In this document: in pieces, positions 1-64,000 of the stretch
Layout: each line of letters opens with the position of its first letter
How positions within the stretch are numbered: position 1 is the stretch's first letter
Source: Burkholderiaceae bacterium 26
Lineage (GTDB): Bacteria; Pseudomonadota; Gammaproteobacteria; Burkholderiales; Burkholderiaceae
Assembly: GCA_000955795.1 (NCBI GenBank)
Contig: JYOB01000001.1
Location: 394,301-458,300 of the forward strand
Direction of reading: 5' to 3'
DNA: 64,000 nt
The notes under the pieces: generated by a model
The model's database searches: none
Told to the model about the DNA's origin: nothing
What the model saw: the letters and a program-made list of their open reading frames with translations, nothing else
Made by a program: the position numbers and the translations under genes

Positions 1-417
1 ATGTCTCGCCTGCCCTGGCTGGAACGCGCCATGCAGATGAGCGCGCTGGTGAGCGGTGCGGTGTTCCTGCTGTGGCCGACCACGCTGCACTACCCGCCGC
101 TGGCGGATGCATCGCTGCCGGCCAGTGTGCAACGCATGCTGATCGCCGTGGATTCGAGCCAAAACTGCCTGCCCTCGCTGCACGGGGCGCTCACGCTGCT
201 TTCCGTGTGGGCGCTGGCAGACGCGCGCAAGCCGATTCGCACGGTGCTTGCAGCAGCCTGGGGGCTCGGCATCCTGTACGCCACGATCCAGACGCGCCGG
301 CACGTCGCACTCGATCTGTCGGCGGGCGTGGCCGTGGGCGTGCTGTGCGGCATGGCCGCCCGTCAATGGTTGGCGCGGCGCGCGTCAACGCTCTCCATCG
401 AACCGGTGTCGACATGA
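1..417 (+). CDS. PAP2-family phosphatase, C-terminal part (5' end outside window)
   Basis: Membrane phosphatidic-acid-phosphatase/PAP2-like protein acting on phospholipid or isoprenoid-phosphate head groups (family knowledge; substrate unknown). The visible 138 residues hold the PSLHGA motif (about residues 58-63) and the later R-x3-H-x3-D type motif (TRRHVALD), which supply the catalytic His residues. The upstream K-x6-RP motif is missing, and base 1 is an ATG in open frame, so this Met is probably internal and the N-terminus lies before the window. Two hydrophobic helices remain. The stop overlaps the next start as ATGA, indicating translational coupling with the hydroxylase. Confidence 0.75.
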   Translation: MSRLPWLERAMQMSALVSGAVFLLWPTTLHYPPLADASLPASVQRMLIAVDSSQNCLPSLHGALTLLSVWALADARKPIRTVLAAAWGLGILYATIQTRRHVALDLSAGVAVGVLCGMAARQWLARRASTLSIEPVST

Positions 418-1544
418 ATGCCTTTGCTCTACCGCTTGCATTGATGCTCGGCTGCGTGCTTCTGGAACTGGCTGCGCTGAAGTGGTGGCGCGGCCAACCG
501 GTGCCGTGGCGCGACGTCATCCTCAATCTGAACTCGGGCCACGTGCTGATGTGGCTGTGCCGCGGCGTGGAGGTAGCGGGCTTCACGTGGCTGTATGCCC
601 ATGCCAGCCTGCATTGGGTGGATGGCTGGTATCCGATTGCGGGCTGGGCCTTCGCCTTTGTCGCATGGGATCTGGGCTTCTACTGGCTGCACCGCACGCA
701 CCACAAACTGGGCTTTCTGTGGGCGATCCATGCGGTGCATCACGAAGGCGAGCATTTCAACCTGTCGCTGGGCGTGCGTAACGCGTGGCTGTCGTCGCTG
801 ACATCGCTGCCATTTTTCGTGCCGCTGGCGCTGCTGGGTGTCACGCCAGAGATGTTCGTGGCGGTGTCCGGCCTGCATTACTCGGTGCAGTTCTACAACC
901 ACTGCGGACTGGTCGGCCGCTCGGGCGTGCTGGACCGCTTCATGGTCACGCCTGCCAACCATCGCGTACATCACGGCTGCAACCCGGAATACGTCGACCG
1001 CAACTTCGGCGGCACGCTGCTCCTGTGGGACAAGCTGTTCGGCACTTATCAACGCGCGCTGCCCGACGTGCCCATCCGCTACGGCGTGCACAAGCCCACC
1101 CGCAGCGACAACCCGTTCTGGGCCAACGTGGTGCCCGCATTGCAATGGCTGGGGTTGCACACGCCGCAGTTGCAACGCGATACGCGCGCCACGCCCGCTG
1201 GCTGGATCGCCACGGGCGGTGTGCTGCTATTTGGCGTGGTGATCGACTACGTGCGCACCGACGGCCTGTGGCCCGGGCATTGGCAAGCGGTTTGGTTCAC
1301 GCTCATCCTGCTGCTCACGCTGGCGCTGGGCGGCTTGTCGGATGGGCGCGCCTGGGGCCGCTGGCTGTGGCCGCTGCTGGCGCTTGCACTGCCCGTGTTG
1401 ATGATCGGCGCATGCGGCGCGGGCGATGCGTTGTCCGACACGTTGGCCGTTGCACTCGGGTTGCATGGCCTAGTCTGCGGACTATGGCACGCGCTGCGCG
1501 CCGAATCGCCGCTTTCTTCATCGCCGCATGCCGAATCTCGCTAA
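414..1544 (+). CDS. Sterol desaturase / fatty acid hydroxylase family protein
   Basis: 376-residue integral membrane di-iron oxygenase of the fatty acid hydroxylase superfamily, expected to hydroxylate or desaturate a lipid. Histidine clusters are visible as HRTHH (93-97), H-x2-HH (106-110) and HRVHH (183-187), the typical eight-His iron-binding set, between hydrophobic segments. A C-terminal extension after about residue 260 carries further membrane helices. The start at 414 overlaps the PAP2 stop by 4 bp. The long in-frame extension upstream (from 72) is an out-of-frame shadow of the PAP2 gene and was rejected. The 3' end overlaps the desaturase gene by 17 bp, so PAP2, hydroxylase and desaturase form one lipid-modification unit. 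The substrate cannot be read from sequence. Confidence 0.85.
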   Translation: MNAFALPLALMLGCVLLELAALKWWRGQPVPWRDVILNLNSGHVLMWLCRGVEVAGFTWLYAHASLHWVDGWYPIAGWAFAFVAWDLGFYWLHRTHHKLGFLWAIHAVHHEGEHFNLSLGVRNAWLSSLTSLPFFVPLALLGVTPEMFVAVSGLHYSVQFYNHCGLVGRSGVLDRFMVTPANHRVHHGCNPEYVDRNFGGTLLLWDKLFGTYQRALPDVPIRYGVHKPTRSDNPFWANVVPALQWLGLHTPQLQRDTRATPAGWIATGGVLLFGVVIDYVRTDGLWPGHWQAVWFTLILLLTLALGGLSDGRAWGRWLWPLLALALPVLMIGACGAGDALSDTLAVALGLHGLVCGLWHALRAESPLSSSPHAESR

Positions 1545-2619
1545 GCTCCGCTACGCTTCACCGCGCTCGTCGTCGCTGGCCGACGATTTGCGCCGGGCCG
1601 CGCATGAACATCTGCAAGCAAGCGGCGACCACCGCTTTGCCGATGCGAGCCTCGTCGCCAAGGGCGCCTTCCTTGTCGTAGTTTCTGCACTGCTGTATGG
1701 GGCCATGGTGACGGCCAAGAGCACGATGATTTTCGTGCTCGCCTATGTGGCCTTTCCGTTCATCGCGATGCTGCTGGCGATGAACGTGCTGCACGACGGC
1801 GCACACCGCGCGCTTTCCCCCTGGCCATGGCTGGACCGCTTCCTGACACGCGTGACTGCCATCCCGCTCGGCATCGAACCGGCCTATTGGGCGGTGCGCC
1901 ATGTGCACTATCACCACGCGCATGCCAACGTGGAGCACTACGACCTGGACACCGCCGCCAACCGCTTCCTGCGGCAGACGCCTTTTCAGCCGTGGTATCC
2001 GCATTTTCGCTACCAGCATCGCTACTGGCCGCTGATTGCCGCGCTGTCGTTGCCGTACATCAACTGGATCTACGACTGGTCGGATCGCCTCGGCCTCACG
2101 CCGCTGACCACAGACCGCGTGTTGCCTGGCCTGCGCGGCTGGGCAACGTTCCTGTGTGCCAAGACCTTGCACCTGCTGATTGCCGTGGCGGTGCCCGCAT
2201 GGGTGGCGCATCAACTTGGCCTCGGCTGGGGCTGGGTGGCGTTCAGCTACTTTGCAGGGCAGATGCTGGCCTCGTGCGTGCTGGTGGCGCTGATTCTGGG
2301 CACGCACTGGGCAGACGTGACGTTCTATCTGCCGCCCGAATCGGGCCAGTTGCCGCACACGTGGCACGAGCATGCATTCCACACCGCCTGCGACTGGCAA
2401 CCGCAACCGGCGTGGATCGGCTATTGGCTGGGCGGCCTGAACTGGCACCTGACGCATCACCTCTTCCCGACGTATAGCCACCGGCACTATCCGGCGCTGG
2501 CAGCACGTGTGGCGGAGGTGGCGCGCACCCATGCGCTCGACTACCGCGCGCTCACCTACCGCGAGTTGCTGACCGCGCAGCAGACTTTCCTGCGCGCCAT
2601 GGGCCAACGCCCAAACTGA
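1528..2619 (+). CDS. Fatty acid desaturase family protein
   Basis: 363-residue membrane desaturase that introduces a double bond into an acyl chain or related lipid, using di-iron chemistry. The three His boxes are present: HDGAH (89-93), H-x-H-x-HH (125-130) and H-x2-HH (307-311), with hydrophobic segments between them. The order and spacing fit the membrane-bound FA_desaturase family. Overlap with the upstream hydroxylase gene suggests co-transcription. It could equally serve carotenoid or sphingolipid-type substrates; nothing in the window decides this. Confidence 0.85.
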   Translation: MPNLAKLRYASPRSSSLADDLRRAAHEHLQASGDHRFADASLVAKGAFLVVVSALLYGAMVTAKSTMIFVLAYVAFPFIAMLLAMNVLHDGAHRALSPWPWLDRFLTRVTAIPLGIEPAYWAVRHVHYHHAHANVEHYDLDTAANRFLRQTPFQPWYPHFRYQHRYWPLIAALSLPYINWIYDWSDRLGLTPLTTDRVLPGLRGWATFLCAKTLHLLIAVAVPAWVAHQLGLGWGWVAFSYFAGQMLASCVLVALILGTHWADVTFYLPPESGQLPHTWHEHAFHTACDWQPQPAWIGYWLGGLNWHLTHHLFPTYSHRHYPALAARVAEVARTHALDYRALTYRELLTAQQTFLRAMGQRPN

Positions 2620-2641
2620 CGCGCAGACAACACGCGCGGCC

Positions 2642-3424
2642 TCAGTTGCGCGCCTCGACCGCTTGCACTGCATCGAGAATCACCTTGGCCACATCCTGCG
2701 GCCGCGACTGCTGCGGGACGTGGCTCGTCGGCAGCGTCGTCACCTTGGCGCCAATCTTCTTGGCCATGGCGCGCTCCAGGTCGGGCTGGATCATCCGGTC
2801 GTGCGCGCTGACGATGAACCAAGACGGCTTGCTCTGCCACGCTGCCACCGTGGTGCGCTCGGCAAATGCCGTCGCCTTGATGGGCCCTTGCGTGGCGGCC
2901 ATCACGCGCGCCTGGGCAGCGGGCACATCCTGCGCAAAGTCGCTCGCCAGCGCCGCTGGGGGCAGTGACAGATAGCCGTTGGCATCCGCCACCAGCTTGC
3001 CGATACCCGGCGCGGGCGCGTAATCCTTGCCCACTTCTTCCGTCGACTGCCCGGCGTCCGGCGCGAACGCAGCCACATACACCAGCCCGGCAACCTTGCT
3101 GTCGGCGCCGGCTTCCGTGATGACCGTGCCACCCCACGAGTGCCCGACCAGCACAACCTTGCCGGCCTGATTGCCAATCGCTCGGCGCGTTGCAGCCACA
3201 TCGTCAGCCAGCGAGTTCAGCCCGTTCTGCACCGCCTGCACCTTCACGCCCTTGGCCTGCAGCAGCGGGATCACCTTGGCCCAGTCGGACCCATCGGCAA
3301 AGGCGCCGTGCACGATCACGACGGAAGGTTGATTGGCATCGGCCGCCGTGGCGGCAAAGAGGGGCGCACTGGCAGCCATGCCAAGTGCCAGCGCTGCGAT
3401 GGAGACGGCTTTGCGGTTGAACAT
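2642..3424 (-). CDS. Secreted alpha/beta hydrolase
   Basis: 260-residue alpha/beta-fold hydrolase with a cleavable signal peptide (hydrophobic run ending AAPLFAAT at about residue 26), so periplasmic or exported. The oxyanion-side HGAF motif (39-42) and nucleophile elbow GHSWGG are visible; a late His in TSH could complete the triad. It belongs to the ester-hydrolase-like group (EstC/MenH-like). It is convergent with the desaturase gene. The next gene upstream on the same strand is the YTDGAR-repeat protein, 59 bp away. Substrate unknown. Confidence 0.8.
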   Translation of the reverse strand: MFNRKAVSIAALALGMAASAPLFAATAADANQPSVVIVHGAFADGSDWAKVIPLLQAKGVKVQAVQNGLNSLADDVAATRRAIGNQAGKVVLVGHSWGGTVITEAGADSKVAGLVYVAAFAPDAGQSTEEVGKDYAPAPGIGKLVADANGYLSLPPAALASDFAQDVPAAQARVMAATQGPIKATAFAERTTVAAWQSKPSWFIVSAHDRMIQPDLERAMAKKIGAKVTTLPTSHVPQQSRPQDVAKVILDAVQAVEARN

Positions 3425-3483
3425 GTCGGGTCCTTGTTATCTGTTCGGTTCTCAGTGGGATGGGTGTACGCGAGGTCGCCGCT

Positions 3484-3735
3484 TCAGGCGTGCGCACCGT
3501 CGTAGTACGGATTCGCGCTGCGGGCGCCATCCGTGTAGATGTCGGTGGCACGCGCGCCGTCCGTATAGACATCAGACGAACGGGCGCCCTCTGTATAGGC
3601 GTCCACCGCGCTTTGTACGGCGCGGGCGCCATCGGTGTACGGGTCGCGTGCGCCGACTGACGAAGCGGCTTGGGCCCCGGCAGCGGCCACAGCGAGTGCA
3701 ACAACAGCAAGGGTCTTGGCGAGATTGCGGGTCAT
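3484..3735 (-). CDS. Small exported YTDGAR-repeat protein
   Basis: 83-residue protein of unknown function. Residues 1-23 form a clear signal peptide (TRNLAK, then a hydrophobic Ala/Val core, AQA-A cleavage). The whole mature part is about five copies of a degenerate octamer-like unit (DPYTDGAR, DAYTEGAR, DVYTDGAR, DIYTDGAR, NPYYDGAH). I chose ATG 3735 because it starts the signal peptide; the open frame extends upstream without coding character. The acidic/aromatic repeat resembles a surface or metal-interacting peptide, but no function is claimed. It diverges from the cupin gene across a region with paired direct repeats. Confidence 0.7.
   Translation of the reverse strand: MTRNLAKTLAVVALAVAAAGAQAASSVGARDPYTDGARAVQSAVDAYTEGARSSDVYTDGARATDIYTDGARSANPYYDGAHA
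3490..3648 (-). repeat. In-gene tandem repeats coding for YTDGAR units
   Basis: Five diverged units, mostly 27-36 bp apart, code for the x-Y-T/Y-D/E-G-A-R/H motif and make up almost the entire mature part of the small exported protein. The units differ at synonymous sites, so the repeat is kept at protein level rather than being a recent DNA expansion. Confidence 0.75.
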
Positions 3736-3902
3736 GATCGTTTTCCTTTGAACGGTTGGTTTGCGATTGCGCGGCCTGCCGGTGCCTTGCTTTGCGTTGG
3801 CCCGGCGTCTTGGCCACGGAATGCATTTAAGGCGCCTGACGTATCCGGCACGTAGCGATGTGCTGTGCGTTTTGTCTGGGCATGTACCGGAGCTGCCGCC
3901 GG

Positions 3903-3919
3903 ATACAAACGCATACAAA
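3903..3919 (+). promoter_or_regulatory. Tandem direct repeat ATACAAA-CGC-ATACAAA
   Basis: Two identical 7-mers with a 10-bp period, one helical turn. This is the usual geometry of binding sites for OmpR/PhoB-type response regulators. Assignment to such a regulator is inference. Confidence 0.45.
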
Positions 3920-3942
3920 ACCCCGTCCATCGATGCCCGTTG

Positions 3943-3959
3943 CTACAAAGCAATACAAA
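3943..3959 (+). promoter_or_regulatory. Second tandem direct repeat CTACAAA-GCA-ATACAAA
   Basis: The same half-site and 10-bp period as the pair at 3903-3919, and exactly 40 bp downstream of it (four helical turns). It lies 105 bp before the cupin start. Confidence 0.45.
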
Positions 3960-4064
3960 TCGGCGGCATCGTGAAACCGACCGGATACATCGCAGGCGCC
4001 CAATGCTGGAAACGAGGCAAACAAGACCCCGCCTCGTCATCCATCCTTGATCACTGGAGCCCTC

Positions 4065-4463
4065 ATGCAACCGACCCGATTGACCGCAACGTTGCTCGTA
4101 CTGGCAGGCGCCCTGGGCGCGCACAACGCGTTTGCGCAAGCCGCAGGCCTGCATCGGACCGATCTCGTCCACCACGACCTGAGCGTGCCAGGTCGCGAAA
4201 CCCTGCAAGTGCGCGTGGATTTCGATGAGCGTGCATTCGCCCCCGCGCATGTCCACCCCGGCGAGGAAATCGCCCACGTCCTGCAAGGCACGATCGAATA
4301 CCGGCTGGATGGCCAGCCTCCCGTGACGCTGCAGACCGGCGATTCGTTGTTCATTCCGGCCGGCATTGCGCACTCGGCAAGAAACGTTGGCAGCGGCAAG
4401 GCATCGGAACTGGCGACCTATGTCGTGAAGTCCGGTGAGCCGCTGGTCAAGCTCGTTCACTAA
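4065..4463 (+). CDS. Secreted cupin-domain protein
   Basis: 132-residue exported single-cupin protein. Residues 1-26 are a signal peptide (LLVLAGALGAHNAFAQA). The cupin metal motif is visible as H-x-H with a nearby Glu (PAHVHPGEE) followed by the second motif with a late His (IPAGIAHSARN), so a metal-binding beta-barrel is expected. The catalytic role is not known. I chose ATG 4065 over the in-frame TTG at 4047 because it has a GGAG about 6 bp upstream and starts the signal peptide directly. The gene is 34 bp upstream of the Tat-signal hydrolase and probably co-transcribed with it. Confidence 0.75.
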   Translation: MQPTRLTATLLVLAGALGAHNAFAQAAGLHRTDLVHHDLSVPGRETLQVRVDFDERAFAPAHVHPGEEIAHVLQGTIEYRLDGQPPVTLQTGDSLFIPAGIAHSARNVGSGKASELATYVVKSGEPLVKLVH

Positions 4464-4497
4464 TCCCTGCCCCAACCACCGCAAAGAGAGAACCCCC

Positions 4498-5544
4498 ATG
4501 TCGAACCCCGTCAACCTCCGCCGTCGCCGCCTTCTGGGCACCACCATCGCCAGCATTGGCGTGCTCGATCTCGGGCTGGCCGAACTTGTGCATGCGCAAC
4601 CGGCACCGTCCTCCAATGCAAGCGCGCTGCTGGCCGGACAAGCCAACCCGTTCGACACGCTGCAGCAGATCGATGCCGGCGTGCTCAACATCGGCTACGC
4701 AGACCTTGGACCGAAGAACGGCCCCGTGATGATCCTGCTGCACGGCTGGCCGTATGACATCTACAGCTATGCAGAGGTGGCGCCCGCGCTGGCGGCGGCA
4801 GGCTATCGCGTGCTGGTGCCGTATCTGCGCGGCTATGGCACGACGCGCATCCGCTCGGCGGACACGCCGCGCAACGGACAGCAGGCGGCGCTGGCCGTCG
4901 ACATCATCGCGTTCATGGACGCATTGAAGATCAAGCAGGCGCACTTTGGCGGATACGACTGGGGCGCGCGCACGGCGGACATCATCGCGGCGCTGTGGCC
5001 GGAACGCTGCAAGACGCTGGTATCTGTCAGCGGCTACCTGATCGGCAGCCAGGAGGCGAACCGCAAGCCGTTGCCACCGGCCGCGGAATTTGCGTGGTGG
5101 TACCAGTTCTATTTCACGACGGAGCGTGGCGCGCAGGGTTACGCCGCCAACTGCAAGGAGTTCAACCGCCTGATCTGGAAGCTCGCGTCGCCCACGTGGG
5201 AGTTTGACGACGCCACGTACGACCGCAGCGCCACCGCATTCGACAACCCCGATCACGTCGCCGTCGTCATCCATAACTACCGCTGGCGCCTGGGGCTGGC
5301 GCAGGGTGAATCGAAGTACGACGCGCTGGAACAGCGCCTGGCCACCGCGCCGGCCATCACGGTACCCACCATCACCATGGAAGGCGATGCCAACGGCGCA
5401 CCGCATCCGGAGCCGTCAGCCTATGCGAAGAAGTTCACGGGCAAGTATCAGCACCGGAACATCGGTGGCGGCATCGGGCACAACCTGCCGCAGGAAGCGC
5501 CAAAGGCGTTTGTGCAGGCCATGCTGGATGTGGTGCACCTCTGA
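4498..5544 (+). CDS. Tat-exported alpha/beta hydrolase, epoxide-hydrolase/dehalogenase-like
   Basis: 348-residue hydrolase. The N-terminus has RRRRLLG followed by a hydrophobic run and AHAQ-type cleavage, a likely Tat signal. The fold shows the HGWPYD oxyanion motif and a nucleophile elbow GGYDWGAR in which Asp takes the nucleophile place, as in epoxide hydrolases and haloalkane dehalogenases. A C-terminal GGIGHN supplies the His. A cap domain lies between. The start at 4498 is preceded by an AAAGAGAG ribosome site. It follows the cupin gene in an apparent two-gene unit. The substrate (epoxide, halide or ester) is not determined. Confidence 0.8.
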   Translation: MSNPVNLRRRRLLGTTIASIGVLDLGLAELVHAQPAPSSNASALLAGQANPFDTLQQIDAGVLNIGYADLGPKNGPVMILLHGWPYDIYSYAEVAPALAAAGYRVLVPYLRGYGTTRIRSADTPRNGQQAALAVDIIAFMDALKIKQAHFGGYDWGARTADIIAALWPERCKTLVSVSGYLIGSQEANRKPLPPAAEFAWWYQFYFTTERGAQGYAANCKEFNRLIWKLASPTWEFDDATYDRSATAFDNPDHVAVVIHNYRWRLGLAQGESKYDALEQRLATAPAITVPTITMEGDANGAPHPEPSAYAKKFTGKYQHRNIGGGIGHNLPQEAPKAFVQAMLDVVHL

Positions 5545-5571
5545 ACCATCGATCCCGCTGACGCTTCTGGC

Positions 5572-6525
5572 TCACAACGCCGACAGCAACCCTTGGGGTA
5601 ACCCACGCGTAAGGGCCAGCAGCGTCATCACGGCCGGCATGGCTGCTGCGGCCATCACCGTCTGCGCGGCGGTGATGCCGGCCATGAGCGGCGCATCACC
5701 GCCCAGTTGACGCGCCATGATGTACGACGAGGATGCCGTGGGCAGCGCCTGGAACAGCAGTGCCACGATCAGGGCGGCATCGGTCAGGCCCAATGCGTGG
5801 CCAACGGCCAGCGTCAACACGGGCATGGCCAGGAACTTGATGACCGACGACACGAACACCGGCTGCGCCCACGAACGCACGCCGCTGAAGTTAAGCGCGG
5901 CCCCCACGCACAGCAGGCCCAGCGGCATGGACGCCACCCCGAGCGCCCGCACCGCAGGCTCGATCGCCGCAGGCATCTGCAGCCCCAGCGCCTGCATGGC
6001 AATGCCCAGCGTGCAGGCCACCACCGGCGGATTCGTCACGATCTGACGCACGAGCGAGCGCCCACTCAGGCGCACGGAGCCATAGCGGGCGAAGACCAGC
6101 ACGCACAGCAGATTGACTGTCGGCACAATCGCGGCGTTGCACACGGCCGCCAGCGCAATCCCCTTGGCACCGAAGATGCCCGTGGCGAGCGACACGCCTA
6201 CATAGTTGTTGAACCGCACCGCCCCTTGAAACACCGAGGTGAACGCCGCGCCGTCCACTTGCATCCACGGTCGGGTGAGCATCAACCCGACAGCCACCAG
6301 CAATGTCGCGCCAATCAACGTCAGCACCAACGGCAGGACGGGCAAAGACTGCATGTGTGCGGTCGCCAGACCATGCATGAATAGCGCGGGCAACAGGACG
6401 TAGTAGCAGAGCCGCTCAGCCTGCGGCCAGAAGGTCTCGGCGAGGAAGGCGGAGCGCTTGAGCCAATGGCCGAGCGCCACCAGAAGCGCGACAGGCGCGA
6501 GAGCGAGCAGGATTGCAGCGGTCAT
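5572..6525 (-). CDS. AEC-family (auxin efflux carrier-like) transporter
   Basis: 317-residue membrane protein with about ten hydrophobic helices in two five-helix halves, the layout of bacterial AEC carriers that move dicarboxylates, malonate or similar organic acids. Highly hydrophobic throughout, with no extra domains. It lies downstream of a LysR gene on the same strand, and a perfect LysR-type box at 6673-6691 lies about 150 bp upstream of its start, so it is the probable target. It is convergent with the epoxide-hydrolase-like gene (28 bp between stops). Substrate unknown. Confidence 0.8.
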   Translation of the reverse strand: MTAAILLALAPVALLVALGHWLKRSAFLAETFWPQAERLCYYVLLPALFMHGLATAHMQSLPVLPLVLTLIGATLLVAVGLMLTRPWMQVDGAAFTSVFQGAVRFNNYVGVSLATGIFGAKGIALAAVCNAAIVPTVNLLCVLVFARYGSVRLSGRSLVRQIVTNPPVVACTLGIAMQALGLQMPAAIEPAVRALGVASMPLGLLCVGAALNFSGVRSWAQPVFVSSVIKFLAMPVLTLAVGHALGLTDAALIVALLFQALPTASSSYIMARQLGGDAPLMAGITAAQTVMAAAAMPAVMTLLALTRGLPQGLLSAL

Positions 6526-6671
6526 GGCCGCGCTCCTGCATCGTGGCGTGCCCGCAATGCGGGCGAGAGGCAGAGGAACGTACAGAACGGCATGAGGTGC
6601 TCGGCGAGAAACAGGAACACCGCCAAGCTATCACGCAGTCACAGCAGCAATAATTGTTATTTATCTGGCGA

Positions 6672-7556
6672 TCAATGAGAAATTCTCATTGCAGAAGCGA
6701 CCACGGCATCGGCCAATGCCTGGGTAAAGCGCTGTGCAGTCCGCGATTGGTGTTCAAGCAGTACCACTGCGCGGTGCAATTGCGGTTGGCCGAACGCCAA
6801 ACGGGCAATGGGCGGCAATTGCGTCAGCTCGGAGTCGGATAGCGCCACCACGGCGGCGCCCAATCCGCTTGCCACCATGCGCACGATCGTGTCCTTGTTG
6901 TCGAGCACCATCTCTTCACGCACCCGCACGCCCAGGCGCCGCAGTTCCGAAGCAATCATGCGGCCGGCCCAGGCCTGCGCATCAAAGCGGATAAACGGCA
7001 GCTCGGTCAGCAGCGCGCGCGCATCGTGTTCGGCGTATTGGGCGGGGGCGAGCAGCCAGAAGCGGTCTTCATAGAGCGTCGACCACACCAGTTCTGCCGG
7101 ATGCGGCCGCACGGGGTGCGACGTGATTGCGGCATCCAGTTCGCCGTCGGCAACGCGCTGTGCAAGCTCGGCCGACATGCCGGCGGCCACGTGCACGCGC
7201 AGGCCCGGATGCGCCGTCCGCATGGCTAGCAGCGCATTGGGCAGCGGCCCGGATAGCGCGGTCTGGATGGCGCCGATGCGCAACCGGCCCACCAGCGCCC
7301 GCTCATCGCTCAGCGCATCGGGAATGCGGTCATACAGCGCGAGGATCTGTTCGGCCTGGGCGAGCACGATGCGGCCTGCCTCTGTCAGCGCGGGCTCGCG
7401 GCGGGAGCGGTCGAACAGGCGGACGTTGAACTCCTCTTCCAGCGATTTGACTTGCAGGCTGACAGCCGACTGCGTGAGCCCGATGGCCTCGCCGGCCCGC
7501 GCAAACGTGCGGTGGCGGGCGATGGCAACGAGCGTTCTCAAGGCGCGGAGAGACAT
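6672..7556 (-). CDS. LysR-family transcriptional regulator
   Basis: 294-residue LysR regulator. The N-terminal winged helix is clear (LRTLVAIARHRTFARAGEAIGLTQSAVSLQVKSLE region, about residues 4-40), followed by the periplasmic-binding-like effector domain. Its stop codon sits inside a T-N11-A palindrome that probably controls the AEC transporter immediately downstream, a cis arrangement without divergent genes. It begins 87 bp after the hydantoin-racemase-like gene ends, so read-through from that operon is possible. Confidence 0.88.
   Translation of the reverse strand: MSLRALRTLVAIARHRTFARAGEAIGLTQSAVSLQVKSLEEEFNVRLFDRSRREPALTEAGRIVLAQAEQILALYDRIPDALSDERALVGRLRIGAIQTALSGPLPNALLAMRTAHPGLRVHVAAGMSAELAQRVADGELDAAITSHPVRPHPAELVWSTLYEDRFWLLAPAQYAEHDARALLTELPFIRFDAQAWAGRMIASELRRLGVRVREEMVLDNKDTIVRMVASGLGAAVVALSDSELTQLPPIARLAFGQPQLHRAVVLLEHQSRTAQRFTQALADAVVASAMRISH
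6673..6691. promoter_or_regulatory. LysR-type box overlapping the lysR stop codon
   Basis: Perfect inverted repeat CAATGAG-AAATT-CTCATTG with T-N11-A core. It covers the last codons and stop of the LysR gene and precedes the AEC transporter. The 5-5-5 core geometry recurs at other LysR genes in this window. Confidence 0.6.
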
Positions 7557-7643
7557 GGCGGATACGAAGTTCGATCAGGTGCAGATAGCGCATCGTACCT
7601 CTCGCCACATCGGCCCGCCCTCCAGGGCAGTGAGACAACCCGC

Positions 7644-8381
7644 TTACGCCAGCATGGCAGCCAGCGCAGGAGGCAACCCACGGTTTGGCTTGTGCGGCGG
7701 ACGCGCAAAGCTGCCTTCCGCTGCGCCGTTCGGGGCAAGCGCAATCAGGCTCTCGCAATGGCGGATGGCGCTGGAGACGCCGTCCACAACCGGCACGGGA
7801 ATGCGGTCCTTGAGTGTCCGGGCCAGCCCGGCAAGCGGTGCGCCGGCCACGATGATCACGTCAGCGCCATCTTCACGCACTGCCTGCAGGCTGAGTTCTT
7901 CCAGCCGTGCCGCATGGTCTTCCTGCACGCTGCCGATGTCGCGCAGCGGCTGCTGCAACGAGCGCACGCTTGCCAGCCGCGACGACAGCCCATTGGCGGC
8001 TACGCACTCGCGGTACCACGCCTGGATACGGTTCGAAATGGCGATGATCGAAAAACGCTGGCCGAGCAGGCAGGCGCTGGCCAGCGCCGCTTCTGTCATG
8101 CCGACCACCGGCACATTGCACAGCTCCTTGATGCCCGCGAGGCCGGGGTCCCCAAACGCCGCGACAACCACGCCGTCGAATTGACCGGCATGTTCGGCGA
8201 CGACGCACGCAGTGGCGTAGCCGCCCACCAGTGCTTCGAAGCGCGTTTCGATATAGGCCACGCCAAATGGCGCCGTCGCCATCGTGAGGGTGGTGCCGGG
8301 TGACACGGAGCGACGCGCCTCGGCATGAATCAACTCCGTCACGCTCTCGGAGATATTGGGATTGACGACCAGAATACGCAT
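7644..8381 (-). CDS. Hydantoin/Asp-Glu racemase-family protein lacking both catalytic Cys
   Basis: 245-residue HyuE/allantoin-racemase family protein. The family fold signature is visible: N-terminal RILVVNPN, the FGDPG loop and a VPVVDGV stretch near the C-terminus. Canonical members use two cysteines (ACF.. and LGCAG positions); here residue 75 is Ala (VAAFGDPG) and the second position, about 180, is Gly/Ala (VAGAPLAG), so two-base racemisation is unlikely and another reaction or a binding role is possible. The start chosen is ATG 8381; an in-frame TTG lies 21 bp upstream and no strong ribosome site marks either. It follows the dihydropyrimidinase gene by 30 bp in the same operon. Confidence 0.75.
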   Translation of the reverse strand: MRILVVNPNISESVTELIHAEARRSVSPGTTLTMATAPFGVAYIETRFEALVGGYATACVVAEHAGQFDGVVVAAFGDPGLAGIKELCNVPVVGMTEAALASACLLGQRFSIIAISNRIQAWYRECVAANGLSSRLASVRSLQQPLRDIGSVQEDHAARLEELSLQAVREDGADVIIVAGAPLAGLARTLKDRIPVPVVDGVSSAIRHCESLIALAPNGAAEGSFARPPHKPNRGLPPALAAMLA

Positions 8382-8411
8382 GATGAAATTTTGAGAACCC
8401 AACCAAAACCG

Positions 8412-9827
8412 TCAAACCAGCGACGGCGCGCCCGCCGGCAGGAACTGCCCGCGCCCCGGTGCCGGTTCGAGGTACTTGCCGTTTTCGACCAGCATCTCGC
8501 CGCGCGAGAAGCAATGCACCGGCCAGCCGGTCACTTCGATGCCTTCATAGGGCGTGTAGTCGACCGCGTGATGCAACGCATCGTTGGTGATACGCACGCG
8601 GCGCTCCGGATCCCACAGCGTGATGTCGGCATCGGCCCCCACGGCAATCGTGCCCTTGCGAGGGTACAAACCGTACAGCCGTGCCGGGCGATACGACGTC
8701 AGCTCTACAAACTGGTGCAGCGACAGCTTGCCGCGCGCAACGCCATCAAACAGCAGCGGCAATCGCGTCTCGATACCGGGTACGCCGTTGGGAATATGGT
8801 CGAACGGTTGCGCCTGACCACCAAGCTTCTTGCCTTCCGGGTCGTCATAGTTGAACGGCGCATGGTCGGAAGAGAACACGCTGAACACGCCCCCTGCAAG
8901 CGCACGCCACACAGCCGCCTGGTTTTCCGGATCGCGCGGTGGTGGGCTGCAGACGCACTTGGCACCTTCGTAGCCATCGTCACCTTGTAGGCCCATGTCT
9001 TCCGCGGTCAGGTAGAGATATTGCGGACAGGTCTCGGCCAGGATCTGCAAGCCACGGCTTTGTGCCCAGCGAATCTGCTCGATGGCTTCCTTGCCGGAGA
9101 CATGCACGATCAGGATCGGCACATCCACCAATTCGGCAAAGGTGATGGCCCGGTGCGTGGCTTCACGCTCCACGGCTGCCGGGCGCGACAGGCCATGGAA
9201 GCGCGGCGAGATACGGCCCTCGCCGACCAGCTTCTCCGTCAGCCAGGAAATGCAGTCGGCGTTTTCCGCGTGCACCATCACCAGGGCGTTGTTCTGCTTG
9301 GCCACGTCCAGCACGTCGAGCATTTCGCGGTCGGACAGCTTCAGGTCGTCATACGTCATGTAGACCTTGAACGAGGTGTAGCCCTGGCGAATCAGCTCCG
9401 GCAGTTCGTGCTTCAGCACGTCGGGCGTGGGGTCGGCCACGATCAGATGAAAGCCATAATCGGCCACCGCGCGGCCCTCGGCGCGCCGGTGGTAATCGGC
9501 CACCGCCGCCTTCAGCGAGCCGCCTTTCTCTTGCGCAGCAAACGGGATCACCGTTGTCGTGCCGCCGCAGATGGCCGCGCGCGTGCCGGTAAAGAAATCG
9601 TCGGCCATGCGCATGCCGTCGGGCATGGGCTGGTCGAGATGACAATGACCGTCGACGCCGCCGGGCAGCGCCAGCAGACCGCTGGCATCCATCTCTCGCG
9701 CGCCGCGCGGCAAGCCGTGGCCGAGCACGGCGATGCGGCCATCGCGCACACCGATGTCGCAGGTAAAGCGGTCGGACGCGGTCACCACATCCGCATTGCG
9801 GATCACCAGGTCGAGTTCCGTGGACAT
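8412..9827 (-). CDS. Dihydropyrimidinase / D-hydantoinase family amidohydrolase
   Basis: 471-residue cyclic amidase that opens dihydropyrimidine or hydantoin rings to N-carbamoyl amino acids (family knowledge). The binuclear metal set is complete: HCH (61 and 63), carbamylated Lys 154 (FKVYMTY), H186 (HAEN), H242 (VHVSG) and D321 (SSDHAPF). The length is normal for the family. It sits between the arylmalonate-decarboxylase-like gene (21 bp upstream) and the racemase-like gene. No N-carbamoyl-amino-acid hydrolase is found nearby, so the ring substrate and the fate of the product are open. Confidence 0.9.
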   Translation of the reverse strand: MSTELDLVIRNADVVTASDRFTCDIGVRDGRIAVLGHGLPRGAREMDASGLLALPGGVDGHCHLDQPMPDGMRMADDFFTGTRAAICGGTTTVIPFAAQEKGGSLKAAVADYHRRAEGRAVADYGFHLIVADPTPDVLKHELPELIRQGYTSFKVYMTYDDLKLSDREMLDVLDVAKQNNALVMVHAENADCISWLTEKLVGEGRISPRFHGLSRPAAVEREATHRAITFAELVDVPILIVHVSGKEAIEQIRWAQSRGLQILAETCPQYLYLTAEDMGLQGDDGYEGAKCVCSPPPRDPENQAAVWRALAGGVFSVFSSDHAPFNYDDPEGKKLGGQAQPFDHIPNGVPGIETRLPLLFDGVARGKLSLHQFVELTSYRPARLYGLYPRKGTIAVGADADITLWDPERRVRITNDALHHAVDYTPYEGIEVTGWPVHCFSRGEMLVENGKYLEPAPGRGQFLPAGAPSLV

Positions 9828-9848
9828 GCTTAGCGCTCCTTCATTCCG

Positions 9849-10577
9849 TTAAGCAACGTCCGAGAACAGGCGGCCCCAGCCACGCAGCTCGCGCGTGTCG
9901 ACGCCTGCGAGCCGCAGCGATTTCCACACGACGGTCGAGATGGTGTCGTACACGGGGATGCCCGTTTCCGCTTCCAGCGCTTCAACCAGGTGAGCCGCGC
10001 GCAGGTTGGTGCAGAACGTGGTGATGGCGGCCGGCTTTTGCTGCGCCACGTCGCGCACCAAGGTGCGGATGGTGTCTTCTTCCACGTCGGCAAAGCTGTG
10101 GTTGACGTGCAAGTCCAGATGGCGCTCGGCCACGCACTTGAAACCGTGGCGCGCATAGTTCTGCACGATGCGCTGCTGCACGTCGTCCAGATACGGCGTA
10201 ACGAGCGCGAAATCGCGTGCGCCGGTTTCGGCCAGGATCTCGTTGAGCGCCAGCACTGACGTGGTGGCCGGAATGCCGGTGGCTTCCGTGATCTGACGGC
10301 ACAGCGCCTCGTCTTTCTCAAAGCCCAGCCAGCCCGACGACGTGCCGTTCCAGGCAATCACGTCGACGTGCGCGTCGGCCAGCAACTTGGCGGCGTTCAG
10401 GATCTTCTCCAGATCGAACTGCCCAAGCGCCTGGTCGCGCAGCGAAATTTCCGTCACGGTAAAGCGCGAGAAATGCGCGCTCACATTGGGCAGGCCACTC
10501 ACCATGGCGCTGGTAATGGGTTCCAGCGCCGTGTTGGACGATGGCGTGAGCATGCCGAGCTTGATGCGTTTTGTCAT
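9849..10577 (-). CDS. Arylmalonate-decarboxylase/maleate-isomerase family protein
   Basis: 242-residue member of the Asp/Glu racemase superfamily. Instead of the first catalytic Cys of maleate isomerases it has WNGTSSG (GTS at 78-80). It also has PYLDD with Tyr 129, a single active-site Cys 189 (TTFCTNL) and a GWGRLF end. This matches the arylmalonate decarboxylase layout known to me (Gly74-Thr75-Ser76 dioxyanion hole, Tyr126, Cys188), so decarboxylation or one-base chemistry is more likely than racemisation. The start at 10577 was preferred over the upstream 10613 Met because of the purine-rich GAAGAAG before it. It lies between the MFS gene and the hydantoinase. Confidence 0.75.
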   Translation of the reverse strand: MTKRIKLGMLTPSSNTALEPITSAMVSGLPNVSAHFSRFTVTEISLRDQALGQFDLEKILNAAKLLADAHVDVIAWNGTSSGWLGFEKDEALCRQITEATGIPATTSVLALNEILAETGARDFALVTPYLDDVQQRIVQNYARHGFKCVAERHLDLHVNHSFADVEEDTIRTLVRDVAQQKPAAITTFCTNLRAAHLVEALEAETGIPVYDTISTVVWKSLRLAGVDTRELRGWGRLFSDVA

Positions 10578-10737
10578 GGGAGTCTTCTTCGTGGTTTGCG
10601 CGCCCCGGTGCACGCGAGTGTGGGCACCGGGGCCGGCTTGTTATGTTGATGAGTACGGTTGCAGCTTGTCGTCAGGAGTCGGAAGCAAACGCCGCGCCGC
10701 AGGCAAATGGCGTTGGCTTACGTTGGTTCATCGCAGC

Positions 10738-12045
10738 TCAGACCGGCAGCTTCTTGCTGTAGTCGATCAGCAGCGTCGAGCAGATGAAGAGGCCCGCGCC
10801 GGCGGCCGCAAACAGCATCAGCGCCATGTCGTACGAACCGGTCGTCTGCACGATCAGGCCGACGATGATCGGCATGCCGACCCCCGCGAAGTTGCCGCCC
10901 AGATTCATCGTGCCGCCCAGGAAACCCACACGCTTGCGCGTTCCCAGGATCGACGGAATGCACCAGAACAGGCCGCACCAGCGCAGGAAGAACAGCGTGG
11001 TCGACAACAGGGCCACCACGACGACCGGCTCCTTGAAGCGCGCCACCGTGTAGATGGCGATCGTGGCCAGTACCGAAGCAATGCCGAACAGCGTGCGCAG
11101 CACCCGGGCTCGCGATGCCCCGGTGGCCATCCATTTGTCCGCAATCCATCCGCCCACCATCTCGCCCACAAAACCGGAGAAGAACATGGTGAACACGGCA
11201 CCGCCCATCTCCTTGATGTCCAGCCCATGCACCTTCGACAGATAGGTCGGCATCCAGGTCAGCAGACCGTAGAACAATGCGTTGAAGCACATCCAGCCGA
11301 AGAACATGCCCCACACCGAGCGGTACTTGAAGAAGTCCAGCACGTTGCCGCTGACAGCGGCGGGTTCAGCGGCCTGGTCGGCGGCATGTGCCTCCTCGAT
11401 GTAGGAGGCTTCAGCATCATTGACGGACGGATGCTCGCGCGGGTGGTTGCGGATGTACCACCACGAAAAGAGGCCCGCCACCATCGTCCCGATACCAGCC
11501 ACCACGAACGACGTGCGCCATGAATCGAATTCGGCGATCAGCCCGGCGATGATGAGTGCGCCCAGTGCCGCGCCCAGCGGCGCGCCGCCGTCGAGCAGCG
11601 TGGCACCGCGACCGCGTTCGTTCTGCGTCATCCAGATGGCGTTGAGCTTGCCGCCGGCGGGGTAGATGGGCGCCTCGGCCGCACCCAGGCCAAGACGCGT
11701 GACGAGTAGCGGCACCCAACCGGTACACAGCGCCGCAATGGATTGGAAGAAGCCCCAGCCCAGTGTGGCGCCGGCAATCACCACACGCGGCCCAAAGCGG
11801 TCGGCCAGCATGCCGCCCGGAATCTGCATGAGCGCGTACGTCAGAAAGAACGAACTCAGCAGTAAGCCTTGCGCCGCCGGGCCGATGTTGAATTCCTTCG
11901 CAATCAACGGCATGGCGACCGACAACGATGCGCGGTCGACGTAGTTGATGGAAATCAGCATCAACATCATCAAGAAAATCTTCCAGCGCACAGAGCTCTT
12001 CGTCTCCGTTAGCGCCATGGCCGGGGCCGGGCTTGTGGTTTCCAT
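10738..12045 (-). CDS. MFS transporter, anion:cation symporter type
   Basis: 435-residue major facilitator with 12 predicted membrane segments and the loop motif DRFGPRVVIAGA after the second helix. It resembles the ACS subfamily that imports organic anions such as hexuronates, phthalate or tartrate. It is first in the minus-strand operon that continues with the arylmalonate-decarboxylase-like, hydantoinase and racemase-like genes, so it probably imports their substrate, a carboxylated compound. It faces the GntR/FCD gene across a 255-bp AT-rich gap with a candidate operator. Confidence 0.85.
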   Translation of the reverse strand: METTSPAPAMALTETKSSVRWKIFLMMLMLISINYVDRASLSVAMPLIAKEFNIGPAAQGLLLSSFFLTYALMQIPGGMLADRFGPRVVIAGATLGWGFFQSIAALCTGWVPLLVTRLGLGAAEAPIYPAGGKLNAIWMTQNERGRGATLLDGGAPLGAALGALIIAGLIAEFDSWRTSFVVAGIGTMVAGLFSWWYIRNHPREHPSVNDAEASYIEEAHAADQAAEPAAVSGNVLDFFKYRSVWGMFFGWMCFNALFYGLLTWMPTYLSKVHGLDIKEMGGAVFTMFFSGFVGEMVGGWIADKWMATGASRARVLRTLFGIASVLATIAIYTVARFKEPVVVVALLSTTLFFLRWCGLFWCIPSILGTRKRVGFLGGTMNLGGNFAGVGMPIIVGLIVQTTGSYDMALMLFAAAGAGLFICSTLLIDYSKKLPV

Positions 12046-12198
12046 TACGCGTGTCTCCTGGTAGCTCCGGAAGTCGTTTCGGAAAACGGGCTTGGGGGCC
12101 GGTCTTGACGCCGATCCGCCCCAACTCCGCCCACCGAAACGACCTCCTAAGTCGATTTGATTGGTTTGTGTTGCGCAACGTGGCCGAGTATAGGATAC

Positions 12199-12213
12199 GT
12201 AATCTGTAATTAC
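12199..12213. promoter_or_regulatory. Candidate GntR/FCD operator
   Basis: Inverted repeat GTAAT-CTGTA-ATTAC in the AT-rich gap between the MFS operon and the GntR gene. Its position fits control of both directions. The operator assignment is inference. Confidence 0.4.
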
Positions 12214-12300
12214 AACATCTGTAAGTTATTGATTTTATTGAATACGAAAAGCACAATATCGGTGTGTGATAGCCTTTTGTGGTGCATCTTCCCCATTCTG

Positions 12301-13044
12301 GTGACGTCTGTGACTCAACCGCTGCTCCAATCCCCTCGCCTGCGAACGCTCGGCATGTCAGCCGAAATCGCCTCGCGCCTGCGCACCCTCATTGAAGAAG
12401 GCGAACTGCCGCCCGGCGCCCGCATCGACGAGCGTGCGTTCTGTGAAATGTTCGATGTTTCCAAGACGCCGCTGCGCGAGGCGCTCAAGGTGCTGGTGGC
12501 CGAGGGTCTGGTGCTGCATCGGCAGTACATCGGCTACCGCGTCGCCCCGCTCGATCTGGATGAACTGCGCGCCACCTTTGAAACGCTGCATGGGCTGGAA
12601 TTCACGGCTGGAGAACTGGCAGCGGCGCGGCTGTCCGAGGTGGCTCTGGCGCGCCTGGAACGCAAGCACCAGGCAATGCTTGAAGCGCATGCGGCGGGCA
12701 GGCGCACCGAGTACTTCCGCATCAACCAGGAAATTCACCAGCTCATCATCGATGGCACGGCCAACCCCGTGCTGGCTGGCATTTATGCGACCTTGATGAG
12801 CAAGGTGCACCGTGCGCGCGGCGCGGCCAATGCCGACACGCTGCGCTGGCAGGAATCGCACGAAGAACACGAAGCCATCATGGCCGCTCTTCGGGAGCCC
12901 GGCCGCCCGCGCTTGGCGCAGGTGCTACGCCTGCACTCGGAGAACACCGCCAAGGAAGTGCTGAGCGTCGTGGCAAGCAGCCTGGCCGAGGCCGGACGCC
13001 CTACCCGATCGACCAAGGAAGCCCCCAAGAAAGGCGCGCAATGA
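12301..13044 (+). CDS. GntR-family regulator with FCD domain
   Basis: 247-residue FadR/VanR-type regulator. A GntR winged helix (about residues 20-80; FDVSKTPLREALKVL) is followed by an all-helical FCD effector domain with the expected metal-type residues (E/D and His in FRINQEIHQLI and SHEEHEAI). Such proteins repress catabolic operons until a carboxylate effector binds. The start is uncertain: GTG at 12301 or 12310, or ATG at 12355; the open frame upstream to 12157 is AT-rich and non-coding in character. The stop overlaps the FAH gene start by 4 bp. It probably controls the divergent MFS-hydantoinase operon. Confidence 0.85.
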   Translation: MTSVTQPLLQSPRLRTLGMSAEIASRLRTLIEEGELPPGARIDERAFCEMFDVSKTPLREALKVLVAEGLVLHRQYIGYRVAPLDLDELRATFETLHGLEFTAGELAAARLSEVALARLERKHQAMLEAHAAGRRTEYFRINQEIHQLIIDGTANPVLAGIYATLMSKVHRARGAANADTLRWQESHEEHEAIMAALREPGRPRLAQVLRLHSENTAKEVLSVVASSLAEAGRPTRSTKEAPKKGAQ

Positions 13045-13889
13045 AGCTCGTACGCGTGGGGGCGCCCGGCGCAGAACGCCCAGGCTTGATCGATACACAA
13101 GGCCGCGTGCGCGACCTGTCTGGTGTGGTTGGCGAACTGGGCCCGCAGCAGTTGTCCGATGCTGCCCTCGCGCAGCTCGCGGGCGTCGACATCGCCGCCT
13201 TGCCCTTGATGCCGGATAGCCGTTTTGGCGTGCCATGGACCGGCATCGGCAAGATCATCGCGATCGGCCTGAACTATGCCGACCACGCAGCCGAGGCCGG
13301 CTTGCCGCCTCCTGCTGAGCCCATCCTCTTTCTCAAGGCAAACAGCGCTCTGAACGGCCCCAATGATGCGGTCATGCTGCCGCGCGGCTCTGAAAAGACC
13401 GACTGGGAGGTTGAACTCGGTGTGGTGATCGGCAAGACGGCGAGCGATGTTTCCCGCGAAGAAGCGCTCTCGCACGTTGCCGGTTATTGCGTGGTGAACG
13501 ATGTGTCGGAGCGCGAGTTCCAGCTTGAGCGCGGCGGCACGTGGGACAAGGGCAAGGGCTGCGATACCTTCTGCCCCGTCGGCCCGTGGCTGGTCACGCG
13601 TGACGAAGTACCCGACCCGCAAGCGCTTGGCCTATGGCTCGACGTCAATGGCGCACGTGCGCAGCGGGGCAACACGGCGACCATGGTGTTTGGCGTGGCG
13701 CATCTGGTGAGCTACGTCAGCCGTTTCATGACGCTGCACCCGGGCGATCTGATTTGCACCGGCACGCCGCCCGGCGTGGGCATGGGAGCCAAGCCCCCGC
13801 GCTATCTCAAGGCCGGTGACACCATGCGCCTGGGCATCGACGGCCTTGGCGTGCAGACACAGACGGTCGCCGCCTACACCAAAGCCTAG
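13041..13889 (+). CDS. Fumarylacetoacetate hydrolase (FAH) family protein
   Basis: 282-residue FAH-fold enzyme, of the group that cleaves or decarboxylates C-C bonds in acylpyruvates and ring-fission acids. The metal-binding acidic set is visible in the core (E-x-E in VELGVV, and a downstream D/K set), with GTPPGVGMG near the C-terminus. The short N-terminal domain (MKLVRVGAPG) is typical of bacterial members such as ureidoglycolate lyase/acylpyruvase-like proteins. It is translationally coupled to the GntR gene (ATGA) and faces away from the hydantoinase operon. It may process a downstream keto-acid of that pathway; that link is inference from context. Confidence 0.85.
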   Translation: MKLVRVGAPGAERPGLIDTQGRVRDLSGVVGELGPQQLSDAALAQLAGVDIAALPLMPDSRFGVPWTGIGKIIAIGLNYADHAAEAGLPPPAEPILFLKANSALNGPNDAVMLPRGSEKTDWEVELGVVIGKTASDVSREEALSHVAGYCVVNDVSEREFQLERGGTWDKGKGCDTFCPVGPWLVTRDEVPDPQALGLWLDVNGARAQRGNTATMVFGVAHLVSYVSRFMTLHPGDLICTGTPPGVGMGAKPPRYLKAGDTMRLGIDGLGVQTQTVAAYTKA

Positions 13890-13907
13890 ACATCCGGCGC
13901 GGCGCGC

Positions 13908-14492
13908 TCAGCGCTGTGCCGCCACCAGCTTGCGCATCGCGTCCACCAGCTTCGGATCAACCGCGCCCAGCGTATTGGTGCGCGCGGTGATGCGCCCTTC
14001 TGCGTCCAGCAGCAGGATCGTGCTCGAATGGTTGAAATCGCCATCTGCCAGGCGCCGGTATTGCACGCCCAGCAGCGCGGCCACCTCGCGCGTGCCGCTG
14101 GCGTTTGCGCGGGCGACTTGCCAGCGGTCGTCGGCGCCATGCGCGTTGGCCGTCTTCTTGAGCGCCGCAACGGAATCTCGCTCCGGGTCGACCGTCACCA
14201 TCAGCACCCGCACGCCGTCGTGCGCGGGCTTTCCGCCCTTGGCGAGCGTGGCGCGAATGGTCTCGAAGATCATCGGGCAGACCATCTGGCACGACGAATA
14301 GAACATGCTCACGAGTACCGGCTCGCCGCGCAGGTCTGCCAGGTGGAAGACGCGGCCGTTCTGGTCGGTCAACGCCACGTCAGATTGATACAGCGAGCCC
14401 GAAGCGACGGGCCCGGCAGCAAGCGCGGCGGCTGCGGCACCGGCCAGCATAAGTGCCACGAAGGCACGGCAAAGTTGCTTAAGAAGCGTCAT
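13908..14492 (-). CDS. SCO1/SenC-family copper chaperone
   Basis: 194-residue exported thioredoxin-fold protein. A signal peptide covers about residues 1-26. The copper ligands CxxxC (C68, C72 in SSCQMVCP) and His 155 (DFNHSS) are all present. SCO proteins deliver copper or manage thiol redox at copper sites; in this operon the natural client is the copper nitrite reductase encoded two genes upstream. The start overlaps the nirV stop by 4 bp. It is convergent with the FAH gene. Confidence 0.88.
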   Translation of the reverse strand: MTLLKQLCRAFVALMLAGAAAAALAAGPVASGSLYQSDVALTDQNGRVFHLADLRGEPVLVSMFYSSCQMVCPMIFETIRATLAKGGKPAHDGVRVLMVTVDPERDSVAALKKTANAHGADDRWQVARANASGTREVAALLGVQYRRLADGDFNHSSTILLLDAEGRITARTNTLGAVDPKLVDAMRKLVAAQR

Positions 14493-15280
14493 GGACGTTC
14501 TCCGTTGATGGATCGGGCACAGCGAAAGCCAAGGCTTCCCGTGGCATCGGCGCCCTCAAGTGATGACAGCAACGCCACGCGCATCAGCACGGCGTAGCTG
14601 TCGCGGCGCACGATGCTGATGGCACCGGCGCCGCAAAACTTCTGCTTGTCGGGGTCGCCCTGCGTGCGGCTGTCCCCGGCGATAAAGAGTGCGTTGAAAT
14701 CGTCGACCCATTCCCAGATCAGGCCGTGCAGATCGCGCACGCCATGGACATCCGCCGGGCCGCCAACGGGCGGCAACACTCGCGTGGCGGGTCGTTCGTA
14801 CCAGCCGAGAATGCGTTGCGCCCATTGCGGGTCGTCGCGGGCGTCTGCGCGTGTGGCGTCGGCCGCGGCGGCGGATTCCCACTCAAGCCAGGTCGGCAGG
14901 CGCGCCCCTTCGCTTTCGCAATAGGCACGGGCCGCAAACCAGCTCACGCCAGTCACCGGCGCTTGCGGCAAGGCTTGCGCATCGGCGTGCGTCGCATCGG
15001 CCCAGTCGGCAAGGTAGGCCTTGCCGGCAAAGACTTGCGGCACCCGGCCGCGCTGCCAGGCCTCGTGACGTTGCACGAAGGACTGGAACTCGCCGATGGT
15101 GACCGGCGTGGTGCGCAACTCAAACGGCTCGATGCGCACCCGCTGCGGCTGCCCCGGTGCGTTCTGGGGCAGCACGCTGTCGAAGTCGCCGCCGGGCAGC
15201 CGCACATAGGCGGCGCCCTGTGCGGCAGCGCTAGCCAGCGCCATCAACATGGCAGCAAGGTGCAAGGTCAGGCGGCCCAT
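14489..15280 (-). CDS. nirV: NirV-like formylglycine-generating-enzyme-fold protein
   Basis: 263-residue exported protein with a SUMF1/FGE fold: signal peptide (1-22), then LPGG-F, a TPVT segment, PVTGVSW, ARLPTWLEWE and a GFRC end. In true formylglycine-generating enzymes the C-terminal motif SYCYRYRC carries two catalytic Cys; here it reads SYAVLMRV (Ala 230, Val 235), so sulfatase-type oxidation is not expected. Genes of this type beside nirK are called nirV in denitrifiers. A role in maturation or stability of the nitrite reductase is inference. The start at 15280 opens the signal peptide; the upstream extension overlaps nirK. Confidence 0.8.
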   Translation of the reverse strand: MGRLTLHLAAMLMALASAAAQGAAYVRLPGGDFDSVLPQNAPGQPQRVRIEPFELRTTPVTIGEFQSFVQRHEAWQRGRVPQVFAGKAYLADWADATHADAQALPQAPVTGVSWFAARAYCESEGARLPTWLEWESAAAADATRADARDDPQWAQRILGWYERPATRVLPPVGGPADVHGVRDLHGLIWEWVDDFNALFIAGDSRTQGDPDKQKFCGAGAISIVRRDSYAVLMRVALLSSLEGADATGSLGFRCARSINGERP

Positions 15281-15296
15281 GGTCGTGCAGATCCGG

Positions 15297-16853
<1,557 letters not shown>

Positions 16854-16861
16854 TTAGGGCT

Positions 16862-16875
16862 TTGATACAGCGCAA
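16862..16875. promoter_or_regulatory. FNR/Dnr-like box upstream of nirK
   Basis: TTGAT-ACAG-CGCAA, seven or eight matches to TTGAT-N4-ATCAA with the key TTG and CAA kept. The centre would be at -41.5 from the predicted nirK start. Confidence 0.45.
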
Positions 16876-16974
16876 ACGAAAACCGGCCCCGTCCGGCACA
16901 TTCACCCCACCGCGTGGCATGCAAGCCCAGTCGTGGCGTGATTTGCCACACCAAGATACCCATAAAACAAGCAT

Positions 16975-16988
16975 CTGATATACATCAA
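16975..16988. promoter_or_regulatory. FNR/Dnr/NnrR-type box upstream of the DUF2249-norB unit
   Basis: CTGAT-ATAC-ATCAA, nine of ten matches to the CRP/FNR-family consensus TTGAT-N4-ATCAA. It is centred 41.5 bp before the start site predicted from the -10 at 17011, a class II activator position for low-oxygen or nitric-oxide induction. Confidence 0.7.
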
Positions 16989-17010
16989 TAACGCCGGAGA
17001 TTCTGCTCAC

Positions 17011-17016
17011 TAATAT
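17011..17016 (+). promoter_or_regulatory. -10 element of the DUF2249-norB promoter
   Basis: TAATAT, five of six matches to TATAAT, placed 32 bp (centre to centre) after the FNR-type box. The predicted start is about 17023, giving a leader of about 46 bases. Confidence 0.6.
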
Positions 17017-17017
17017 A

Positions 17018-17036
17018 GTTGCATCCTTAATGCATC
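17018..17036. promoter_or_regulatory. NsrR-like operator over the transcription start
   Basis: GTTGCAT-CCTTA-ATGCATC. Read on the minus strand it is GATGCAT-N5-ATGCAAC, 13 of 14 arm bases matching the NsrR palindrome GATGCAT-N5-ATGCATC. It overlaps the predicted start at 17023, so a nitric-oxide-sensing repressor would block transcription here. Confidence 0.6.
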
Positions 17037-17068
17037 TTTTTGATGCGACACCCACAGAGGGAATCCCC

Positions 17069-17359
17069 ATGACACAGTCCGCCTCCACCATCCAGCTCGA
17101 CCTCCGCGTGCTGGCGCCGCGCGAGCGCCATCCGCTCATCTTCTCCGCCTTCGGGGAACTCGGCATCGGCCAGAGCCTGGAGCTGATCAACGATCACGAT
17201 CCGCGCCCGCTGCAGTCGCAGTTTCAAGTGGAGCGCCCGGGCCAGTTTTCCTGGGACTACCTGGAGCGCGGCCCCGGCACGTGGCGCGTTGCCATCACCA
17301 AGGTGGCATCTGCCGCCAGCGCTGGCCACTGCTGCGGTGGTTGCGGTGGCGGCGCCTGA
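17069..17359 (+). CDS. DUF2249-domain protein with Cys-rich tail
   Basis: 96-residue cytoplasmic protein, a single DUF2249 domain (motif E/DLRVLAPRERHPLIF, then INDHDPRPL). DUF2249 proteins recur next to denitrification and nitric-oxide detoxification genes; their chemistry is not established. The C-terminus ends CCGGCGGG, a Cys/Gly cluster that could bind metal or react with NO (inference). I chose ATG 17069 because AGAGGGA precedes it; the Met at 17030 lies inside the NsrR-like operator. It is followed 32 bp later by norB and shares its FNR/NsrR-type promoter. Confidence 0.8.
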   Translation: MTQSASTIQLDLRVLAPRERHPLIFSAFGELGIGQSLELINDHDPRPLQSQFQVERPGQFSWDYLERGPGTWRVAITKVASAASAGHCCGGCGGGA

Positions 17360-17391
17360 ATTTCCGATTGCATCCTGCAAGGAACCTTGTC

Positions 17392-19668
17392 ATGAAAAAC
17401 AACCAAAGGCTGTGGCGGTGGCTCGGCCTGATCTTCATCCTGTCGTTCGGAGCATTGGGCTATCTGGGCCGGCAGATCTATCTGGCAGCGCCGCCGATTC
17501 CGCATGCCGTCGTCACCTCTGTGGGCGAGGTGCTCTTTACCGGCGAACAAATCCAGCGCGGCCAGGAAGCCTGGCTGGCAGCCGGCGGCCAGCAGCTTGG
17601 CACCGTCTGGGGCCACGGCAGCTACGTGGCACCTGACTGGTCTGCCGATTGGCTTCACCGTGAAGCCACGGCGCTGCAAGCCATCCGCGCGCATCAGCAG
17701 TTCGATACCGATGCGCCGTTGACGACCGTGCAGCAAGCCGCCGTCGACGCCAGCGTGAAGGAAGAAATGCGCCGCAATACGTACGACGCAAATCACGACA
17801 TCCTGACCGTGTCGCGTGAGCGCGCAGAGGCCATCCGCGGTGTGTCGCAGCACTTCGAGGCCCTGTTCGGCACCGATCCGTCGCTGGCAACGCTGCGTGA
17901 TCAATACGCCATGGCTACCGGCGTGCTGCCGGAGGCGGCCGATCGCGAAGCCCTGGCTGCGTTCTTCTTCTGGACGTCGTGGGCCGCCGCTGCCGACCGC
18001 CCAGGCGAGACCGACATCTCGTATACGAGCAACTGGCCGCATGAACCGCTCGTGGGCAACACCATGACCGGCGGTGCCGCCATGTGGTCGATGGTCAGCA
18101 TCGTGCTGCTGCTGGGCGGTATTGCCGCCATGCTGTGGCTGCACGGCAGCAGCAAGCACGAAGAGGAGGCTGCGCCGCTGCCGGCCGATCCGTTCCTCAA
18201 CGTGGTTGCCACGCCGTCGATGAAGGCCACGCGCAAGTACTTCTTTGCCGTGATCGGCCTGATGCTGGTGCAGATCGGCATGGGCGCCATCACCGCGCAC
18301 TATGCGGTGGAGGGTGAATCGTTCTTCGGGATTCCCCTGGCGCAGGTGCTGCCGTACGTGATCAGCCGCACCGTGCACACGCAGCTTGGCGTGCTGTGGA
18401 TTGCCACGGCGTGGCTGGCCACGGGCCTGTACATTGCACCGCTGCTGTCGGGGCGTGAACCGAAGTTCCAGAAGCTGGGCGTTGATGTGCTGTTCTGGGC
18501 GCTGATCTTTATCGTGGTGGGCTCCATCGCGACCGGCTGGCTTGGCACGCTGCAACATCGCGGTGCGGACTTCGGCTTCTGGGTCGGTAACCAGGGGCTG
18601 GAATACACCAGCATGGGTCGCGTGTGGCAAATCTTGCTGTTCGTCGGCCTGCTGTTCTGGGTCGTGCTGCTGGGCCGCGCGCTGTGGCCGGCACTGAAGA
18701 CGCCGTCGGAATCGCGCGGGCTGATCGCCATGGTGTTCCTGTCGGCCACGTGCATCGGCGGGTTCTATTCGACCTCGCTGGTGTGGGGCCAACACACGCA
18801 CTATTCGATGATCGAATACTGGCGCTGGTGGCTCGTCCACCTGTGGGTCGAGGGCTTCTTTGAAGTGTTCGCCACCGCCGTCATTGCGCTGATCTTCACG
18901 CGCCTGGGCCTGATCCGTGCCACCAGCGCCAACCGCGCCATCGTGGCCGAGACGATCGTGTTCCTGTTCGGCGGCATCCTGGGCACGCTGCATCACCTGT
19001 ACTTCACGGGCACCCCGACCTCGATCATCTCGGTGGGTGCGGTGTTCTCTGCGCTGGAAGTGGTGCCGCTTTCGCTGATCGGGCTCGAAGCGCTGCAGAA
19101 CTATCGCCGCACGCAAGGCACGCCGTGGCTCAACGCCTACAAGTGGCCCGTGCTGTGCTTCGTGGCCGTGGGATTCTGGAACACCGTCGGCGCCGGCCTG
19201 CTCGGCTTCGCCATCAACCCGCCTGCTTCGCTGTACTACGTGCAGGGTCTGAACATGACGGCCGCCCACGGACACGCCGCACTGTTCGGGGTGTACGGCA
19301 TGCTCGGTATCGGCCTGATGCTGTTCTGCCTGCGCGGCCTGTATGCGCGCAGCCTGCATGCCGATCGCCTGCTCAAGCCCGCGTTCTGGGGCCTGAACAT
19401 CGGCTTGGCGATGATGGTGTTCATGTCGCTGCTGCCGGCCGGCATCTACCAGGCCTGGGCCAGCGTCACCAAGGGCATGTGGTACGCCCGTTCGCCGGAG
19501 GTGGTGCACTCGAAAGTGATGGAAACGCTGGTCTGGCTGCGTGTGCCGGGTGACATCGTGTTCGCCATCGGTGCGCTTGTGCTGGCTTGGTATGCGCTGC
19601 GGCTGCTGCGCCGTCCGAAGGCACAACAGACCGAGCCGCTGCCGGCTTCGGCTCGCGCCATGCGTTAA
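17392..19668 (+). CDS. norB: Quinol-dependent nitric oxide reductase (qNOR)
   Basis: 758-residue inner-membrane enzyme reducing two NO to N2O with electrons from quinol. The N-terminal helix and about 200-residue periplasmic domain resemble NorC but lack CxxCH, which marks the single-subunit qNOR type. The haem-copper-oxidase-like core follows, with H329 (low-spin haem), H483 and E487 (HLWVE), H534-H535 and the haem b3 region H626/H628 (HGHAALFG). The length matches qNOR. It directly follows the DUF2249 gene and ends in a strong terminator, and it removes the NO made by the divergent nirK product. Confidence 0.95.
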   Translation: MKNNQRLWRWLGLIFILSFGALGYLGRQIYLAAPPIPHAVVTSVGEVLFTGEQIQRGQEAWLAAGGQQLGTVWGHGSYVAPDWSADWLHREATALQAIRAHQQFDTDAPLTTVQQAAVDASVKEEMRRNTYDANHDILTVSRERAEAIRGVSQHFEALFGTDPSLATLRDQYAMATGVLPEAADREALAAFFFWTSWAAAADRPGETDISYTSNWPHEPLVGNTMTGGAAMWSMVSIVLLLGGIAAMLWLHGSSKHEEEAAPLPADPFLNVVATPSMKATRKYFFAVIGLMLVQIGMGAITAHYAVEGESFFGIPLAQVLPYVISRTVHTQLGVLWIATAWLATGLYIAPLLSGREPKFQKLGVDVLFWALIFIVVGSIATGWLGTLQHRGADFGFWVGNQGLEYTSMGRVWQILLFVGLLFWVVLLGRALWPALKTPSESRGLIAMVFLSATCIGGFYSTSLVWGQHTHYSMIEYWRWWLVHLWVEGFFEVFATAVIALIFTRLGLIRATSANRAIVAETIVFLFGGILGTLHHLYFTGTPTSIISVGAVFSALEVVPLSLIGLEALQNYRRTQGTPWLNAYKWPVLCFVAVGFWNTVGAGLLGFAINPPASLYYVQGLNMTAAHGHAALFGVYGMLGIGLMLFCLRGLYARSLHADRLLKPAFWGLNIGLAMMVFMSLLPAGIYQAWASVTKGMWYARSPEVVHSKVMETLVWLRVPGDIVFAIGALVLAWYALRLLRRPKAQQTEPLPASARAMR

Positions 19669-19690
19669 TTCTTAACCGCGCAGTTCTCTC

Positions 19691-19740
19691 AAAAACCCGC
19701 AGGGCCCGTGTCGATTCGACCGGGCCCTGCGGGTTTTCCT
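19691..19740 (+). terminator. Rho-independent terminator after norB
   Basis: Perfect 17-bp stem (19692-19708 pairing with 19721-19737) with a 12-base loop, AAAA before and TTTT after, 23 bp past the norB stop. The A/T ends make it usable in both directions. Confidence 0.9.
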
Positions 19741-19770
19741 GTAATGCCCCCCGCCCACAAGCTCCCTACA

Positions 19771-19790
19771 ATGACGAGTCATATAGATGA
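19771..19790. promoter_or_regulatory. Overlapping small inverted repeats before the GntR/UTRA gene
   Basis: ATGAC-GA-GTCAT (19771-19782) and TCAT-ATAG-ATGA (19779-19790) overlap, 24-43 bp before the regulator start. This is a candidate autoregulatory site; weak evidence. Confidence 0.3.
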
Positions 19791-19813
19791 ATAGTTGACC
19801 ACTTCCGATACCC

Positions 19814-20536
19814 ATGCCCGCCGATCTCCGCCTGCCCCGCTATCAGCAATTGCGCGACGATCTGGCCGCGCAGATCGCCCAGCAGCATTGGCGCCCGGGC
19901 GACGCCATCCCGACCGAAGCCGAGCTTGCCAAGACGTACAACGTGGCGGTCGGCACCGTCCGCAAAGCCGTCGATGTATTGGTAGCCGAAGGGCTGCTCG
20001 AACGCTTCCAGGGCCGCGGCACCTTCGTGCGGCGCGCCAGCTTTGCCAGCTCCTTGTTCCGCTTCTTCCGCTTCCAGAGTGAAAGCGGCGAGCGACGCAT
20101 TCCTGAGAGCCGCATCCTCAAGCGCGACGTGCTCGATGCGCCGTCGGCACCGGCTGCGGGCCTGCAGATAGAAACCGGCTCACCGGTCATTCGCCTGACA
20201 CGGCTGCGCCTGCTGGATGGTGCGCCAATGCTGGCCGAAGAAATCTGGTTGCCGTACGACCGTTTCGCCCCGCTCGCCACGCTGGAACTCGATGCGTTTG
20301 GCGACCTGCTGTATCCGCTGTACGAATCCCACTGCGGCCAGATCATTGCGAGCGCCGAAGAAACACTCACCGCCGAGGCCGTCAACGCAACGTATGCGCG
20401 TCTCTTGCGCATCCAGCCCGGCGATCCGGTGATGGTCATCGAACGCGTTGCGCGCGGCTACGACCGGATACCGCTTGAATGGCGGCGCTCACGCGGCGCG
20501 GCGGCGCATTTCCGGTACCACGTGGATATCCGGTAA
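19814..20536 (+). CDS. GntR-family regulator with UTRA domain (HutC type)
   Basis: 240-residue HutC-subfamily regulator: GntR winged helix at about residues 8-75 (AELAKTYNVAVGTVRKAVDVL), then a UTRA ligand-binding domain (about 95-235; ending AHFRYHVDI). Effectors are usually small catabolites. It lies 57 bp upstream of the ABC transporter genes and likely controls them. The ribosome site is weak and the ATG at 19814 is the only reasonable start before the helix-turn-helix. Confidence 0.85.
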   Translation: MPADLRLPRYQQLRDDLAAQIAQQHWRPGDAIPTEAELAKTYNVAVGTVRKAVDVLVAEGLLERFQGRGTFVRRASFASSLFRFFRFQSESGERRIPESRILKRDVLDAPSAPAAGLQIETGSPVIRLTRLRLLDGAPMLAEEIWLPYDRFAPLATLELDAFGDLLYPLYESHCGQIIASAEETLTAEAVNATYARLLRIQPGDPVMVIERVARGYDRIPLEWRRSRGAAAHFRYHVDIR

Positions 20537-20593
20537 CGCCTCCCCACGCTGCCACCCATACCGACAAAAAAAACACACACAGGAGACAACATC

Positions 20594-21388
20594 ATGCAGG
20601 CCAACTCATCGACGGCCCCACCGCTGCTGGACGTGCGCGGCGTCACGCTGCAGTACAAGACACGCCAGCATCTGGTGACGGCCACCTACCGCGTCGACTT
20701 TCAGGTCTATCCCGGCGAGCGCTACATCCTGCTGGGCCCGTCGGGCTGCGGTAAATCGACCTTGCTCAAGGCCATCGGCGGCTACCTCACGCCCACCGAA
20801 GGCGAGATCCGCCTGAAGGGCCAGCCCGTGACCAAGCCCGGCCCGGATCGCATGATGGTGTTTCAGGAGTTCGACCAGCTCCTGCCATGGAAGACGGTGA
20901 AAGAGAACGTACTGTTCCCGTTGCTCTCCACGGGCAAGCTGGGCGCGCGTGAAGCCGAAGAACGCGCCCTGCACTACATCAACAAGGTCAATCTGACCAA
21001 GTTTGCCGACCACCACCCGCACATGCTGTCGGGCGGGATGAAACAGCGTGTGGCCATCGCCCGCGGCATGGCGATGGAACCTGACGTGCTGCTGATGGAC
21101 GAGCCCTTCGCCGCGCTCGACGCGCTCACGCGCCGCAAGATGCAGGACGAATTGCTGCAGCTGTGGGATGAAACGCGCTTCACCGTGCTGTTCGTCACGC
21201 ACTCGATTCCGGAGGCGATCCGCTGCGGCAGCCGCATCCTGATTCTCTCGCCGCATCCCGGCCAGGTGCGCGCCGAACTGCCGAGCCTCGCGCGCGACGA
21301 TGATGATCCTGAGCGCTTCAAGGCGCTAGAAGCCGAGATTCACGACATGCTGTTCGCCCGCACGGTGGAGGAAACCCATGCAGACTGA
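20594..21388 (+). CDS. ABC transporter ATP-binding protein, NitT/TauT type
   Basis: 264-residue ATPase of the nitrate/sulfonate/taurine importer group. Walker A GPSGCGKST (48-56), Q-loop FQEFDQL, signature LSGGMKQRV, Walker B LLMDEPFAALD and the VTHS switch are all present, so it should be active. An AGGAGA site precedes the start. The 3' end overlaps the permease gene by 11 bp. The substrate is not set by the ATPase; see the binding protein. Confidence 0.92.
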   Translation: MQANSSTAPPLLDVRGVTLQYKTRQHLVTATYRVDFQVYPGERYILLGPSGCGKSTLLKAIGGYLTPTEGEIRLKGQPVTKPGPDRMMVFQEFDQLLPWKTVKENVLFPLLSTGKLGAREAEERALHYINKVNLTKFADHHPHMLSGGMKQRVAIARGMAMEPDVLLMDEPFAALDALTRRKMQDELLQLWDETRFTVLFVTHSIPEAIRCGSRILILSPHPGQVRAELPSLARDDDDPERFKALEAEIHDMLFARTVEETHAD

Positions 21389-22274
21389 AACCCTTTCCAT
21401 GCCGGCCACCACCGACATCAGCAACCGCGCCCCCGTCTACAGCACGCCCGTGGCGTTCGAGCGCATCGGCGTGGTGGAAAAACCGCTCTCCATTGCTGAA
21501 CGCCTGTACGAGCAGGCATGGCTGCGCAAGCTCGTCATCCTCGTCGTTCTGGCGCTCGTGTGGGAAGGCGGTGCACGCTGGCTCGACAACCCGCTGTTGA
21601 TGCCGACCTTCTCCGATACCGTGCAGGCGCTGTGGGCCGGCCTGGCCAGCGGCACGCTGTTTGCTCGCATCGGCACGTCGATGCAAACGCTGCTGGCGGG
21701 CTACGCGCTGGGCTTGGCGTTGTCGTGTGCGTTGGTGGTACTGGGCATCAGCAATCGGCTCGGGCAGGACTTCCTGGAAACGCTCACTGCCATGTTCAAC
21801 CCGCTGCCCGCCATCGCCCTGCTGCCAATCGCGCTCGTGTGGTTCGGCCTGGGCAACGGCAGTCTGATCTTCGTCATTGTGCATTCGGTGGTGTGGGCCG
21901 TATCGCTCAACACGCATGCAGGGTTCTTGTCGGTATCGAACACGCTGCGTATGGTGGGCCGCAACTACGGGCTTTCTGGCATGGGGTATCTGACCAAGAT
22001 CCTCATCCCGGCCGCGTTCCCATCCATCCTCACAGGCCTGAAGATCGGCTGGGCCTTCGCATGGCGCACGTTGATCGCCTCGGAACTGGTGTTTGGCGTC
22101 AGCTCCGGCCAGGGCGGCCTCGGCTGGTACATCTACGAGAACAAAAACCAACTGCAGATTCCCGAAGTGTTCGCCGGCCTGCTGACCGTCATCATCATCG
22201 GCCTGCTCGTCGAGAACCTAGTGTTCCGCACGCTGGAAGCCCGCACCGTCAAACGCTGGGGCATGCAGAACTGA
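21378..22274 (+). CDS. ABC transporter permease, NitT/TauT type
   Basis: 298-residue inner-membrane permease with six or so helices and the EAA-type loop (LRMVGRNYGLSGMGYLTKILIPAAFP). An unusual hydrophilic stretch of about 45 residues precedes the first helix. It pairs with the ATPase encoded directly upstream (11-bp overlap). The binding protein follows only after a 291-bp gap filled by a repeat element. Confidence 0.9.
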   Translation: MQTETLSMPATTDISNRAPVYSTPVAFERIGVVEKPLSIAERLYEQAWLRKLVILVVLALVWEGGARWLDNPLLMPTFSDTVQALWAGLASGTLFARIGTSMQTLLAGYALGLALSCALVVLGISNRLGQDFLETLTAMFNPLPAIALLPIALVWFGLGNGSLIFVIVHSVVWAVSLNTHAGFLSVSNTLRMVGRNYGLSGMGYLTKILIPAAFPSILTGLKIGWAFAWRTLIASELVFGVSSGQGGLGWYIYENKNQLQIPEVFAGLLTVIIIGLLVENLVFRTLEARTVKRWGMQN

Positions 22275-22330
22275 GCATCGGCGCAACGCAAGCGCCCAGA
22301 CGGTTTGGCCGTACCCTGCCCTATGCGGCG

Positions 22331-22424
22331 CCTTGAATTTTTGTGAGCGGGCGGAAAAAAGAAGGAGGCCTGTTTGAGCGAAGCGAGTTTGCCTCCTTCT
22401 CCGCGCGGTCACGGAAATTCAAGG
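22331..22424. repeat. Nested hairpin repeat element
   Basis: Outer arms CCTTGAATTT (22331-22340) and AAATTCAAGG (22415-22424) pair perfectly and enclose an inner pair GAAGGAGGC / GCCTCCTTC (22361-22369 and 22391-22399). I know this kind of intergenic element as dispersed in Ralstonia-Burkholderia genomes. It splits the ABC operon between permease and binding protein. Confidence 0.6.
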
Positions 22425-22440
22425 AGTCTTTCGTCGCATC

Positions 22441-22510
22441 GGGCGCGCCTTTCTTTGCTTACTTTCTTTGGCAAGACAAAGAAAGTGAGTCGGCCCCGGC
22501 AGGGGACGAA
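22441..22510. repeat. Dispersed intergenic repeat with CTTTCTTTG hairpin
   Basis: Contains ACTTTCTTTG (22461-22470) and CAAAGAAAGT (22477-22486), a perfect 10-bp stem with a 6-base loop, followed by a GGCCCCGGCAGGGG stretch. This motif family is common between genes in this bacterial group. Its T-poor 3' side argues against a simple terminator. Confidence 0.6.
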
Positions 22511-22565
22511 ACACCAGATGCACCACCAACACACAGCCATACAAACAACGACAAGGAGACAAGCA

Positions 22566-23594
22566 ATGCAGCAAACCCGACGTAACGTCCTCCGCATAAC
22601 AATGGCCGCCACGCTGGCCACATCGCTCTTCGGCGGCGCCATCAGCACCGCGCACGCTGAAGCCAGCGAAATCCGCATCTCCCACGGCTACGGCATCCTC
22701 TACCTGCCCATCATGGTGATGGCCAGCGAGCACCTGCTGGAGAAGCAGGCCAAGGCCGCCGGCCTGGGCGACGTAAAGGTCAACTACCGCATCCTGGACG
22801 GCGGCAACGTCATCAACGACGCCATGCTCTCGGGCGCGCTCGACATCGCCTCGCTGGGCGTGCCGGGCTTCCTCACGCTGTGGGACAAGACGCGTGGCAG
22901 CGCGATGGAAGTGCGCGGGCTGTCGTCGCTCAGCTCCTCGTCGATGTACCTGATGACGCGCAACCCGAACGTGAAGACGCTGGCGGATTTCTCCGATAAG
23001 GACCGCATTGCCGTGCCGGGCATCAAGACTTCGCTGCCAGCCGTGGTGCTGCAAATGGCTGCCGCCAAAACCTTCGGCGACAAGCAGTTCAACAAGCTTG
23101 ACCCGATTACCGTGCCGCTGCCGCACCCCGACGCCACCGCTGTCATGCTGGCGGGCGGCAGCCAGATCAACAGTCACATGGCCTCACCGCCGTTCTCGTA
23201 CACCGAGGCCGCGGTGCCCGGCCTGCACCGCGTGTTCAACACGGTCGACGTACTGGGCAACATCACGCTGGACATGACTTACACCAGCAAGAAGTTCTAC
23301 GAGGCCAACCCGAAGCTGTCGGCGGCATTCGTGGCCGCGCTGGATGAAGCCAACGCCCTCATCGCCAAAGACAAGACCAAAGCCGCACAGATCTACATTG
23401 CGCAGTCGAAGGTGAAGAGTTCGCCGGAAGAAGTGAAGAAGATCCTGGACGATCCAGATTCGCGCTTCACGACCACGCCAGTGGGCGTCGCGCACTATGC
23501 TGAATTCATGCAGCGCGTGGGCACGCTCAAGAACAAGCCCGCGTCGTGGAAGGATGTTTTCTTCCCGACGGTGCAGAACCGGCAGGGTTCGTAA
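22566..23594 (+). CDS. ABC transporter substrate-binding protein, NMT1/TauA-like
   Basis: 342-residue periplasmic binding protein. Signal peptide about 1-30 (RRNVLRI, then a hydrophobic core, AHA cleavage). The mature part begins with the NMT1-like pattern EIRISHGYGILYLPIMVMAS and LDGGNVINDAMLSGALDIASLG, typical of binding proteins for sulfonates, thiamine precursors or related small molecules. The start at 22566 follows GGAGACAAGC. It is separated from its permease by a repeat element but points the same way. The ligand cannot be named. Confidence 0.85.
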   Translation: MQQTRRNVLRITMAATLATSLFGGAISTAHAEASEIRISHGYGILYLPIMVMASEHLLEKQAKAAGLGDVKVNYRILDGGNVINDAMLSGALDIASLGVPGFLTLWDKTRGSAMEVRGLSSLSSSSMYLMTRNPNVKTLADFSDKDRIAVPGIKTSLPAVVLQMAAAKTFGDKQFNKLDPITVPLPHPDATAVMLAGGSQINSHMASPPFSYTEAAVPGLHRVFNTVDVLGNITLDMTYTSKKFYEANPKLSAAFVAALDEANALIAKDKTKAAQIYIAQSKVKSSPEEVKKILDDPDSRFTTTPVGVAHYAEFMQRVGTLKNKPASWKDVFFPTVQNRQGS

Positions 23595-23648
23595 CGCGAA
23601 ACACTTGAGCACAACGAGCAGCACGCAGCATCCGCACGGAGGCATTTC

Positions 23649-24059
23649 ATGGCACTACGCATCGTCCGGCTCGGCGAGCCGCGTCACCCAGGTGAAGGCT
23701 TGCGCATCGGCACCGTGCGGCGCCCGCCGCGCGGCGTGCCCAAGGAAGAATTCGCCAGCCGCGATTTCTACGACGTCTGGATGCCGCTGCTCTCTCCCAC
23801 GCCCGAACTCGTCAAGCAGGCACAGGCCGCCCAATCCGAGCACGACAAGGATCAGCAAAACAAGGGCTGGCAAACCTTCGTGCGCCACTTCCGCACCGAA
23901 ATGCGCGACGGCGATGCCGCGCGTCTGCTCGACATGCTGGCCGCGCTCTCGCACCAGACCAATCTGTCGGTCGGCTGCTATTGCGAGGATGAAGCGCATT
24001 GCCATCGTTCAGTACTGCGCGAGTTGTTGAAGGAACGTGGGGCGGAGTTGGCTCCGTGA
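23649..24059 (+). CDS. DUF488-family protein
   Basis: 136-residue soluble protein of the DUF488 family, recognisable from the early IGTVRRPPRGV stretch, DFYDVWMPLLSP and the conserved LSVGCYCEDEAHCHRSVL near the end, whose Cys and His residues could bind metal. Function is not established. It is 54 bp after the ABC binding-protein gene and may be read from the same transcript. Confidence 0.8.
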   Translation: MALRIVRLGEPRHPGEGLRIGTVRRPPRGVPKEEFASRDFYDVWMPLLSPTPELVKQAQAAQSEHDKDQQNKGWQTFVRHFRTEMRDGDAARLLDMLAALSHQTNLSVGCYCEDEAHCHRSVLRELLKERGAELAP

Positions 24060-24088
24060 ACAAGCACGCCACTTATACAAGGAAGACC

Positions 24089-24619
24089 ATGACCAGCCTG
24101 CCTCGAACTTTTCGCCACCGCACCGCATCTGCCCTTCTGCTCGCACTGGCAATGACCAGTGCGCAGACAGCCATGGCGCAAACTGCGCCCGCCGCGCTCC
24201 AGCCAGCCGACGCACACCACATCGTCGCCACGCTATCGGCCACGGGGGTGCAGATCTACGTTTGCAAGCGCGACGGCGACAAGCCTCTGGCGTGGGTCTT
24301 CAAGGCGCCACTGGCGGAGCTTTACGATGCCAGCGGCAAGCTCGTCGTCAAACACGGAGCAGGCCCAAGCTGGGAAGCCTCTGACGGCAGCAAGATCACT
24401 GGAAAAGTCTTGCAGCAGGCGCCCAACACCTCGGAAGCCGGTGCCATTCCGCTGTTGCTGTTGCAAGCCACCAATGTTGGCGGCGCGGGCCTGTTGAGCG
24501 GTGTGCGCTACGTGCAGCGGCTGCAGACCCACGGCGGCATCGCACCCGCACAACCCTGCACGGAAGAAGGCCAGGAAGGCCGTAGCCCGTACCTGGCGCA
24601 ATACGTTTTCCTCGACTGA
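24089..24619 (+). CDS. Exported DUF3455-domain protein
   Basis: 176-residue exported protein. Signal peptide about 1-32 (ASALLLALAMTSAQTAMAQ). The mature part matches the DUF3455 pattern GVQIYVCK..., W.FKAPLAELYD, HGAGPSWE..DGS and a late GVRYVQRL. Such proteins occur widely in proteobacteria and fungi, without a known activity. The start at 24089 is set by AAGGA just upstream. It overlaps nothing and may have its own promoter. Confidence 0.78.
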   Translation: MTSLPRTFRHRTASALLLALAMTSAQTAMAQTAPAALQPADAHHIVATLSATGVQIYVCKRDGDKPLAWVFKAPLAELYDASGKLVVKHGAGPSWEASDGSKITGKVLQQAPNTSEAGAIPLLLLQATNVGGAGLLSGVRYVQRLQTHGGIAPAQPCTEEGQEGRSPYLAQYVFLD

Positions 24620-24757
24620 CGCACCGCTCTCCGAGGTGAGTGCCCCTACCCCATACGGGGGACGACGGGCTTCCTTGGCGACCCTATAACGAAGAGACGC
24701 GCGACCGGTGATTCACCACGTCGCGCCGTCGTCATTCGTTATTTCAGGAGCACCGCC

Positions 24758-24976
24758 ATGGGCCGCCGCTACATCGATTGCCGCGCCTTCCCCAGCGAGA
24801 CCAACTGCTCGGTCGCCATCAGCGCCGACAGCGATGCCGAATTGCTGGAGGCGGCTGTGCAGCATGCCGTTTCCGTGCACAAGCACACCGATTCGCCCGA
24901 ACTGCGAGCGCAACTGCAGACTCTTTTCCAGGACGGCACCCCTGCCGTGGCGCCACCAAAGATGGCCGCTGCCTGA
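24758..24976 (+). CDS. DUF1059-like small protein
   Basis: 72-residue protein resembling the DUF1059 family: RRYIDCRAFPSE-NCSVAIS, then an ADSDAELLEAAVQHAVSVH stretch and a short helical end. Two early Cys residues and the His pair could bind a metal, as suggested for the family. An AGGAG site precedes the start. It sits alone between the DUF3455 gene and the convergent LuxR gene. Confidence 0.75.
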   Translation: MGRRYIDCRAFPSETNCSVAISADSDAELLEAAVQHAVSVHKHTDSPELRAQLQTLFQDGTPAVAPPKMAAA

Positions 24977-24993
24977 TCAAAACGCGGCCGCCC

Positions 24994-25635
24994 CTACCGA
25001 CGCGCCGACAGCGCCAGCATCAGCCGCACCACATCGCACTGGCTGTGCGTGTTGGTCTTGCGATAGACGTGTTTGAGGTGCGTGCGCACCGTGTCGAGTG
25101 AAATGCCCAGCGTACGCGCTATACAGGCTGGGTCGGAGCCGCTTGCCAGCAGATCGGCCACATCGGCTTCGCGGCGCGTCAGGTGGAATGCATCGGTCAA
25201 CCACAGGCTGGCCGGCTGCGCAGGCGAGATGCCTGTGCGTGCAGCAACGCGTTGCCAGCACAACGGCAGTGCTTGCGCAAAGTGCGGCAGCAAGGCTTGT
25301 GGCGCCGCACCATGCTGCATGGATTGCGGCACGCCCGACTTGCGGTAATCGAGCCACACCACGCCGCGCACTTCAGCATCGGCCACGGGCCAGGCGTCAA
25401 TGCCATTGCCGCGCACCGCATGCAGCAGCACTTCGACCGAGGATGCGCCTCGCGACGCCGCCCAGTGCCACCTCCCATCGACGCGCCACCGGATCATGGC
25501 CGCAGCATGGTCCGCGCCGCACCCATCGCGCAGCACGTTCATCACGCCCACGGCATCTCCCGCGCAGGCCGCCACGTAGCACTGGCGCAGCACGGTTGCC
25601 GAGGCATGAGGTGACATGACAGAAAGATGCAGCAT
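24994..25635 (-). CDS. LuxR-family transcriptional regulator
   Basis: 213-residue regulator with a C-terminal LuxR helix-turn-helix at about 150-205 (LTRREADVADLLASG, then IARTLGISLDTVRTHLKHVYRKT). The N-terminal 140 residues are a sensory region I cannot assign. No receiver Asp pattern or autoinducer domain is evident. The start is uncertain between 25635 and the Met at 25617. It lies 115 bp downstream of the PACE exporter on the same strand. Confidence 0.8.
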   Translation of the reverse strand: MLHLSVMSPHASATVLRQCYVAACAGDAVGVMNVLRDGCGADHAAAMIRWRVDGRWHWAASRGASSVEVLLHAVRGNGIDAWPVADAEVRGVVWLDYRKSGVPQSMQHGAAPQALLPHFAQALPLCWQRVAARTGISPAQPASLWLTDAFHLTRREADVADLLASGSDPACIARTLGISLDTVRTHLKHVYRKTNTHSQCDVVRLMLALSARR

Positions 25636-25750
25636 GAAGGCAATACGGGCGCAGCGGCTTGCGACCGCGGCGCCCGTCTTGAAAGGGACTTCATTATAGG
25701 AAGCGCGCCACCTCCCGCACTGCCCCTTTTGCCCTAGGCCAGCCCGCGTT

Positions 25751-26188
25751 TCAGGCCAGCGCGCGACGCGACATCCAGCGCGCACGCAGATGGTCGTACG
25801 CGAGGTTGAAAAAGAACGTGTAAGGCAGGAAGAACAGCATGATGCCGATGTCGATGACGAAGGCTTCCCACAGGCTGATGTTCAACCACCACGCGCCCAG
25901 GGGCACCAGCATCACGACCAGCCCGCCCTCGAACAGGCAGGCATGCACCACGCGCACCATCAACGTGCGCGAAATCTTGTAGCGGTGCTCCACCCGCTCG
26001 AAGACCGCGTTGAACACCATGTTCCACACCATCGCCACGCCGGCAAACATGAGGGTCAACGCGCCCATGTGTGCAAGCGACACGCCCATGATCCAACTGA
26101 ACAGCGGCGCGCAGATGATGGTGGCGAGCAACTCAAAGCTCAGAGCATGGAATACACGCTCGACAGGGGTTTTGGCTGGGATTTGCAT
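25751..26188 (-). CDS. PACE-family biocide efflux protein (AceI-like)
   Basis: 145-residue inner-membrane protein with four helices arranged as two BTP (bacterial transmembrane pair) domains. PACE transporters export chlorhexidine, acriflavine or short-chain diamines. The conserved membrane Glu is present as E19 (SFELLATIICAP), equivalent to Glu15 of AceI. It is divergent from a LysR gene, a common arrangement for aceI-type genes, with a T-N11-A box between them. Confidence 0.88.
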   Translation of the reverse strand: MQIPAKTPVERVFHALSFELLATIICAPLFSWIMGVSLAHMGALTLMFAGVAMVWNMVFNAVFERVEHRYKISRTLMVRVVHACLFEGGLVVMLVPLGAWWLNISLWEAFVIDIGIMLFFLPYTFFFNLAYDHLRARWMSRRALA

Positions 26189-26253
26189 GGCAACGACTCC
26201 GATGAATGGGCGAGATTTTCATCGGCGAAAGCGGGTTTTACCAATTCGATAGC

Positions 26254-26268
26254 ATCGGTTTTTCCGAT
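26254..26268. promoter_or_regulatory. LysR-type box between PACE and LysR genes
   Basis: Inverted repeat ATCGG-TTTTT-CCGAT with T-N11-A core, 66 bp before the PACE start and 35 bp before the LysR start. Probably bound by the adjacent regulator. Confidence 0.55.
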
Positions 26269-26302
26269 ATATTGAGCCAATCCGCCTGCCCTGGAGCGAT
26301 CT

Positions 26303-27187
26303 ATGCGCCACTCCCCTGAAGCCCTGCATGCCTTTGCCGAAGCTGCCACGCTGGGCTCGTTCTCGGCGGCGGCTCGCAAGCTGGGCAAACGGCAATCGAC
26401 GGTGAGCGAGGCGATCGGCAATCTGGAGATCGACCTGGGCCTGACGTTGTTCGACCGCGGCACGCGACAACCGACGCTGACCGAAGCGGGCCGCGCGATG
26501 CTCACTCAGGTGCGTCGCGTGCTCGACGCCAGCGAGCAGATGGACCGGCTGGCGGCGCAAATGGCCGGTGGCCTGGAGGCGCGCCTGACGCTCGTCGTGT
26601 CGGACACCTACCAGTCGGACCGCTATGAGCAGACGCTCGCCACGCTCGAGCAGCGCTACCCCGACCTCGAACTCGAATGCCTGATCGCCGAACACGAGGA
26701 CGTGGTCGACATCATCCAGCTAGGCCGCGCCCAGATCGGTCTGGTGGCCGCGCAGGCCGCCTATCCGGCCGACATCGGGTCGGCGACCATTGCGGAGCAA
26801 TCGGAGATTGGACTCTTCGTCGGGCTGCAGCACCCGCTCGCCCGATATGGCAATGAGGAGGTGCCGCACGCGGTACTGCGCGAGGCACGCGAGCTGCGGC
26901 TGAACACCTTCGTCGACCCAGCCGGGCCGCGCGCCGACGCGGTGCCTGTGCGTAGCCCTCGGCGATGGTCCGCGCCGAGCTATCTGATGTTGCTGGAAAT
27001 GGCCGTGCTGGGCTTCGGGTGGACGGAACTGCCGCGCTGGCTGGTGGATCACTTTGCGGCAGACCGGTTGCATGAAGTACGTGCACGCGGCTGGCCCCGC
27101 CTCGTCCCGGTCGACGCCGTATGGTCACGCAAGCGCACGCTTGGGCAGGCGGGCGCGTGGCTGCTGGAAACGATGCTGGCAGGCTAG
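26303..27187 (+). CDS. LysR-family regulator of the PACE exporter
   Basis: 294-residue LysR regulator with helix-turn-helix at about 17-37 (GSFSAAARKLGKRQSTVSEAIGNLE) and a normal effector domain. Divergent from the PACE exporter, which is its likely target. It is convergent with the PilZ gene, with only 4 bp between stops. Confidence 0.88.
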   Translation: MRHSPEALHAFAEAATLGSFSAAARKLGKRQSTVSEAIGNLEIDLGLTLFDRGTRQPTLTEAGRAMLTQVRRVLDASEQMDRLAAQMAGGLEARLTLVVSDTYQSDRYEQTLATLEQRYPDLELECLIAEHEDVVDIIQLGRAQIGLVAAQAAYPADIGSATIAEQSEIGLFVGLQHPLARYGNEEVPHAVLREARELRLNTFVDPAGPRADAVPVRSPRRWSAPSYLMLLEMAVLGFGWTELPRWLVDHFAADRLHEVRARGWPRLVPVDAVWSRKRTLGQAGAWLLETMLAG

Positions 27188-27191
27188 GCGC

Positions 27192-28073
27192 TCAGGAGTT
27201 TTCGTCCAGCCGATCAATGATCAGATGCGAAAGCTGCGCCGTCTGCTCCTTCGTCAGCGAAAACTCCATGCCAAATGACGGGAACGCAGAAGCAGGCGCC
27301 CCCAGGGCGGGCGACCCGCTCGCCACGCGGCCCGTCAGGGAGAACGACTCCAACTGTCCATCGACGTAGGCACTGAAATCGACAGACAGCCGGTCGCCGG
27401 GCTGAAATGCCGCGCTGGCGCTTTGCACAAGCGCGCCATTCAGGCAGATGTCGCGGATCACCGCCACGCGATCTGCCGCTGAAGCCGCCTGCCCTTCGGG
27501 GCGCAAGCGGGCACCGATCCTTACTTGCACACGCTTGGCGCGGCGCAGCGGCATCTTCTGCATCTTGATCGGCGCAGACAGCACCAGATACGGCGAGGGA
27601 AACTGGCCGACAGACACCACGCTGCACATCATGGTGACGACCGCGCGGCCCGAGAATCCGCGCAGCAAGAGGACGTCCCGGACTTCCGGGCGCAGCGTTC
27701 GTTTGCCATCGGCAGGCTGTGTGACAAACACCGCTTCGCCTTCGATGTAGCCAATCAGGCGGCATGGCAGCAGCCCGCGCAGCGGGGCAGATTTTTCCTG
27801 CACCTGCAGGACGGTGCCGACGCCCAGCCCCACCGAACCGAGGCGGGGCTTCGTTTCTGCCGGTGCGGCAGCCACGGACGGGGCAACGTCACTACTTTCG
27901 TCCAACGCCAACACAGGACCATGATGAAACAGCAGGCGCACGTCTTCGGCATCCGGCACCACGGTACCGGCAGGCAGCAGCAGGCGGCCTACGCTATCGG
28001 CCAGCGGAAAGGGAAGCGGCTGGCCGACCGGCACGTCTTCCAGGGTGAGTTGCCGCGCTTTTGGCAGGGTCAT
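27192..28073 (-). CDS. PilZ-domain flagellar brake protein (YcgR-like)
   Basis: 293-residue cytoplasmic c-di-GMP effector. The N-terminal YcgR-like domain (about 85-170) is followed by a C-terminal PilZ domain with the arginine motif RRAKR (about 178-182) and a DxxxxG motif reading DICLNG, where the usual Ser is Cys. PilZ proteins of this type slow flagellar rotation or adjust surface behaviour when c-di-GMP rises. The first 80 residues form an additional proline/alanine-rich region. No motility gene is nearby; a diguanylate cyclase is encoded about 22 kb away in the window. Confidence 0.82.
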   Translation of the reverse strand: MTLPKARQLTLEDVPVGQPLPFPLADSVGRLLLPAGTVVPDAEDVRLLFHHGPVLALDESSDVAPSVAAAPAETKPRLGSVGLGVGTVLQVQEKSAPLRGLLPCRLIGYIEGEAVFVTQPADGKRTLRPEVRDVLLLRGFSGRAVVTMMCSVVSVGQFPSPYLVLSAPIKMQKMPLRRAKRVQVRIGARLRPEGQAASAADRVAVIRDICLNGALVQSASAAFQPGDRLSVDFSAYVDGQLESFSLTGRVASGSPALGAPASAFPSFGMEFSLTKEQTAQLSHLIIDRLDENS

Positions 28074-28229
28074 GGGGGCGATGGATCTGTGCGTCTGGGC
28101 CGGGCATCAGGCATATGCATGTGCCTCGGCAGGCATACTAGCCATTCTGCAACAATGGCGGGCAAACGGCTGGAGATCAACTCGCGCGAACCCTGTCTGT
28201 CTGACGCACATCAACGACAAGCGTTTGCA

Positions 28230-28643
28230 TCACACCGCCAGTGCCGTCGCCTCGATTTCAACTGCCAGACCGTAATGCAGCGTGGGCACGGGCACCACGG
28301 CGCGCGCGGGCCGCAGTTCGCCGATCCACGCGCGATACAGCGCATCGAACGCCGGCCAGTGCGTTTCCATGTCAGTCACGTACACGCGCACCTGCACCAG
28401 GCGCGAGCGGTCGGTGCCGGCCGCGGCAAGCACGACGTCAAGGTTGGACAGTACTTGGCGCACCTGCGTCGCGAATGGCGCATCGACGAGCTTTTCGCCT
28501 GCCGGCGTGACTGGAATCTGCCCCGCCACAAACACGAAACCATTGGCGCAGACCGCATGCGAATAGTGCCCTGCCGGCGGTCGCAAACCCGGCGCGTTGA
28601 CATAGCGAGCGCCGCTGGGGGCGGCTTGGCCGTGGGCGCTCAT
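28230..28643 (-). CDS. ridA: RidA-family enamine/imine deaminase
   Basis: 137-residue YjgF/RidA protein. The catalytic Arg is R114 in PARAVVP, with Glu 129/131 in VEIEATA, the conserved pair of active RidA members. RidA hydrolyses reactive enamines such as 2-aminoacrylate, released by PLP-dependent serine/threonine dehydratases. The gene overlaps the dehydratase gene by 4 bp, so product and scavenger are made together. This supports a true RidA role rather than a generic Rid family call. Confidence 0.88.
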   Translation of the reverse strand: MSAHGQAAPSGARYVNAPGLRPPAGHYSHAVCANGFVFVAGQIPVTPAGEKLVDAPFATQVRQVLSNLDVVLAAAGTDRSRLVQVRVYVTDMETHWPAFDALYRAWIGELRPARAVVPVPTLHYGLAVEIEATALAV

Positions 28644-29608
28644 GCCGCCTCCAGCACCAGCTTGGCGAAGAGCTGCAAATCGACATTGCCGCCCGAAAGA
28701 ATCACGCCGACACGCTTGCCACGCACGTCGACCTTGCCGGTGAGTGCGGCGGCAGCTGCGAGGCAGCCCGTGGGCTCGACGACGGCCTTCATGCGCGACG
28801 CGAAAAATTGCATGGCGCTAACAAGTTCGGCATCGCTCACGGTGATGATGTCGTCGACCAGTTCGCGAATCACGGCAAACGTGTAGTTACCGAGGTGCTG
28901 CGTCTGCGCGCCGTCGGCCAGCGTCTTGGGCGTATCGATATGGACGATCTCGCCCTTGCGAAAGCTCTGCTGGCCGTCGTTGCCAGCCTCGGGCTCCACG
29001 CCAAAGATCTTGCACGCGGGGTTCAGCGCACGCGCTGCCGTGGCGCAGCCGGAGAGCAAGCCGCCACCGCCCAGCGGGGCCAGCAGCACATCCAGCGGCC
29101 CAACCTCTTCGATCAGTTCCTTGGCCGCCGTGCCCTGCCCGGCCATCACGTGCGGATGGTCGTACGGCGGGATCAGCGTCAAGCCATGCTCTTCGGCCAG
29201 CTTGCGACCGATGGCTTCGCGGTCTTCGGTGTAGCGGTCGAAGAACACCACCTCGCCGCCGTAGCCGCGCGTGGCTTCCACCTTCACAACGGGCGCGTCC
29301 TTGGGCATGACGATGACAGCACGCATGCCCAGCAGCCTGGCCGACAGCGCAATCGCCTGCGCGTGGTTGCCGGACGAAAACGTGATCACGCCCGCCTTGC
29401 GCTGCTCCGGCGTGAACTGCGACAGCGCGTTGTACGCGCCGCGAAACTTGAACGCACCCATGCGCTGGAAGCTCTCGGCCTTGAAGAACAGCTCGGCGCC
29501 GGTCATGGCGTTGGCGGTTGCTGACGTCAGCACGGGCGTCTTGTGGGCAACGCCTTGCAGGCGCGCGTGCGCGGCAATAACGTCGTCGTAGGAAATGGGC
29601 AGGCTCAT
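28640..29608 (-). CDS. PLP-dependent serine/threonine (hydroxyaspartate-type) dehydratase
   Basis: 322-residue fold-type II PLP enzyme. The cofactor Lys is K54 in AFKFRGA, with the Gly-rich phosphate loop PLGGGGLLSG and SGGNVDL near the end. There is no C-terminal ACT-type regulatory domain, so this is a catabolic dehydratase. The short length resembles threo-3-hydroxyaspartate ammonia-lyase and serine racemase/dehydratase enzymes; the exact hydroxy-amino acid is uncertain. It is coupled on both sides by 4-bp overlaps to the upstream regulator and downstream RidA. Confidence 0.85.
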   Translation of the reverse strand: MSLPISYDDVIAAHARLQGVAHKTPVLTSATANAMTGAELFFKAESFQRMGAFKFRGAYNALSQFTPEQRKAGVITFSSGNHAQAIALSARLLGMRAVIVMPKDAPVVKVEATRGYGGEVVFFDRYTEDREAIGRKLAEEHGLTLIPPYDHPHVMAGQGTAAKELIEEVGPLDVLLAPLGGGGLLSGCATAARALNPACKIFGVEPEAGNDGQQSFRKGEIVHIDTPKTLADGAQTQHLGNYTFAVIRELVDDIITVSDAELVSAMQFFASRMKAVVEPTGCLAAAAALTGKVDVRGKRVGVILSGGNVDLQLFAKLVLEAA

Positions 29609-30246
29609 GCGAGGTCCTCAGGAAGGTAGGTGTAGACGGTGGAACGCGCCACGCCGAGTGTCTGGGCGACTTCGGTCAGCGCGCGGCGCAAGTTCAGCAG
29701 GCCGCTGGCGGCCAGTTCTCGCATGGCTTCGCGGCGCTGATCGAGCGTCATGGCCATGGGCGTGGTGTTGCGGGAGGCGGCAAACTGTTCGAGCGCAACG
29801 CGCACGTCTTCCACGCGGCGGGAGCCGAGCGACTCGGGCACCGGCGGCGCGGACACATCCACGCGCATCAGTTGCGTGAGGCCGGCGGTCACCGCGTTCA
29901 ACATGGAGACGTCCATGTTCAGGCAGATGGCCGCGACATATTGGCCACGGCTGTTCTTCAGGCCGATCGAGGTGCTCTTGGCCGGGCGCCCATCGGGAAA
30001 CCGGTTGGCGTAGTTTTCGATGACTTCCGGGAAGTTCGGATCGGCCAGGCGCGCGAGTCCCAGCTCGGTCACGGCGTCGCCCACCTGGCGGCCCGACAAG
30101 TTGTTGGCGATGGCGACGACGGAATGATCAGGATCGGTCAGGTCGTGCAGGACGACTTCCACCAGCGGCGCCAGCGTGTTGCCTAGCGCCTCGACGATCT
30201 TGCGGCCTTCGCGCAGCAAAAGGCGGTTTTCTTCGATGGGTTTCAT
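29605..30246 (-). CDS. YheO-type PAS/HTH transcriptional regulator
   Basis: 213-residue regulator with an N-terminal YheO-like PAS domain (about 10-115; VEVVLHDLTDPDHSVVAIANN, then GQYVAAICLNMD) and a C-terminal HTH_22 helix-turn-helix (about 180-205; LTEVAQTLGVARSTVYTYL). Family members sense amino acids or related metabolites. It is first in the dehydratase-RidA operon. Two TTGAC-N5-GTCAA-type repeats cover its predicted promoter, and the -10 lies so close to the ATG at 30246 that the transcript may be leaderless. An alternative Met at 30276 would lie inside the operators. Confidence 0.82.
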   Translation of the reverse strand: MKPIEENRLLLREGRKIVEALGNTLAPLVEVVLHDLTDPDHSVVAIANNLSGRQVGDAVTELGLARLADPNFPEVIENYANRFPDGRPAKSTSIGLKNSRGQYVAAICLNMDVSMLNAVTAGLTQLMRVDVSAPPVPESLGSRRVEDVRVALEQFAASRNTTPMAMTLDQRREAMRELAASGLLNLRRALTEVAQTLGVARSTVYTYLPEDLA

Positions 30247-30251
30247 AGGTG

Positions 30252-30266
30252 TTGACAATACGTCAA
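30252..30266. promoter_or_regulatory. Operator 1 of the YheO-type regulator operon
   Basis: Perfect inverted repeat TTGAC-AATAC-GTCAA. It covers the predicted -10 element (TATTGT, minus strand, 30255-30260) and ends 5 bp before the start codon. Confidence 0.6.
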
Positions 30267-30284
30267 TTACTGACATTTCGTCAA
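30255..30284 (-). promoter_or_regulatory. Promoter of the regulator-dehydratase-ridA operon
   Basis: Minus-strand -35 TTGACG (30279-30284) and -10 TATTGT (30255-30260) with an 18-bp spacer. Transcription would begin at or within a few bases of the ATG at 30246. Confidence 0.55.
30270..30284. promoter_or_regulatory. Operator 2 of the YheO-type regulator operon
   Basis: CTGAC-ATTTC-GTCAA, nine of ten arm positions matching operator 1 and 18 bp from it. It covers the predicted -35 element. Confidence 0.55.
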
Positions 30285-30324
30285 CACCGCAGGAGCCGCC
30301 ATGACAACGTGCGGCTCCCAACGA

Positions 30325-30376
30325 GAAAAAACGCCTGCCCGAAGGTCGAGAGAGAACGGAGGTAACTAGGGCAGGC
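30325..30376 (-). terminator. Rho-independent terminator of the RND efflux operon
   Basis: Minus-strand stem GCCTGCCC / GGGCAGGC (30369-30376 with 30333-30340), 28-base loop, then a run of six T (30331-30326). It begins 10 bp after the RND pump stop and separates that operon from the regulator gene. Confidence 0.65.
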
Positions 30377-30385
30377 TGGGAAAGA

Positions 30386-33300
30386 TTATTCGGGCACCAG
30401 TTGGCCTTGGGGCTGCGCCGTTTCGTGCGATGTGGGCTGCGCCTCTGCCGCGTTGTCAGGCCGGATCCTGAACCAGATCGAGTACATCGCCGGCAGGAAC
30501 ACCAGGGTCAGGATCGTGCCCGCGAACGTTCCGCCGATCAGCGTGTAAGCGAGTGCACCCCAGAACACCGAATGCGTCAGCGGGATGAAGGCCAGGATGG
30601 CGGCCAGCGCCGTGAGGATCACCGGGCGGGCACGTTGGACTGTTGCCTCCACCACGGCCCGGAACGGGTCCAGTCCTTCGCTCTTGTTGTGCTGAATCTG
30701 CCCGATCAGGATCAATGTGTTGCGCATCAGGATGCCCGACAACGCAATCAGGCCAACCAGCGCGTTGATGCCAAATGGCTGCCCAAACAGGATCAGCGTC
30801 GGGACCACACCAATCAACCCCAACGGGCTGGTCAGGAACACCATGACCATGGCCGGAATCGAGCGCACCTGGAAGATGAGAATCAGCAGGGTCACCGACA
30901 GCATGATCGGGAACAGCGGCAGCATGGCCTTCGTTGCCTTGCCCGACTCTTCGATGGAGCCCGCCTGCTCAATGCGGTATCCGCTCGGCAATTTCTCGAT
31001 GATGGGCTGAAGCTGCTTGCTGATGGCGGTCGACACGTCGGGCGGTTGCAGGCCATCGGCAATGTCGCCGCGCACCGTGATGGTCGGCATGCGGTCGCGC
31101 CGGCGCATGATGGGCTCTTCCATGCGCACCTCGATCTTGCCGATCTGCGAGAGCGGAATGCGCTGCCCGTTGGCGCCAGCCAGCGTGAAGTCGCTGATCT
31201 TGGCCGGGTCGAGCCGCACGTTGCCGGCCGAGCGCGCCGTCACCTGCACGGTGCGGATATCCTCGCGCACCGCCGTCACCGGAACGCCGTTGAGCAGGAA
31301 TTGCAGTTGCTGCGCGACGGCACTGGAAGTGAGGCCCACGGCTTGGAGACGGTCTTGCTGCAAGGTGAAGTGCAGCGTGGGTACACGCATGCCCCAATCG
31401 GTATTGACCGTGCGCATCATCGGGCTGGCGTCCATGACCTGCCGCACATCGGCCGCGATGCGGCGCAGTGTCTCCGCATCCGGACCAGTCACGCGGTAGG
31501 CCACCGGGAACGGTGAATACGGACCAAACACGAGCTGCGTAACACGCACGCGCGCCTCGGGAGCGAGGCCATCCGCAACAGCCTGGCGCAGACGCTGCTT
31601 CAGCGTGTCACGCTCTTCCTGGCTGTCGGTGCGGATCACGATCTTGGCGAACGACGGATCCGGCAACTCCGGCCCCATCGCGAGATAGAAACGCGGTGCA
31701 CCCTGGCCGATGTAAGCCGTAACGATCTTGGCTTCCTTCTGTTTAGCGAGCCAGCCTTCGATTTTTGCGGTCGCCGCGTCGGTCTGGTTGATCGATGTGC
31801 CATAGGGCATCTGCACCTCGACCAGCACTTCGGGTCGATCCGAAATCGGGAAAAACTGCTTCTTGACCACCGCCATGCCCGCAATGGCCAGCGCGAAGAG
31901 GCTCACCACCGCGCACGCCACCAGCCATTTGCGTGCAATCACGCGCCCGAGCAGCGCGCGGAAGCGGTTGTAGCGCGGCGTGTCGTAAATCGCAGCGTGG
32001 CCACCGTCGGCCTTCTTGAACTCGGGCAGCATCTTCACGCCCAGGTAAGGCGTGAACACGACCGCAACCACCCACGACGCAATCAGCGCAATGCCGACGA
32101 TCCAGAACATGTTGCTGGTGTATTCACCCGCCGTGGAACGTGCAAAGCCGTTGGGCATAAAGCCGACGGCCGTGACCAGCGTGCCCGACAGCATGGGCGC
32201 GGCGGTGTGGCTCCACGCATAGGCCGAAGCCGCCACGCGGCTGTAGCCCTCCTCCATTTTCACCACCATCATTTCGATGGCGATGATGGCGTCGTCCACC
32301 AACAAGCCCAGCGCCAGAATCAAAGAGCCGAGGGTGATGCGATCGAAGTTCTTGCCTGTCGCGGCCATCACCACAAACACCACGGCGAGTGTCAGCGGCA
32401 CGGCTGCGGCCACCACAAGGCCTGCACGCCAGCCCATGCTGATAAAACTCACCAGCATCACGACCAGCAATGCCGCAAAGAACTTCAGCATGAACTCGTC
32501 AACGGCTGCGGCGATGTTGACCGCCTGGTCCGTCACCTTGGACAGGCTCATGCCGAGCGGCATATCTGCATTGATGGCGCCGACTTCCTTGTCGAGCGCC
32601 TTGCCGAGGTCGAGCCCGTTCCAACCTTCGCGCATGACGATGCCCAGCAACAAGGCCGGCTGCCCGCCATTGCGCACCATGAACGTGGCGGGGTCTTCAT
32701 AACCGCGCTTGACGGTGGCGATGTCGGAGAGCTTTAACGTGCGGCCCTGCGACACCACCGGCGTATCGCGAATCTTCTGCAACTCATCAAATGCGCCATC
32801 CAGGCGGATGAACACCTGCGGCCCTTTCGTTTCGACCGAGCCGGCGGCCGTCAACGCATTCTGGCTGTTGAGCGCGGCAAACACATCTTGCGGGCTCACA
32901 CCCAGCGTCGCCAGCCGGTCATGTGAGAACTCGACGTAGATGCGCTCCGACTGCTCGCCGATGATGTTGACCTTCTTCACGCCGGGCACGTGCAGCAGCC
33001 GCTGACGCAGCGTCTCCGCATCGCGCACGAGCGCACGTTGCGGCTCGCCCTGCGCCTTGAGCGCAAACAGGGCAAAGGTCACGTCCGAATATTCGTCGTT
33101 GACGATCGGCCCGATGACGCCGGCCGGCAGGTTACCCACCTCGTCGCCAACCTTCTTGCGCGCTTGATAGAACTCTTCCTGCACTTGCGATGGCGGCGTG
33201 CTGTCGAGCAACGTCAGCGTGGTGAACGCCAGGCCCGGCCGCGTGTACGTTTCCGTGCGGTCGTACCAGCGCAGCTCCTGCATGCGCTTTTCGATCTTCT

Positions 33301-33508
33301 CTGCCACCTGGTCCTGCATTTCCTGCGCGGTAGCACCCGGCCACACGGTGACGATGTTCATCACTTTGACCGTAAACGCCGGATCTTCCGCGCGGCCCAG
33401 CTTGAAGAAGGAAATGAGCCCCGCCAGCGAGATCAGGCAGATGAGGAACAGCGTGACCGCACGCTCGCGCACGGCGAGCGCCGATAGGTTGAAGCGGCCC
33501 GGGCTCAC
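30386..33508 (-). CDS. RND multidrug efflux pump, inner-membrane permease
   Basis: 1040-residue AcrB-like proton-driven pump. The first helix (about 12-32), two large periplasmic loops and the membrane core are all present; the proton-relay pair is visible in LILALGLLVDDAIIAIEM. The length is normal. The start overlaps the adaptor stop by 4 bp. It should form a tripartite pump with the adaptor (33505-34620) and the outer-membrane factor encoded across the TetR gene. Drug range unknown. Confidence 0.92.
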   Translation of the reverse strand: MSPGRFNLSALAVRERAVTLFLICLISLAGLISFFKLGRAEDPAFTVKVMNIVTVWPGATAQEMQDQVAEKIEKRMQELRWYDRTETYTRPGLAFTTLTLLDSTPPSQVQEEFYQARKKVGDEVGNLPAGVIGPIVNDEYSDVTFALFALKAQGEPQRALVRDAETLRQRLLHVPGVKKVNIIGEQSERIYVEFSHDRLATLGVSPQDVFAALNSQNALTAAGSVETKGPQVFIRLDGAFDELQKIRDTPVVSQGRTLKLSDIATVKRGYEDPATFMVRNGGQPALLLGIVMREGWNGLDLGKALDKEVGAINADMPLGMSLSKVTDQAVNIAAAVDEFMLKFFAALLVVMLVSFISMGWRAGLVVAAAVPLTLAVVFVVMAATGKNFDRITLGSLILALGLLVDDAIIAIEMMVVKMEEGYSRVAASAYAWSHTAAPMLSGTLVTAVGFMPNGFARSTAGEYTSNMFWIVGIALIASWVVAVVFTPYLGVKMLPEFKKADGGHAAIYDTPRYNRFRALLGRVIARKWLVACAVVSLFALAIAGMAVVKKQFFPISDRPEVLVEVQMPYGTSINQTDAATAKIEGWLAKQKEAKIVTAYIGQGAPRFYLAMGPELPDPSFAKIVIRTDSQEERDTLKQRLRQAVADGLAPEARVRVTQLVFGPYSPFPVAYRVTGPDAETLRRIAADVRQVMDASPMMRTVNTDWGMRVPTLHFTLQQDRLQAVGLTSSAVAQQLQFLLNGVPVTAVREDIRTVQVTARSAGNVRLDPAKISDFTLAGANGQRIPLSQIGKIEVRMEEPIMRRRDRMPTITVRGDIADGLQPPDVSTAISKQLQPIIEKLPSGYRIEQAGSIEESGKATKAMLPLFPIMLSVTLLILIFQVRSIPAMVMVFLTSPLGLIGVVPTLILFGQPFGINALVGLIALSGILMRNTLILIGQIQHNKSEGLDPFRAVVEATVQRARPVILTALAAILAFIPLTHSVFWGALAYTLIGGTFAGTILTLVFLPAMYSIWFRIRPDNAAEAQPTSHETAQPQGQLVPE

Positions 33509-34620
33509 AGTCGCACTCCCGCGAGGGCGGTGCCGGTGCCCTGCCCGGCCACGCGGACTTGCTGGCCCTCACGCAGCAGTTGTGCGCCTAACGCGACGAT
33601 CCGTTCGCCTTGTTTGATCTGTCCGGCAACGCTTGCCCCTTCGTCACCAAGGCGCACGATGTTCACGGAACGCCACGACACCTTGGCGGGGTCGCCCTGG
33701 ATGACCCACACGCCGGGGCCCTTGCCGGCATCGAACACAGCGCCCAGCGGCACCTGCAGATCGCCTTGCGCGGTGGCCAATCGATCGGGAATCTGAATCG
33801 TGACGGTCGCGCCAAGCGGCGCATTTGCCAGTTCGCCATCCAGCACATAGCGCGCTTCATACGTGCGGGTAAGCCGATCGGCAGCATCCGACAACTGTCG
33901 CAGCTTGGCGGGCGTGCCATCGCTTTCCTTACCGAACAGCATGGCCTGCGCGACCGAGCCGATCGCAGGCCGCAACGTTTCCGGCAACTGGACCACCGCT
34001 TCACGGCGCCCGGCATGAGCCAAGCGCACCACCGCCTGCCCGGCGTTGACCACTTGGCCGGGCTCGGCCAGTGTTTCCATGACCACACCGTCGCCATCGG
34101 CAACGAGTTCTGCATAGCGGCTGGCGTTGCGCGCCACATCGGCCTGAGCTTCAGCGGCGCTCAGTTGCGCTTTGGCTGCATCTGCCGCGGCCTTGGCCTG
34201 GTCATAGGCCGAGGCGGAAATCGCGCCCGTGCCGCGCAAGTCGCGGTAGCGCGCTTCGTCTTCCGCCGTCTGTTGCGCGCGTGCCCGCGCGGCGCTCACG
34301 GCTTCTTGCTGTGCGTGCGCGGCGAGCTTCAGATCCGCAGGATCGATGCGCATCAGCGGCTGCCCGCGCTTGACGGTTTGCCCCGCGTCCACCAGCCGTT
34401 CCAGCACCTTGCCGGGCACACGGAACCCGAGGTCGCTTTGCACCCTGGCAGCCACGACGCCCGTGAACGAGCGCGATGCAGACGCCACGGGCCGAACAAA
34501 CGCGGCGCGCACCAGAGGCGCCTGGGTGCGTGGGTCAGCGGGGGCTTTTTCGCCGCAAGCGCTCAGCGCGAGCGGCAACGCAAGAACAACGGAAGAGGTA
34601 ACAAAGCGACGCGAAAGCAT
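33505..34620 (-). CDS. RND efflux periplasmic adaptor (lipoprotein)
   Basis: 371-residue HlyD/AcrA-type membrane fusion protein. The lipobox LSAC puts the acylated Cys at residue 22. Barrel-sandwich halves surround a helical hairpin (AHAQQEAVSAARARAQQTAEDEARYRDL region), then a beta-barrel domain. It links the RND pump to the outer-membrane channel. Its start lies 44 bp from a perfect TetR-type operator, and it is translationally coupled to the pump gene. Confidence 0.9.
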   Translation of the reverse strand: MLSRRFVTSSVVLALPLALSACGEKAPADPRTQAPLVRAAFVRPVASASRSFTGVVAARVQSDLGFRVPGKVLERLVDAGQTVKRGQPLMRIDPADLKLAAHAQQEAVSAARARAQQTAEDEARYRDLRGTGAISASAYDQAKAAADAAKAQLSAAEAQADVARNASRYAELVADGDGVVMETLAEPGQVVNAGQAVVRLAHAGRREAVVQLPETLRPAIGSVAQAMLFGKESDGTPAKLRQLSDAADRLTRTYEARYVLDGELANAPLGATVTIQIPDRLATAQGDLQVPLGAVFDAGKGPGVWVIQGDPAKVSWRSVNIVRLGDEGASVAGQIKQGERIVALGAQLLREGQQVRVAGQGTGTALAGVRL

Positions 34621-34663
34621 GAAAGCCCCATCGACAGGATGATCTGGGCTTTCATTCTTGTTC

Positions 34664-34691
34664 TTGTGACCAATTTAGTCAATGGTCACAA
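34664..34691. promoter_or_regulatory. TetR operator A, upstream of the adaptor-pump operon
   Basis: Perfect TTGTGACCA-N10-TGGTCACAA. The minus-strand TTGACT inside it can serve as -35, with AAGAAT as a weak -10 17 bp later. Confidence 0.75.
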
Positions 34692-34707
34692 CGAAAAAAT
34701 CTGCGTC

Positions 34708-35322
34708 TCAGGGGGAAAGACTTCGGAGTACAAGGCTGGAAAGCAGTCCGGGCGCCACCTCTGTGTAGTCAAAGCTGTATTGCAGAAGCAACGGGTTCAT
34801 GTACGGGCGCATGACCAGGTAGATGGCTGCAGTGGCCTCGTCCAATGGCGTCTTGCGCTCGAAGTCTCCCGTCTCCCGGCCTTCCTGCAGCACATCGCGC
34901 AGCAGTTTCTGAATGCGGCCTTCATAGGCGATCACCGCTTGCCAGCGTTCAGTCGCTGCCGAGGCGGCGATCTCGTACAGCTTGCGATCGTGGGAAAACA
35001 GCCGAAGGCTGGATTCCGTCAAGGCTTTGAACATGCGGCGCAGCTTCTCGGGCGGAGAGTCTGCGTCCGCCAGGGCTGCATTCACGTCGGCCTCGATCTC
35101 GCGCAGGCAGTTGGCGCAAATCATCTCGCCAATGGCCTGCTTGGACTCGAAGAACTTGTAGATGTAGGCCTTGGAAAAACCGATGGCTTTGGCCAGATCG
35201 GACACGGCGGTCTTCTCATAGCCGTAGCGGCTGAAGTGCTCGGTAGCGGCCGTGACGATCTGGTTTCGCACGTCGTGATCCGCCGGGCCGCGAGCGGAGA
35301 CGGGATAGGAAGGGGTCTTCAT
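34708..35322 (-). CDS. TetR-family repressor of the RND efflux system
   Basis: 204-residue TetR regulator. N-terminal helix-turn-helix at about 30-60 (TAVSDLAKAIGFSKAYIYKFFESKQAIG), then a helical ligand-binding domain. The gene lies between the adaptor-pump operon (same strand, downstream) and the outer-membrane factor gene (divergent). I chose ATG 35322, which opens the conserved part; the earlier in-frame Met would overlap the divergent promoter. Matching 9-10-9 operators flank the gene on both sides, so it likely represses both halves of the pump. Confidence 0.9.
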   Translation of the reverse strand: MKTPSYPVSARGPADHDVRNQIVTAATEHFSRYGYEKTAVSDLAKAIGFSKAYIYKFFESKQAIGEMICANCLREIEADVNAALADADSPPEKLRRMFKALTESSLRLFSHDRKLYEIAASAATERWQAVIAYEGRIQKLLRDVLQEGRETGDFERKTPLDEATAAIYLVMRPYMNPLLLQYSFDYTEVAPGLLSSLVLRSLSP

Positions 35323-35350
35323 GGGCTTCAGCTTACGCGAGTCGCAATAG

Positions 35351-35379
35351 TTGAACAACTTGTGACCAATTTGTACTAT
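35351..35379 (+). promoter_or_regulatory. Promoter of the outer-membrane factor gene
   Basis: -35 TTGAAC (35351-35356) and -10 TACTAT (35374-35379) with the optimal 17-bp spacer. It predicts a start near 35386, inside operator B. Confidence 0.65.
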
Positions 35380-35387
35380 AGTCACTA
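35360..35387. promoter_or_regulatory. TetR operator B, upstream of the outer-membrane factor gene
   Basis: TTGTGACCA-N10-TAGTCACTA, the same left arm and spacing as operator A with 7 of 9 matches in the right arm. It covers the spacer, -10 and start of the promoter. Confidence 0.7.
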
Positions 35388-35396
35388 AAAATTTCG

Positions 35397-36869
35397 ATGG
35401 ACCTCGTCATGTTGCCAAAACACGCCTCTGCGGCCCTCCTTCTCGCAAGCCTGGTGGCCGGATGTGCGGTCGGCCCCGACTATGTGAAGCCCGATGCGCC
35501 GATTCCGGAACGGTTCCGTGGCCAGCCCGCAGTGGAGCAGCGCCCCGCCAACACAGCAGCTGACCTCTCCACGTGGTGGGCGGGTTTTGGCGATCCGCAA
35601 CTCACCCGATTGGTGCAGCTTGCACTGGAACAGAACCTGGACCTTGCCCAGGCGTTCGCCCGCGTCACGCAAGCGCGTGCGGGCTTGGGCGCCGCCAATG
35701 CCGCGTTGCTGCCCTCCGGCAATGTCACGGGCCAGGCTGCGCGTGCATACCAATCTGTCGAAACCCCGCTAGGCCGCGTGCTGAACTCGAGGCCCGGCTT
35801 TGACCGCTACGGCAACGCGTTTGAGGCTGACGTAAACGCCAGCTGGGAGCTGGACGTATTTGGCGGCCTGCGCCGTGGCCGCGAGGCTGCGCTGGCGGAC
35901 TACCAAGCCTCCCAAGCTGGCGCCGTGGCCACACGGCTGGCCGTGGCAGCGCAGACCGCCGATATCTACATCACCATCCGAGGCTTGCAAACGCGCCTGA
36001 AGGTGGCGCGCCATCAGGTGAAGACGCAAGAGGAATTGCTCTCCACCATCAACCTGCTTTTCGGCAAGGGGTTGGCCGCCGAGCTTCAAGTCAGGCAGGC
36101 GGAAGGCGCGCTGGCGCAGGTTCGCGCCTCCATTCCGCAGCTTGAAGCAGGCCTGGATGCAGCGATGAACGCGCTGGACGTGATGCTCGGCTCGCTACCG
36201 GGCACGCACCGGGACGAGCTTGCGCAAGACGGTGATATCCCCGCCGCACCGCAGATTGCCATCAGCGGATCGCCCGGCGATTTGCTGAGGCGCCGCCCTG
36301 ACCTCATCGTTGCTGAACGCCGCCTCGCTGCCTCCAACGCGCGCATCGGCGTCGCCATCGCGGAGTACTACCCGAAGTTCTCGCTCAGCGGGCTGCTCGG
36401 CAGCGCCACATCGGTGGGCGCTGGAAGCCTGTTCGGCAGTGGCGCCAGCCAATTTGCCGGCGTGCTCGGCCTGCGCTGGCGCCTGTTCGACTTCGGCCGC
36501 ATCAACGCGCAGATCGATCAAGCCAAGGGGCAAGAGGCGGAGATGCTCGCTGCGTACCGGCTCGCGGTGTTGCGCGCCACGCAAGATGTGGAGGACGCCT
36601 TCTCCGCCCTCGTCAAACGCGAGGAGCAAGCCACGGTGCTCGCGCAGGGCGTGGATTCGCTGAGCCGCGCGCGCAATGCTTCGTTTGCGGCGTATCAAAA
36701 AGGCGTCGTCAGCCTGATCGAAGTCCTGCAGGCAGACGAGAGCCTGTTGCGTGCCTCGGACGCACGCGCCCAGGCCCAAACGGAATCCGCGCGTGCCGCT
36801 GTGGCGGCATTCAAAGCGCTGGGCGGTGGCTGGCAGCCCGATACGCCAACCGCCGTCGCCAGCAAATAG
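35397..36869 (+). CDS. RND efflux outer-membrane factor (NodT/OprM family lipoprotein)
   Basis: 490-residue TolC-like channel. Lipobox LVAGC (Cys near residue 27 from this start) and the standard GPDYVKPDAPIP opening. Two homologous halves of the OEP domain are visible, with periodic Ala-rich helices. The start is either 35397 or the Met at 35409, which gives a tighter signal peptide; neither has a strong ribosome site. Control by the divergent TetR gene is supported by operator B. It provides the missing third component of the adaptor-pump pair. Confidence 0.88.
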   Translation: MDLVMLPKHASAALLLASLVAGCAVGPDYVKPDAPIPERFRGQPAVEQRPANTAADLSTWWAGFGDPQLTRLVQLALEQNLDLAQAFARVTQARAGLGAANAALLPSGNVTGQAARAYQSVETPLGRVLNSRPGFDRYGNAFEADVNASWELDVFGGLRRGREAALADYQASQAGAVATRLAVAAQTADIYITIRGLQTRLKVARHQVKTQEELLSTINLLFGKGLAAELQVRQAEGALAQVRASIPQLEAGLDAAMNALDVMLGSLPGTHRDELAQDGDIPAAPQIAISGSPGDLLRRRPDLIVAERRLAASNARIGVAIAEYYPKFSLSGLLGSATSVGAGSLFGSGASQFAGVLGLRWRLFDFGRINAQIDQAKGQEAEMLAAYRLAVLRATQDVEDAFSALVKREEQATVLAQGVDSLSRARNASFAAYQKGVVSLIEVLQADESLLRASDARAQAQTESARAAVAAFKALGGGWQPDTPTAVASK

Positions 36870-36927
36870 ACCGCTGGCAAAACCGATTTACCGCAGCGCC
36901 CATTCACCCATACAGAAAGAAATTGCC

Positions 36928-37734
36928 ATGTCGAATTCCAAAGTTGTTGTGATTACCGGCGTGTCCTCGGGCATCGGCCGTGCCACCGCCGCGAAGTTTG
37001 CTCTGCGCGGGTGCCGCGTATTCGGCACCGTGCGCAACATCGCTCGCACTCAACCGATCGCGGGTGTTGAACTGGTCCAGATGGATATCCGTGATGAAGC
37101 CTCTGTCCAGCGTGGAATCGAGACGATCATCGCGCAGGCCAAGCGCATTGATGTGCTGGTCAACAGCGCCGGCGTGGCCCTGCTCGGCGCGACAGAAGAA
37201 ACGTCTGTTGCCGAAGCGCAGACGCTATTCGACACCAACGTGTTCGGCATCTTGCGCACCTCGCAAGCTGTATTGCCGCACATGCGCGCGCAACGCTCGG
37301 GGCGCATCGTCAACATCAGCTCGGTGCTCGGTTTTCTGCCGGCGCCTTACATGGGCCTGTATTCGGCATCCAAGCACGCGGTGGAGGGAATGTCCGAGAC
37401 TTTGGATCACGAGGTGCGCAAGTTCGGGATCCGTGTGGTGCTTGTCGAGCCGTCATTCACCAAGACCAGCCTGGATGCCAACGCACCTCAAGCGGTTTCC
37501 AAAGTCTCCGCCTACGACGCGGAGCGCGGCATCGTTTCTCAGGCGATTCAAAAAAGCGTCCAGAAGGCGCCGGACCCCGATGGTGTCGCAAGCACCATCG
37601 TCGATGCTGCACTGGGGGCATGGAAGATGCGCCGCACACCAAAAGGCGAGGCATCTCTTCTGAGCAAGCTGCGCCGGTTCATGCCGGCGGGCCCCGTTGA
37701 CTCGAGCCTGAGAAAGACGTTCGGCCTCTCCTGA
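36928..37734 (+). CDS. Short-chain dehydrogenase/reductase (SDR)
   Basis: 268-residue classical SDR. NAD(P)-binding TGVSSGIG (10-17) and catalytic Y145-x3-K149 (YSASK) are present, with a Ser before them (NISSVLG). It oxidises or reduces a carbonyl/hydroxyl compound; the substrate is unknown. It is 58 bp downstream of the outer-membrane factor gene and probably co-transcribed under the TetR-controlled promoter, which suggests a role in handling the same toxic compound. The long in-frame extension upstream of 36928 was rejected because it overlaps the channel gene. Confidence 0.85.
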   Translation: MSNSKVVVITGVSSGIGRATAAKFALRGCRVFGTVRNIARTQPIAGVELVQMDIRDEASVQRGIETIIAQAKRIDVLVNSAGVALLGATEETSVAEAQTLFDTNVFGILRTSQAVLPHMRAQRSGRIVNISSVLGFLPAPYMGLYSASKHAVEGMSETLDHEVRKFGIRVVLVEPSFTKTSLDANAPQAVSKVSAYDAERGIVSQAIQKSVQKAPDPDGVASTIVDAALGAWKMRRTPKGEASLLSKLRRFMPAGPVDSSLRKTFGLS

Positions 37735-38178
37735 AGCGCGTTGCCGGGGGGGCGCTCACCCCCAAAATCTCAACAATGTTCAACGCGAGTCCGGAACCTC
37801 GGACAGTCGGCCAGAAAACATCTTGAAAAAACCTCATCAAATCTGCCCCGCCATGGAAGCTTGACGACGCATCCTGTCAGGCATCGCGGCACAGCACGCC
37901 TCTGCCCTCCGAAGCAGCGCATGGCATGGTTCCTGCACACCGCGTTGCGCCGTACCACCAAAAAAATTCGGGGGACTTGCGTGATGAAGGGGCAGTACAC
38001 ACGGGAAATTCGCTCACCAAGAGAGATGTGCGCAGGGGCTCACGCCAGGCAGCGGCGCGGTGTTTTTCAGAGCCGCTATCGAGACGGAGCCGCGCCCGCC
38101 AGGGTGCCCGCAGATCCCACTGCCTGATCGCTGTTCAGGATGTGCCCGAAGTGCCGCTGCGCCGCGTGCATCAGCACC
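37735..38178. other. About 440-bp intergenic region before the TonB receptor
   Basis: Open frames here lack coding character, and I see no sigma-factor or anti-sigma (FecI/FecR-like) gene. A small GGGGG / CCCCC hairpin follows the SDR stop (37746-37762). Nothing else recognised. Confidence 0.5.
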
Positions 38179-40506
38179 ATGCGGTCGTTTAAAGCCTTCG
38201 CATGCGCTGCGGCGCAGGCCTGCCTGCCGCCGCGCACAGGCCGCACATTGCGCGGGATGCGGCTGCTCGGTCTTGCCGCGCTGTTCGCTGTGCAGTGCGC
38301 CCACGCTGCATCGCAAGACACATGGGATTTCTCCATTGAACGAGCGCCCTTGGAGCGCGTGTTGATGGAAATCGCTCGCGTGAGCGGACAGCCCATGTCG
38401 TTTCCCTCCGGTCTTGCGAAAGACCTGTTCGCCGGTCCGGTTCGCGGCACCATGTCGGCCCAGCAGGCGGCGGAGCAGGCCTTAAAAAACAGCGGGCTGC
38501 AACTGACCACGCTGACCGACAACACGTTGACCATCGTGGATGCACCCGAGGCGCCGCGCGACATCGGGACCCTGCCACCCGCCGAGGTACGCGCAAGGAT
38601 GGGCAGCGATTTTGCCGCGTTCACAACAGGCTCCATCACACATATCGAGACGCCCATCACGAGCGTGCCCCACGCCGTCAGCACCCTCACAAGAGAGTTG
38701 CTCACCAGCCAGAATGCCCCGACGATGGCAGATGCCCTGGCACTTGCCGGTGTCTCGTCGATGTCGCTCGACCCCAGCGCCGCGCCACGGTACGCCACGC
38801 GGGGTTTCATGACGGGACAAATCTCCGTCGATGGTCAGCCCGACAAGATGGCTGCGGTGCGACCCATCGAGGCGGTAGAGGATGTTTCGGTGATCAAAGG
38901 AACGCATGCCGACATTGGCGGCGCCCCCACAGCCGTGGGCGGCATCAATGCCAATCTCAGGGCACCCACGGCAGCGCCACAACGAACGGTGGCGGTGGAA
39001 ATCGGCTCGCACGCCGAGCGCAAAGCCGTGGTGGATCTGGCCGGCCCGATCGGATCGACCGATCTGTCTTACCGGGCGGTGGCGCTGCAGGACACGACGG
39101 CCAACAGCGATTCCGGATACGCCGGTCGCCGCAAAAGCTACGGGCTCGCAGCGCTCGGGTGGCACGATGCCGCTACGGAGGTCACAGTCGGGCTCGAGTC
39201 CGTCACCAGCCGCCAGCCCATGCCGCCCGCCACGTTTGCATTGAATGGCGCGCCTGTCCGATTGGCCATGCAAAGCCCGCTGGGCAATGCCGACGACAAC
39301 GTGCAGTCCCGCGCGAGCCGCGCCTATTACAAGGTCTCGCGCAACCTCTCGGAAGATTGGTCCTTGCACTCACGCGGCACGTACGAAGCGCTCACCGAAC
39401 AATCTGCGCTCTGGCATACGGCGCTCGTGGTCAACAACACGGCACCTACGTCGACGCTGAACTTTGGCGACCGCAGCAACGACACATCGTGGGCCATCTC
39501 GAACGAGCTCACGGGCAGGTTCGCACATGGGCCGTTCCAGCACATGCTGACACTTGGCTGGGATGAGTTTCAGGAGCGGCAGGACATGGTCTTTGCGGCG
39601 GCGCCTTTTCTGATGCCTCAGAATCCGTTTGCCCCTGTTCAACTGCCACCGGCCACGTTCGTGCCGGGCATTCAGGTTTCGCAATCGGTACGGCAGTCGG
39701 TGTTTCGCGTGCGTGACCAAGTCGCCATTGGCGAGCATTGGGAGCTGTCCGGCGCCATGTACGTGAACAACTACATCGCCAAACTGCCGCTCGGGCAGCT
39801 TCAGGGCTCCGCCTGGACACCGTCGCTGGGCGTGCTCTACAAGCTGACGCCGCATACCGCATGGTTTGCCGATTACTCACGCGGTTTCCGTCTCAACACC
39901 AGCTACTTCGACCCGTGCCAAGCCTTGTTGCCTGAACGGAGTCGCCAGCTGGAAACCGGGCTGCGCTGGGCAGATGCCAACCGCGCGCTGACAATGCAGG
40001 CGGCGCTGTATCGCATCGATGCCCACCACGTGAGGCTGGTTGATGTGGCGCCCGCCGGCTACGACACACAAATCGCGCACCAGAGCAGCGAAGGACTTGA
40101 AGTCTCGATGCAAGGTGCGGTAACAAAAGGCTTGGACACTTCGTTGTGGGCGGCACTGTCTCGCGTATCCGGCACGCTGATCACGGGATACCTGCCGCAA
40201 GCGCCATTCCTGAGCGGCGCGGTTTGGACGACGTACACCATGCAGGCAGGCCCATTGAAAGGCGCGGGCGCCGGGATTGGCATCACGGGGCAACGCGGCG
40301 CCCCATGCTACGGCGACACCCCGTTTCGCATGCCCGGCTTCGTGCGCGTTGACACCAGTCTCTTCTGGCACCAGAAATCCTGGAGCGTCGATCTCTTCGC
40401 GCGCAATCTCTTCAATATCCGGGCATATGGCAACGCGCAGTCCGGGAACTTCATCCCGGTTCAGCCGGGCCGCACGCTGACACTGCGCGTGACCCACAAC
40501 TTCTGA
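38179..40506 (+). CDS. TonB-dependent outer-membrane receptor with STN signalling domain
   Basis: 775-residue FecA/FpvA-type receptor. After the leader (cleavage probably after AAHA), a secretin/TonB N-terminal (STN) domain spans roughly 50-125 (DFSIERAPLERVLMEIARVSG...LTIVDAP). Then come the plug (about 130-270) and a 22-strand barrel ending in the C-terminal Phe typical of outer-membrane proteins. Siderophore or metal-chelate import is expected. The STN domain normally signals to an anti-sigma/sigma pair, but none is beside it. Possible starts are 38140, 38179 and 38257; the last gives the cleanest signal peptide. Confidence 0.85.
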   Translation: MRSFKAFACAAAQACLPPRTGRTLRGMRLLGLAALFAVQCAHAASQDTWDFSIERAPLERVLMEIARVSGQPMSFPSGLAKDLFAGPVRGTMSAQQAAEQALKNSGLQLTTLTDNTLTIVDAPEAPRDIGTLPPAEVRARMGSDFAAFTTGSITHIETPITSVPHAVSTLTRELLTSQNAPTMADALALAGVSSMSLDPSAAPRYATRGFMTGQISVDGQPDKMAAVRPIEAVEDVSVIKGTHADIGGAPTAVGGINANLRAPTAAPQRTVAVEIGSHAERKAVVDLAGPIGSTDLSYRAVALQDTTANSDSGYAGRRKSYGLAALGWHDAATEVTVGLESVTSRQPMPPATFALNGAPVRLAMQSPLGNADDNVQSRASRAYYKVSRNLSEDWSLHSRGTYEALTEQSALWHTALVVNNTAPTSTLNFGDRSNDTSWAISNELTGRFAHGPFQHMLTLGWDEFQERQDMVFAAAPFLMPQNPFAPVQLPPATFVPGIQVSQSVRQSVFRVRDQVAIGEHWELSGAMYVNNYIAKLPLGQLQGSAWTPSLGVLYKLTPHTAWFADYSRGFRLNTSYFDPCQALLPERSRQLETGLRWADANRALTMQAALYRIDAHHVRLVDVAPAGYDTQIAHQSSEGLEVSMQGAVTKGLDTSLWAALSRVSGTLITGYLPQAPFLSGAVWTTYTMQAGPLKGAGAGIGITGQRGAPCYGDTPFRMPGFVRVDTSLFWHQKSWSVDLFARNLFNIRAYGNAQSGNFIPVQPGRTLTLRVTHNF

Positions 40507-40590
40507 CGTTGGCCGACCAAGCCGGCAAGGCACCGCGCTTAAGGAAAGCCGCGTAGCGCCCGCCACCAAGTCGGGAAGGACCGGCCAACG
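40507..40590. repeat. Inverted and direct repeats between convergent genes
   Basis: CGTTGGCCG (40507-40515) and CGGCCAACG (40582-40590) are perfect inverted copies. Inside them two 18-base direct copies begin ACCAAG-C/T-CGG (about 40516 and 40565). It may form a large stem that helps end transcription of both genes. Confidence 0.4.
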
Positions 40591-40597
40591 GGTGGGC

Positions 40598-41347
40598 TTA
40601 AAGCTGGCTCATGCCGCCGTCGGCAATGATTTCCGTGCCAACAATGAAGGCCGATTCCGGCGCCGACAGATGCAGCACGGTCGAAGCAATCTCGTCCGGC
40701 TGGCCAAAGCGGCCCAGCGGCACCTGACCCTGGATCTGGGCGGCGGTGGCGGCCAGCGTGTCGGCATCCAGCCCGAGCTTGCCGTACAGCGGCGTTGTCA
40801 CCGGGCCAGGGCTGACCACATTCACGCGGATGCCCGAGCCGATCAGTTCACCCGACAGCGTCTTCGCCAGCGAGATCAGCGCAGCCTTGCTCGCCGCATA
40901 GACCGACGAATTCGGCATGCCGATGTGCGCGTTGATGGAGCCGTTCAGCACGATCGACGTGCCCTTGTTGAGGATGGGTAGCAGTGCCTGGATCTGGAAG
41001 AACGCTCCCTTCACGTTGGCATTGAAGGTGGCGTCCCAAAGCGCCTCGTCCACGTCCGGCACGGCGGCAAACCTGGCCATGCCAGCGTTGACGAACACGG
41101 CATCCAGACGCACGCCTGCCTCCTGCAACTGGCGGGTCAGCTCGCGTGCGGCCGCCACGCTGCCGGTTTCATTGCGGATGGCGATGGCGTTGTTGCCGAG
41201 CGCAGCGCGCGCCGTTTCCAGCGCTGCGGCGTCACGGCCGGTAATGACCACGCGGGCGCCTTCCCGCACAAATGCCTGGGCGGCTGCCAGGCCAATACCG
41301 CTGTTGCCGCCAGTGACCAGAACGGTCTTGCCTTCGAAGCGATTCAT
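40598..41347 (-). CDS. SDR-family oxidoreductase
   Basis: 249-residue classical SDR. Cofactor motif TGGNSGIG (12-19), NAG motif (VNAGMA), YAASK catalytic pair and a GG-MSQL end. The start at 41347 is set by the conserved opening NRFEGKTVLVTGG; the upstream extension enters the divergent LysR gene. It faces a LysR gene (112-bp gap) that contains a 5-5-5 inverted repeat, so it is probably that regulator's target. Substrate unknown; such SDR/LysR pairs often deal with quinones or aldehydes (inference). Confidence 0.87.
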   Translation of the reverse strand: MNRFEGKTVLVTGGNSGIGLAAAQAFVREGARVVITGRDAAALETARAALGNNAIAIRNETGSVAAARELTRQLQEAGVRLDAVFVNAGMARFAAVPDVDEALWDATFNANVKGAFFQIQALLPILNKGTSIVLNGSINAHIGMPNSSVYAASKAALISLAKTLSGELIGSGIRVNVVSPGPVTTPLYGKLGLDADTLAATAAQIQGQVPLGRFGQPDEIASTVLHLSAPESAFIVGTEIIADGGMSQL

Positions 41348-41405
41348 GATGTCCTCCAGTAGGAAAGTTGAACTTGAACAATCGCGTGACTGCAGTGTGG
41401 ACGAG

Positions 41406-41420
41406 GGCAAGCGGTTTGCC
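41406..41420. promoter_or_regulatory. Candidate LysR site between SDR and LysR genes
   Basis: Inverted repeat GGCAA-GCGGT-TTGCC, the same 5-5-5 geometry as the other LysR boxes here, but with G/C instead of T/A at the N11 flank. It lies 40 bp before the LysR start. Confidence 0.4.
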
Positions 41421-41459
41421 ATACGATCCGGACGATGAACATGTTCGAAGGAATTGCAC

Positions 41460-42386
41460 ATGTTGACGGACGAAGAATTGGCCTTGCTGGAAGCCATCCG
41501 GCAGACGGGCAGCCTGTCGCGCGCGGCGGCGCAACTGGGTAAGGCGCCGTCGACCGTGTCGTATGCCGCGCGACAGTTGGAGCAGCGCTTCGACGCCTTG
41601 CTGTTTGATCGGCGCCGCTACCGGCTGCAGCTCACGCGCGCCGGGCAGTTGCTCACAGAAGAAGCCGCGCGGCTGGCGCAGGACGTATCGCGCGTGACGC
41701 AGCGCGTGCGGCAGGTGGCCAACGGCTGGGAAGACCGCCTTTGGATCGTGACGGACGAGCTGCTGGAGTTCGAATCGCTCATGCCCGTGATGCACGCGTT
41801 CGATGCGCTGCAATCGGGCGTGGCGCTGCGCGTGACGCACGAGGTTCTGGCCGGCACATGGGAGGCGCTGCGCGACGGCCGCGCCGATCTCGTCATCGGG
41901 GCGACGAACGAGCCGCCGTCAATCCCCAACCTAGGGTGGTTCGAACTGGGCGTGGTGGAGTGGGTGTTTGCCGTGTCGCCGCGGCATCCGCTGGCAGCCA
42001 TTGAAGCGCCGCTCACGCGCGAGGAAATTGCCCGGCATCGGGCCGTGGTGGTAGCCGATTCAGCCCGAACCACCGCCGGCCGCGCCTACGGCATGCTCGG
42101 CGGGCAACCTACGCTGGCCGTGCCCAGCATGCGTGCCAAGACGCTTGCGCAGCGCGACGGCCTGGGCGTCGGCTGGCTGCCGAGGCACCGCGTGGCGTCG
42201 CTGCTCGCGCGCGGCGAGCTGGTAGAGAAACGCACCACCGATCCGCGCGAACCGAACCTGCTCTACGTCGGCTGGCGCAGCGGCGATGGCGACGGTGAAG
42301 GCCGCGCACTCCAATGGTGGCTCGAACAACTGCGGCAGCCCCGTCTGGCCAAGCGGCTGGTCCAGGGCGTCGACGCATTCGCCTGA
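41460..42386 (+). CDS. LysR-family transcriptional regulator
   Basis: 308-residue LysR regulator with helix-turn-helix (GSLSRAAAQLGKAPSTVSYAARQLE, about 17-42) and an effector domain of normal length. The start is placed at ATG 41460 after an AAGGA site; the TTG six bases upstream gives an unneeded extension. Divergent from the SDR gene, its probable target. Confidence 0.87.
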   Translation: MLTDEELALLEAIRQTGSLSRAAAQLGKAPSTVSYAARQLEQRFDALLFDRRRYRLQLTRAGQLLTEEAARLAQDVSRVTQRVRQVANGWEDRLWIVTDELLEFESLMPVMHAFDALQSGVALRVTHEVLAGTWEALRDGRADLVIGATNEPPSIPNLGWFELGVVEWVFAVSPRHPLAAIEAPLTREEIARHRAVVVADSARTTAGRAYGMLGGQPTLAVPSMRAKTLAQRDGLGVGWLPRHRVASLLARGELVEKRTTDPREPNLLYVGWRSGDGDGEGRALQWWLEQLRQPRLAKRLVQGVDAFA

Positions 42387-42596
42387 AACTTCGCCGGGCC
42401 ACGTGATCTTGCCTATGCTGGGATGGCGCCGACGCCGCATTCGCCCGTCGGCGCAACACAAGCGACGCCGACTGTTGCGGAATGATCAATGTTGCAGCGT
42501 TTGTCTTCTGACAAACCCTCGGGTGGGTCAACGCGCGCCGTCGGCCAGCGTTAATCGGTCACGCACGTATCTCCGTGCCTCGTTGAGGGTCTCGTT

Positions 42597-43136
42597 ATGA
42601 AACTGTCTGCGTTGATGTTTTCGATGGGTGCGCTGGTGATGGGCTCGGCGTTTGCGCAGGGCACCGCCGCGCCCGCCACCGCACCGGCCGCAGCCCCGGC
42701 GGCCGTCCACGCGGTCTGCAAGGATGGCACGCCGTATAGCGGCGCGACGCTCAAGGGCGCTTGTCGCGGCCATGGTGGTGTCGACAAGAAAGCCAGCGCA
42801 GGCGGCGCCCCTGCTGCCGCGCCGGCCGCTGCACCTGCCGCCCCGGCTCCGGCCAAACCTGCCGCAGCCGCTCCCGCTGCGCCTGCCGCCGCTCCTGCCC
42901 CTGCACCAGCAGCCAAGCCCGCAGCCGCGGCGCCTGCCAAGCCCGCCGCAGCCGCTGCAGGCACCGTTGCCCCCGGCGGCGGCCCCGACAAGGTATGGGC
43001 CAATGCCAGCACCAAGGTCTACCACTGCCCGGGCGATCGCTATTACGGCAAGACCAAGCAGGGCGAATACATGTCCGAAGCCGACGCCAAGGCTGCCGGC
43101 ATGCGCCCCAGCCGCAACAAGGCCTGTACCAAGTAA
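42597..43136 (+). CDS. Exported DUF3761-like protein with Ala/Pro-rich linker
   Basis: 179-residue exported protein in three parts. A signal peptide (1-20) is followed by a short DUF3761-like module with CxDG, Cys and HGGV (about 36-64). Then comes about 55 residues of low-complexity Ala/Pro/Lys (about 68-122), and a C-terminal module [28 protein letters not shown] that recurs at the ends of secreted bacterial proteins. The linker looks like a periplasm- or wall-spanning spacer. Function unknown. The GC-rich linker may vary between strains. Confidence 0.75.
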
Positions 43137-43158
43137 GACACGCCCGAAGCAAACCCGC

Positions 43159-43186
43159 ACGCCGCGGCCCACCCAGGCCGCGGCGT
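43159..43186. terminator. GC-rich hairpin after the DUF3761-like gene
   Basis: Perfect 11-bp stem ACGCCGCGGCC / GGCCGCGGCGT (43159-43169 and 43176-43186) with a 6-base loop, 22 bp after the stop. No T-run follows, so terminator function is uncertain. Confidence 0.45.
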
Positions 43187-43215
43187 CGTCCATTTCAGCC
43201 TGATCACCGCATCGC

Positions 43216-44937
43216 ATGCCCCCCAGTAACGAACATCCCGCCATCGCCCTGCAACACCCAGAGGGCTTCGCCCCGCTGGATGCGCCACCACAGCCGCCAC
43301 AGCAGCGCGTGGTGCGCGACGTCATCGCCGGGTTCTCGATTGCGGGTCTGCTGCTGCCCGAAGCCGTTGCCTACGCAGGCATCGCCAGCCTGCCGCCGCA
43401 GGCCGGGCTGATCGCATTGCTGTGCGGCCTGGTGGTCTATTCGCTGGTCGGCACGAGCCGCTTTGCCATTGTCTCGGCCACGTCGTCATCCGCCGCCGTG
43501 CTGTTTGCGACGGTGCTATCGGAACCTAGCGGTAACGGCGCGACAGCGCTCACGATGGCAGCGGCGCTCATCATCGCAACGGGGGTACTGTTCATCCTGG
43601 CGGGCGCGGCACGCCTGGGCGGCATGTCGGATTTCATCGCGCGGCCGGTGCTGCGCGGTTTCACGTTCGGGCTGGCGTTGACGATTGCCGTCAAGCAGTT
43701 GCCCAAGATCCTCGACGTGACGGTGCGCCACAGCGACACGCCGCGCATCGCGCTCGACCTCATCACCAGTGCGGCCAGTGCCAACCCGTACAGCACGACA
43801 TTGGGAGCCGTCGCACTCGCGCTGCTCTTCGGCCTTGGGCGCTGGGGGCGCATTCCGGCCACGCTGGTCGTCATCGTGCTGGCCATCGCGGCCGGCTACT
43901 GGATCGACTGGCACAGCTACGGCATTGCCGTGGTCGGCCATATCGACCTGCAGAACATCAGCTTCGGCGTGCCTGCGCTGAACCGGGTGCAATGGATGGA
44001 AAGCGCTGAACTGGGCTTTGCGCTCATGCTGATCCTCTATGCCGAGTCCTACGGCTCGATCCGCAACTTCGCGCTCAAGCACGGCGATGGCATCTCCGCC
44101 AACCGTGACCTCGTCGCGCTGGGCTGCGCAAATCTGCTCTCGGGCCTGCTGCACGGCATGCCCGTCGGCGCCGGATATTCAGCCACGTCCGCCAACGAAG
44201 CCGCGGGCGCGCAATCACGTCTTGCCGGGCTGTGTGCAGCAGCCGTGGTGGCGCTGATCGTGTGGTTGTTCCTCCCGCAGCTCGCGCGCATTCCCGAGCC
44301 GGTGCTGGCCGCCATCGTGATCTTTGCGGTGAGCCATTCGTTGCATCCGGCTGTGTTCAAGCCCTACTGGGCCTGGCGCCGCGATCGGCTGGTGGTGATT
44401 GCCGCGTTGCTGGCCGTGCTGGTGCTGGGCGTGCTGCATGGGCTGCTGGCCGCGATTGGCGTGAGCCTGCTGCTGACTCTGCGCCAGCTCTCCGAGCCCA
44501 ACGTGAGCGTGCTCGGCCGCCTGCGCGAGAGCCACGATTTCGTCGACGTGTCTCTGCACCCGGAAGCCAAGGCCGTGCCTGGCGTGCTGATCGTCCGGCC
44601 GGAAGTACCGCTGTTTTTCGCCAACACCGAACGCGTGCTCGGCACGGTGCGCGCGATGCTGCAACAGCCGCACGAACCTGCGGTGCGCACCGTCATGATC
44701 AGCCTGGAAGAAACACCGGACGTGGATGGCTCGGCCATCGAGGCGCTGCGCATCTTTGCCGCCGAATGTGCGGCGCGCGGCCTGCAACTGATGCTGGTGC
44801 GGCTCAAGCCGCGCGCGCTGACAGTCTTGCAGCGTGCCACCGACAACACGCTACGCGCCGAGATGCTGCATGAGCTGAGCGTGGATGAGTGCGTGCAGTC
44901 GCTGGCCGCAAAGGCCGATACATCGGTCGCCGCCTAG
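43216..44937 (+). CDS. SulP-family anion transporter with STAS domain
   Basis: 573-residue membrane transporter. The N-terminal membrane domain (about 30-420) carries the SulP opening DVIAGFSIAGLLLPEAVAYA and typically moves sulfate, bicarbonate or organic anions. The C-terminal STAS domain (about 450-560; VRTVMISLEETPDVDGSAIEALR) has the expected regulatory loop. Full length for the family. Isolated gene; the transported anion cannot be assigned. Confidence 0.9.
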   Translation: MPPSNEHPAIALQHPEGFAPLDAPPQPPQQRVVRDVIAGFSIAGLLLPEAVAYAGIASLPPQAGLIALLCGLVVYSLVGTSRFAIVSATSSSAAVLFATVLSEPSGNGATALTMAAALIIATGVLFILAGAARLGGMSDFIARPVLRGFTFGLALTIAVKQLPKILDVTVRHSDTPRIALDLITSAASANPYSTTLGAVALALLFGLGRWGRIPATLVVIVLAIAAGYWIDWHSYGIAVVGHIDLQNISFGVPALNRVQWMESAELGFALMLILYAESYGSIRNFALKHGDGISANRDLVALGCANLLSGLLHGMPVGAGYSATSANEAAGAQSRLAGLCAAAVVALIVWLFLPQLARIPEPVLAAIVIFAVSHSLHPAVFKPYWAWRRDRLVVIAALLAVLVLGVLHGLLAAIGVSLLLTLRQLSEPNVSVLGRLRESHDFVDVSLHPEAKAVPGVLIVRPEVPLFFANTERVLGTVRAMLQQPHEPAVRTVMISLEETPDVDGSAIEALRIFAAECAARGLQLMLVRLKPRALTVLQRATDNTLRAEMLHELSVDECVQSLAAKADTSVAA

Positions 44938-44965
44938 CTCGACAACGCCACCGCATTCCAGACAC

Positions 44966-45013
44966 GCCAATCTTCCAGGGGCTGCGCGACGCACGCCAGC
45001 CCCGGCGTTGGCG
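44966..45013. terminator. Hairpin between convergent sulP and acvB genes
   Basis: GGGGCTG / CAGCCCC (44978-44984 and 44997-45003) with outer CGCCAA / TTGGCG arms (44966-44971 and 45008-45013). No T-run on either strand; a possible bidirectional stop structure. Confidence 0.35.
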
Positions 45014-45015
45014 GA

Positions 45016-46779
45016 TTAGCGCGGGACGTTGCCCGCTGCACGCGCGCCTTCAAGAATGATGCGCGCCAGCTTGGCGTAATCGCCATCAAAGTGATGGCCA
45101 CCAGGCAGCTTCACCAGTTGCACCTGCTTCGGGTCCAGGCCTGGGCAGTTGGTGTCTTTCTCTTCCTTGCCGTAGATGCACATGCCCAGGCCCGCCGGCA
45201 GCTTCTGCACTTCGGGCAGGATCGGCAAGCCAGACGCGCTGCTCGACACCCAGTTGGTCATGTGAAATTCAAAATCGGCGCGCTTGCCCAGGCCCATCAT
45301 CACGGCCAGCGCGACATGCTCGCGCGATGCCGCCGGCAGCCGGTTGACGATGAAGGGCAGCACGTCTGCGCCCTGCGAATAGCCGATCAGCAAAGCCTTC
45401 TGTTTCTTCCAGCGCGCGGCGTAAAAGCGCACGAGGCGATCCATGTCAGCAGCGGCGGAGGCTGGCGTGCGCGGCGTCCAGAAGTAGCGCAGCGAATCGA
45501 TGCCGACCACGGGCACGCCCGACTTGGACAGCGCGGCGGCCACCTCCTTGTCGAGCCCGGCCCAACCGCCGTCACCCGAGAGCAGCACGGCAAACAACTC
45601 GGACGATGTACCGGGCTGCGCAGGCACTTCGATGATCGGCAAGTCGGACACCGCTGCGGGCGGCGGCGGGGGCGGCGGTTTGCGTTGGGCGACAAGCTTG
45701 GCGAAAGCGGTCTTGAAAGGCTCGCTGGCTGTCACAGGCGGTGCATTGGCAGCCGACGCGGTGGCAGGCAACGCCACCGATTGCGCCCCCGAAATCGTAT
45801 CGATGAAGGCTTGCGTGGCACGCGCTTCGCACAGCGGACCGGAGCGGCGCGCAAATGACGTGGGCGTGGCTGATTGCAGCGCCACCCACGGCGCAGACAG
45901 CTTCGTGGCGGGCAGCAGGACCACGCCGGCGTTCTCGGGCGGCTTGACACGCTTGGCCGTGGTGCGGCTCTCGCTCATGCGGCGGCTGAAGTGCACGCCC
46001 TCGCCCTTGCACAGCGGCTTGCGCAACTCCAGCACCGGGCAGAATTCCATCGACATGGCCGCGGCAAAGATGTTCGGGCGCGCCTGGGCAATCATGGCGT
46101 AGGCCAGCGCCCCGCCTTCGTTGTCGCCAACGAGGATGGGCGGGTAGTAGCCCGGGACTTTCTCGTAGGCCTGCAGGAAGCGGCTGAAGTTTTCGAGGTC
46201 ACCATCGGGGAAGGCGCAATCGCCCAGGTCGGCCTCCAGGCTCGCAAACAGCGCAGGCGTCGATAGACCGGCCACCAAGGCGCCCTGCTGCGCGAGGCTC
46301 TCTGCCATGCGCGATGCGGCGGGTGTCCAGCCAAGGTCGCCCGAGAGCATCAGCACGACGGAGCGGATTTCGCCCTTGGGCTTGTAGACCGGCACATCGC
46401 GAAAGCGCCCGTGCGTGACGAACTCGACGGCACCGGGCGCCGCCGCAGACGTAGCAGGCGACACCACGGGCAGCGACAGCACGCCGCCATTGGCGGCCTT
46501 GTTGGCGGTGACGGCCGCAGCGCTCATCTGCAGGCGAGGCGGCATGTCGCCGCGCGGCGGCGCAGCCACAACACCGCTTGCGCCCGTCATGCCGACGGGC
46601 GGCACCAGCACCGGACCTTGCACGGGCGTGGGCTTGGCTGCGGCTGGAGCATCAGCAGCGAAGGCCCAGGACGCCGCCAGCACCATGCCGACCGCACTCA
46701 AATACCCAGCCCAACGCAAGCCTTTGCGTAGCACTCCCCGATGCCGCGCCTCTTGCGTGCGCGGTGCTTGCCAACTCAT
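45016..46779 (-). CDS. acvB: AcvB/VirJ-family periplasmic lipid hydrolase
   Basis: 587-residue exported protein of the AcvB (virulence) family. The signal peptide lies at about residues 20-42 after a basic N-terminus. It contains two alpha/beta-hydrolase-like repeats, the first around GDNEGGALAY and the second with the nucleophile GYSQGADVLPF and a C-terminal His (GGHHFDGDY). A Pro-rich spacer (PPPPPPAA) separates them. In Agrobacterium, AcvB hydrolyses lysyl-phosphatidylglycerol; the start here overlaps the mprF stop by 4 bp, giving the same synthase-hydrolase pairing. The start at 46779 is fixed by that overlap. Confidence 0.88.
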   Translation of the reverse strand: MSWQAPRTQEARHRGVLRKGLRWAGYLSAVGMVLAASWAFAADAPAAAKPTPVQGPVLVPPVGMTGASGVVAAPPRGDMPPRLQMSAAAVTANKAANGGVLSLPVVSPATSAAAPGAVEFVTHGRFRDVPVYKPKGEIRSVVLMLSGDLGWTPAASRMAESLAQQGALVAGLSTPALFASLEADLGDCAFPDGDLENFSRFLQAYEKVPGYYPPILVGDNEGGALAYAMIAQARPNIFAAAMSMEFCPVLELRKPLCKGEGVHFSRRMSESRTTAKRVKPPENAGVVLLPATKLSAPWVALQSATPTSFARRSGPLCEARATQAFIDTISGAQSVALPATASAANAPPVTASEPFKTAFAKLVAQRKPPPPPPPAAVSDLPIIEVPAQPGTSSELFAVLLSGDGGWAGLDKEVAAALSKSGVPVVGIDSLRYFWTPRTPASAAADMDRLVRFYAARWKKQKALLIGYSQGADVLPFIVNRLPAASREHVALAVMMGLGKRADFEFHMTNWVSSSASGLPILPEVQKLPAGLGMCIYGKEEKDTNCPGLDPKQVQLVKLPGGHHFDGDYAKLARIILEGARAAGNVPR

Positions 46780-49409
46780 TTGGAGATCACTCCCTTCAAG
46801 CCGCCGCCGATCAGCGCGGCAACGTCCGTCAATGTGAACAGCGGCGCAATACCGCCACGTGCGAGCAGGTAGCGGGCTTCCCACACCGGCTCGAACTTGT
46901 CTTTGAAATTGCGCAGCCCTCTGAAATTGTAGAAGCGCGCGCCGTGTCGGAACATCATCCGTCCGAAGCGGTGCCAGCGCGGCGCAAGCTGATGCTCAAC
47001 CATGCCGGACATCGGCGCCATCCCCAGCCCGAAACGCTGATACCCCTGCGCCTGGAAGTAGAGGATGACCTTGCCGAACAGGAAATCCATCGTGCCCGGC
47101 GGCACGTCGCTGCGATAGCGCATCAGGTCGACACTCGCCTCGATGCGCAGCACGTCTGGGCACATCAGCGTGGCAAACGCCAGGATGATGCCCTCGCGGC
47201 GCACCACCGCGACGGGCTGGCTACAGATGTAACGGTCATCAAATGCGCCCAGCGAGAAGCCCTTCTCGCGCGCGTTCTGATTGCGTAGCCATTCATCGGA
47301 GATGGCGCGCAATTCGTCCAGCACGGTGGGCACATCTTCCGTCGGCACGATCTCGAACGACAGCCCTTCGCGCTCGCCGCGCGTGACGCCGTGGCGCAGG
47401 TTGGCGCGGCGCGAGCCCTTCAGGCTGAACTCGGGCAGCGACACATACGCCTCTTCGCCCAGCTTGTAGGCGCGCAAGCCCGCGTCGAGATACAGCGACA
47501 GCGTCTGCGGACGCGTCTTGTAGAACGCGGCGCGGCCGCCATGCGCATCGGCCATTTCGATAAAGCGCCAGATCAGCTCGGGCCATTCCTGCTGCGCGCC
47601 CACGGGGTCGGACAGCGCCACCCACGAGCGCCCCTGCTTGGCATACATGATGAACGCGTTGCCGGACGGCGAAAACAGCAGGCTCTTGTCGCCCATCAGC
47701 GCGAGCGTGGCGTCGGCAGCGGGCTGCTTGCGGATGATCTCAGCCGCGCGGGCGAGTTCTTCGTCGCTCGGGAACGTGGTGACACCGGGTTCCTTGCGAA
47801 AGAGCTGGCGCATGCCGAACCCGAGCCCGGTCACGGCCACCGCCATCAGCGCGCGGATGGAGCGCGGCGCGTCGCCGTCGAACGTAAATTGCCACCAGAG
47901 CTGGTTGGCGTAGGCCACCTCGCGGTAGGCGAAGAAGAGGATCCACACGCACGCCGCAAACACGCAAAGCATGGCAACCAGCCACCCCGCCTCCAGCCGT
48001 TGCGAGAACAGCGACGACGGCCGATCAAACTGCCGGCGCGAGATGACGAGCAGCACCGCCAGCGTCACCAGCACCGCCATCTCCGACACGGCAATGCCCT
48101 TGGGCAGCGCCAGCACGCCGGTGAGCAGCGACAGCACCAACGCAGCCCACCACGCGGCGTCCAGCCGGTGCAGCAGCCCGCGCGCGACAAACAGCATGAT
48201 GAGGCCCGCCACGCTGCCGATCATGTGCGAGGCTTCCACCACGAACAGCGGCACATGCATGCGCAGGAGGTCTTCGGCTTCGTCCGTGGCGGGAGTGACG
48301 CCCGAGACGAGCAGCATCACGCCTGCCACCATCGTCAGCGCGGCCAACAGCCCCGGCGACAGCTTGACCGCTGCGCGGGCGAACGGTGCCCCGGCACCGG
48401 AGCGCAACTCGAACACGCCGAGCATGGCGGCGGCCACGACCAGCGGCAGCAGGAAATAGATAACGCGGTAGAACAACAGCGCAGCAAGCACCTCGGCCGG
48501 CGGCGCCTGGCCACTGCAGCCCAGCAGGATCACCGCCTCGAACACGCCTAGACCGCCCGGGCTCTGGCTCAGCACGCCCAGCGTGACCGCTAGCGCGTAG
48601 AACGCCACAAACGTGGGCAGATCGACGGCGCCCGCTGGCATCAGCACCCACAGCGCCGCCGCAGCCGCACTCATGTCCGCCGCTGAAATCGCGAACTGAC
48701 GCGCGGCCAACCCTGGCGGCGGCAGGCGGATCTCCCAGCGGCCGAACAGCGTCACATGGCGCTGTCGCATGCACAGCACCAGCAACGCCACGACGCCGGC
48801 CAGCACCAGCAACGCCACGACTTCAAGCAACGCCGCCGGCAAATGCGCAATGGCTGCGATGTGCGGGGCGCCCCACAACAGCCCGACCGCCCCAAAGGCC
48901 GTGGTGGACACGCCCAGCGCGCCCGCATCAAAGGCCACCGCCTCTGTCACGCGCGCAGGAACAAGCCCCGCCGCCGTGTACAAGCGCGTGCGCACCGCCC
49001 CGGCCGTCAGCGAACCGAGGCCGACGGTGTTGCCCAGCGCATAGGCAATGAACGAGGTGGTGGCCACCGTAGTGGGCGCCACATGCGCGCCCGCATAGCG
49101 CAGGCCGGACGCGTCGTAACCGGTCAGGGCGACGTAACTGAGCGCCGTGGCCAGCATGGCCAGCATCAGGTGCGAGCGCGGCGTGCCCTGCAGTGCGGCG
49201 ACCATGTCGGCGTAGTGCACATGGTCGAGCAGCGCATACAGGCTGTCGAACACCAGCGCGCCAAGCACGAGCACCACACCGATCACGATCCAGCCGGCAA
49301 GGCCAAAGCCGGAGTCAGAGGGCGCAGGCGTGGCGGGCGCGTCAGGCGCGGTGCGGGCCGAGGATCGGCGTGATGTTGGACTGGCGTCGTTGGACGCGGC
49401 GTCAGGCAT
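46776..49409 (-). CDS. mprF: Lysylphosphatidylglycerol synthase/flippase MprF
   Basis: 877-residue inner-membrane protein. The N-terminal half has about 14 helices of the UPF0104 flippase type (to about residue 540). The C-terminal DUF2156 domain (about 560-860) transfers an aminoacyl group, usually lysine, from tRNA to phosphatidylglycerol (LPGFSLKG..NLRH-type motif region reads LPEFSLKGSRRANLRH). The modification lowers membrane negative charge and protects from cationic peptides. It is coupled to acvB, whose product would remove the amino acid again. The first 40 residues are hydrophilic and Ser/Pro-rich, so a later start is possible. Confidence 0.9.
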   Translation of the reverse strand: MPDAASNDASPTSRRSSARTAPDAPATPAPSDSGFGLAGWIVIGVVLVLGALVFDSLYALLDHVHYADMVAALQGTPRSHLMLAMLATALSYVALTGYDASGLRYAGAHVAPTTVATTSFIAYALGNTVGLGSLTAGAVRTRLYTAAGLVPARVTEAVAFDAGALGVSTTAFGAVGLLWGAPHIAAIAHLPAALLEVVALLVLAGVVALLVLCMRQRHVTLFGRWEIRLPPPGLAARQFAISAADMSAAAAALWVLMPAGAVDLPTFVAFYALAVTLGVLSQSPGGLGVFEAVILLGCSGQAPPAEVLAALLFYRVIYFLLPLVVAAAMLGVFELRSGAGAPFARAAVKLSPGLLAALTMVAGVMLLVSGVTPATDEAEDLLRMHVPLFVVEASHMIGSVAGLIMLFVARGLLHRLDAAWWAALVLSLLTGVLALPKGIAVSEMAVLVTLAVLLVISRRQFDRPSSLFSQRLEAGWLVAMLCVFAACVWILFFAYREVAYANQLWWQFTFDGDAPRSIRALMAVAVTGLGFGMRQLFRKEPGVTTFPSDEELARAAEIIRKQPAADATLALMGDKSLLFSPSGNAFIMYAKQGRSWVALSDPVGAQQEWPELIWRFIEMADAHGGRAAFYKTRPQTLSLYLDAGLRAYKLGEEAYVSLPEFSLKGSRRANLRHGVTRGEREGLSFEIVPTEDVPTVLDELRAISDEWLRNQNAREKGFSLGAFDDRYICSQPVAVVRREGIILAFATLMCPDVLRIEASVDLMRYRSDVPPGTMDFLFGKVILYFQAQGYQRFGLGMAPMSGMVEHQLAPRWHRFGRMMFRHGARFYNFRGLRNFKDKFEPVWEARYLLARGGIAPLFTLTDVAALIGGGLKGVISK

Positions 49410-49692
49410 GGTGAAAAACGAAATCCTGCTGGCTTGGTGGAGTGCCGGTCAAAGCGATATACGAATCCGAACACGCAGAGACGGGAGAGCGCGGCAAGCC
49501 AAACCGCCGAAGCCCATGCTCCGCACGGTATCGACGTCTTGATTGGACCCCGGCCTACCGGCACGGGCTTGTCGCGCGCGCCGGCTTTCTCTCGCCCCGC
49601 GCTTCAGACGGCGCATGTGCTGGATTCGCACGTTGTTTGCGGCCTACGTAATACGACTGAAGCCGCCGATACGTTGACACGCAGCCAGCATT

Positions 49693-49905
<213 letters not shown>

Positions 49906-50077
49906 TTACCCAGAATAGGCAAAGCTGGCCTGACACGATTGCACGGAGGTGCGATGGGCATATGTCGGGCGGGCAGCGTGCCCGGCGCCACGGATGCGGC
50001 ACTCAGCCTATGCCCAGCAAGCCGTACACCTGCGCCCACAAAAACGTTGCACAAACGGACTGAATCGGTACTAGCAA

Positions 50078-50099
50078 ACGTTTTCTTTCCAGAAAACGT
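50078..50099. promoter_or_regulatory. 22-bp perfect palindrome upstream of the diguanylate cyclase
   Basis: ACGTTTTCT-TTCC-AGAAAACGT, arms 50078-50086 and 50091-50099. It ends 79 bp before the cyclase start, in an AT-rich stretch. No T-run follows, so an operator is more likely than a terminator. Confidence 0.5.
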
Positions 50100-50178
50100 C
50101 TTAGATAGTATTGCGTAGAAAGGTGGGGTCCGGTACACAATTGAGGCTATCGTTTTCAATATTTTCACAATTCTGCGC

Positions 50179-51696
50179 ATGCCTTTAGAGCGCGTCACGA
50201 GTGCATTCCTGCGGCGGCCTTCCCAGCTGATCATCGGCGCGTCGGTGCTGTCGTTGGTGCTGGCCGCGCTCACCGCGCTCTCGCTCTGGGAAATGCGCAC
50301 GGACGCGCTGGCCCGCGCGCGCGATGCCGCCGACAACCTGTCGCTGATCCTGCAACGCGACATTGCCCGCAACATCGAGGTGTACGACCTGTCGCTGCAG
50401 GCCGTGATCGACGGCGTGCGCGACCCTGCCATGCTGGCGTTACCGCCCGCCGTGCGCCAGCTCGTGCTGTTCGACCGGTCGACCAACGCGCAGGACCTGG
50501 GCTCCCTGCTAGTGACCGACAAGGTCGGCGACGTGGTCCTCGATTCCCGTTCTGTACCGCCGCGGCATATTCACCTGGGCGATCGCGACTACTTCCAGGT
50601 GCATCGGGGCTCCGCAAATGTCGGGCTGTACATCAGCGAGCCCTTTACGCCGCGCGTGACCGGCCTAGACACGTCGCTCGGCCTCAGCCGGCGGCTGAAC
50701 GGCCCGCATGGCGAATTCAACGGCATCGTGGTCGGCACGCTGCGCCTGAACTACTTCCGTCGACTGTTCGATGGCATCAACCTCGGCCCCCATGCGACCG
50801 TCACGCTGATACGCACGGACGGCACGCTGCTGATGCGGCGACCGTACAGCGAAAAACTCATCGGCCGCAGCCTGGGCGAGGCCGTTTCCTTCCAGAAGCG
50901 CCTGCTTGCGCCCGAAGGCTCCTATGTTGACGTTGCCAGCGTTGACGGTATCGAGCGCCTGTTCAGCTTCCGCCATATCGGCGACCACCCGTTGATTGTC
51001 ACGGTCGGGCTGGCCACCGAAGACATCTACGCCGAATGGCGGCAGCGCGCATGGGTGATCAGCGGCATCGTGCTGATGCTCGACGCGGTATTCATGGTGC
51101 TGTCGTTCCTCCTTGCGCAGCAACTGTGCAAGCGGCTCGAGATGGAGCAGCAATTGCACCTGCTGGCCAATACCGACAGCCTGACCGGGCTCGGCACGCG
51201 CCGGGCGCTGGACTCGGCACTGGACGTTGAATGGCGCCGTGCCAATCGCCATCACACCCCGATATCAGTGCTGATGATCGACGTGGACAACTTCAAACCC
51301 TACAACGACAAGTACGGCCATGCCGCCGGCGATACCGCGCTTCGCACGGTGGCACGCTGCATCAGCGACAGCATCAAGCGCCCGGGGGATTTTGCCGGCC
51401 GCTATGGCGGCGAAGAGTTCTGCGCCGTGCTGCCCAATACGGACTTGAGCGGCGCCGTGCGCGTGGCCGAGAGCATCCGCACCGCCGTGCTGGCCGCCAA
51501 CGAGCCCAACGCGGGAAGCGCGTACGGCAAGCTGACGGTCAGCGTCGGGGTGGCTTCCCACTCGGGCATCGCCGCGGCCGACGATACCGTTCAAGACCTG
51601 ATCCACCTCGCCGACGGGCGCCTGTATGAAGCCAAGGCCGCCGGGCGCAACGTGGTCATGCCCAGACAGGAGCGGCCAAAGCTGGCGGTCGTTTAG
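50179..51696 (+). CDS. Diguanylate cyclase with periplasmic sensor (dCache-like/GGDEF)
   Basis: 505-residue membrane enzyme making c-di-GMP. The first helix (about 15-38), a periplasmic Cache-like sensor domain (about 45-280; RDYFQVHRG and DTSLGLSRRL are typical) and a second helix (about 290-315) precede a GGDEF domain. The active motif is GGEEF at 410-414. The inhibitory I-site RPGD stands five residues before it, so product inhibition is expected. The LTGLGTRRAL and DVDNFKPYND motifs are intact, indicating an active cyclase. Ligand of the sensor unknown. Confidence 0.92.
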   Translation: MPLERVTSAFLRRPSQLIIGASVLSLVLAALTALSLWEMRTDALARARDAADNLSLILQRDIARNIEVYDLSLQAVIDGVRDPAMLALPPAVRQLVLFDRSTNAQDLGSLLVTDKVGDVVLDSRSVPPRHIHLGDRDYFQVHRGSANVGLYISEPFTPRVTGLDTSLGLSRRLNGPHGEFNGIVVGTLRLNYFRRLFDGINLGPHATVTLIRTDGTLLMRRPYSEKLIGRSLGEAVSFQKRLLAPEGSYVDVASVDGIERLFSFRHIGDHPLIVTVGLATEDIYAEWRQRAWVISGIVLMLDAVFMVLSFLLAQQLCKRLEMEQQLHLLANTDSLTGLGTRRALDSALDVEWRRANRHHTPISVLMIDVDNFKPYNDKYGHAAGDTALRTVARCISDSIKRPGDFAGRYGGEEFCAVLPNTDLSGAVRVAESIRTAVLAANEPNAGSAYGKLTVSVGVASHSGIAAADDTVQDLIHLADGRLYEAKAAGRNVVMPRQERPKLAVV

Positions 51697-51782
51697 GCCA
51701 GCGCCGTCGACACCCCACTTTCGGGGCATCCCATCATCGGCCACCGCTTCTGCACAATGCCGGGGGCTTTCAGGAAACCACC

Positions 51783-52799
51783 GTGAGCAAACCTCCGCAT
51801 TCCCACTTCGATACGTCTGCGCTGCCGCGCGAGCATCAATTTGCGGCGTGGCGGGATGCCATCAACGTGCTGTTCGACACGCGCTCTGCCGCGCCGCAGT
51901 CGCATGGCTTTCAAGCCAGCGTCGACGCGTATCTTTGCGGCGAGACGGGTGTGGGCATGATCAGCGCGCAGGCACAGCACTATGATCGGTCCCGCTCCAA
52001 GCTCGGGCGCGACGGCATGGACGTCTACGTGCTCCAGTACTACCTGGAAGGCAGTTGCGGGCAGCGCGACGGCGCCACCGGCACCGCCACGCGCCCGGGC
52101 GATCTGTTCATCGTCGACGCCGCGCAGCCGCTCGCCACCAGCACAAGCGACAGCCGATTCCTGAGCCTGGCCGTGCCACGGCGCCTGCTGGCACCGCTGC
52201 TGCGCGCACCGGATGAACTCAGCATGCGCGTGCTGCGCGGCGATGCCCCGATGGTCGGGCTGCTGCGCGATCACCTGTGCTCGCTGTATCAATCAGTCGG
52301 GAAGTTGAGCGAGGCCGAGGCGCAGGCCGTGATCCCGGGCACGCTGCAACTGGCGGCGGCCGCCATCAACTGCCAGGTGACCGAAGCCAGTGCGCCGGCC
52401 GTCAGGGAAAGCCTGTTTGCTTCGATCTGCCGGCACGTGCAGCAGAACCTGTCCGACCTCACACTTTCGCCCGAGGGGGTTGCCGTGCAGTTCGGCATCT
52501 CGCGTGCCACGCTGTACCGGCTTTTCGAGCGCGAAGGCGGCTTCTTCAACTACCTGCGCACGGAGCGCCTGCGACAGTGCCACGCGATCCTGGCAGACCG
52601 CTCGCAGACGCACCGTTCGGTGGCCGAAATCGCGCAGACCTACGGTTTTTCCGACGCATCGAACTTTACGCGCGCGTACCGCCGCGCCTCGGGCATGTCA
52701 CCGCGTGAGACACGCATGCTGGCCATCGAAGGTCGTGCCACCGCCATGCGTTTCGTTCAGCAAAAAGACTGGCGCACCTGGGTCATGCTGATGCGCTGA
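51783..52799 (+). CDS. AraC-family regulator with AraC_binding_2-like domain
   Basis: 338-residue regulator. The N-terminal ligand-binding-like domain (about 25-200) begins HFDTSALPREHQFAAWRD, as in AraC members near FeaR/OruR. The C-terminal double helix-turn-helix spans about 225-325 (GISRATLYRLFE, then VAEIAQTYGFSDASNFTRAYRRASG). The start is GTG 51783. It is alone on its strand; no obvious target beside it except the protease unit 300 bp downstream. Confidence 0.85.
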   Translation: MSKPPHSHFDTSALPREHQFAAWRDAINVLFDTRSAAPQSHGFQASVDAYLCGETGVGMISAQAQHYDRSRSKLGRDGMDVYVLQYYLEGSCGQRDGATGTATRPGDLFIVDAAQPLATSTSDSRFLSLAVPRRLLAPLLRAPDELSMRVLRGDAPMVGLLRDHLCSLYQSVGKLSEAEAQAVIPGTLQLAAAAINCQVTEASAPAVRESLFASICRHVQQNLSDLTLSPEGVAVQFGISRATLYRLFEREGGFFNYLRTERLRQCHAILADRSQTHRSVAEIAQTYGFSDASNFTRAYRRASGMSPRETRMLAIEGRATAMRFVQQKDWRTWVMLMR

Positions 52800-53103
52800 A
52801 GCGCGCGCGGTACCCCCGCCGCGCTCCGGTTTTCCTCCCGCCGCCCCCCCCAACTCCCCCACTCAGCCGCCCCAAAGGCTGAGACGCGCTGACAGGTTCG
52901 CGCGACGGCCGAACCGGTTCGCGGGCACAGGCGCTTTCGTCGTTGAATCCCCACTGGCGTGCATGCGAGCATCCGGCCCGACCTGATGAGCGCCCATGCG
53001 CTCGCGGCGGGCACGTGCGACGTGCCCTCTCTTCGTCGAACAGGTCGAAGCGGTGCGGACATCCCGCGCTTTGCACAACACACAACGACAAAACGGGGGT
53101 CTC
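52800..53103. other. 304-bp intergenic region before the protease gene
   Basis: No gene recognised. It contains a C-rich tract (GCCGCCCCCCCCAACTCCCCC, around 52840-52860) and leads into the GGGGG ribosome site of the protease gene. Confidence 0.5.
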
Positions 53104-55044
53104 GTGAAAGACATTACGGGAAAATCGCTTGCCTTGACGCTGTTCGCCACCGTGGCCCTGGCCGCGTGCGGCGGTGGGGACTCGGGAAGCAACACCGCCA
53201 GCAACGGCGGCAACACCGGCGGCAACACGCCGCCCGCATCCACGTGCGCAGAAACCGGCGTCGATGCCAAGTACGCCTGCCAGACCGGCAGCACCGAGCC
53301 GCTGTACGCCTACCAATGGGCGCTCAAGCAGGCAACCAGCTTCTTCGCGGCGTTCGGCCTGGTGGCCAACGGCACGACCGACATCGACGTGGAAGACGCG
53401 CACAAGGCCGGCGTCAAGGGCCAGGGCGTGAACGTGCTCGTGCTGGACGACGGCATCGACGTGCACAACGAAGATCTGTTCGCCAATGCCAACTCGGACA
53501 TGACGCACAACTTCGACGATGGTTCGAACGATCCGACACCGGCAGACATTCCCGCGAACATCAAAGACGCGCATGGCACCAACGTGGCCGGCATCATCGC
53601 CGCGGCGCAGAACGGCAAGGGCGTCATGGGGATTGCTCCGCGCGCAACGCTGGGCGGGGCGCGCTTTATCGGCGCGGCGAACCCCGACATCACCGCGGCC
53701 TACGGCGGCGCCGACTGGTCGAAGAACGGCCACATCATCAATGCCTCGTACGGCGCGAACCCGCAGGCACCGCTGGAATACGACACGTCCACCTCGACAC
53801 AGGCAGCGGTGCGCGCCTTCCCGAACCTGCGTGGCGGCCGCGGGCTGGTCATGCTCAAGGCGTCGGGCAACGAATATGAATACATCAACGACGGCGCCAG
53901 CGTTCCGCCGCGCACATGCCCGACCGTGGGCGGCACCGCCGGCATGATCGGCTGCGAGAATCCCGCCAATGATCCGGAAGCCCTGGAGCCTGGCGTGATC
54001 GTTGTCGGCGCGGCAAACGCGCAAGGGATCAAGTCGAGCTACTCCAACGCCGGATCGGTCAACTGGATCACCGGCTTGGGCGGCGAATACGGCAACGGCG
54101 GCAAATATGGTGAAACGGGCAGCGGCCCAAAGATTTTCTCCACCGATCTCAGCGGCTGCGCACGCGGCTACAGCCGAGCCAATCCGGACGACACCTATGA
54201 CTTTGCGATTGCAGGCACCGCCACCAACCTGAAAGACAACGCTAAGTGCGACTACTCGAGCATGAACGGCACGTCGGCGGCTACGCCCACGCTGTCCGGC
54301 GTGGTTGCGCTGATGCTGGCGGCCAACCCCAATCTGACGTGGCGCGATGTTCGCGAAATCCTGCGTGCGACGGCCCGCAAGATCGACACCGACTACGGCA
54401 GCCGTGACGGCCGTAACGCGCGAATCGACCTGCTTACGGGTGCCGCCACGGGCGATACCAGCGCCGCGCTGACTGACGGCGCGACCACCGCGCGGCTGGA
54501 CTACGGCTGGCAGACCAATGCCGCCGGCTATGCATATTCCACGTGGTACGGCTTCGGTCTGGTCGATGCATCAGCGGCGGTGAAGATGGCCAAGGCCACT
54601 GTCACCTACAAGCCGGCCGCTCTGTCGGTGCCGGACTTCGCGGCGGCCTTTGCTAACGTCAACCAGCTGAACTACGGCGCGGTGCAGAAGCTCGGCCAGT
54701 TCAACGTGTCGGGCACCGACAAGGTCGACGCCCTGCAACTGCGCGTATCGGGTTCGGTGTGCGTGGGCAGTGTCGGCTTCTTTGTGAAGTCGCCCTCGGG
54801 TACGGTGTCGGCGTTGTCCCTGCCCTACAACGGCTATTACAACAACGGCGTCGATACCGTGAACAAGTACGGTCTGGGCAGCTACGCCTTCTATGGCGAG
54901 AACGCAGCCGGCACGTGGGAGGTCTACGCCGTAAGCGGCGTGCCGACCAACGCCTGTTCGACATACCAGCCCCAGGGCGGTACCCACACCGTGCCCCTCG
55001 CCACGCCGCTGGCCGTGGAGTATCGCGTGATTGCTGCCAAGTGA
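53104..55044 (+). CDS. Kexin-like subtilisin (S8) lipoprotein with C-terminal P domain
   Basis: 646-residue exported serine protease. Lipobox LAAC with acyl-Cys at 22, then a Gly/Asn/Ser-rich linker (24-45). The triad is in DDG (115-117), HGT (His 157) and GTSAATP (Ser 391), with oxyanion Asn 256 (SGN). The QWAL...DIDV..A..GVKGQGVNVLVLDDGID opening is the kexin pattern, and residues about 510-646 match a P/Homo-B domain (VKSPSGTVSAL, then YAFYGENAAGTWEV). No inhibitor I9 prodomain is visible. The start is GTG 53104 with GGGGG before it. It is followed after 22 bp by a small exported protein gene. Confidence 0.88.
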   Translation: MKDITGKSLALTLFATVALAACGGGDSGSNTASNGGNTGGNTPPASTCAETGVDAKYACQTGSTEPLYAYQWALKQATSFFAAFGLVANGTTDIDVEDAHKAGVKGQGVNVLVLDDGIDVHNEDLFANANSDMTHNFDDGSNDPTPADIPANIKDAHGTNVAGIIAAAQNGKGVMGIAPRATLGGARFIGAANPDITAAYGGADWSKNGHIINASYGANPQAPLEYDTSTSTQAAVRAFPNLRGGRGLVMLKASGNEYEYINDGASVPPRTCPTVGGTAGMIGCENPANDPEALEPGVIVVGAANAQGIKSSYSNAGSVNWITGLGGEYGNGGKYGETGSGPKIFSTDLSGCARGYSRANPDDTYDFAIAGTATNLKDNAKCDYSSMNGTSAATPTLSGVVALMLAANPNLTWRDVREILRATARKIDTDYGSRDGRNARIDLLTGAATGDTSAALTDGATTARLDYGWQTNAAGYAYSTWYGFGLVDASAAVKMAKATVTYKPAALSVPDFAAAFANVNQLNYGAVQKLGQFNVSGTDKVDALQLRVSGSVCVGSVGFFVKSPSGTVSALSLPYNGYYNNGVDTVNKYGLGSYAFYGENAAGTWEVYAVSGVPTNACSTYQPQGGTHTVPLATPLAVEYRVIAAK

Positions 55045-55066
55045 GCCCGTTCGGAGACCATTCAAC

Positions 55067-55552
55067 ATGATCAATACAACCCTGATGAAGACCGTGGCGC
55101 TGGCGGCGCTCCTCTCGATGGCTTCGGCGTGCCAGGCGGCCGACCTGACGGTGGGCAAACACCTGAACACGCAAGAGCTGACGCAATACGCAAGCGCACC
55201 GACGGTGCAGATCGAATCGCAGTCGTTCAAGGTGCTCTCCAGCGGCACGCGCACCAAGGCAGCGGGCGCGGCATCCTCAGCCGTCACGCAGGTGGTCAAT
55301 GAGCGTGGCGTGGTGGGCGAGAGCCGCAACGAGGTGGTCGTCTCGCAAGTGCCAGTCGACAGCGTGCGCCAGGCAGTGAGCGGCCTGCCGGCAACGCCGG
55401 TATCGGCGGAGTATTACGGGCACCTGAACATCAGCACCCTGCGTTTTGCTTCGTTCCAGGATGCCGTGAATGCGCGTGCGCAACTCAAGAAGACGCTGCC
55501 GCAGGCGCGGGTGGACGTTCCGATCCAGTACGCCAAACCCGTGGCGCGCTGA
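55067..55552 (+). CDS. Small exported partner protein of the protease
   Basis: 161-residue exported protein that I do not recognise. Signal peptide about 1-24 (AALLSMASACQA-AD). The mature part has a first segment with many Ser/Thr/Val, then HLNISTLRFASFQDAVNARAQLKK, a strand-helix-strand pattern resembling the ferredoxin-like fold of subtilisin propeptides. Because the neighbouring protease lacks a prodomain, it could be a separately encoded chaperone/inhibitor; this is inference. It starts 22 bp after the protease stop with GGAG upstream and is followed by a strong terminator, so the two form one transcript. Confidence 0.65.
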   Translation: MINTTLMKTVALAALLSMASACQAADLTVGKHLNTQELTQYASAPTVQIESQSFKVLSSGTRTKAAGAASSAVTQVVNERGVVGESRNEVVVSQVPVDSVRQAVSGLPATPVSAEYYGHLNISTLRFASFQDAVNARAQLKKTLPQARVDVPIQYAKPVAR

Positions 55553-55576
55553 TCAACCTCCGTCCGGTCACACAAG

Positions 55577-55604
55577 ACGCCCCGCCTCCGTGCGGGGCGT
55601 TTTT
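55577..55604 (+). terminator. Rho-independent terminator after the protease unit
   Basis: Stem ACGCCCCGC / GCGGGGCGT (55577-55585 and 55592-55600), 6-base loop, then five T. It is 24 bp after the small exported gene. Confidence 0.88.
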
Positions 55605-55652
55605 CATGGAGCGGCGTATCATCCCGGCCTTTTCCCCAGTCAGGACAACACC

Positions 55653-57059
55653 ATGACCAAGGCCACAGGCAGCTTCGAAGCGCTGGCCGCACGCGAAGGC
55701 GGCCTGCAGCACCGTCTTTCTTCTGCGCAACTCGCCATGATCGCCATCGGCAGCGCGATCGGCACCGGCCTGTTCCTGGGTAGTGGCGCGGCCATCCAGT
55801 TGGCCGGCCCGGGCGTGATTGCAAGCTACGCCATCGGTGCGCTCATTGCGCTGCTGCTCATGGGCTGCCTGGCCGAGATGGTTGTGGCCCACCCGACCAC
55901 CGGCTCTTTTGGGGCCTATGCCGAGCATTACGTCAGCCCGCTCGCCGGCTTCCTGGTGCGTTATGCGTATTGGGCGGCGGTCGTCTTCGTGATCGGTGCG
56001 GAGGTGACGGCGGTGGCGGTATACATGGCGTACTGGTTTCCGGGCGTGCCGGCGTGGGTATGGATCGTGGGGTTCTCCGCCGTGCTCGTGTGGATCAACG
56101 CCAGCAGTGTCGAGGTATTCGGCGTGGCCGAATACTGGTGCTCGATGATCAAGGTGGTGGCGATCGTCGCGTTTCTGGCAGTGGCGAGCTATGCCATTCA
56201 CCGCGCACCCGCAGGCGGGCCGATCGGCTTTCACAACTACGTGAGCGCGGGCGGCTTTGTGCCGCACGGCTGGAATGGCGTGTGGTTCGGCGCGGTGGTC
56301 AGCATCTTCAGCTTCTTCGGTATCGAGCTGATTGCCGTGGCCGCCGGTGAAGCGCGCGAGCCCGAAGCAGCCGCCACCCGCGCATTCCGCTCCACGCTGT
56401 TCCGGCTGGTGTTCTTCTACCTCTGCACGCTCGCGCTGATGCTGGCCGTGGTGCCGTGGCAGCAGGCCGGCACAGGCAAGAGCCCGTTCGTGCGCGTAAT
56501 GGAGATCCTCGGCATTGCCGGCGGAGCGGGCGTGATGAACTTTGTGGTGCTGACGGCGGCGCTGTCGTCGATGAACGCGCAGTTGTATGTGTCGACGCGC
56601 ATGCTGTTCAGCCTGGCACGTGGCGGGCAGGCCCCCAGGGCACTCGGTGTGGTGAGCCAGCGCGGCGTGCCGCTGCGCGCGCTGGCCGTGTCCAGTTCCG
56701 GGGCTGCGCTGGCGGCCGTGCTCAGTGTGGTGCTGCCGGGGCACTCGTTTCTTCTGATGATGGCGCTGGCGATGTTCGGCGCGCTCTTTACGTGGCTCGT
56801 CATCTTCATCACGCACCTGCGCTTTCGCCTCGCAGCGGAACGCGAAGGGCGCACGCTGCGGTTCCGCATGTGGGGCTTTCCGGTGCTGACCGTCATCGGA
56901 GCCGTCGCGATGGCGGTCATCATCGTCAGTACGGCGTGGATGGCGGATTTCCGCATGACGCTGGTGGTGGGCGTGCCGTTCCTGCTGGTGATGGCGCTGG
57001 TATTCCGGCAGGCGCGGCTGGGGGAGTCGCCCGCGCGTCAGCCCTCTGCGCGCAACTGA
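55653..57059 (+). CDS. Amino acid permease (APC superfamily)
   Basis: 468-residue transporter with 12 helices and the APC opening IAIGSAIGTGLFLGSG in helix 1. It imports one or more amino acids by cation symport; specificity is not visible. The start is ATG 55653 after CAGGACAACACC. It follows a strong terminator, so it has its own promoter. It is convergent with the M20 amidohydrolase gene; the two genes overlap by 22 bp at their 3' ends. Confidence 0.9.
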   Translation: MTKATGSFEALAAREGGLQHRLSSAQLAMIAIGSAIGTGLFLGSGAAIQLAGPGVIASYAIGALIALLLMGCLAEMVVAHPTTGSFGAYAEHYVSPLAGFLVRYAYWAAVVFVIGAEVTAVAVYMAYWFPGVPAWVWIVGFSAVLVWINASSVEVFGVAEYWCSMIKVVAIVAFLAVASYAIHRAPAGGPIGFHNYVSAGGFVPHGWNGVWFGAVVSIFSFFGIELIAVAAGEAREPEAAATRAFRSTLFRLVFFYLCTLALMLAVVPWQQAGTGKSPFVRVMEILGIAGGAGVMNFVVLTAALSSMNAQLYVSTRMLFSLARGGQAPRALGVVSQRGVPLRALAVSSSGAALAAVLSVVLPGHSFLLMMALAMFGALFTWLVIFITHLRFRLAAEREGRTLRFRMWGFPVLTVIGAVAMAVIIVSTAWMADFRMTLVVGVPFLLVMALVFRQARLGESPARQPSARN

Positions 57060-58237
57060 TCCTCCACCAGCGCTACCCAGCACGCTGCCCCGATCGGAAT
57101 CAGCTTGTCGTTGAAATCGTAGCCGTCGTTGTGCAACGAGCAGCCGACCCACTGGCCGCCCAAACCGTTGCCCAGCGCGAAGTAGCAGCCTGGGCGCTTC
57201 TCCAGCATCCAGGCAAAGTCTTCACTGCCCATCTGCGAAGACGGCGGCACCTGGATGACGCGCTCCTCGCCCAGCACGCTCGCCACGGCACGGCGCGCGA
57301 TAGCGGTCTGCTCGGGTGTATTGCAGATGGCCGGCACCAACCGCTCGTAGACGATCTCCGCGCGCACGCCATAGGATGCGGCCTGGTGCGTAATGACCTC
57401 GCGGATGCGCGTCTCCAGCAGCTCGCGCACCTCCGGCTTGGTGGCGCGCACGCTCAACTTGAGCATGGCCGTTTCAGGGATGATGTTATGGGTCGTCCCG
57501 GCCTGCATCTGCCCAACACTGATGACGGCCGCATCCACAGGCGCGACATTGCGCGAGACGATGCCCTGCAACGCCACCACCGTCGCCGCCAAAGCCAGCG
57601 TCGGATCCACAGCCAAGTTAGGCATGGCACCATGGCCGCCGCGCCCGCTGAAAGTCACGGTCACACGATCTGACGAACCGCCCAGCGGGCCGCTCTGCAC
57701 CACGGCCACGCCCAGCGGCAAGCCGGGCGCGTTGTGGAAAGCGTAGATGCCATCGCACGGGAAGCGCTCGAACAGGCCGTCCTCCATCATGGCCACGGCG
57801 CCGGTCAGGCCCTCTTCATCGGGCTGGAAGATGAGGTTCAGGGTGCCGTTGAAGTTGCGCGTGGCCGCCAGGTGCTCGGCGGCGGCAAGCAACGTGGCGG
57901 TATGGCCATCGTGGCCACACGCATGCATGCGACCGTCCACCTGGCTGGCGTAGGGCAAGCCTGTGCGCTCCTGCATGGGCAACGCATCCATGTCGGCGCG
58001 CAGGCCGATCGTGCGCTTGCCGTTGCCAACCTTCAATTGCCCCACCAGGCCGTGGCCACCGACGCTGTGCACGTCATAGCCCCATTCACGCAGCAGACCG
58101 GCGACGAGCTGGGAGGTGTGCGGCACGTCGGCACCCAACTCCGGATTGGCATGGATGCGATGGCGCAGTTCGGCAAAGCGATCAGCGCCCAAGTGCAGGG
58201 CCTGGGGAATGCTGGGTGAATTCGGATCGAGGTACAT
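57038..58237 (-). CDS. M20-family amidohydrolase (hippurate-hydrolase type)
   Basis: 399-residue metal-dependent aminoacylase of the IAA-amino-acid/hippurate hydrolase group. The metal motif HACGHDGH, the DEEG catalytic region and a later GSEDFAWM ligand stretch are present, followed by the small dimerisation domain pattern. It cleaves N-acyl amino acids. It lies 53 bp downstream of the MHS permease on the same strand, suggesting uptake and hydrolysis of one amino-acid conjugate. The nearby LysR gene is the probable regulator. Confidence 0.88.
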   Translation of the reverse strand: MYLDPNSPSIPQALHLGADRFAELRHRIHANPELGADVPHTSQLVAGLLREWGYDVHSVGGHGLVGQLKVGNGKRTIGLRADMDALPMQERTGLPYASQVDGRMHACGHDGHTATLLAAAEHLAATRNFNGTLNLIFQPDEEGLTGAVAMMEDGLFERFPCDGIYAFHNAPGLPLGVAVVQSGPLGGSSDRVTVTFSGRGGHGAMPNLAVDPTLALAATVVALQGIVSRNVAPVDAAVISVGQMQAGTTHNIIPETAMLKLSVRATKPEVRELLETRIREVITHQAASYGVRAEIVYERLVPAICNTPEQTAIARRAVASVLGEERVIQVPPSSQMGSEDFAWMLEKRPGCYFALGNGLGGQWVGCSLHNDGYDFNDKLIPIGAACWVALVEDQLRAEG

Positions 58238-58290
58238 GGTGCTAGGTCAGAGGCGAACTGGGTAAAAGCAACGATGGCGCGGTATCAATC

Positions 58291-59586
58291 TCAATCGCGG
58301 CCGGGATACGTCGGGAACAGCGTGAGCGCGCCCAGGCTGATTGCACTGCTGGCCAGCAGATACCAGGCCGGTGCCATCGGGTTACCGGTTACGCCCAGCA
58401 ACCACGTAACGACGAGCGGCGCAAAGCCGCCGAACACGGTCACCCCCAGGCTGTACATCACCGACATGCCGGTTGCGCGATGCTGGCGCGGGAAGGCTTC
58501 CATCAGCAGCGCCGCGCCCGCGCCATTGCTGACCGACATGAACGTCACGCCCAGCGCGATCAACCCCATGGTGAGAGCCAACCCCGCACCGGAAGACAGC
58601 AGCACGAAGCCTGGGTACGTGCACGACAGGCTGACCGCAGACGCGACATACAGCATCGGCTTGCGCGTCGGCAGACGATCGGCCAACAAGCCAAACAACG
58701 GTGACATGACCAGCATGGTCAACCCCGCCACGCACGCCGTTAGAAATGCCGTGACAGGCGGCATGTGCAACGAGTGGATGAGGTACGTGGGCATGTAGAA
58801 GATCAGGATGTACATGGACGCAGTGGCCCCCGTCATCAGCAGCATGCCCAGCACCAGCGTGCGCGCATGCTGGCGAAGCACGTCGACCACGCTGCCGTGC
58901 GGGGCGGCCTCGTGCGTCTCCTTCAGATGCCGGCGGATGTACATGCCAACTGGCGCGATCAGCAAGCCCAGCAAGAACGGCAGCCGCCATCCCCAGCTCT
59001 GCAGTGCCTCGGGGCTGAGCACGGCGCTCACACCGGCCGCACTCAACGCGCCGAGCAGCGCCGCCGCGCCCTGCGTGGCCGCCTGCCAGCTCACCAGGAA
59101 GCAGCGCCGGCCCTTGCTGGCCGATTCCAGCAGCAGTGCCGACGCCGCGCCGATTTCCCCGCCGGCCGACAGGCCCTGCAGCAGGCGCCCAAGCACCACC
59201 AGCACCGTTGCCGTCACGCCAATCGTCGCGTGGCTCGGTGTGAAGGCGATCAGCGCGGTGCCGGCCGTCATCAATGCAATCGTCAGTGTGAGTGCTGCCT
59301 TGCGGCCACGCCGATCAGCCATGTTGCCGATCAGCACGGCGCCCAACGGGCGCATGACAAAGCCCGCACCAAAAGTGGCGAATGACAACAGCAACGACGC
59401 CAGCGGGCTGCTCGACGGAAAGAACAATCGCCCGATGGTGGCGGCAAAAAAGCTATAGACCGTGAAGTCGTACATTTCGAGCCCGTTGCCGATGGCGGCG
59501 GCAACGACAGCGCGGCTGGAATGTGGGGGCACGGTGGTGGTGCCTTGGCGCGGGGCGCCAGCGGGCACGGCGATCTGGGCATCCAT
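58291..59586 (-). CDS. MFS metabolite:H+ symporter (MHS family)
   Basis: 431-residue transporter with 12 helices and the MHS pattern GNGLEMYDFTVYSFFA at its first helix plus the DRRGRKAAL loop. Family substrates are citrate, proline, shikimate or ketoglutarate. The start at 59586 is chosen at the conserved MDAQIA, not the long upstream frame. Divergent from LysR (59842) and probably in one transcript with the M20 gene, so it likely imports that enzyme's substrate. Confidence 0.87.
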   Translation of the reverse strand: MDAQIAVPAGAPRQGTTTVPPHSSRAVVAAAIGNGLEMYDFTVYSFFAATIGRLFFPSSSPLASLLLSFATFGAGFVMRPLGAVLIGNMADRRGRKAALTLTIALMTAGTALIAFTPSHATIGVTATVLVVLGRLLQGLSAGGEIGAASALLLESASKGRRCFLVSWQAATQGAAALLGALSAAGVSAVLSPEALQSWGWRLPFLLGLLIAPVGMYIRRHLKETHEAAPHGSVVDVLRQHARTLVLGMLLMTGATASMYILIFYMPTYLIHSLHMPPVTAFLTACVAGLTMLVMSPLFGLLADRLPTRKPMLYVASAVSLSCTYPGFVLLSSGAGLALTMGLIALGVTFMSVSNGAGAALLMEAFPRQHRATGMSVMYSLGVTVFGGFAPLVVTWLLGVTGNPMAPAWYLLASSAISLGALTLFPTYPGRD

Positions 59587-59700
59587 CTTGATGTCTCCTC
59601 CAGTCGAGCGGGCTTCTATGAGCGACCCGCAATGCGCTGGATTGAAGGGCAATAGTAGGAGCGGTCGGGCCGATTCCGCCTCTCGCTTTTTTTCATGGCT

Positions 59701-59715
59701 ATAGCTGTTGGCTAT
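59701..59715. promoter_or_regulatory. LysR-type box between MHS permease and LysR
   Basis: ATAGC-TGTTG-GCTAT with T-N11-A core (59702 and 59714). TGGCTAT also occurs twice as a direct repeat (59697-59703 region and 59709-59715). Confidence 0.5.
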
Positions 59716-59841
59716 GGCGGGAGCGCGCATCCGAGCCTGCTCGGCTAGTCCAACGGTCGCCCCCGGAGGATTCCGCAGTACAGTTGCTGGCTGGCGGTGC
59801 GGCATGCCAGCTCTTCGCTGCGCCGTGTATCAAGGACACCT

Positions 59842-60759
59842 ATGAAGCTCAACCAGCTACGCGCACTGGTCACCGTTGCCGAGACGGGCAGCATCCAGGA
59901 GGCTTCGCGCCTGCTTCACATCACGCAGCCCGCGCTCAGCAAGGCCATCAAGGAGCTGGAAACCAGCGTGGGCGCAACGCTGTTCGTACGCTCCAGCAAG
60001 GGCATCCGGCTTACGCCGTATGGCCAGCGCCTGGTCGGGCATGCACGCTTGATCAACGAAAGCGTCAAGCGCGCACGAGAAGACCTGGAAGACATGAAAG
60101 GGGCGGTGACGAGCGAATTGACGGTGGGCGTCACCCCCGTCACCGCGCTCATCGGGCCGGTGGCTGACTGCCTCGTAACCTTCCGGCGCGAATTTCCCAA
60201 TGCGCGGTTGCGCATCCTGGAGGCACGTCCGGGCCAATTGCTGGAACTGCTGCGCGAGGGCGCCATCGACTTTGCGCTGACGTCTCAGTTGCAGACGGGG
60301 GAACGCGGGTTCGACCACACCGTGGTCTGCCGCGCGCAGACGTTGATCGGCGTACGCAAGGGCCACCCGTTGCGCGGCCACCAGCCCCTGCGTGCCTTGC
60401 AGCAAGAAGAGTGGCTTGCCCCAGATTCGCTTACTGACGAGCACTCGCCGCTGTACCGTCTGTTTGCCGATGCCGGTCTCGCCCCGCCCGAACGCGTGGT
60501 CGAATGCAACTCCATGACGCTGCTGCTCGAGCTGTGCTGGAAATCGGACGCCCTGCTTCTGCTGTCGAGCGAATCGACGCGCTCGCCCATCATCCGTCAG
60601 ACGATCGACTTTATCGAGACCGATCAGCCAATGCCCGAGCGCGTCATCTCGCTGCTCACGCGAGACCGCCACGTTCTGACAGCGCTCGGCGCGCGCTTGC
60701 ATGACGCGCTGGCACAGGCGCTGCGGCAGGCGTATCCGGAGCGGCCAACGCAGCCGTAA
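59842..60759 (+). CDS. LysR-family regulator of the permease/amidohydrolase unit
   Basis: 305-residue LysR regulator; helix-turn-helix GSIQEASRLLHITQPALSKAIKELE (about 15-40), effector domain complete. The start at ATG 59842 has AAGGA upstream. Divergent from the MHS permease gene across a T-N11-A site. It is convergent with the metY-like gene (22 bp between stops). Confidence 0.88.
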   Translation: MKLNQLRALVTVAETGSIQEASRLLHITQPALSKAIKELETSVGATLFVRSSKGIRLTPYGQRLVGHARLINESVKRAREDLEDMKGAVTSELTVGVTPVTALIGPVADCLVTFRREFPNARLRILEARPGQLLELLREGAIDFALTSQLQTGERGFDHTVVCRAQTLIGVRKGHPLRGHQPLRALQQEEWLAPDSLTDEHSPLYRLFADAGLAPPERVVECNSMTLLLELCWKSDALLLLSSESTRSPIIRQTIDFIETDQPMPERVISLLTRDRHVLTALGARLHDALAQALRQAYPERPTQP

Positions 60760-60781
60760 ACCAGCGCGGTTCTGCGCCCAT

Positions 60782-62086
60782 TCAGGCGCGCGCCAGCGCC
60801 TGATCCAGATCGGCGAGCAGATCATCGATGTGCTCGATACCGATCGACAACCGGATCGTCTCCTGCCGCACGCCAGCCTTGGCCAGCTCGGCTTCCGAGA
60901 GCTGGCGATGCGTGGTCGATGCCGGATGCGTGGCCAACGACTTCGCGTCGCCAATGTTCACCAGCCGCGTGAACAACTGCAGTGCATCCTGGAAGCGCGC
61001 GCCAGCGGCAAAGCCGCCCTTCACGCCAAACGTAAGCAGCCCCGGCGCCTTGCCAGACTGGTATTTCTGAACCAGCGCGTGGTCGAGATGATCCTCCAGG
61101 CTGGCATGGTTGACCCACTCCACCCTGGCGTGGCCGCGCAGATACCGGGCGATGTGCGCCGCGTTCTGCGTGATGCGGTCGATGCGCAGGCCCAGCGTTT
61201 CGATGCCCTGCAGGATCAGGAACGCGTTGAACGGCGACAGCGCCGCGCCGGTATTGCGCAGCGGCACCACGCGGGCGCGGCCAATGTAGGCCGCGTCGCC
61301 CAGGGCTTCCGTATAGACGACGCCGTGGTAGCTCACGTCCGGTTCGTTCAGGCGCTTGAAGCGCGCCTTGTGCTTGGCCCACGGAAACTTGCCGGAATCG
61401 ACGATCGCACCGCCCAGGCTTGTGCCGTGGCCGCCCAGATACTTCGTCAGCGAATGCACAACGATGTCGGCGCCGTGCTCGAAGGGCCGCGTCAGGTATG
61501 GCGTGGGCACAGTGTTGTCGACGATGAGCGGCACGCCGTGGCGGTGCGCGATCTCGGCCAGCGCGGCAATGTCCGTGATGTTGCCTAGCGGGTTGCCGAC
61601 CGTCTCAGCAAAGATGGCCTTGGTGCGGTCGTCGATCAGCGCTTCGAACGATGCGGGGTCACGCGGGTCGGCAAATCGCGTGGTGATGCCCGACTGCGGC
61701 AGCGTGTGCGCAAAGAGGTTGTAGGTGCCGCCGTACAGCGTGCTGGCCGAGACGATGTTGTCGCCCGCTTCCGCAATCGTCTGGATCGCGTATGTCACGG
61801 CCGCCTGCCCCGACGCCAGCGCCAGCGCCCCGATGCCGCCTTCGAGTGCGGCAATGCGCTTCTCCAGCACATCGTTGGTCGGGTTCATGATGCGCGAGTA
61901 GATGTTGCCCGGCACCTTCAGGTCGAACAGATCGGCGCCGTGCTGCGTGTCGTCAAACGCAAACGCAACGGTCTGGTAGATCGGTACCGCCACCGCGCGG
62001 GTGGTCGGGTCTGCGCTGTAACCGCCGTGGACAGCCACGGTGTCGAGTTTCCAGGCGGAGGCGGTGCTCAAGGACGGCTGCGTCAT
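60782..62086 (-). CDS. metY: O-acetylhomoserine/O-acetylserine sulfhydrylase (MetY/CysD type)
   Basis: 434-residue PLP enzyme of the Cys/Met metabolism family that makes homocysteine from O-acetylhomoserine and sulfide. PLP Lys 215 in HSLTKYLGG, the YxR pattern (YSRIMNPT) and the late ATHPASTTH motif are all present, and the roughly 430-residue length fits MetY rather than cystathionine gamma-synthase. The start is ATG 62086; the open frame continues upstream but overlaps the divergent LysR gene. Control by that LysR is likely. Confidence 0.9.
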   Translation of the reverse strand: MTQPSLSTASAWKLDTVAVHGGYSADPTTRAVAVPIYQTVAFAFDDTQHGADLFDLKVPGNIYSRIMNPTNDVLEKRIAALEGGIGALALASGQAAVTYAIQTIAEAGDNIVSASTLYGGTYNLFAHTLPQSGITTRFADPRDPASFEALIDDRTKAIFAETVGNPLGNITDIAALAEIAHRHGVPLIVDNTVPTPYLTRPFEHGADIVVHSLTKYLGGHGTSLGGAIVDSGKFPWAKHKARFKRLNEPDVSYHGVVYTEALGDAAYIGRARVVPLRNTGAALSPFNAFLILQGIETLGLRIDRITQNAAHIARYLRGHARVEWVNHASLEDHLDHALVQKYQSGKAPGLLTFGVKGGFAAGARFQDALQLFTRLVNIGDAKSLATHPASTTHRQLSEAELAKAGVRQETIRLSIGIEHIDDLLADLDQALARA

Positions 62087-62203
62087 GGTGCGTCTCCGGA
62101 AGGTTGGTCCGGCGAGCATATGGGCAGCCCTGCGGTTGGGGGAACGACCGTTTTTGTCTTTGGTTATGCGCGAAGCGCCGGAATGCAGACGCCGCATGCG
62201 GTC

Positions 62204-62218
62204 ATGCGGATCTCGCAT
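62204..62218. promoter_or_regulatory. LysR-type box between metY and LysR
   Basis: ATGCG-GATCT-CGCAT with T-N11-A core (62205 and 62217), 118 bp before the metY start and 82 bp before the LysR start. Confidence 0.5.
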
Positions 62219-62299
62219 ACCTAGGGTAAACACGTGCCATCTGGCGCGAGCCGAACGGATAGCCTCCACAGCATTGAACGCACCGCGCCGGAGGGGGAC

Positions 62300-63199
62300 A
62301 TGGAAGTCAAATGGATCGAGGACTTTATTGCCCTCACGCAGCACCAGAGCTTTTCGCGGGCGGCGGAAATCCGCAATGTCACCCAGTCCGGCTTCAGCCG
62401 GCGTATCCAGGCGCTTGAGCAGTGGGTGGGCGCCGAGCTGGTGGATCGCAGCACCTATCCGCCCACATTGACGGCAGCCGGGCGCCTGTTTGAAGAGGCC
62501 GCGGATGACGTGCTGAGCAAGCTGATCGACACACGCGCCATCATTCGCTCCGAGCACCGCATGCCCGGGCCGGGGCTGCAGATTGCAGCGGGTCACACCA
62601 TCTCATTGAACTGCCTGCCCACCTGGTTGGCGACGGTCGGCAAGCACATCGGCAACCTGCGCGCGCGCATTATTCCGGGCAATGTGCACGACTCGGTGCT
62701 CATGCTGGTCAACGGCTCCTGCGACCTGATGTTTGCGTACGACCACCCCAACCTGCCGCTGCATCTTGACCCGATCAAGTACCCCAGCCTGACGGTCGGG
62801 CGCGACACCTTCATGCCGGTCAGCAAGCCCAATGCGCGGCTAGGGCCCATGCACCGCCTGCCCGGCACGGCCAACCGGCCGCTGCCGCTCATCTCTTACA
62901 CCCCCACGAGCTATTTCGGCCGTTGCCTGGCGCTGCTGTTGAGCCAGGCCGATGCGCAACCGTTCCTGCGGCTCGACTATGAATCCGACATGGCCGAAAT
63001 GCTCAAGAAGATGCTGCTCGCCGGTGAAGGCATTGCCTGGCTGCCAAAGAGTTCGATCGAGGCGGAGCTTGCCGCCGGCATATTGGTGCCGGCCGGCAGC
63101 CCGACCTGGTCGCTCGATCTGGACCTGCGTGTGTATCGCAACCAGTACACGCGCAACGAGCTGCTGGAAAAACTCTGGCGCCATCTGAGCCTGCCCTGA
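62300..63199 (+). CDS. LysR-family transcriptional regulator near metY
   Basis: 299-residue LysR regulator. Helix-turn-helix QSFSRAAEIRNVTQSGFSRRIQALE (about 16-42). The effector domain is of usual length; LysR members of this group can respond to amino-acid or sulfur metabolites. The start ATG 62300 has GAGGGGGA directly upstream. It is divergent from metY. The next gene downstream on the same strand is the dicarboxylate symporter, 209 bp away. Confidence 0.87.
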   Translation: MEVKWIEDFIALTQHQSFSRAAEIRNVTQSGFSRRIQALEQWVGAELVDRSTYPPTLTAAGRLFEEAADDVLSKLIDTRAIIRSEHRMPGPGLQIAAGHTISLNCLPTWLATVGKHIGNLRARIIPGNVHDSVLMLVNGSCDLMFAYDHPNLPLHLDPIKYPSLTVGRDTFMPVSKPNARLGPMHRLPGTANRPLPLISYTPTSYFGRCLALLLSQADAQPFLRLDYESDMAEMLKKMLLAGEGIAWLPKSSIEAELAAGILVPAGSPTWSLDLDLRVYRNQYTRNELLEKLWRHLSLP

Positions 63200-63408
63200 A
63201 CCTGCCTCGGCGGGCAGTTTGCTCGTTTACCCGAACTATGCGGCGCTCGCATGAGCCCTTGCGGGAGCCGCATCACGGCGCACGCTGCTGTTCCTACACT
63301 CCGTCCACGCAATGAAAGCCGAGCCGCAAAAACCGGTCGGCGTCGTGCGAAAGGCCACGGATTCGGTGTTCTCCGATTCCGGCAAGAGACCTCACTGGAC
63401 GGAGCACC

Positions 63409-64000
63409 ATGAAAAAGAATCGCCTTACCGCAACCATCCTGGCAGGCATGCTGCTGGGCATCGCCGTGGGTTATGCGTGCCACAAGCTCGCACCCGACGC
63501 CAATGCCGCCAAAGCCATCGCCGGCTATTTCTCCATCATCACGGACATCTTCCTGCGGCTGATCAAGATGATCATCGCGCCGCTGGTATTCGCCACGCTG
63601 GTCTCGGGCCTGGCCGGCATGGAGGGCACGCAGGCCGTGCGGCGCATCGGCTTGCGCTCCATCGCGTGGTTTGTTTGCGCGTCGCTGATCTCGCTGGCGC
63701 TGGGGCTGGTGCTGGCCAACGTGCTGCAGCCGGGGGCGGGGCTGAACATGACGCCCAACGCCGCTGATGTTGCCACCGGCCTGAACACCGCCGGCCTGAA
63801 CTTCAAGGATTTCATCACCCACGCGTTCCCCACCAGCGTGCTGGATGCCATGGCACGCAACGACATCCTGCAGATCCTGGTGTTCTCGGTGTTCTTTGGC
63901 GTGGTGCTGGGCGTGCTCAAGGGCGACGAACGTGTCGCGCCGCTGTCGCGCGCCATCGATGCCCTCGTGCCGGCCATGCTCAAGCTGACCGACTACGTCA
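63409..64000 (+). CDS. Dicarboxylate/amino acid:cation symporter (DAACS), 3' end outside window
   Basis: The first 197 residues of a DctA/GltP-type symporter for C4-dicarboxylates or glutamate/aspartate. Four or five helices are visible, including the family stretch FLRLIKMIIAPLVFATLVSGLAG. The start is ATG 63409 with CGGAG seven bases upstream. The frame is open to the last base, so only the N-terminal half lies in the window. Substrate cannot be told from this part. Confidence 0.88.
   Translation, partial: MKKNRLTATILAGMLLGIAVGYACHKLAPDANAAKAIAGYFSIITDIFLRLIKMIIAPLVFATLVSGLAGMEGTQAVRRIGLRSIAWFVCASLISLALGLVLANVLQPGAGLNMTPNAADVATGLNTAGLNFKDFITHAFPTSVLDAMARNDILQILVFSVFFGVVLGVLKGDERVAPLSRAIDALVPAMLKLTDYV

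Follow-up and report, generated by a model that had tools for sequence, protein, structure and literature searches.

The window analysed here, a stretch of 64,000 nucleotides from Burkholderiaceae bacterium 26, carries genes for a hydantoinase and for two members of the Asp/Glu racemase superfamily, and this combination raises the question of which compound is degraded and by which chemistry. Racemases of the hydantoin/allantoin type usually work by two facing Cys residues. We analyzed the genes, their residues, and their relatives in other genomes. The stretch contains a conserved gene set under its own regulation, which very likely serves to take up a nitrogen-containing ring compound and to open its ring.

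Organization of the operon and its control region

The initial annotation described a minus-strand operon encoding an MFS permease, an arylmalonate-decarboxylase/maleate-isomerase-like protein (Amd), a dihydropyrimidinase (Hyd), and a hydantoin/allantoin-racemase-like protein (RacL), facing a GntR/FCD gene and an FAH-family gene; content, strand, and coordinates proved to be right. The MFS gene (10738..12045) encodes a 435-aa permease of the anion:cation symporter (ACS) type, which matches MFS_1 (PF07690) and resembles TIGR00893 with 234 bits, below the cut-off of 395. The genes for Amd (9849..10577; 242 aa), Hyd (8412..9827; 471 aa), and RacL (7644..8381; 245 aa) lie on the same strand, with gaps of 160 bp between Amd and MFS, 21 bp between Hyd and Amd, and 30 bp between RacL and Hyd. 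The ATG codons at 8381 and 10577 are the likely starts of RacL and Amd, respectively; longer frames open with TTG or GTG. On the plus strand, the divergent regulator gene (12355..13044; PF00392 and PF07729) overlaps by 4 bp with the gene for the FAH-family hydrolase (13041..13889), an accessory part that adjoins GntR in 14 of 45 loci. The hydrolase scored 255 bits against PF01557 (FAA_hydrolase) and 458.5 bits against NF053535, below the cut-off of 500. The start of the regulator is uncertain, with ATG 12355 and GTG 12310 as candidates; TTG 12157 would cross the conserved promoter. No break in base composition was detected at the operon.

The operon promoter and the presumed GntR operator coincide in a 29-bp element (12187..12215, minus strand), which consists of TTGTAA-17 bp-TATACT with the palindromes TGTAATTACA and GTATCCTATAC and is identical in 24 of 45 loci. 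It is promoter-like by consensus; the promoter-consensus scan returned 2 sites versus 1.0 expected and the terminator scan 1 site versus 4.6 expected, neither above chance. No second match within 3 mismatches was found in the 64-kb window, and the 21-bp core occurs once in the genome. With this single genomic site, the regulator would bind here, respond to a pathway ligand, and control this locus alone.

Hyd is a dihydropyrimidinase/D-hydantoinase

Hyd exceeded the cut-offs of NF009941 (754 bits, cut-off 647) and TIGR02033 (519 bits, cut-off 393) and stayed below that of the allantoinase model TIGR03178 (244 bits, cut-off 358). An alignment with 1nfg and the motifs GHCHLDQ at 60, SFKVYMTY at 152, VHAEN at 185, VHVSG at 241, and SSDHAPF at 319 revealed the binuclear metal ligands given for dihydropyrimidinase/D-hydantoinase in the accessible text of PMC3546935. 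Thus, both family models and metal ligands place Hyd in this group. The next match to Hyd in its own genome is 26% identical.

An N-carbamoylase was initially reported to be missing. Gene calls and family profiles confirmed this for the operon, but not for the genome, which encodes two carbamoylase-family proteins elsewhere, both TIGR01879 members above the cut-off. Together with a standard dihydropyrimidinase without a close genomic paralogue, these genes would permit an ordinary use of hydantoins or dihydropyrimidines, in which Hyd cooperates with a distant carbamoylase, while RacL and Amd contribute little or can be spared. We regard this as rather unlikely. The genome has one copy of the promoter/operator core, so the carbamoylase genes do not share the site. 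RacL and Amd are, moreover, conserved nearly as well as Hyd in Cupriavidus (about 82-88% versus 87-91%), accompany Hyd into other phyla, and stand side by side in the absence of Hyd from the fetched stretch in loci L035 and L036.

RacL belongs to a subfamily lacking both catalytic cysteines

RacL carries the PF01177 domain (143 bits in the profile search) and the racemase fold; no NCBIfam model matched at E 0.001. In place of C79 and C184 of the Klebsiella allantoin racemase (residue roles and numbering according to the accessible text of PMC12661438), RacL has Ala75 and Gly180 and thus Cys at neither catalytic site. Since both Cys of the two-base mechanism are missing, RacL should not act as allantoin racemases do, and its chemistry is probably something so far unmeasured. 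Five other Cys are present, at 59, 88, 104, 126, and 209. Judged from the subfamily alignment, the nearly invariant Cys104 may represent a relocated Cys.

The Ala/Gly pair was found in 38 of 60 aligned RacL relatives, in all seven plasmid RacL proteins, and in 20 of 20 further loci, which were hand-picked for diversity from matches in sets of 297 and 300 genomes. Decay of the RacL gene was ruled out because the pair is common to these relatives. An even phylum sample of 398 genomes, surveyed with a subfamily threshold of at least 246 bits to RacL, contained subfamily members in 11 genomes besides our own, all 11 with Ala/Gly. RacL matches over E 1e-55 occurred in 46/297, 12/300, and 4/195 genomes of three further sets, with the Cys state checked just where loci were fetched: Ala/Gly was present in 30/30 fetched loci of the first set, in 9/17 of the second (with Val/Gly in six and Cys/Gly in two), and in 4/4 of the third. 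The first Cys is kept in the match of at least one genome of the 297-genome set (G028; alignment row L076). Taken together, the alignments support the Cys loss as a fixed trait of the RacL subfamily.

Neither catalytic Cys occurs in any subfamily row examined, and in L035, L036, and M. nodulans the gene for Amd either overlaps that for RacL or directly adjoins it; both observations would suit a non-catalytic RacL that stabilizes or regulates Amd or Hyd. Such a pseudoenzyme is improbable, however, as N7, N9, F76, G77, D78, and E97 are invariant in the subfamily, and RacL was found without Amd in the fetched stretch of L095, L102, and other loci. We favor a catalytic RacL, which would share the small ureide substrate of the pathway and most likely perform a lyase-, hydrolase-, or decarboxylase-type step that does without the Cys pair.

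Amd combines features of arylmalonate decarboxylase and maleate isomerase

Amd was assigned to PF17645 (92 bits, cut-off 25.9) and scored 82 bits against NF052327 (cut-off 225) and 80 bits against the EutA model TIGR02990 (cut-off 318). Its G78 and C189 align with G74 and C188 of arylmalonate decarboxylase (AMDase), that is, with the one-Cys arrangement of that enzyme, and also with the two catalytic Cys of maleate isomerase, in that order. The claim that neither racemase-superfamily protein has the normal Cys pair is therefore correct: RacL lacks both residues and Amd lacks one.

Measured against the AMDase residues in the accessible part of PMC4996985, Amd shares T75, S76, and Y126 (as T79, S80, and Y129) besides the Gly/Cys pair, but V156, M159, and G189 are replaced by N159, F162, and T190; the aligned stretch leaves out AMDase P14, P15, L40, V43, and Y48. 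The AMDase motifs LMGTSLSF and ILLSCGGL are absent from Amd, which has AWNGTSSGW and TTFCTNL. A breakdown of aryl- or alkylmalonates with Amd as the decarboxylase would draw on the shared Gly/Cys layout, but it is very improbable: the pocket residues and the NF052327 score speak against it, the AMDase neighbourhoods described in the accessible part of PMC4996985 are unlike the operon, and Hyd would be left without a role.

The nearest solved fold is that of maleate isomerase (2xec, 4fq5), which outscores AMDase by about 2 Z units, and N15, Y129, N159, and C189 of Amd align with this enzyme. Another reading is the breakdown of a cyclic imide of the maleimide or succinimide type, in which Hyd would act as an imidase and Amd, as a maleate-isomerase relative, then on a C4 dicarboxylate. 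We judge this to be quite improbable, as Amd has just one of the two catalytic Cys of a maleate cis-trans isomerase, with Gly78 in place of the first in all 18 alignment rows and in 12 aligned plasmid members, and RacL would be without a role. Because of its AMDase-like Gly/Cys layout and its maleate-isomerase-like polar residues, Amd is instead predicted to be a decarboxylase or isomerase that uses the single Cys189 at a catalytic position and acts on a carboxylated open or closed form of the substrate.

The gene set is conserved across phyla and plasmids

A search for the gene order in other genomes had been proposed initially. The order MFS-Amd-Hyd-RacL was found in 25 of 45 loci, far outside the strain, which is more than chance. 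Gene names in fetched loci that lacked a family search were assigned by eye from the sequence. The module occurs in Alpha-, Beta-, and Gammaproteobacteria and in Actinomycetota, and parts of it also occur in metagenome bins and a cyanobacterial plasmid record from further phyla. In Cupriavidus metallidurans CH34, a RacL of 84.8% identity and an Amd of 83.8% identity are encoded about 1.5 kb from each other (record NC_007974.2). Stretches of ~20 kb around 11 sample RacL genes contained Hyd in 9/11, Amd in 8/11, and one or more of them in 10/11 cases. Of 70 plasmid matches listed, 13 were inspected, for the most part annotated records from other genera. All seven RacL-anchored plasmid regions among them, including Klebsiella and Arthrobacter plasmids, encode Hyd, GntR, and an Amd-type protein. 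The initial view of an operon that departs from the standard hydantoin type is supported. The first condition named initially for refuting it, a gene order confined to this strain, does not apply, given the wide conservation.

We compiled 31 RacL-anchored loci, namely the 11 from the 398-genome sample and the 20 hand-picked ones. In 28 of them at least one gene for Hyd, Amd, an amidase/nitrilase, or a TrzA-like amidohydrolase was present; a common family is among the amidase matches at E 1e-6, and identity is just 24-28% for some TrzA-like matches. The transporters vary among relatives (MFS, TRAP, ABC); thus, the substrates may differ too.

Neighbouring genes point to ureide catabolism

Relatives of the module often lie beside genes for amidases, nitrilases, TrzA-type amidohydrolases, or hydroxyisourate-hydrolase-like proteins. 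As these neighbours recur, they point to the catabolism of ureides derived from purines or pyrimidines, rather than of aryl malonates. Hydroxyisourate-hydrolase-like genes were present in 6 of the 31 RacL-anchored loci, three of the six from one genus code. In two Azospirillum regions, an annotated hydroxyisourate hydrolase lies in the vicinity of Amd (about 9 and 12 kb away), and an Amd cluster of Caballeronia NK8 contains an NCS2 nucleobase symporter gene. In L160, a PuuE/OHCU-decarboxylase fusion and a ureidoglycolate lyase, over the cut-off, are encoded beside RacL; these urate genes may be mere neighbours. The operon itself encodes no OHCU decarboxylase or allantoinase above the cut-off. 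Since genes for an ordinary hydroxyisourate hydrolase and OHCU decarboxylase lie elsewhere in the genome, urate use does not depend on the operon; with the PF09349 and PF00576 matches on another contig, Amd was rejected as the OHCU decarboxylase of the organism.

Several loci contain genes compatible with glyoxylate, which we do not accept as proof that it is the end product: BhcA-like aminotransferases below the NF045640 cut-off (L037, L092), a class V aminotransferase (L188, L192), an AllA-like match and, by eye, a glyoxylate-carboligase-like gene (L093), and, by eye, a malate-synthase-like gene (L160). An aminotransferase gene directly adjoins Hyd on the same strand in L037 and L188. Genes that may link the module to oxidations of the sugar-acid type were seen in L185 (FAH, SDR, and NAD(P)-dependent oxidoreductases) and L189 (SDR and NAD-epimerase).

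Proposed pathway

Our model assigns the operon to the GntR/FCD-controlled catabolism of an anionic cyclic ureide or imide, and we give this model as a whole a probability of about 50%. The substrate is most likely a purine- or pyrimidine-derived, allantoin- or hydantoin-like carboxylate. It would be taken up by the MFS symporter and opened by Hyd, whose family and ligand motifs are established; the cyclic amide would thereby yield a ureido or amic acid. The steps predicted for Amd and RacL would act on the same compound, and the remaining C-N bond would be hydrolyzed by the amidase or nitrilase that is module-adjacent in many relatives, here by products of genes elsewhere. Of the unusual substrates suggested initially, the ring compound fits the recurring cyclic amidohydrolase, amidase, nitrilase, and hydroxyisourate-hydrolase-like neighbours; the malonate part is weak, with the tested AMDase pocket residues not kept and the maleate-isomerase fold nearer.

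Only tentatively do we extend this model to a widespread, horizontally transferred pathway for a carboxylated ureide, with a RacL reaction without precedent in the Asp/Glu racemase superfamily and a one-Cys Amd of new specificity. With Ala/Gly fixed, other motif residues kept, and a linkage to hydantoinase across phyla, the RacL subfamily lends itself directly to testing how the racemase fold performs other chemistry. It could give a function to many genes named just "aspartate/glutamate racemase family protein" and could bring to light a ureide or heterocycle pathway that has been missing so far and is present on conjugative plasmids, too. The invariant promoter and the dedicated regulator provide an easy handle on the inducer. 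No description of the module or of the Cys-less subfamily was found in the literature searched, which lay mostly outside subscription journals.

Comparison with known systems

Among the allantoin/hydantoin racemases (HyuE/AllR; PDB 3qvj/3qvk, 5lfd/5lg5), the Klebsiella enzyme differs from RacL not only at both catalytic Cys but also at T118/T119, which correspond to A114/I115 (numbering from the accessible text of PMC12661438). In the alignment with RacL, Gly takes the place of the first Cys in 5lfd itself; the deposited name thus does not preclude the absence of one Cys.

Amd resembles the AMDase of the Bordetella bronchiseptica type in its Gly/Cys pair, the dioxyanion-hole Thr-Ser, and the Tyr126 equivalent, but differs in its pocket, its model score, and its gene neighbourhood. 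In the accessible part of PMC4996985, AMDase genes lie near TTT, TRAP, or ABC transporters and MR/MLE enzymes, and a hydantoinase is not named. Maleate cis-trans isomerase is closer in fold and polar residues; it and EutA are set apart by Gly78 in Amd and by the low EutA score.

Aerobic purine/allantoin clusters share with the operon, at the fold level, an allantoin-racemase relative and a cyclic amidohydrolase, and some relatives also have the TadA/TrzA-type deaminase, PuuE-like, and hydroxyisourate-hydrolase-like neighbours of such clusters; no gene of the window, however, encodes a standard urate enzyme. The hyu operons for hydantoinase, racemase, and N-carbamoylase likewise combine a D-hydantoinase/dihydropyrimidinase with a racemase-family gene, whereas the operon described here has no carbamoylase, a racemase relative devoid of the Cys pair, an additional Amd, and an ACS-type MFS permease. 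Our best call is that the module is a new form of the hydantoinase/ureide pathways in which one superfamily member has no Cys pair.

Operon structure and promoter block

The operon lies on the minus strand and encodes an MFS permease (10738-12045), the arylmalonate-decarboxylase/maleate-isomerase-like protein Amd (9849-10577), the dihydropyrimidinase/D-hydantoinase Hyd (8412-9827) and the hydantoin/allantoin-racemase-like protein RacL (7644-8381), with gaps of 160 bp (MFS-Amd), 21 bp (Amd-Hyd) and 30 bp (Hyd-RacL). On the opposite strand, a GntR/FCD regulator gene and an FAH-family gene overlap by 4 bp, which confirms the gene set of the initial annotation. The individual parts belong to known families; Hyd carries its metal motifs, Amd has a single catalytic-position Cys, and RacL lacks the Cys pair. 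The closest named relatives are Ralstonia, with a 99% identical Amd in R. pickettii SSH4 (L001). Beyond the FAH gene, SCO-like, sulfatase-modifying-factor-like, copper nitrite reductase-like and NorB-like proteins, named by eye, form a denitrification-type cluster (13908-19668).

A 29-bp block, TTGTAATTACAGATTACGTATCCTATACT (12187-12215, minus strand), separates the MFS and GntR genes. Of the 45 loci found with Amd as query, 24 (Ralstonia, Cupriavidus, Pandoraea terrae) carry it unchanged between diverging flanks, and Pandoraea cepalis (L028) has a near variant. By consensus, the block resembles a sigma-70 promoter (spacer of 17 bp), the scan alone being not above chance, and it contains two palindromes. 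As a putative operator, the block would bind GntR. The 21-bp core had no second match in the host genome (5.68 Mb) with up to three mismatches allowed. Judged from this sequence search, the regulator is thus probably dedicated to this locus.

A RacL subfamily without the Cys pair

The loss of both catalytic Cys from RacL, as claimed initially, was borne out. Among 60 aligned relatives, 38 carry Ala/Gly at these positions, many of them close Cupriavidus kin, whereas 12 are Cys/Cys, 6 Cys/Gly and 4 other. The Ala/Gly pair is therefore a subfamily trait, and gene decay was rejected. In a tree of 47 rows, one clade unites 24 Ala/Gly rows including that of the window, with a support of 91/75 that is below the tree program's star; the 12 two-Cys rows form a separate clade (100/97), and one Ala/Gly protein on a long branch (L102_8888) falls outside the main Ala/Gly clade. 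An even draw of 398 genomes across the phylum yielded 11, besides the host genome, that encode the subfamily, with a lowest score of 246 bits. The first row underneath (L074, 242 bits) has retained the first Cys; scores then drop to 201 bits. In larger single-order samples, Ala/Gly was found in 30/30, 9/17 and 4/4 of the fetched matches, the remainder of the second being six Val/Gly and two Cys/Gly. Val/Gly, seen in the window's order in L150, L151 and L154-L157, represents a further route to double Cys loss. Since C104 is nearly invariant across the subfamily alignment, a relocated Cys is possible. One-Cys members of the racemase superfamily are known, so that a Cys-less clade is noteworthy, not shocking.

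According to the alignment, the host genome also encodes first-Cys-only (L049/L110) and two-Cys (L046/L109) relatives; thus, all three Cys states occur in one cell. Approximately 0.7 kb beyond the window's right end on the same contig, the host genome encodes a fused double racemase: a single frame of ~500 aa (L104:696-2177) has two tandem matches to the racemase family PF01177. The gene after it looks aspartase-like by eye. Adjacent racemase-family pairs occur at L102:8858-10347 and L168:9630-11050, with two Ala/Gly copies each, and at L177:8830-10327, where an Ala/Gly copy accompanies a weaker, different type.

Conservation and spread of the module

The order MFS-Amd-Hyd-RacL is retained in 25 of the 45 Amd loci, several of the others being interrupted by contig ends, so the gene order proposed earlier does extend outside this strain. 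Around the 11 even-sample RacL genes, Hyd was present in 9, Amd in 8, and either or both in 10; at L099, the one locus with neither, genes for a CN-hydrolase and a TrzA-like protein are present. Neither Hyd nor Amd was found around L103, whose racemase retains the first Cys.

Seven plasmid regions anchored on RacL and six on Amd were opened (13 of the 70 matches listed). All seven RacL-anchored regions contain Hyd, GntR and an Amd-type protein, and all seven RacL are Ala/Gly; G78 and C189 are present in 12/12 plasmid Amd aligned. The GTS and CTN motifs of plasmid Amd recur in an additional racemase-family protein from M. nodulans. The regions include Klebsiella oxytoca pIron_OXY and pZXY21 of Arthrobacter sp. 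ZXY-2, typed as conjugative; hence, the module crosses phyla.

An additional serine-hydrolase gene occupies 11 of 13 MFS-Amd gaps examined (PF00144 match for L010) and is absent from that of the window. The encoded protein, whose N-terminus resembles a signal peptide by eye, perhaps releases substrate outside the cytoplasm. It belongs to the beta-lactamase family (e.g., L010:6778-7971) and occurs in many Cupriavidus and in R. soli (L041). In Paraburkholderia, a DUF3830 protein adjoins the module (L193:10862-11281, L023:12211-12669).

Neither the gene combination nor the fixed Cys loss was described in the literature searched, which lay mostly outside subscription journals. The module poses a clean, testable question.

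Genomic context and proposed function

The 31 RacL-anchored loci (11 from the even sample, 20 hand-picked for diversity) contain Hyd in 11, Amd in 12, a TrzA-like amidohydrolase in 11, including weak matches of 24-28% identity, and an amidase or nitrilase in 19; at least one of these occurs in 28. For two TrzA-like proteins scanned, the best models were 5'-deoxyadenosine deaminase, TRZ/ATZ and 8-oxoguanine deaminase types, all scoring below cut-off. L185 and L192 also have FAH-family genes, and L188 has one for a 2-keto-4-pentenoate hydratase, so the window FAH gene may be part of the pathway, although no more than 14 of the 45 Amd loci have FAH.

Six of the 31 loci have hydroxyisourate-hydrolase-like genes. 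Five of the proteins end in FRGA or FRGV, that of L160 in YRGS, and that of L097 scores below the TIGR02962 cut-off. The FRGA/FRGV paralogues (L096-L098, L164, L173) are possibly ring hydrolases with a new specificity. The L160 RacL adjoins, besides its hydroxyisourate-hydrolase-like gene, a PuuE/OHCU-decarboxylase fusion and a ureidoglycolate lyase, both over cut-off, as well as xanthine-permease-like and PuuD-like genes (by eye), the latter product matching no NCBIfam model. L167 encodes a PuuE-like protein below cut-off. Azospirillum regions carry annotated hydroxyisourate hydrolases ~9 and ~12 kb from Amd, and in Caballeronia NK8, Amd lies directly downstream of nucleobase symporter, UbiD/UbiX and amidohydrolase genes.

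Most likely, the operon opens and dismantles an anionic ureide; we infer the substrate class, uptake, step order and RacL catalysis. Of the malonate- or ring-compound substrate envisaged initially, the ring part fits this reading, and the malonate part is weak. Hydantoin-type use with a carbamoylase supplied in trans is possible, since the host genome has a single hydantoinase of the Hyd kind, with two TIGR01879 genes and ordinary urate genes outside the operon.

The published gene list of a single Polaromonas plasmid, pE10SP1, includes an Asp/Glu/hydantoin racemase, a dihydropyrimidinase-like protein, ureidoglycolate lyase, polysaccharide deacetylase and cyanuric acid hydrolase (PMC6015842). 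Among the purine-use genes counted in an ocean study, a TadA-type deaminase, hiuH, allantoin racemase, and TRAP and MFS carriers are of the same kinds as those around the RacL module (PMC11698098).
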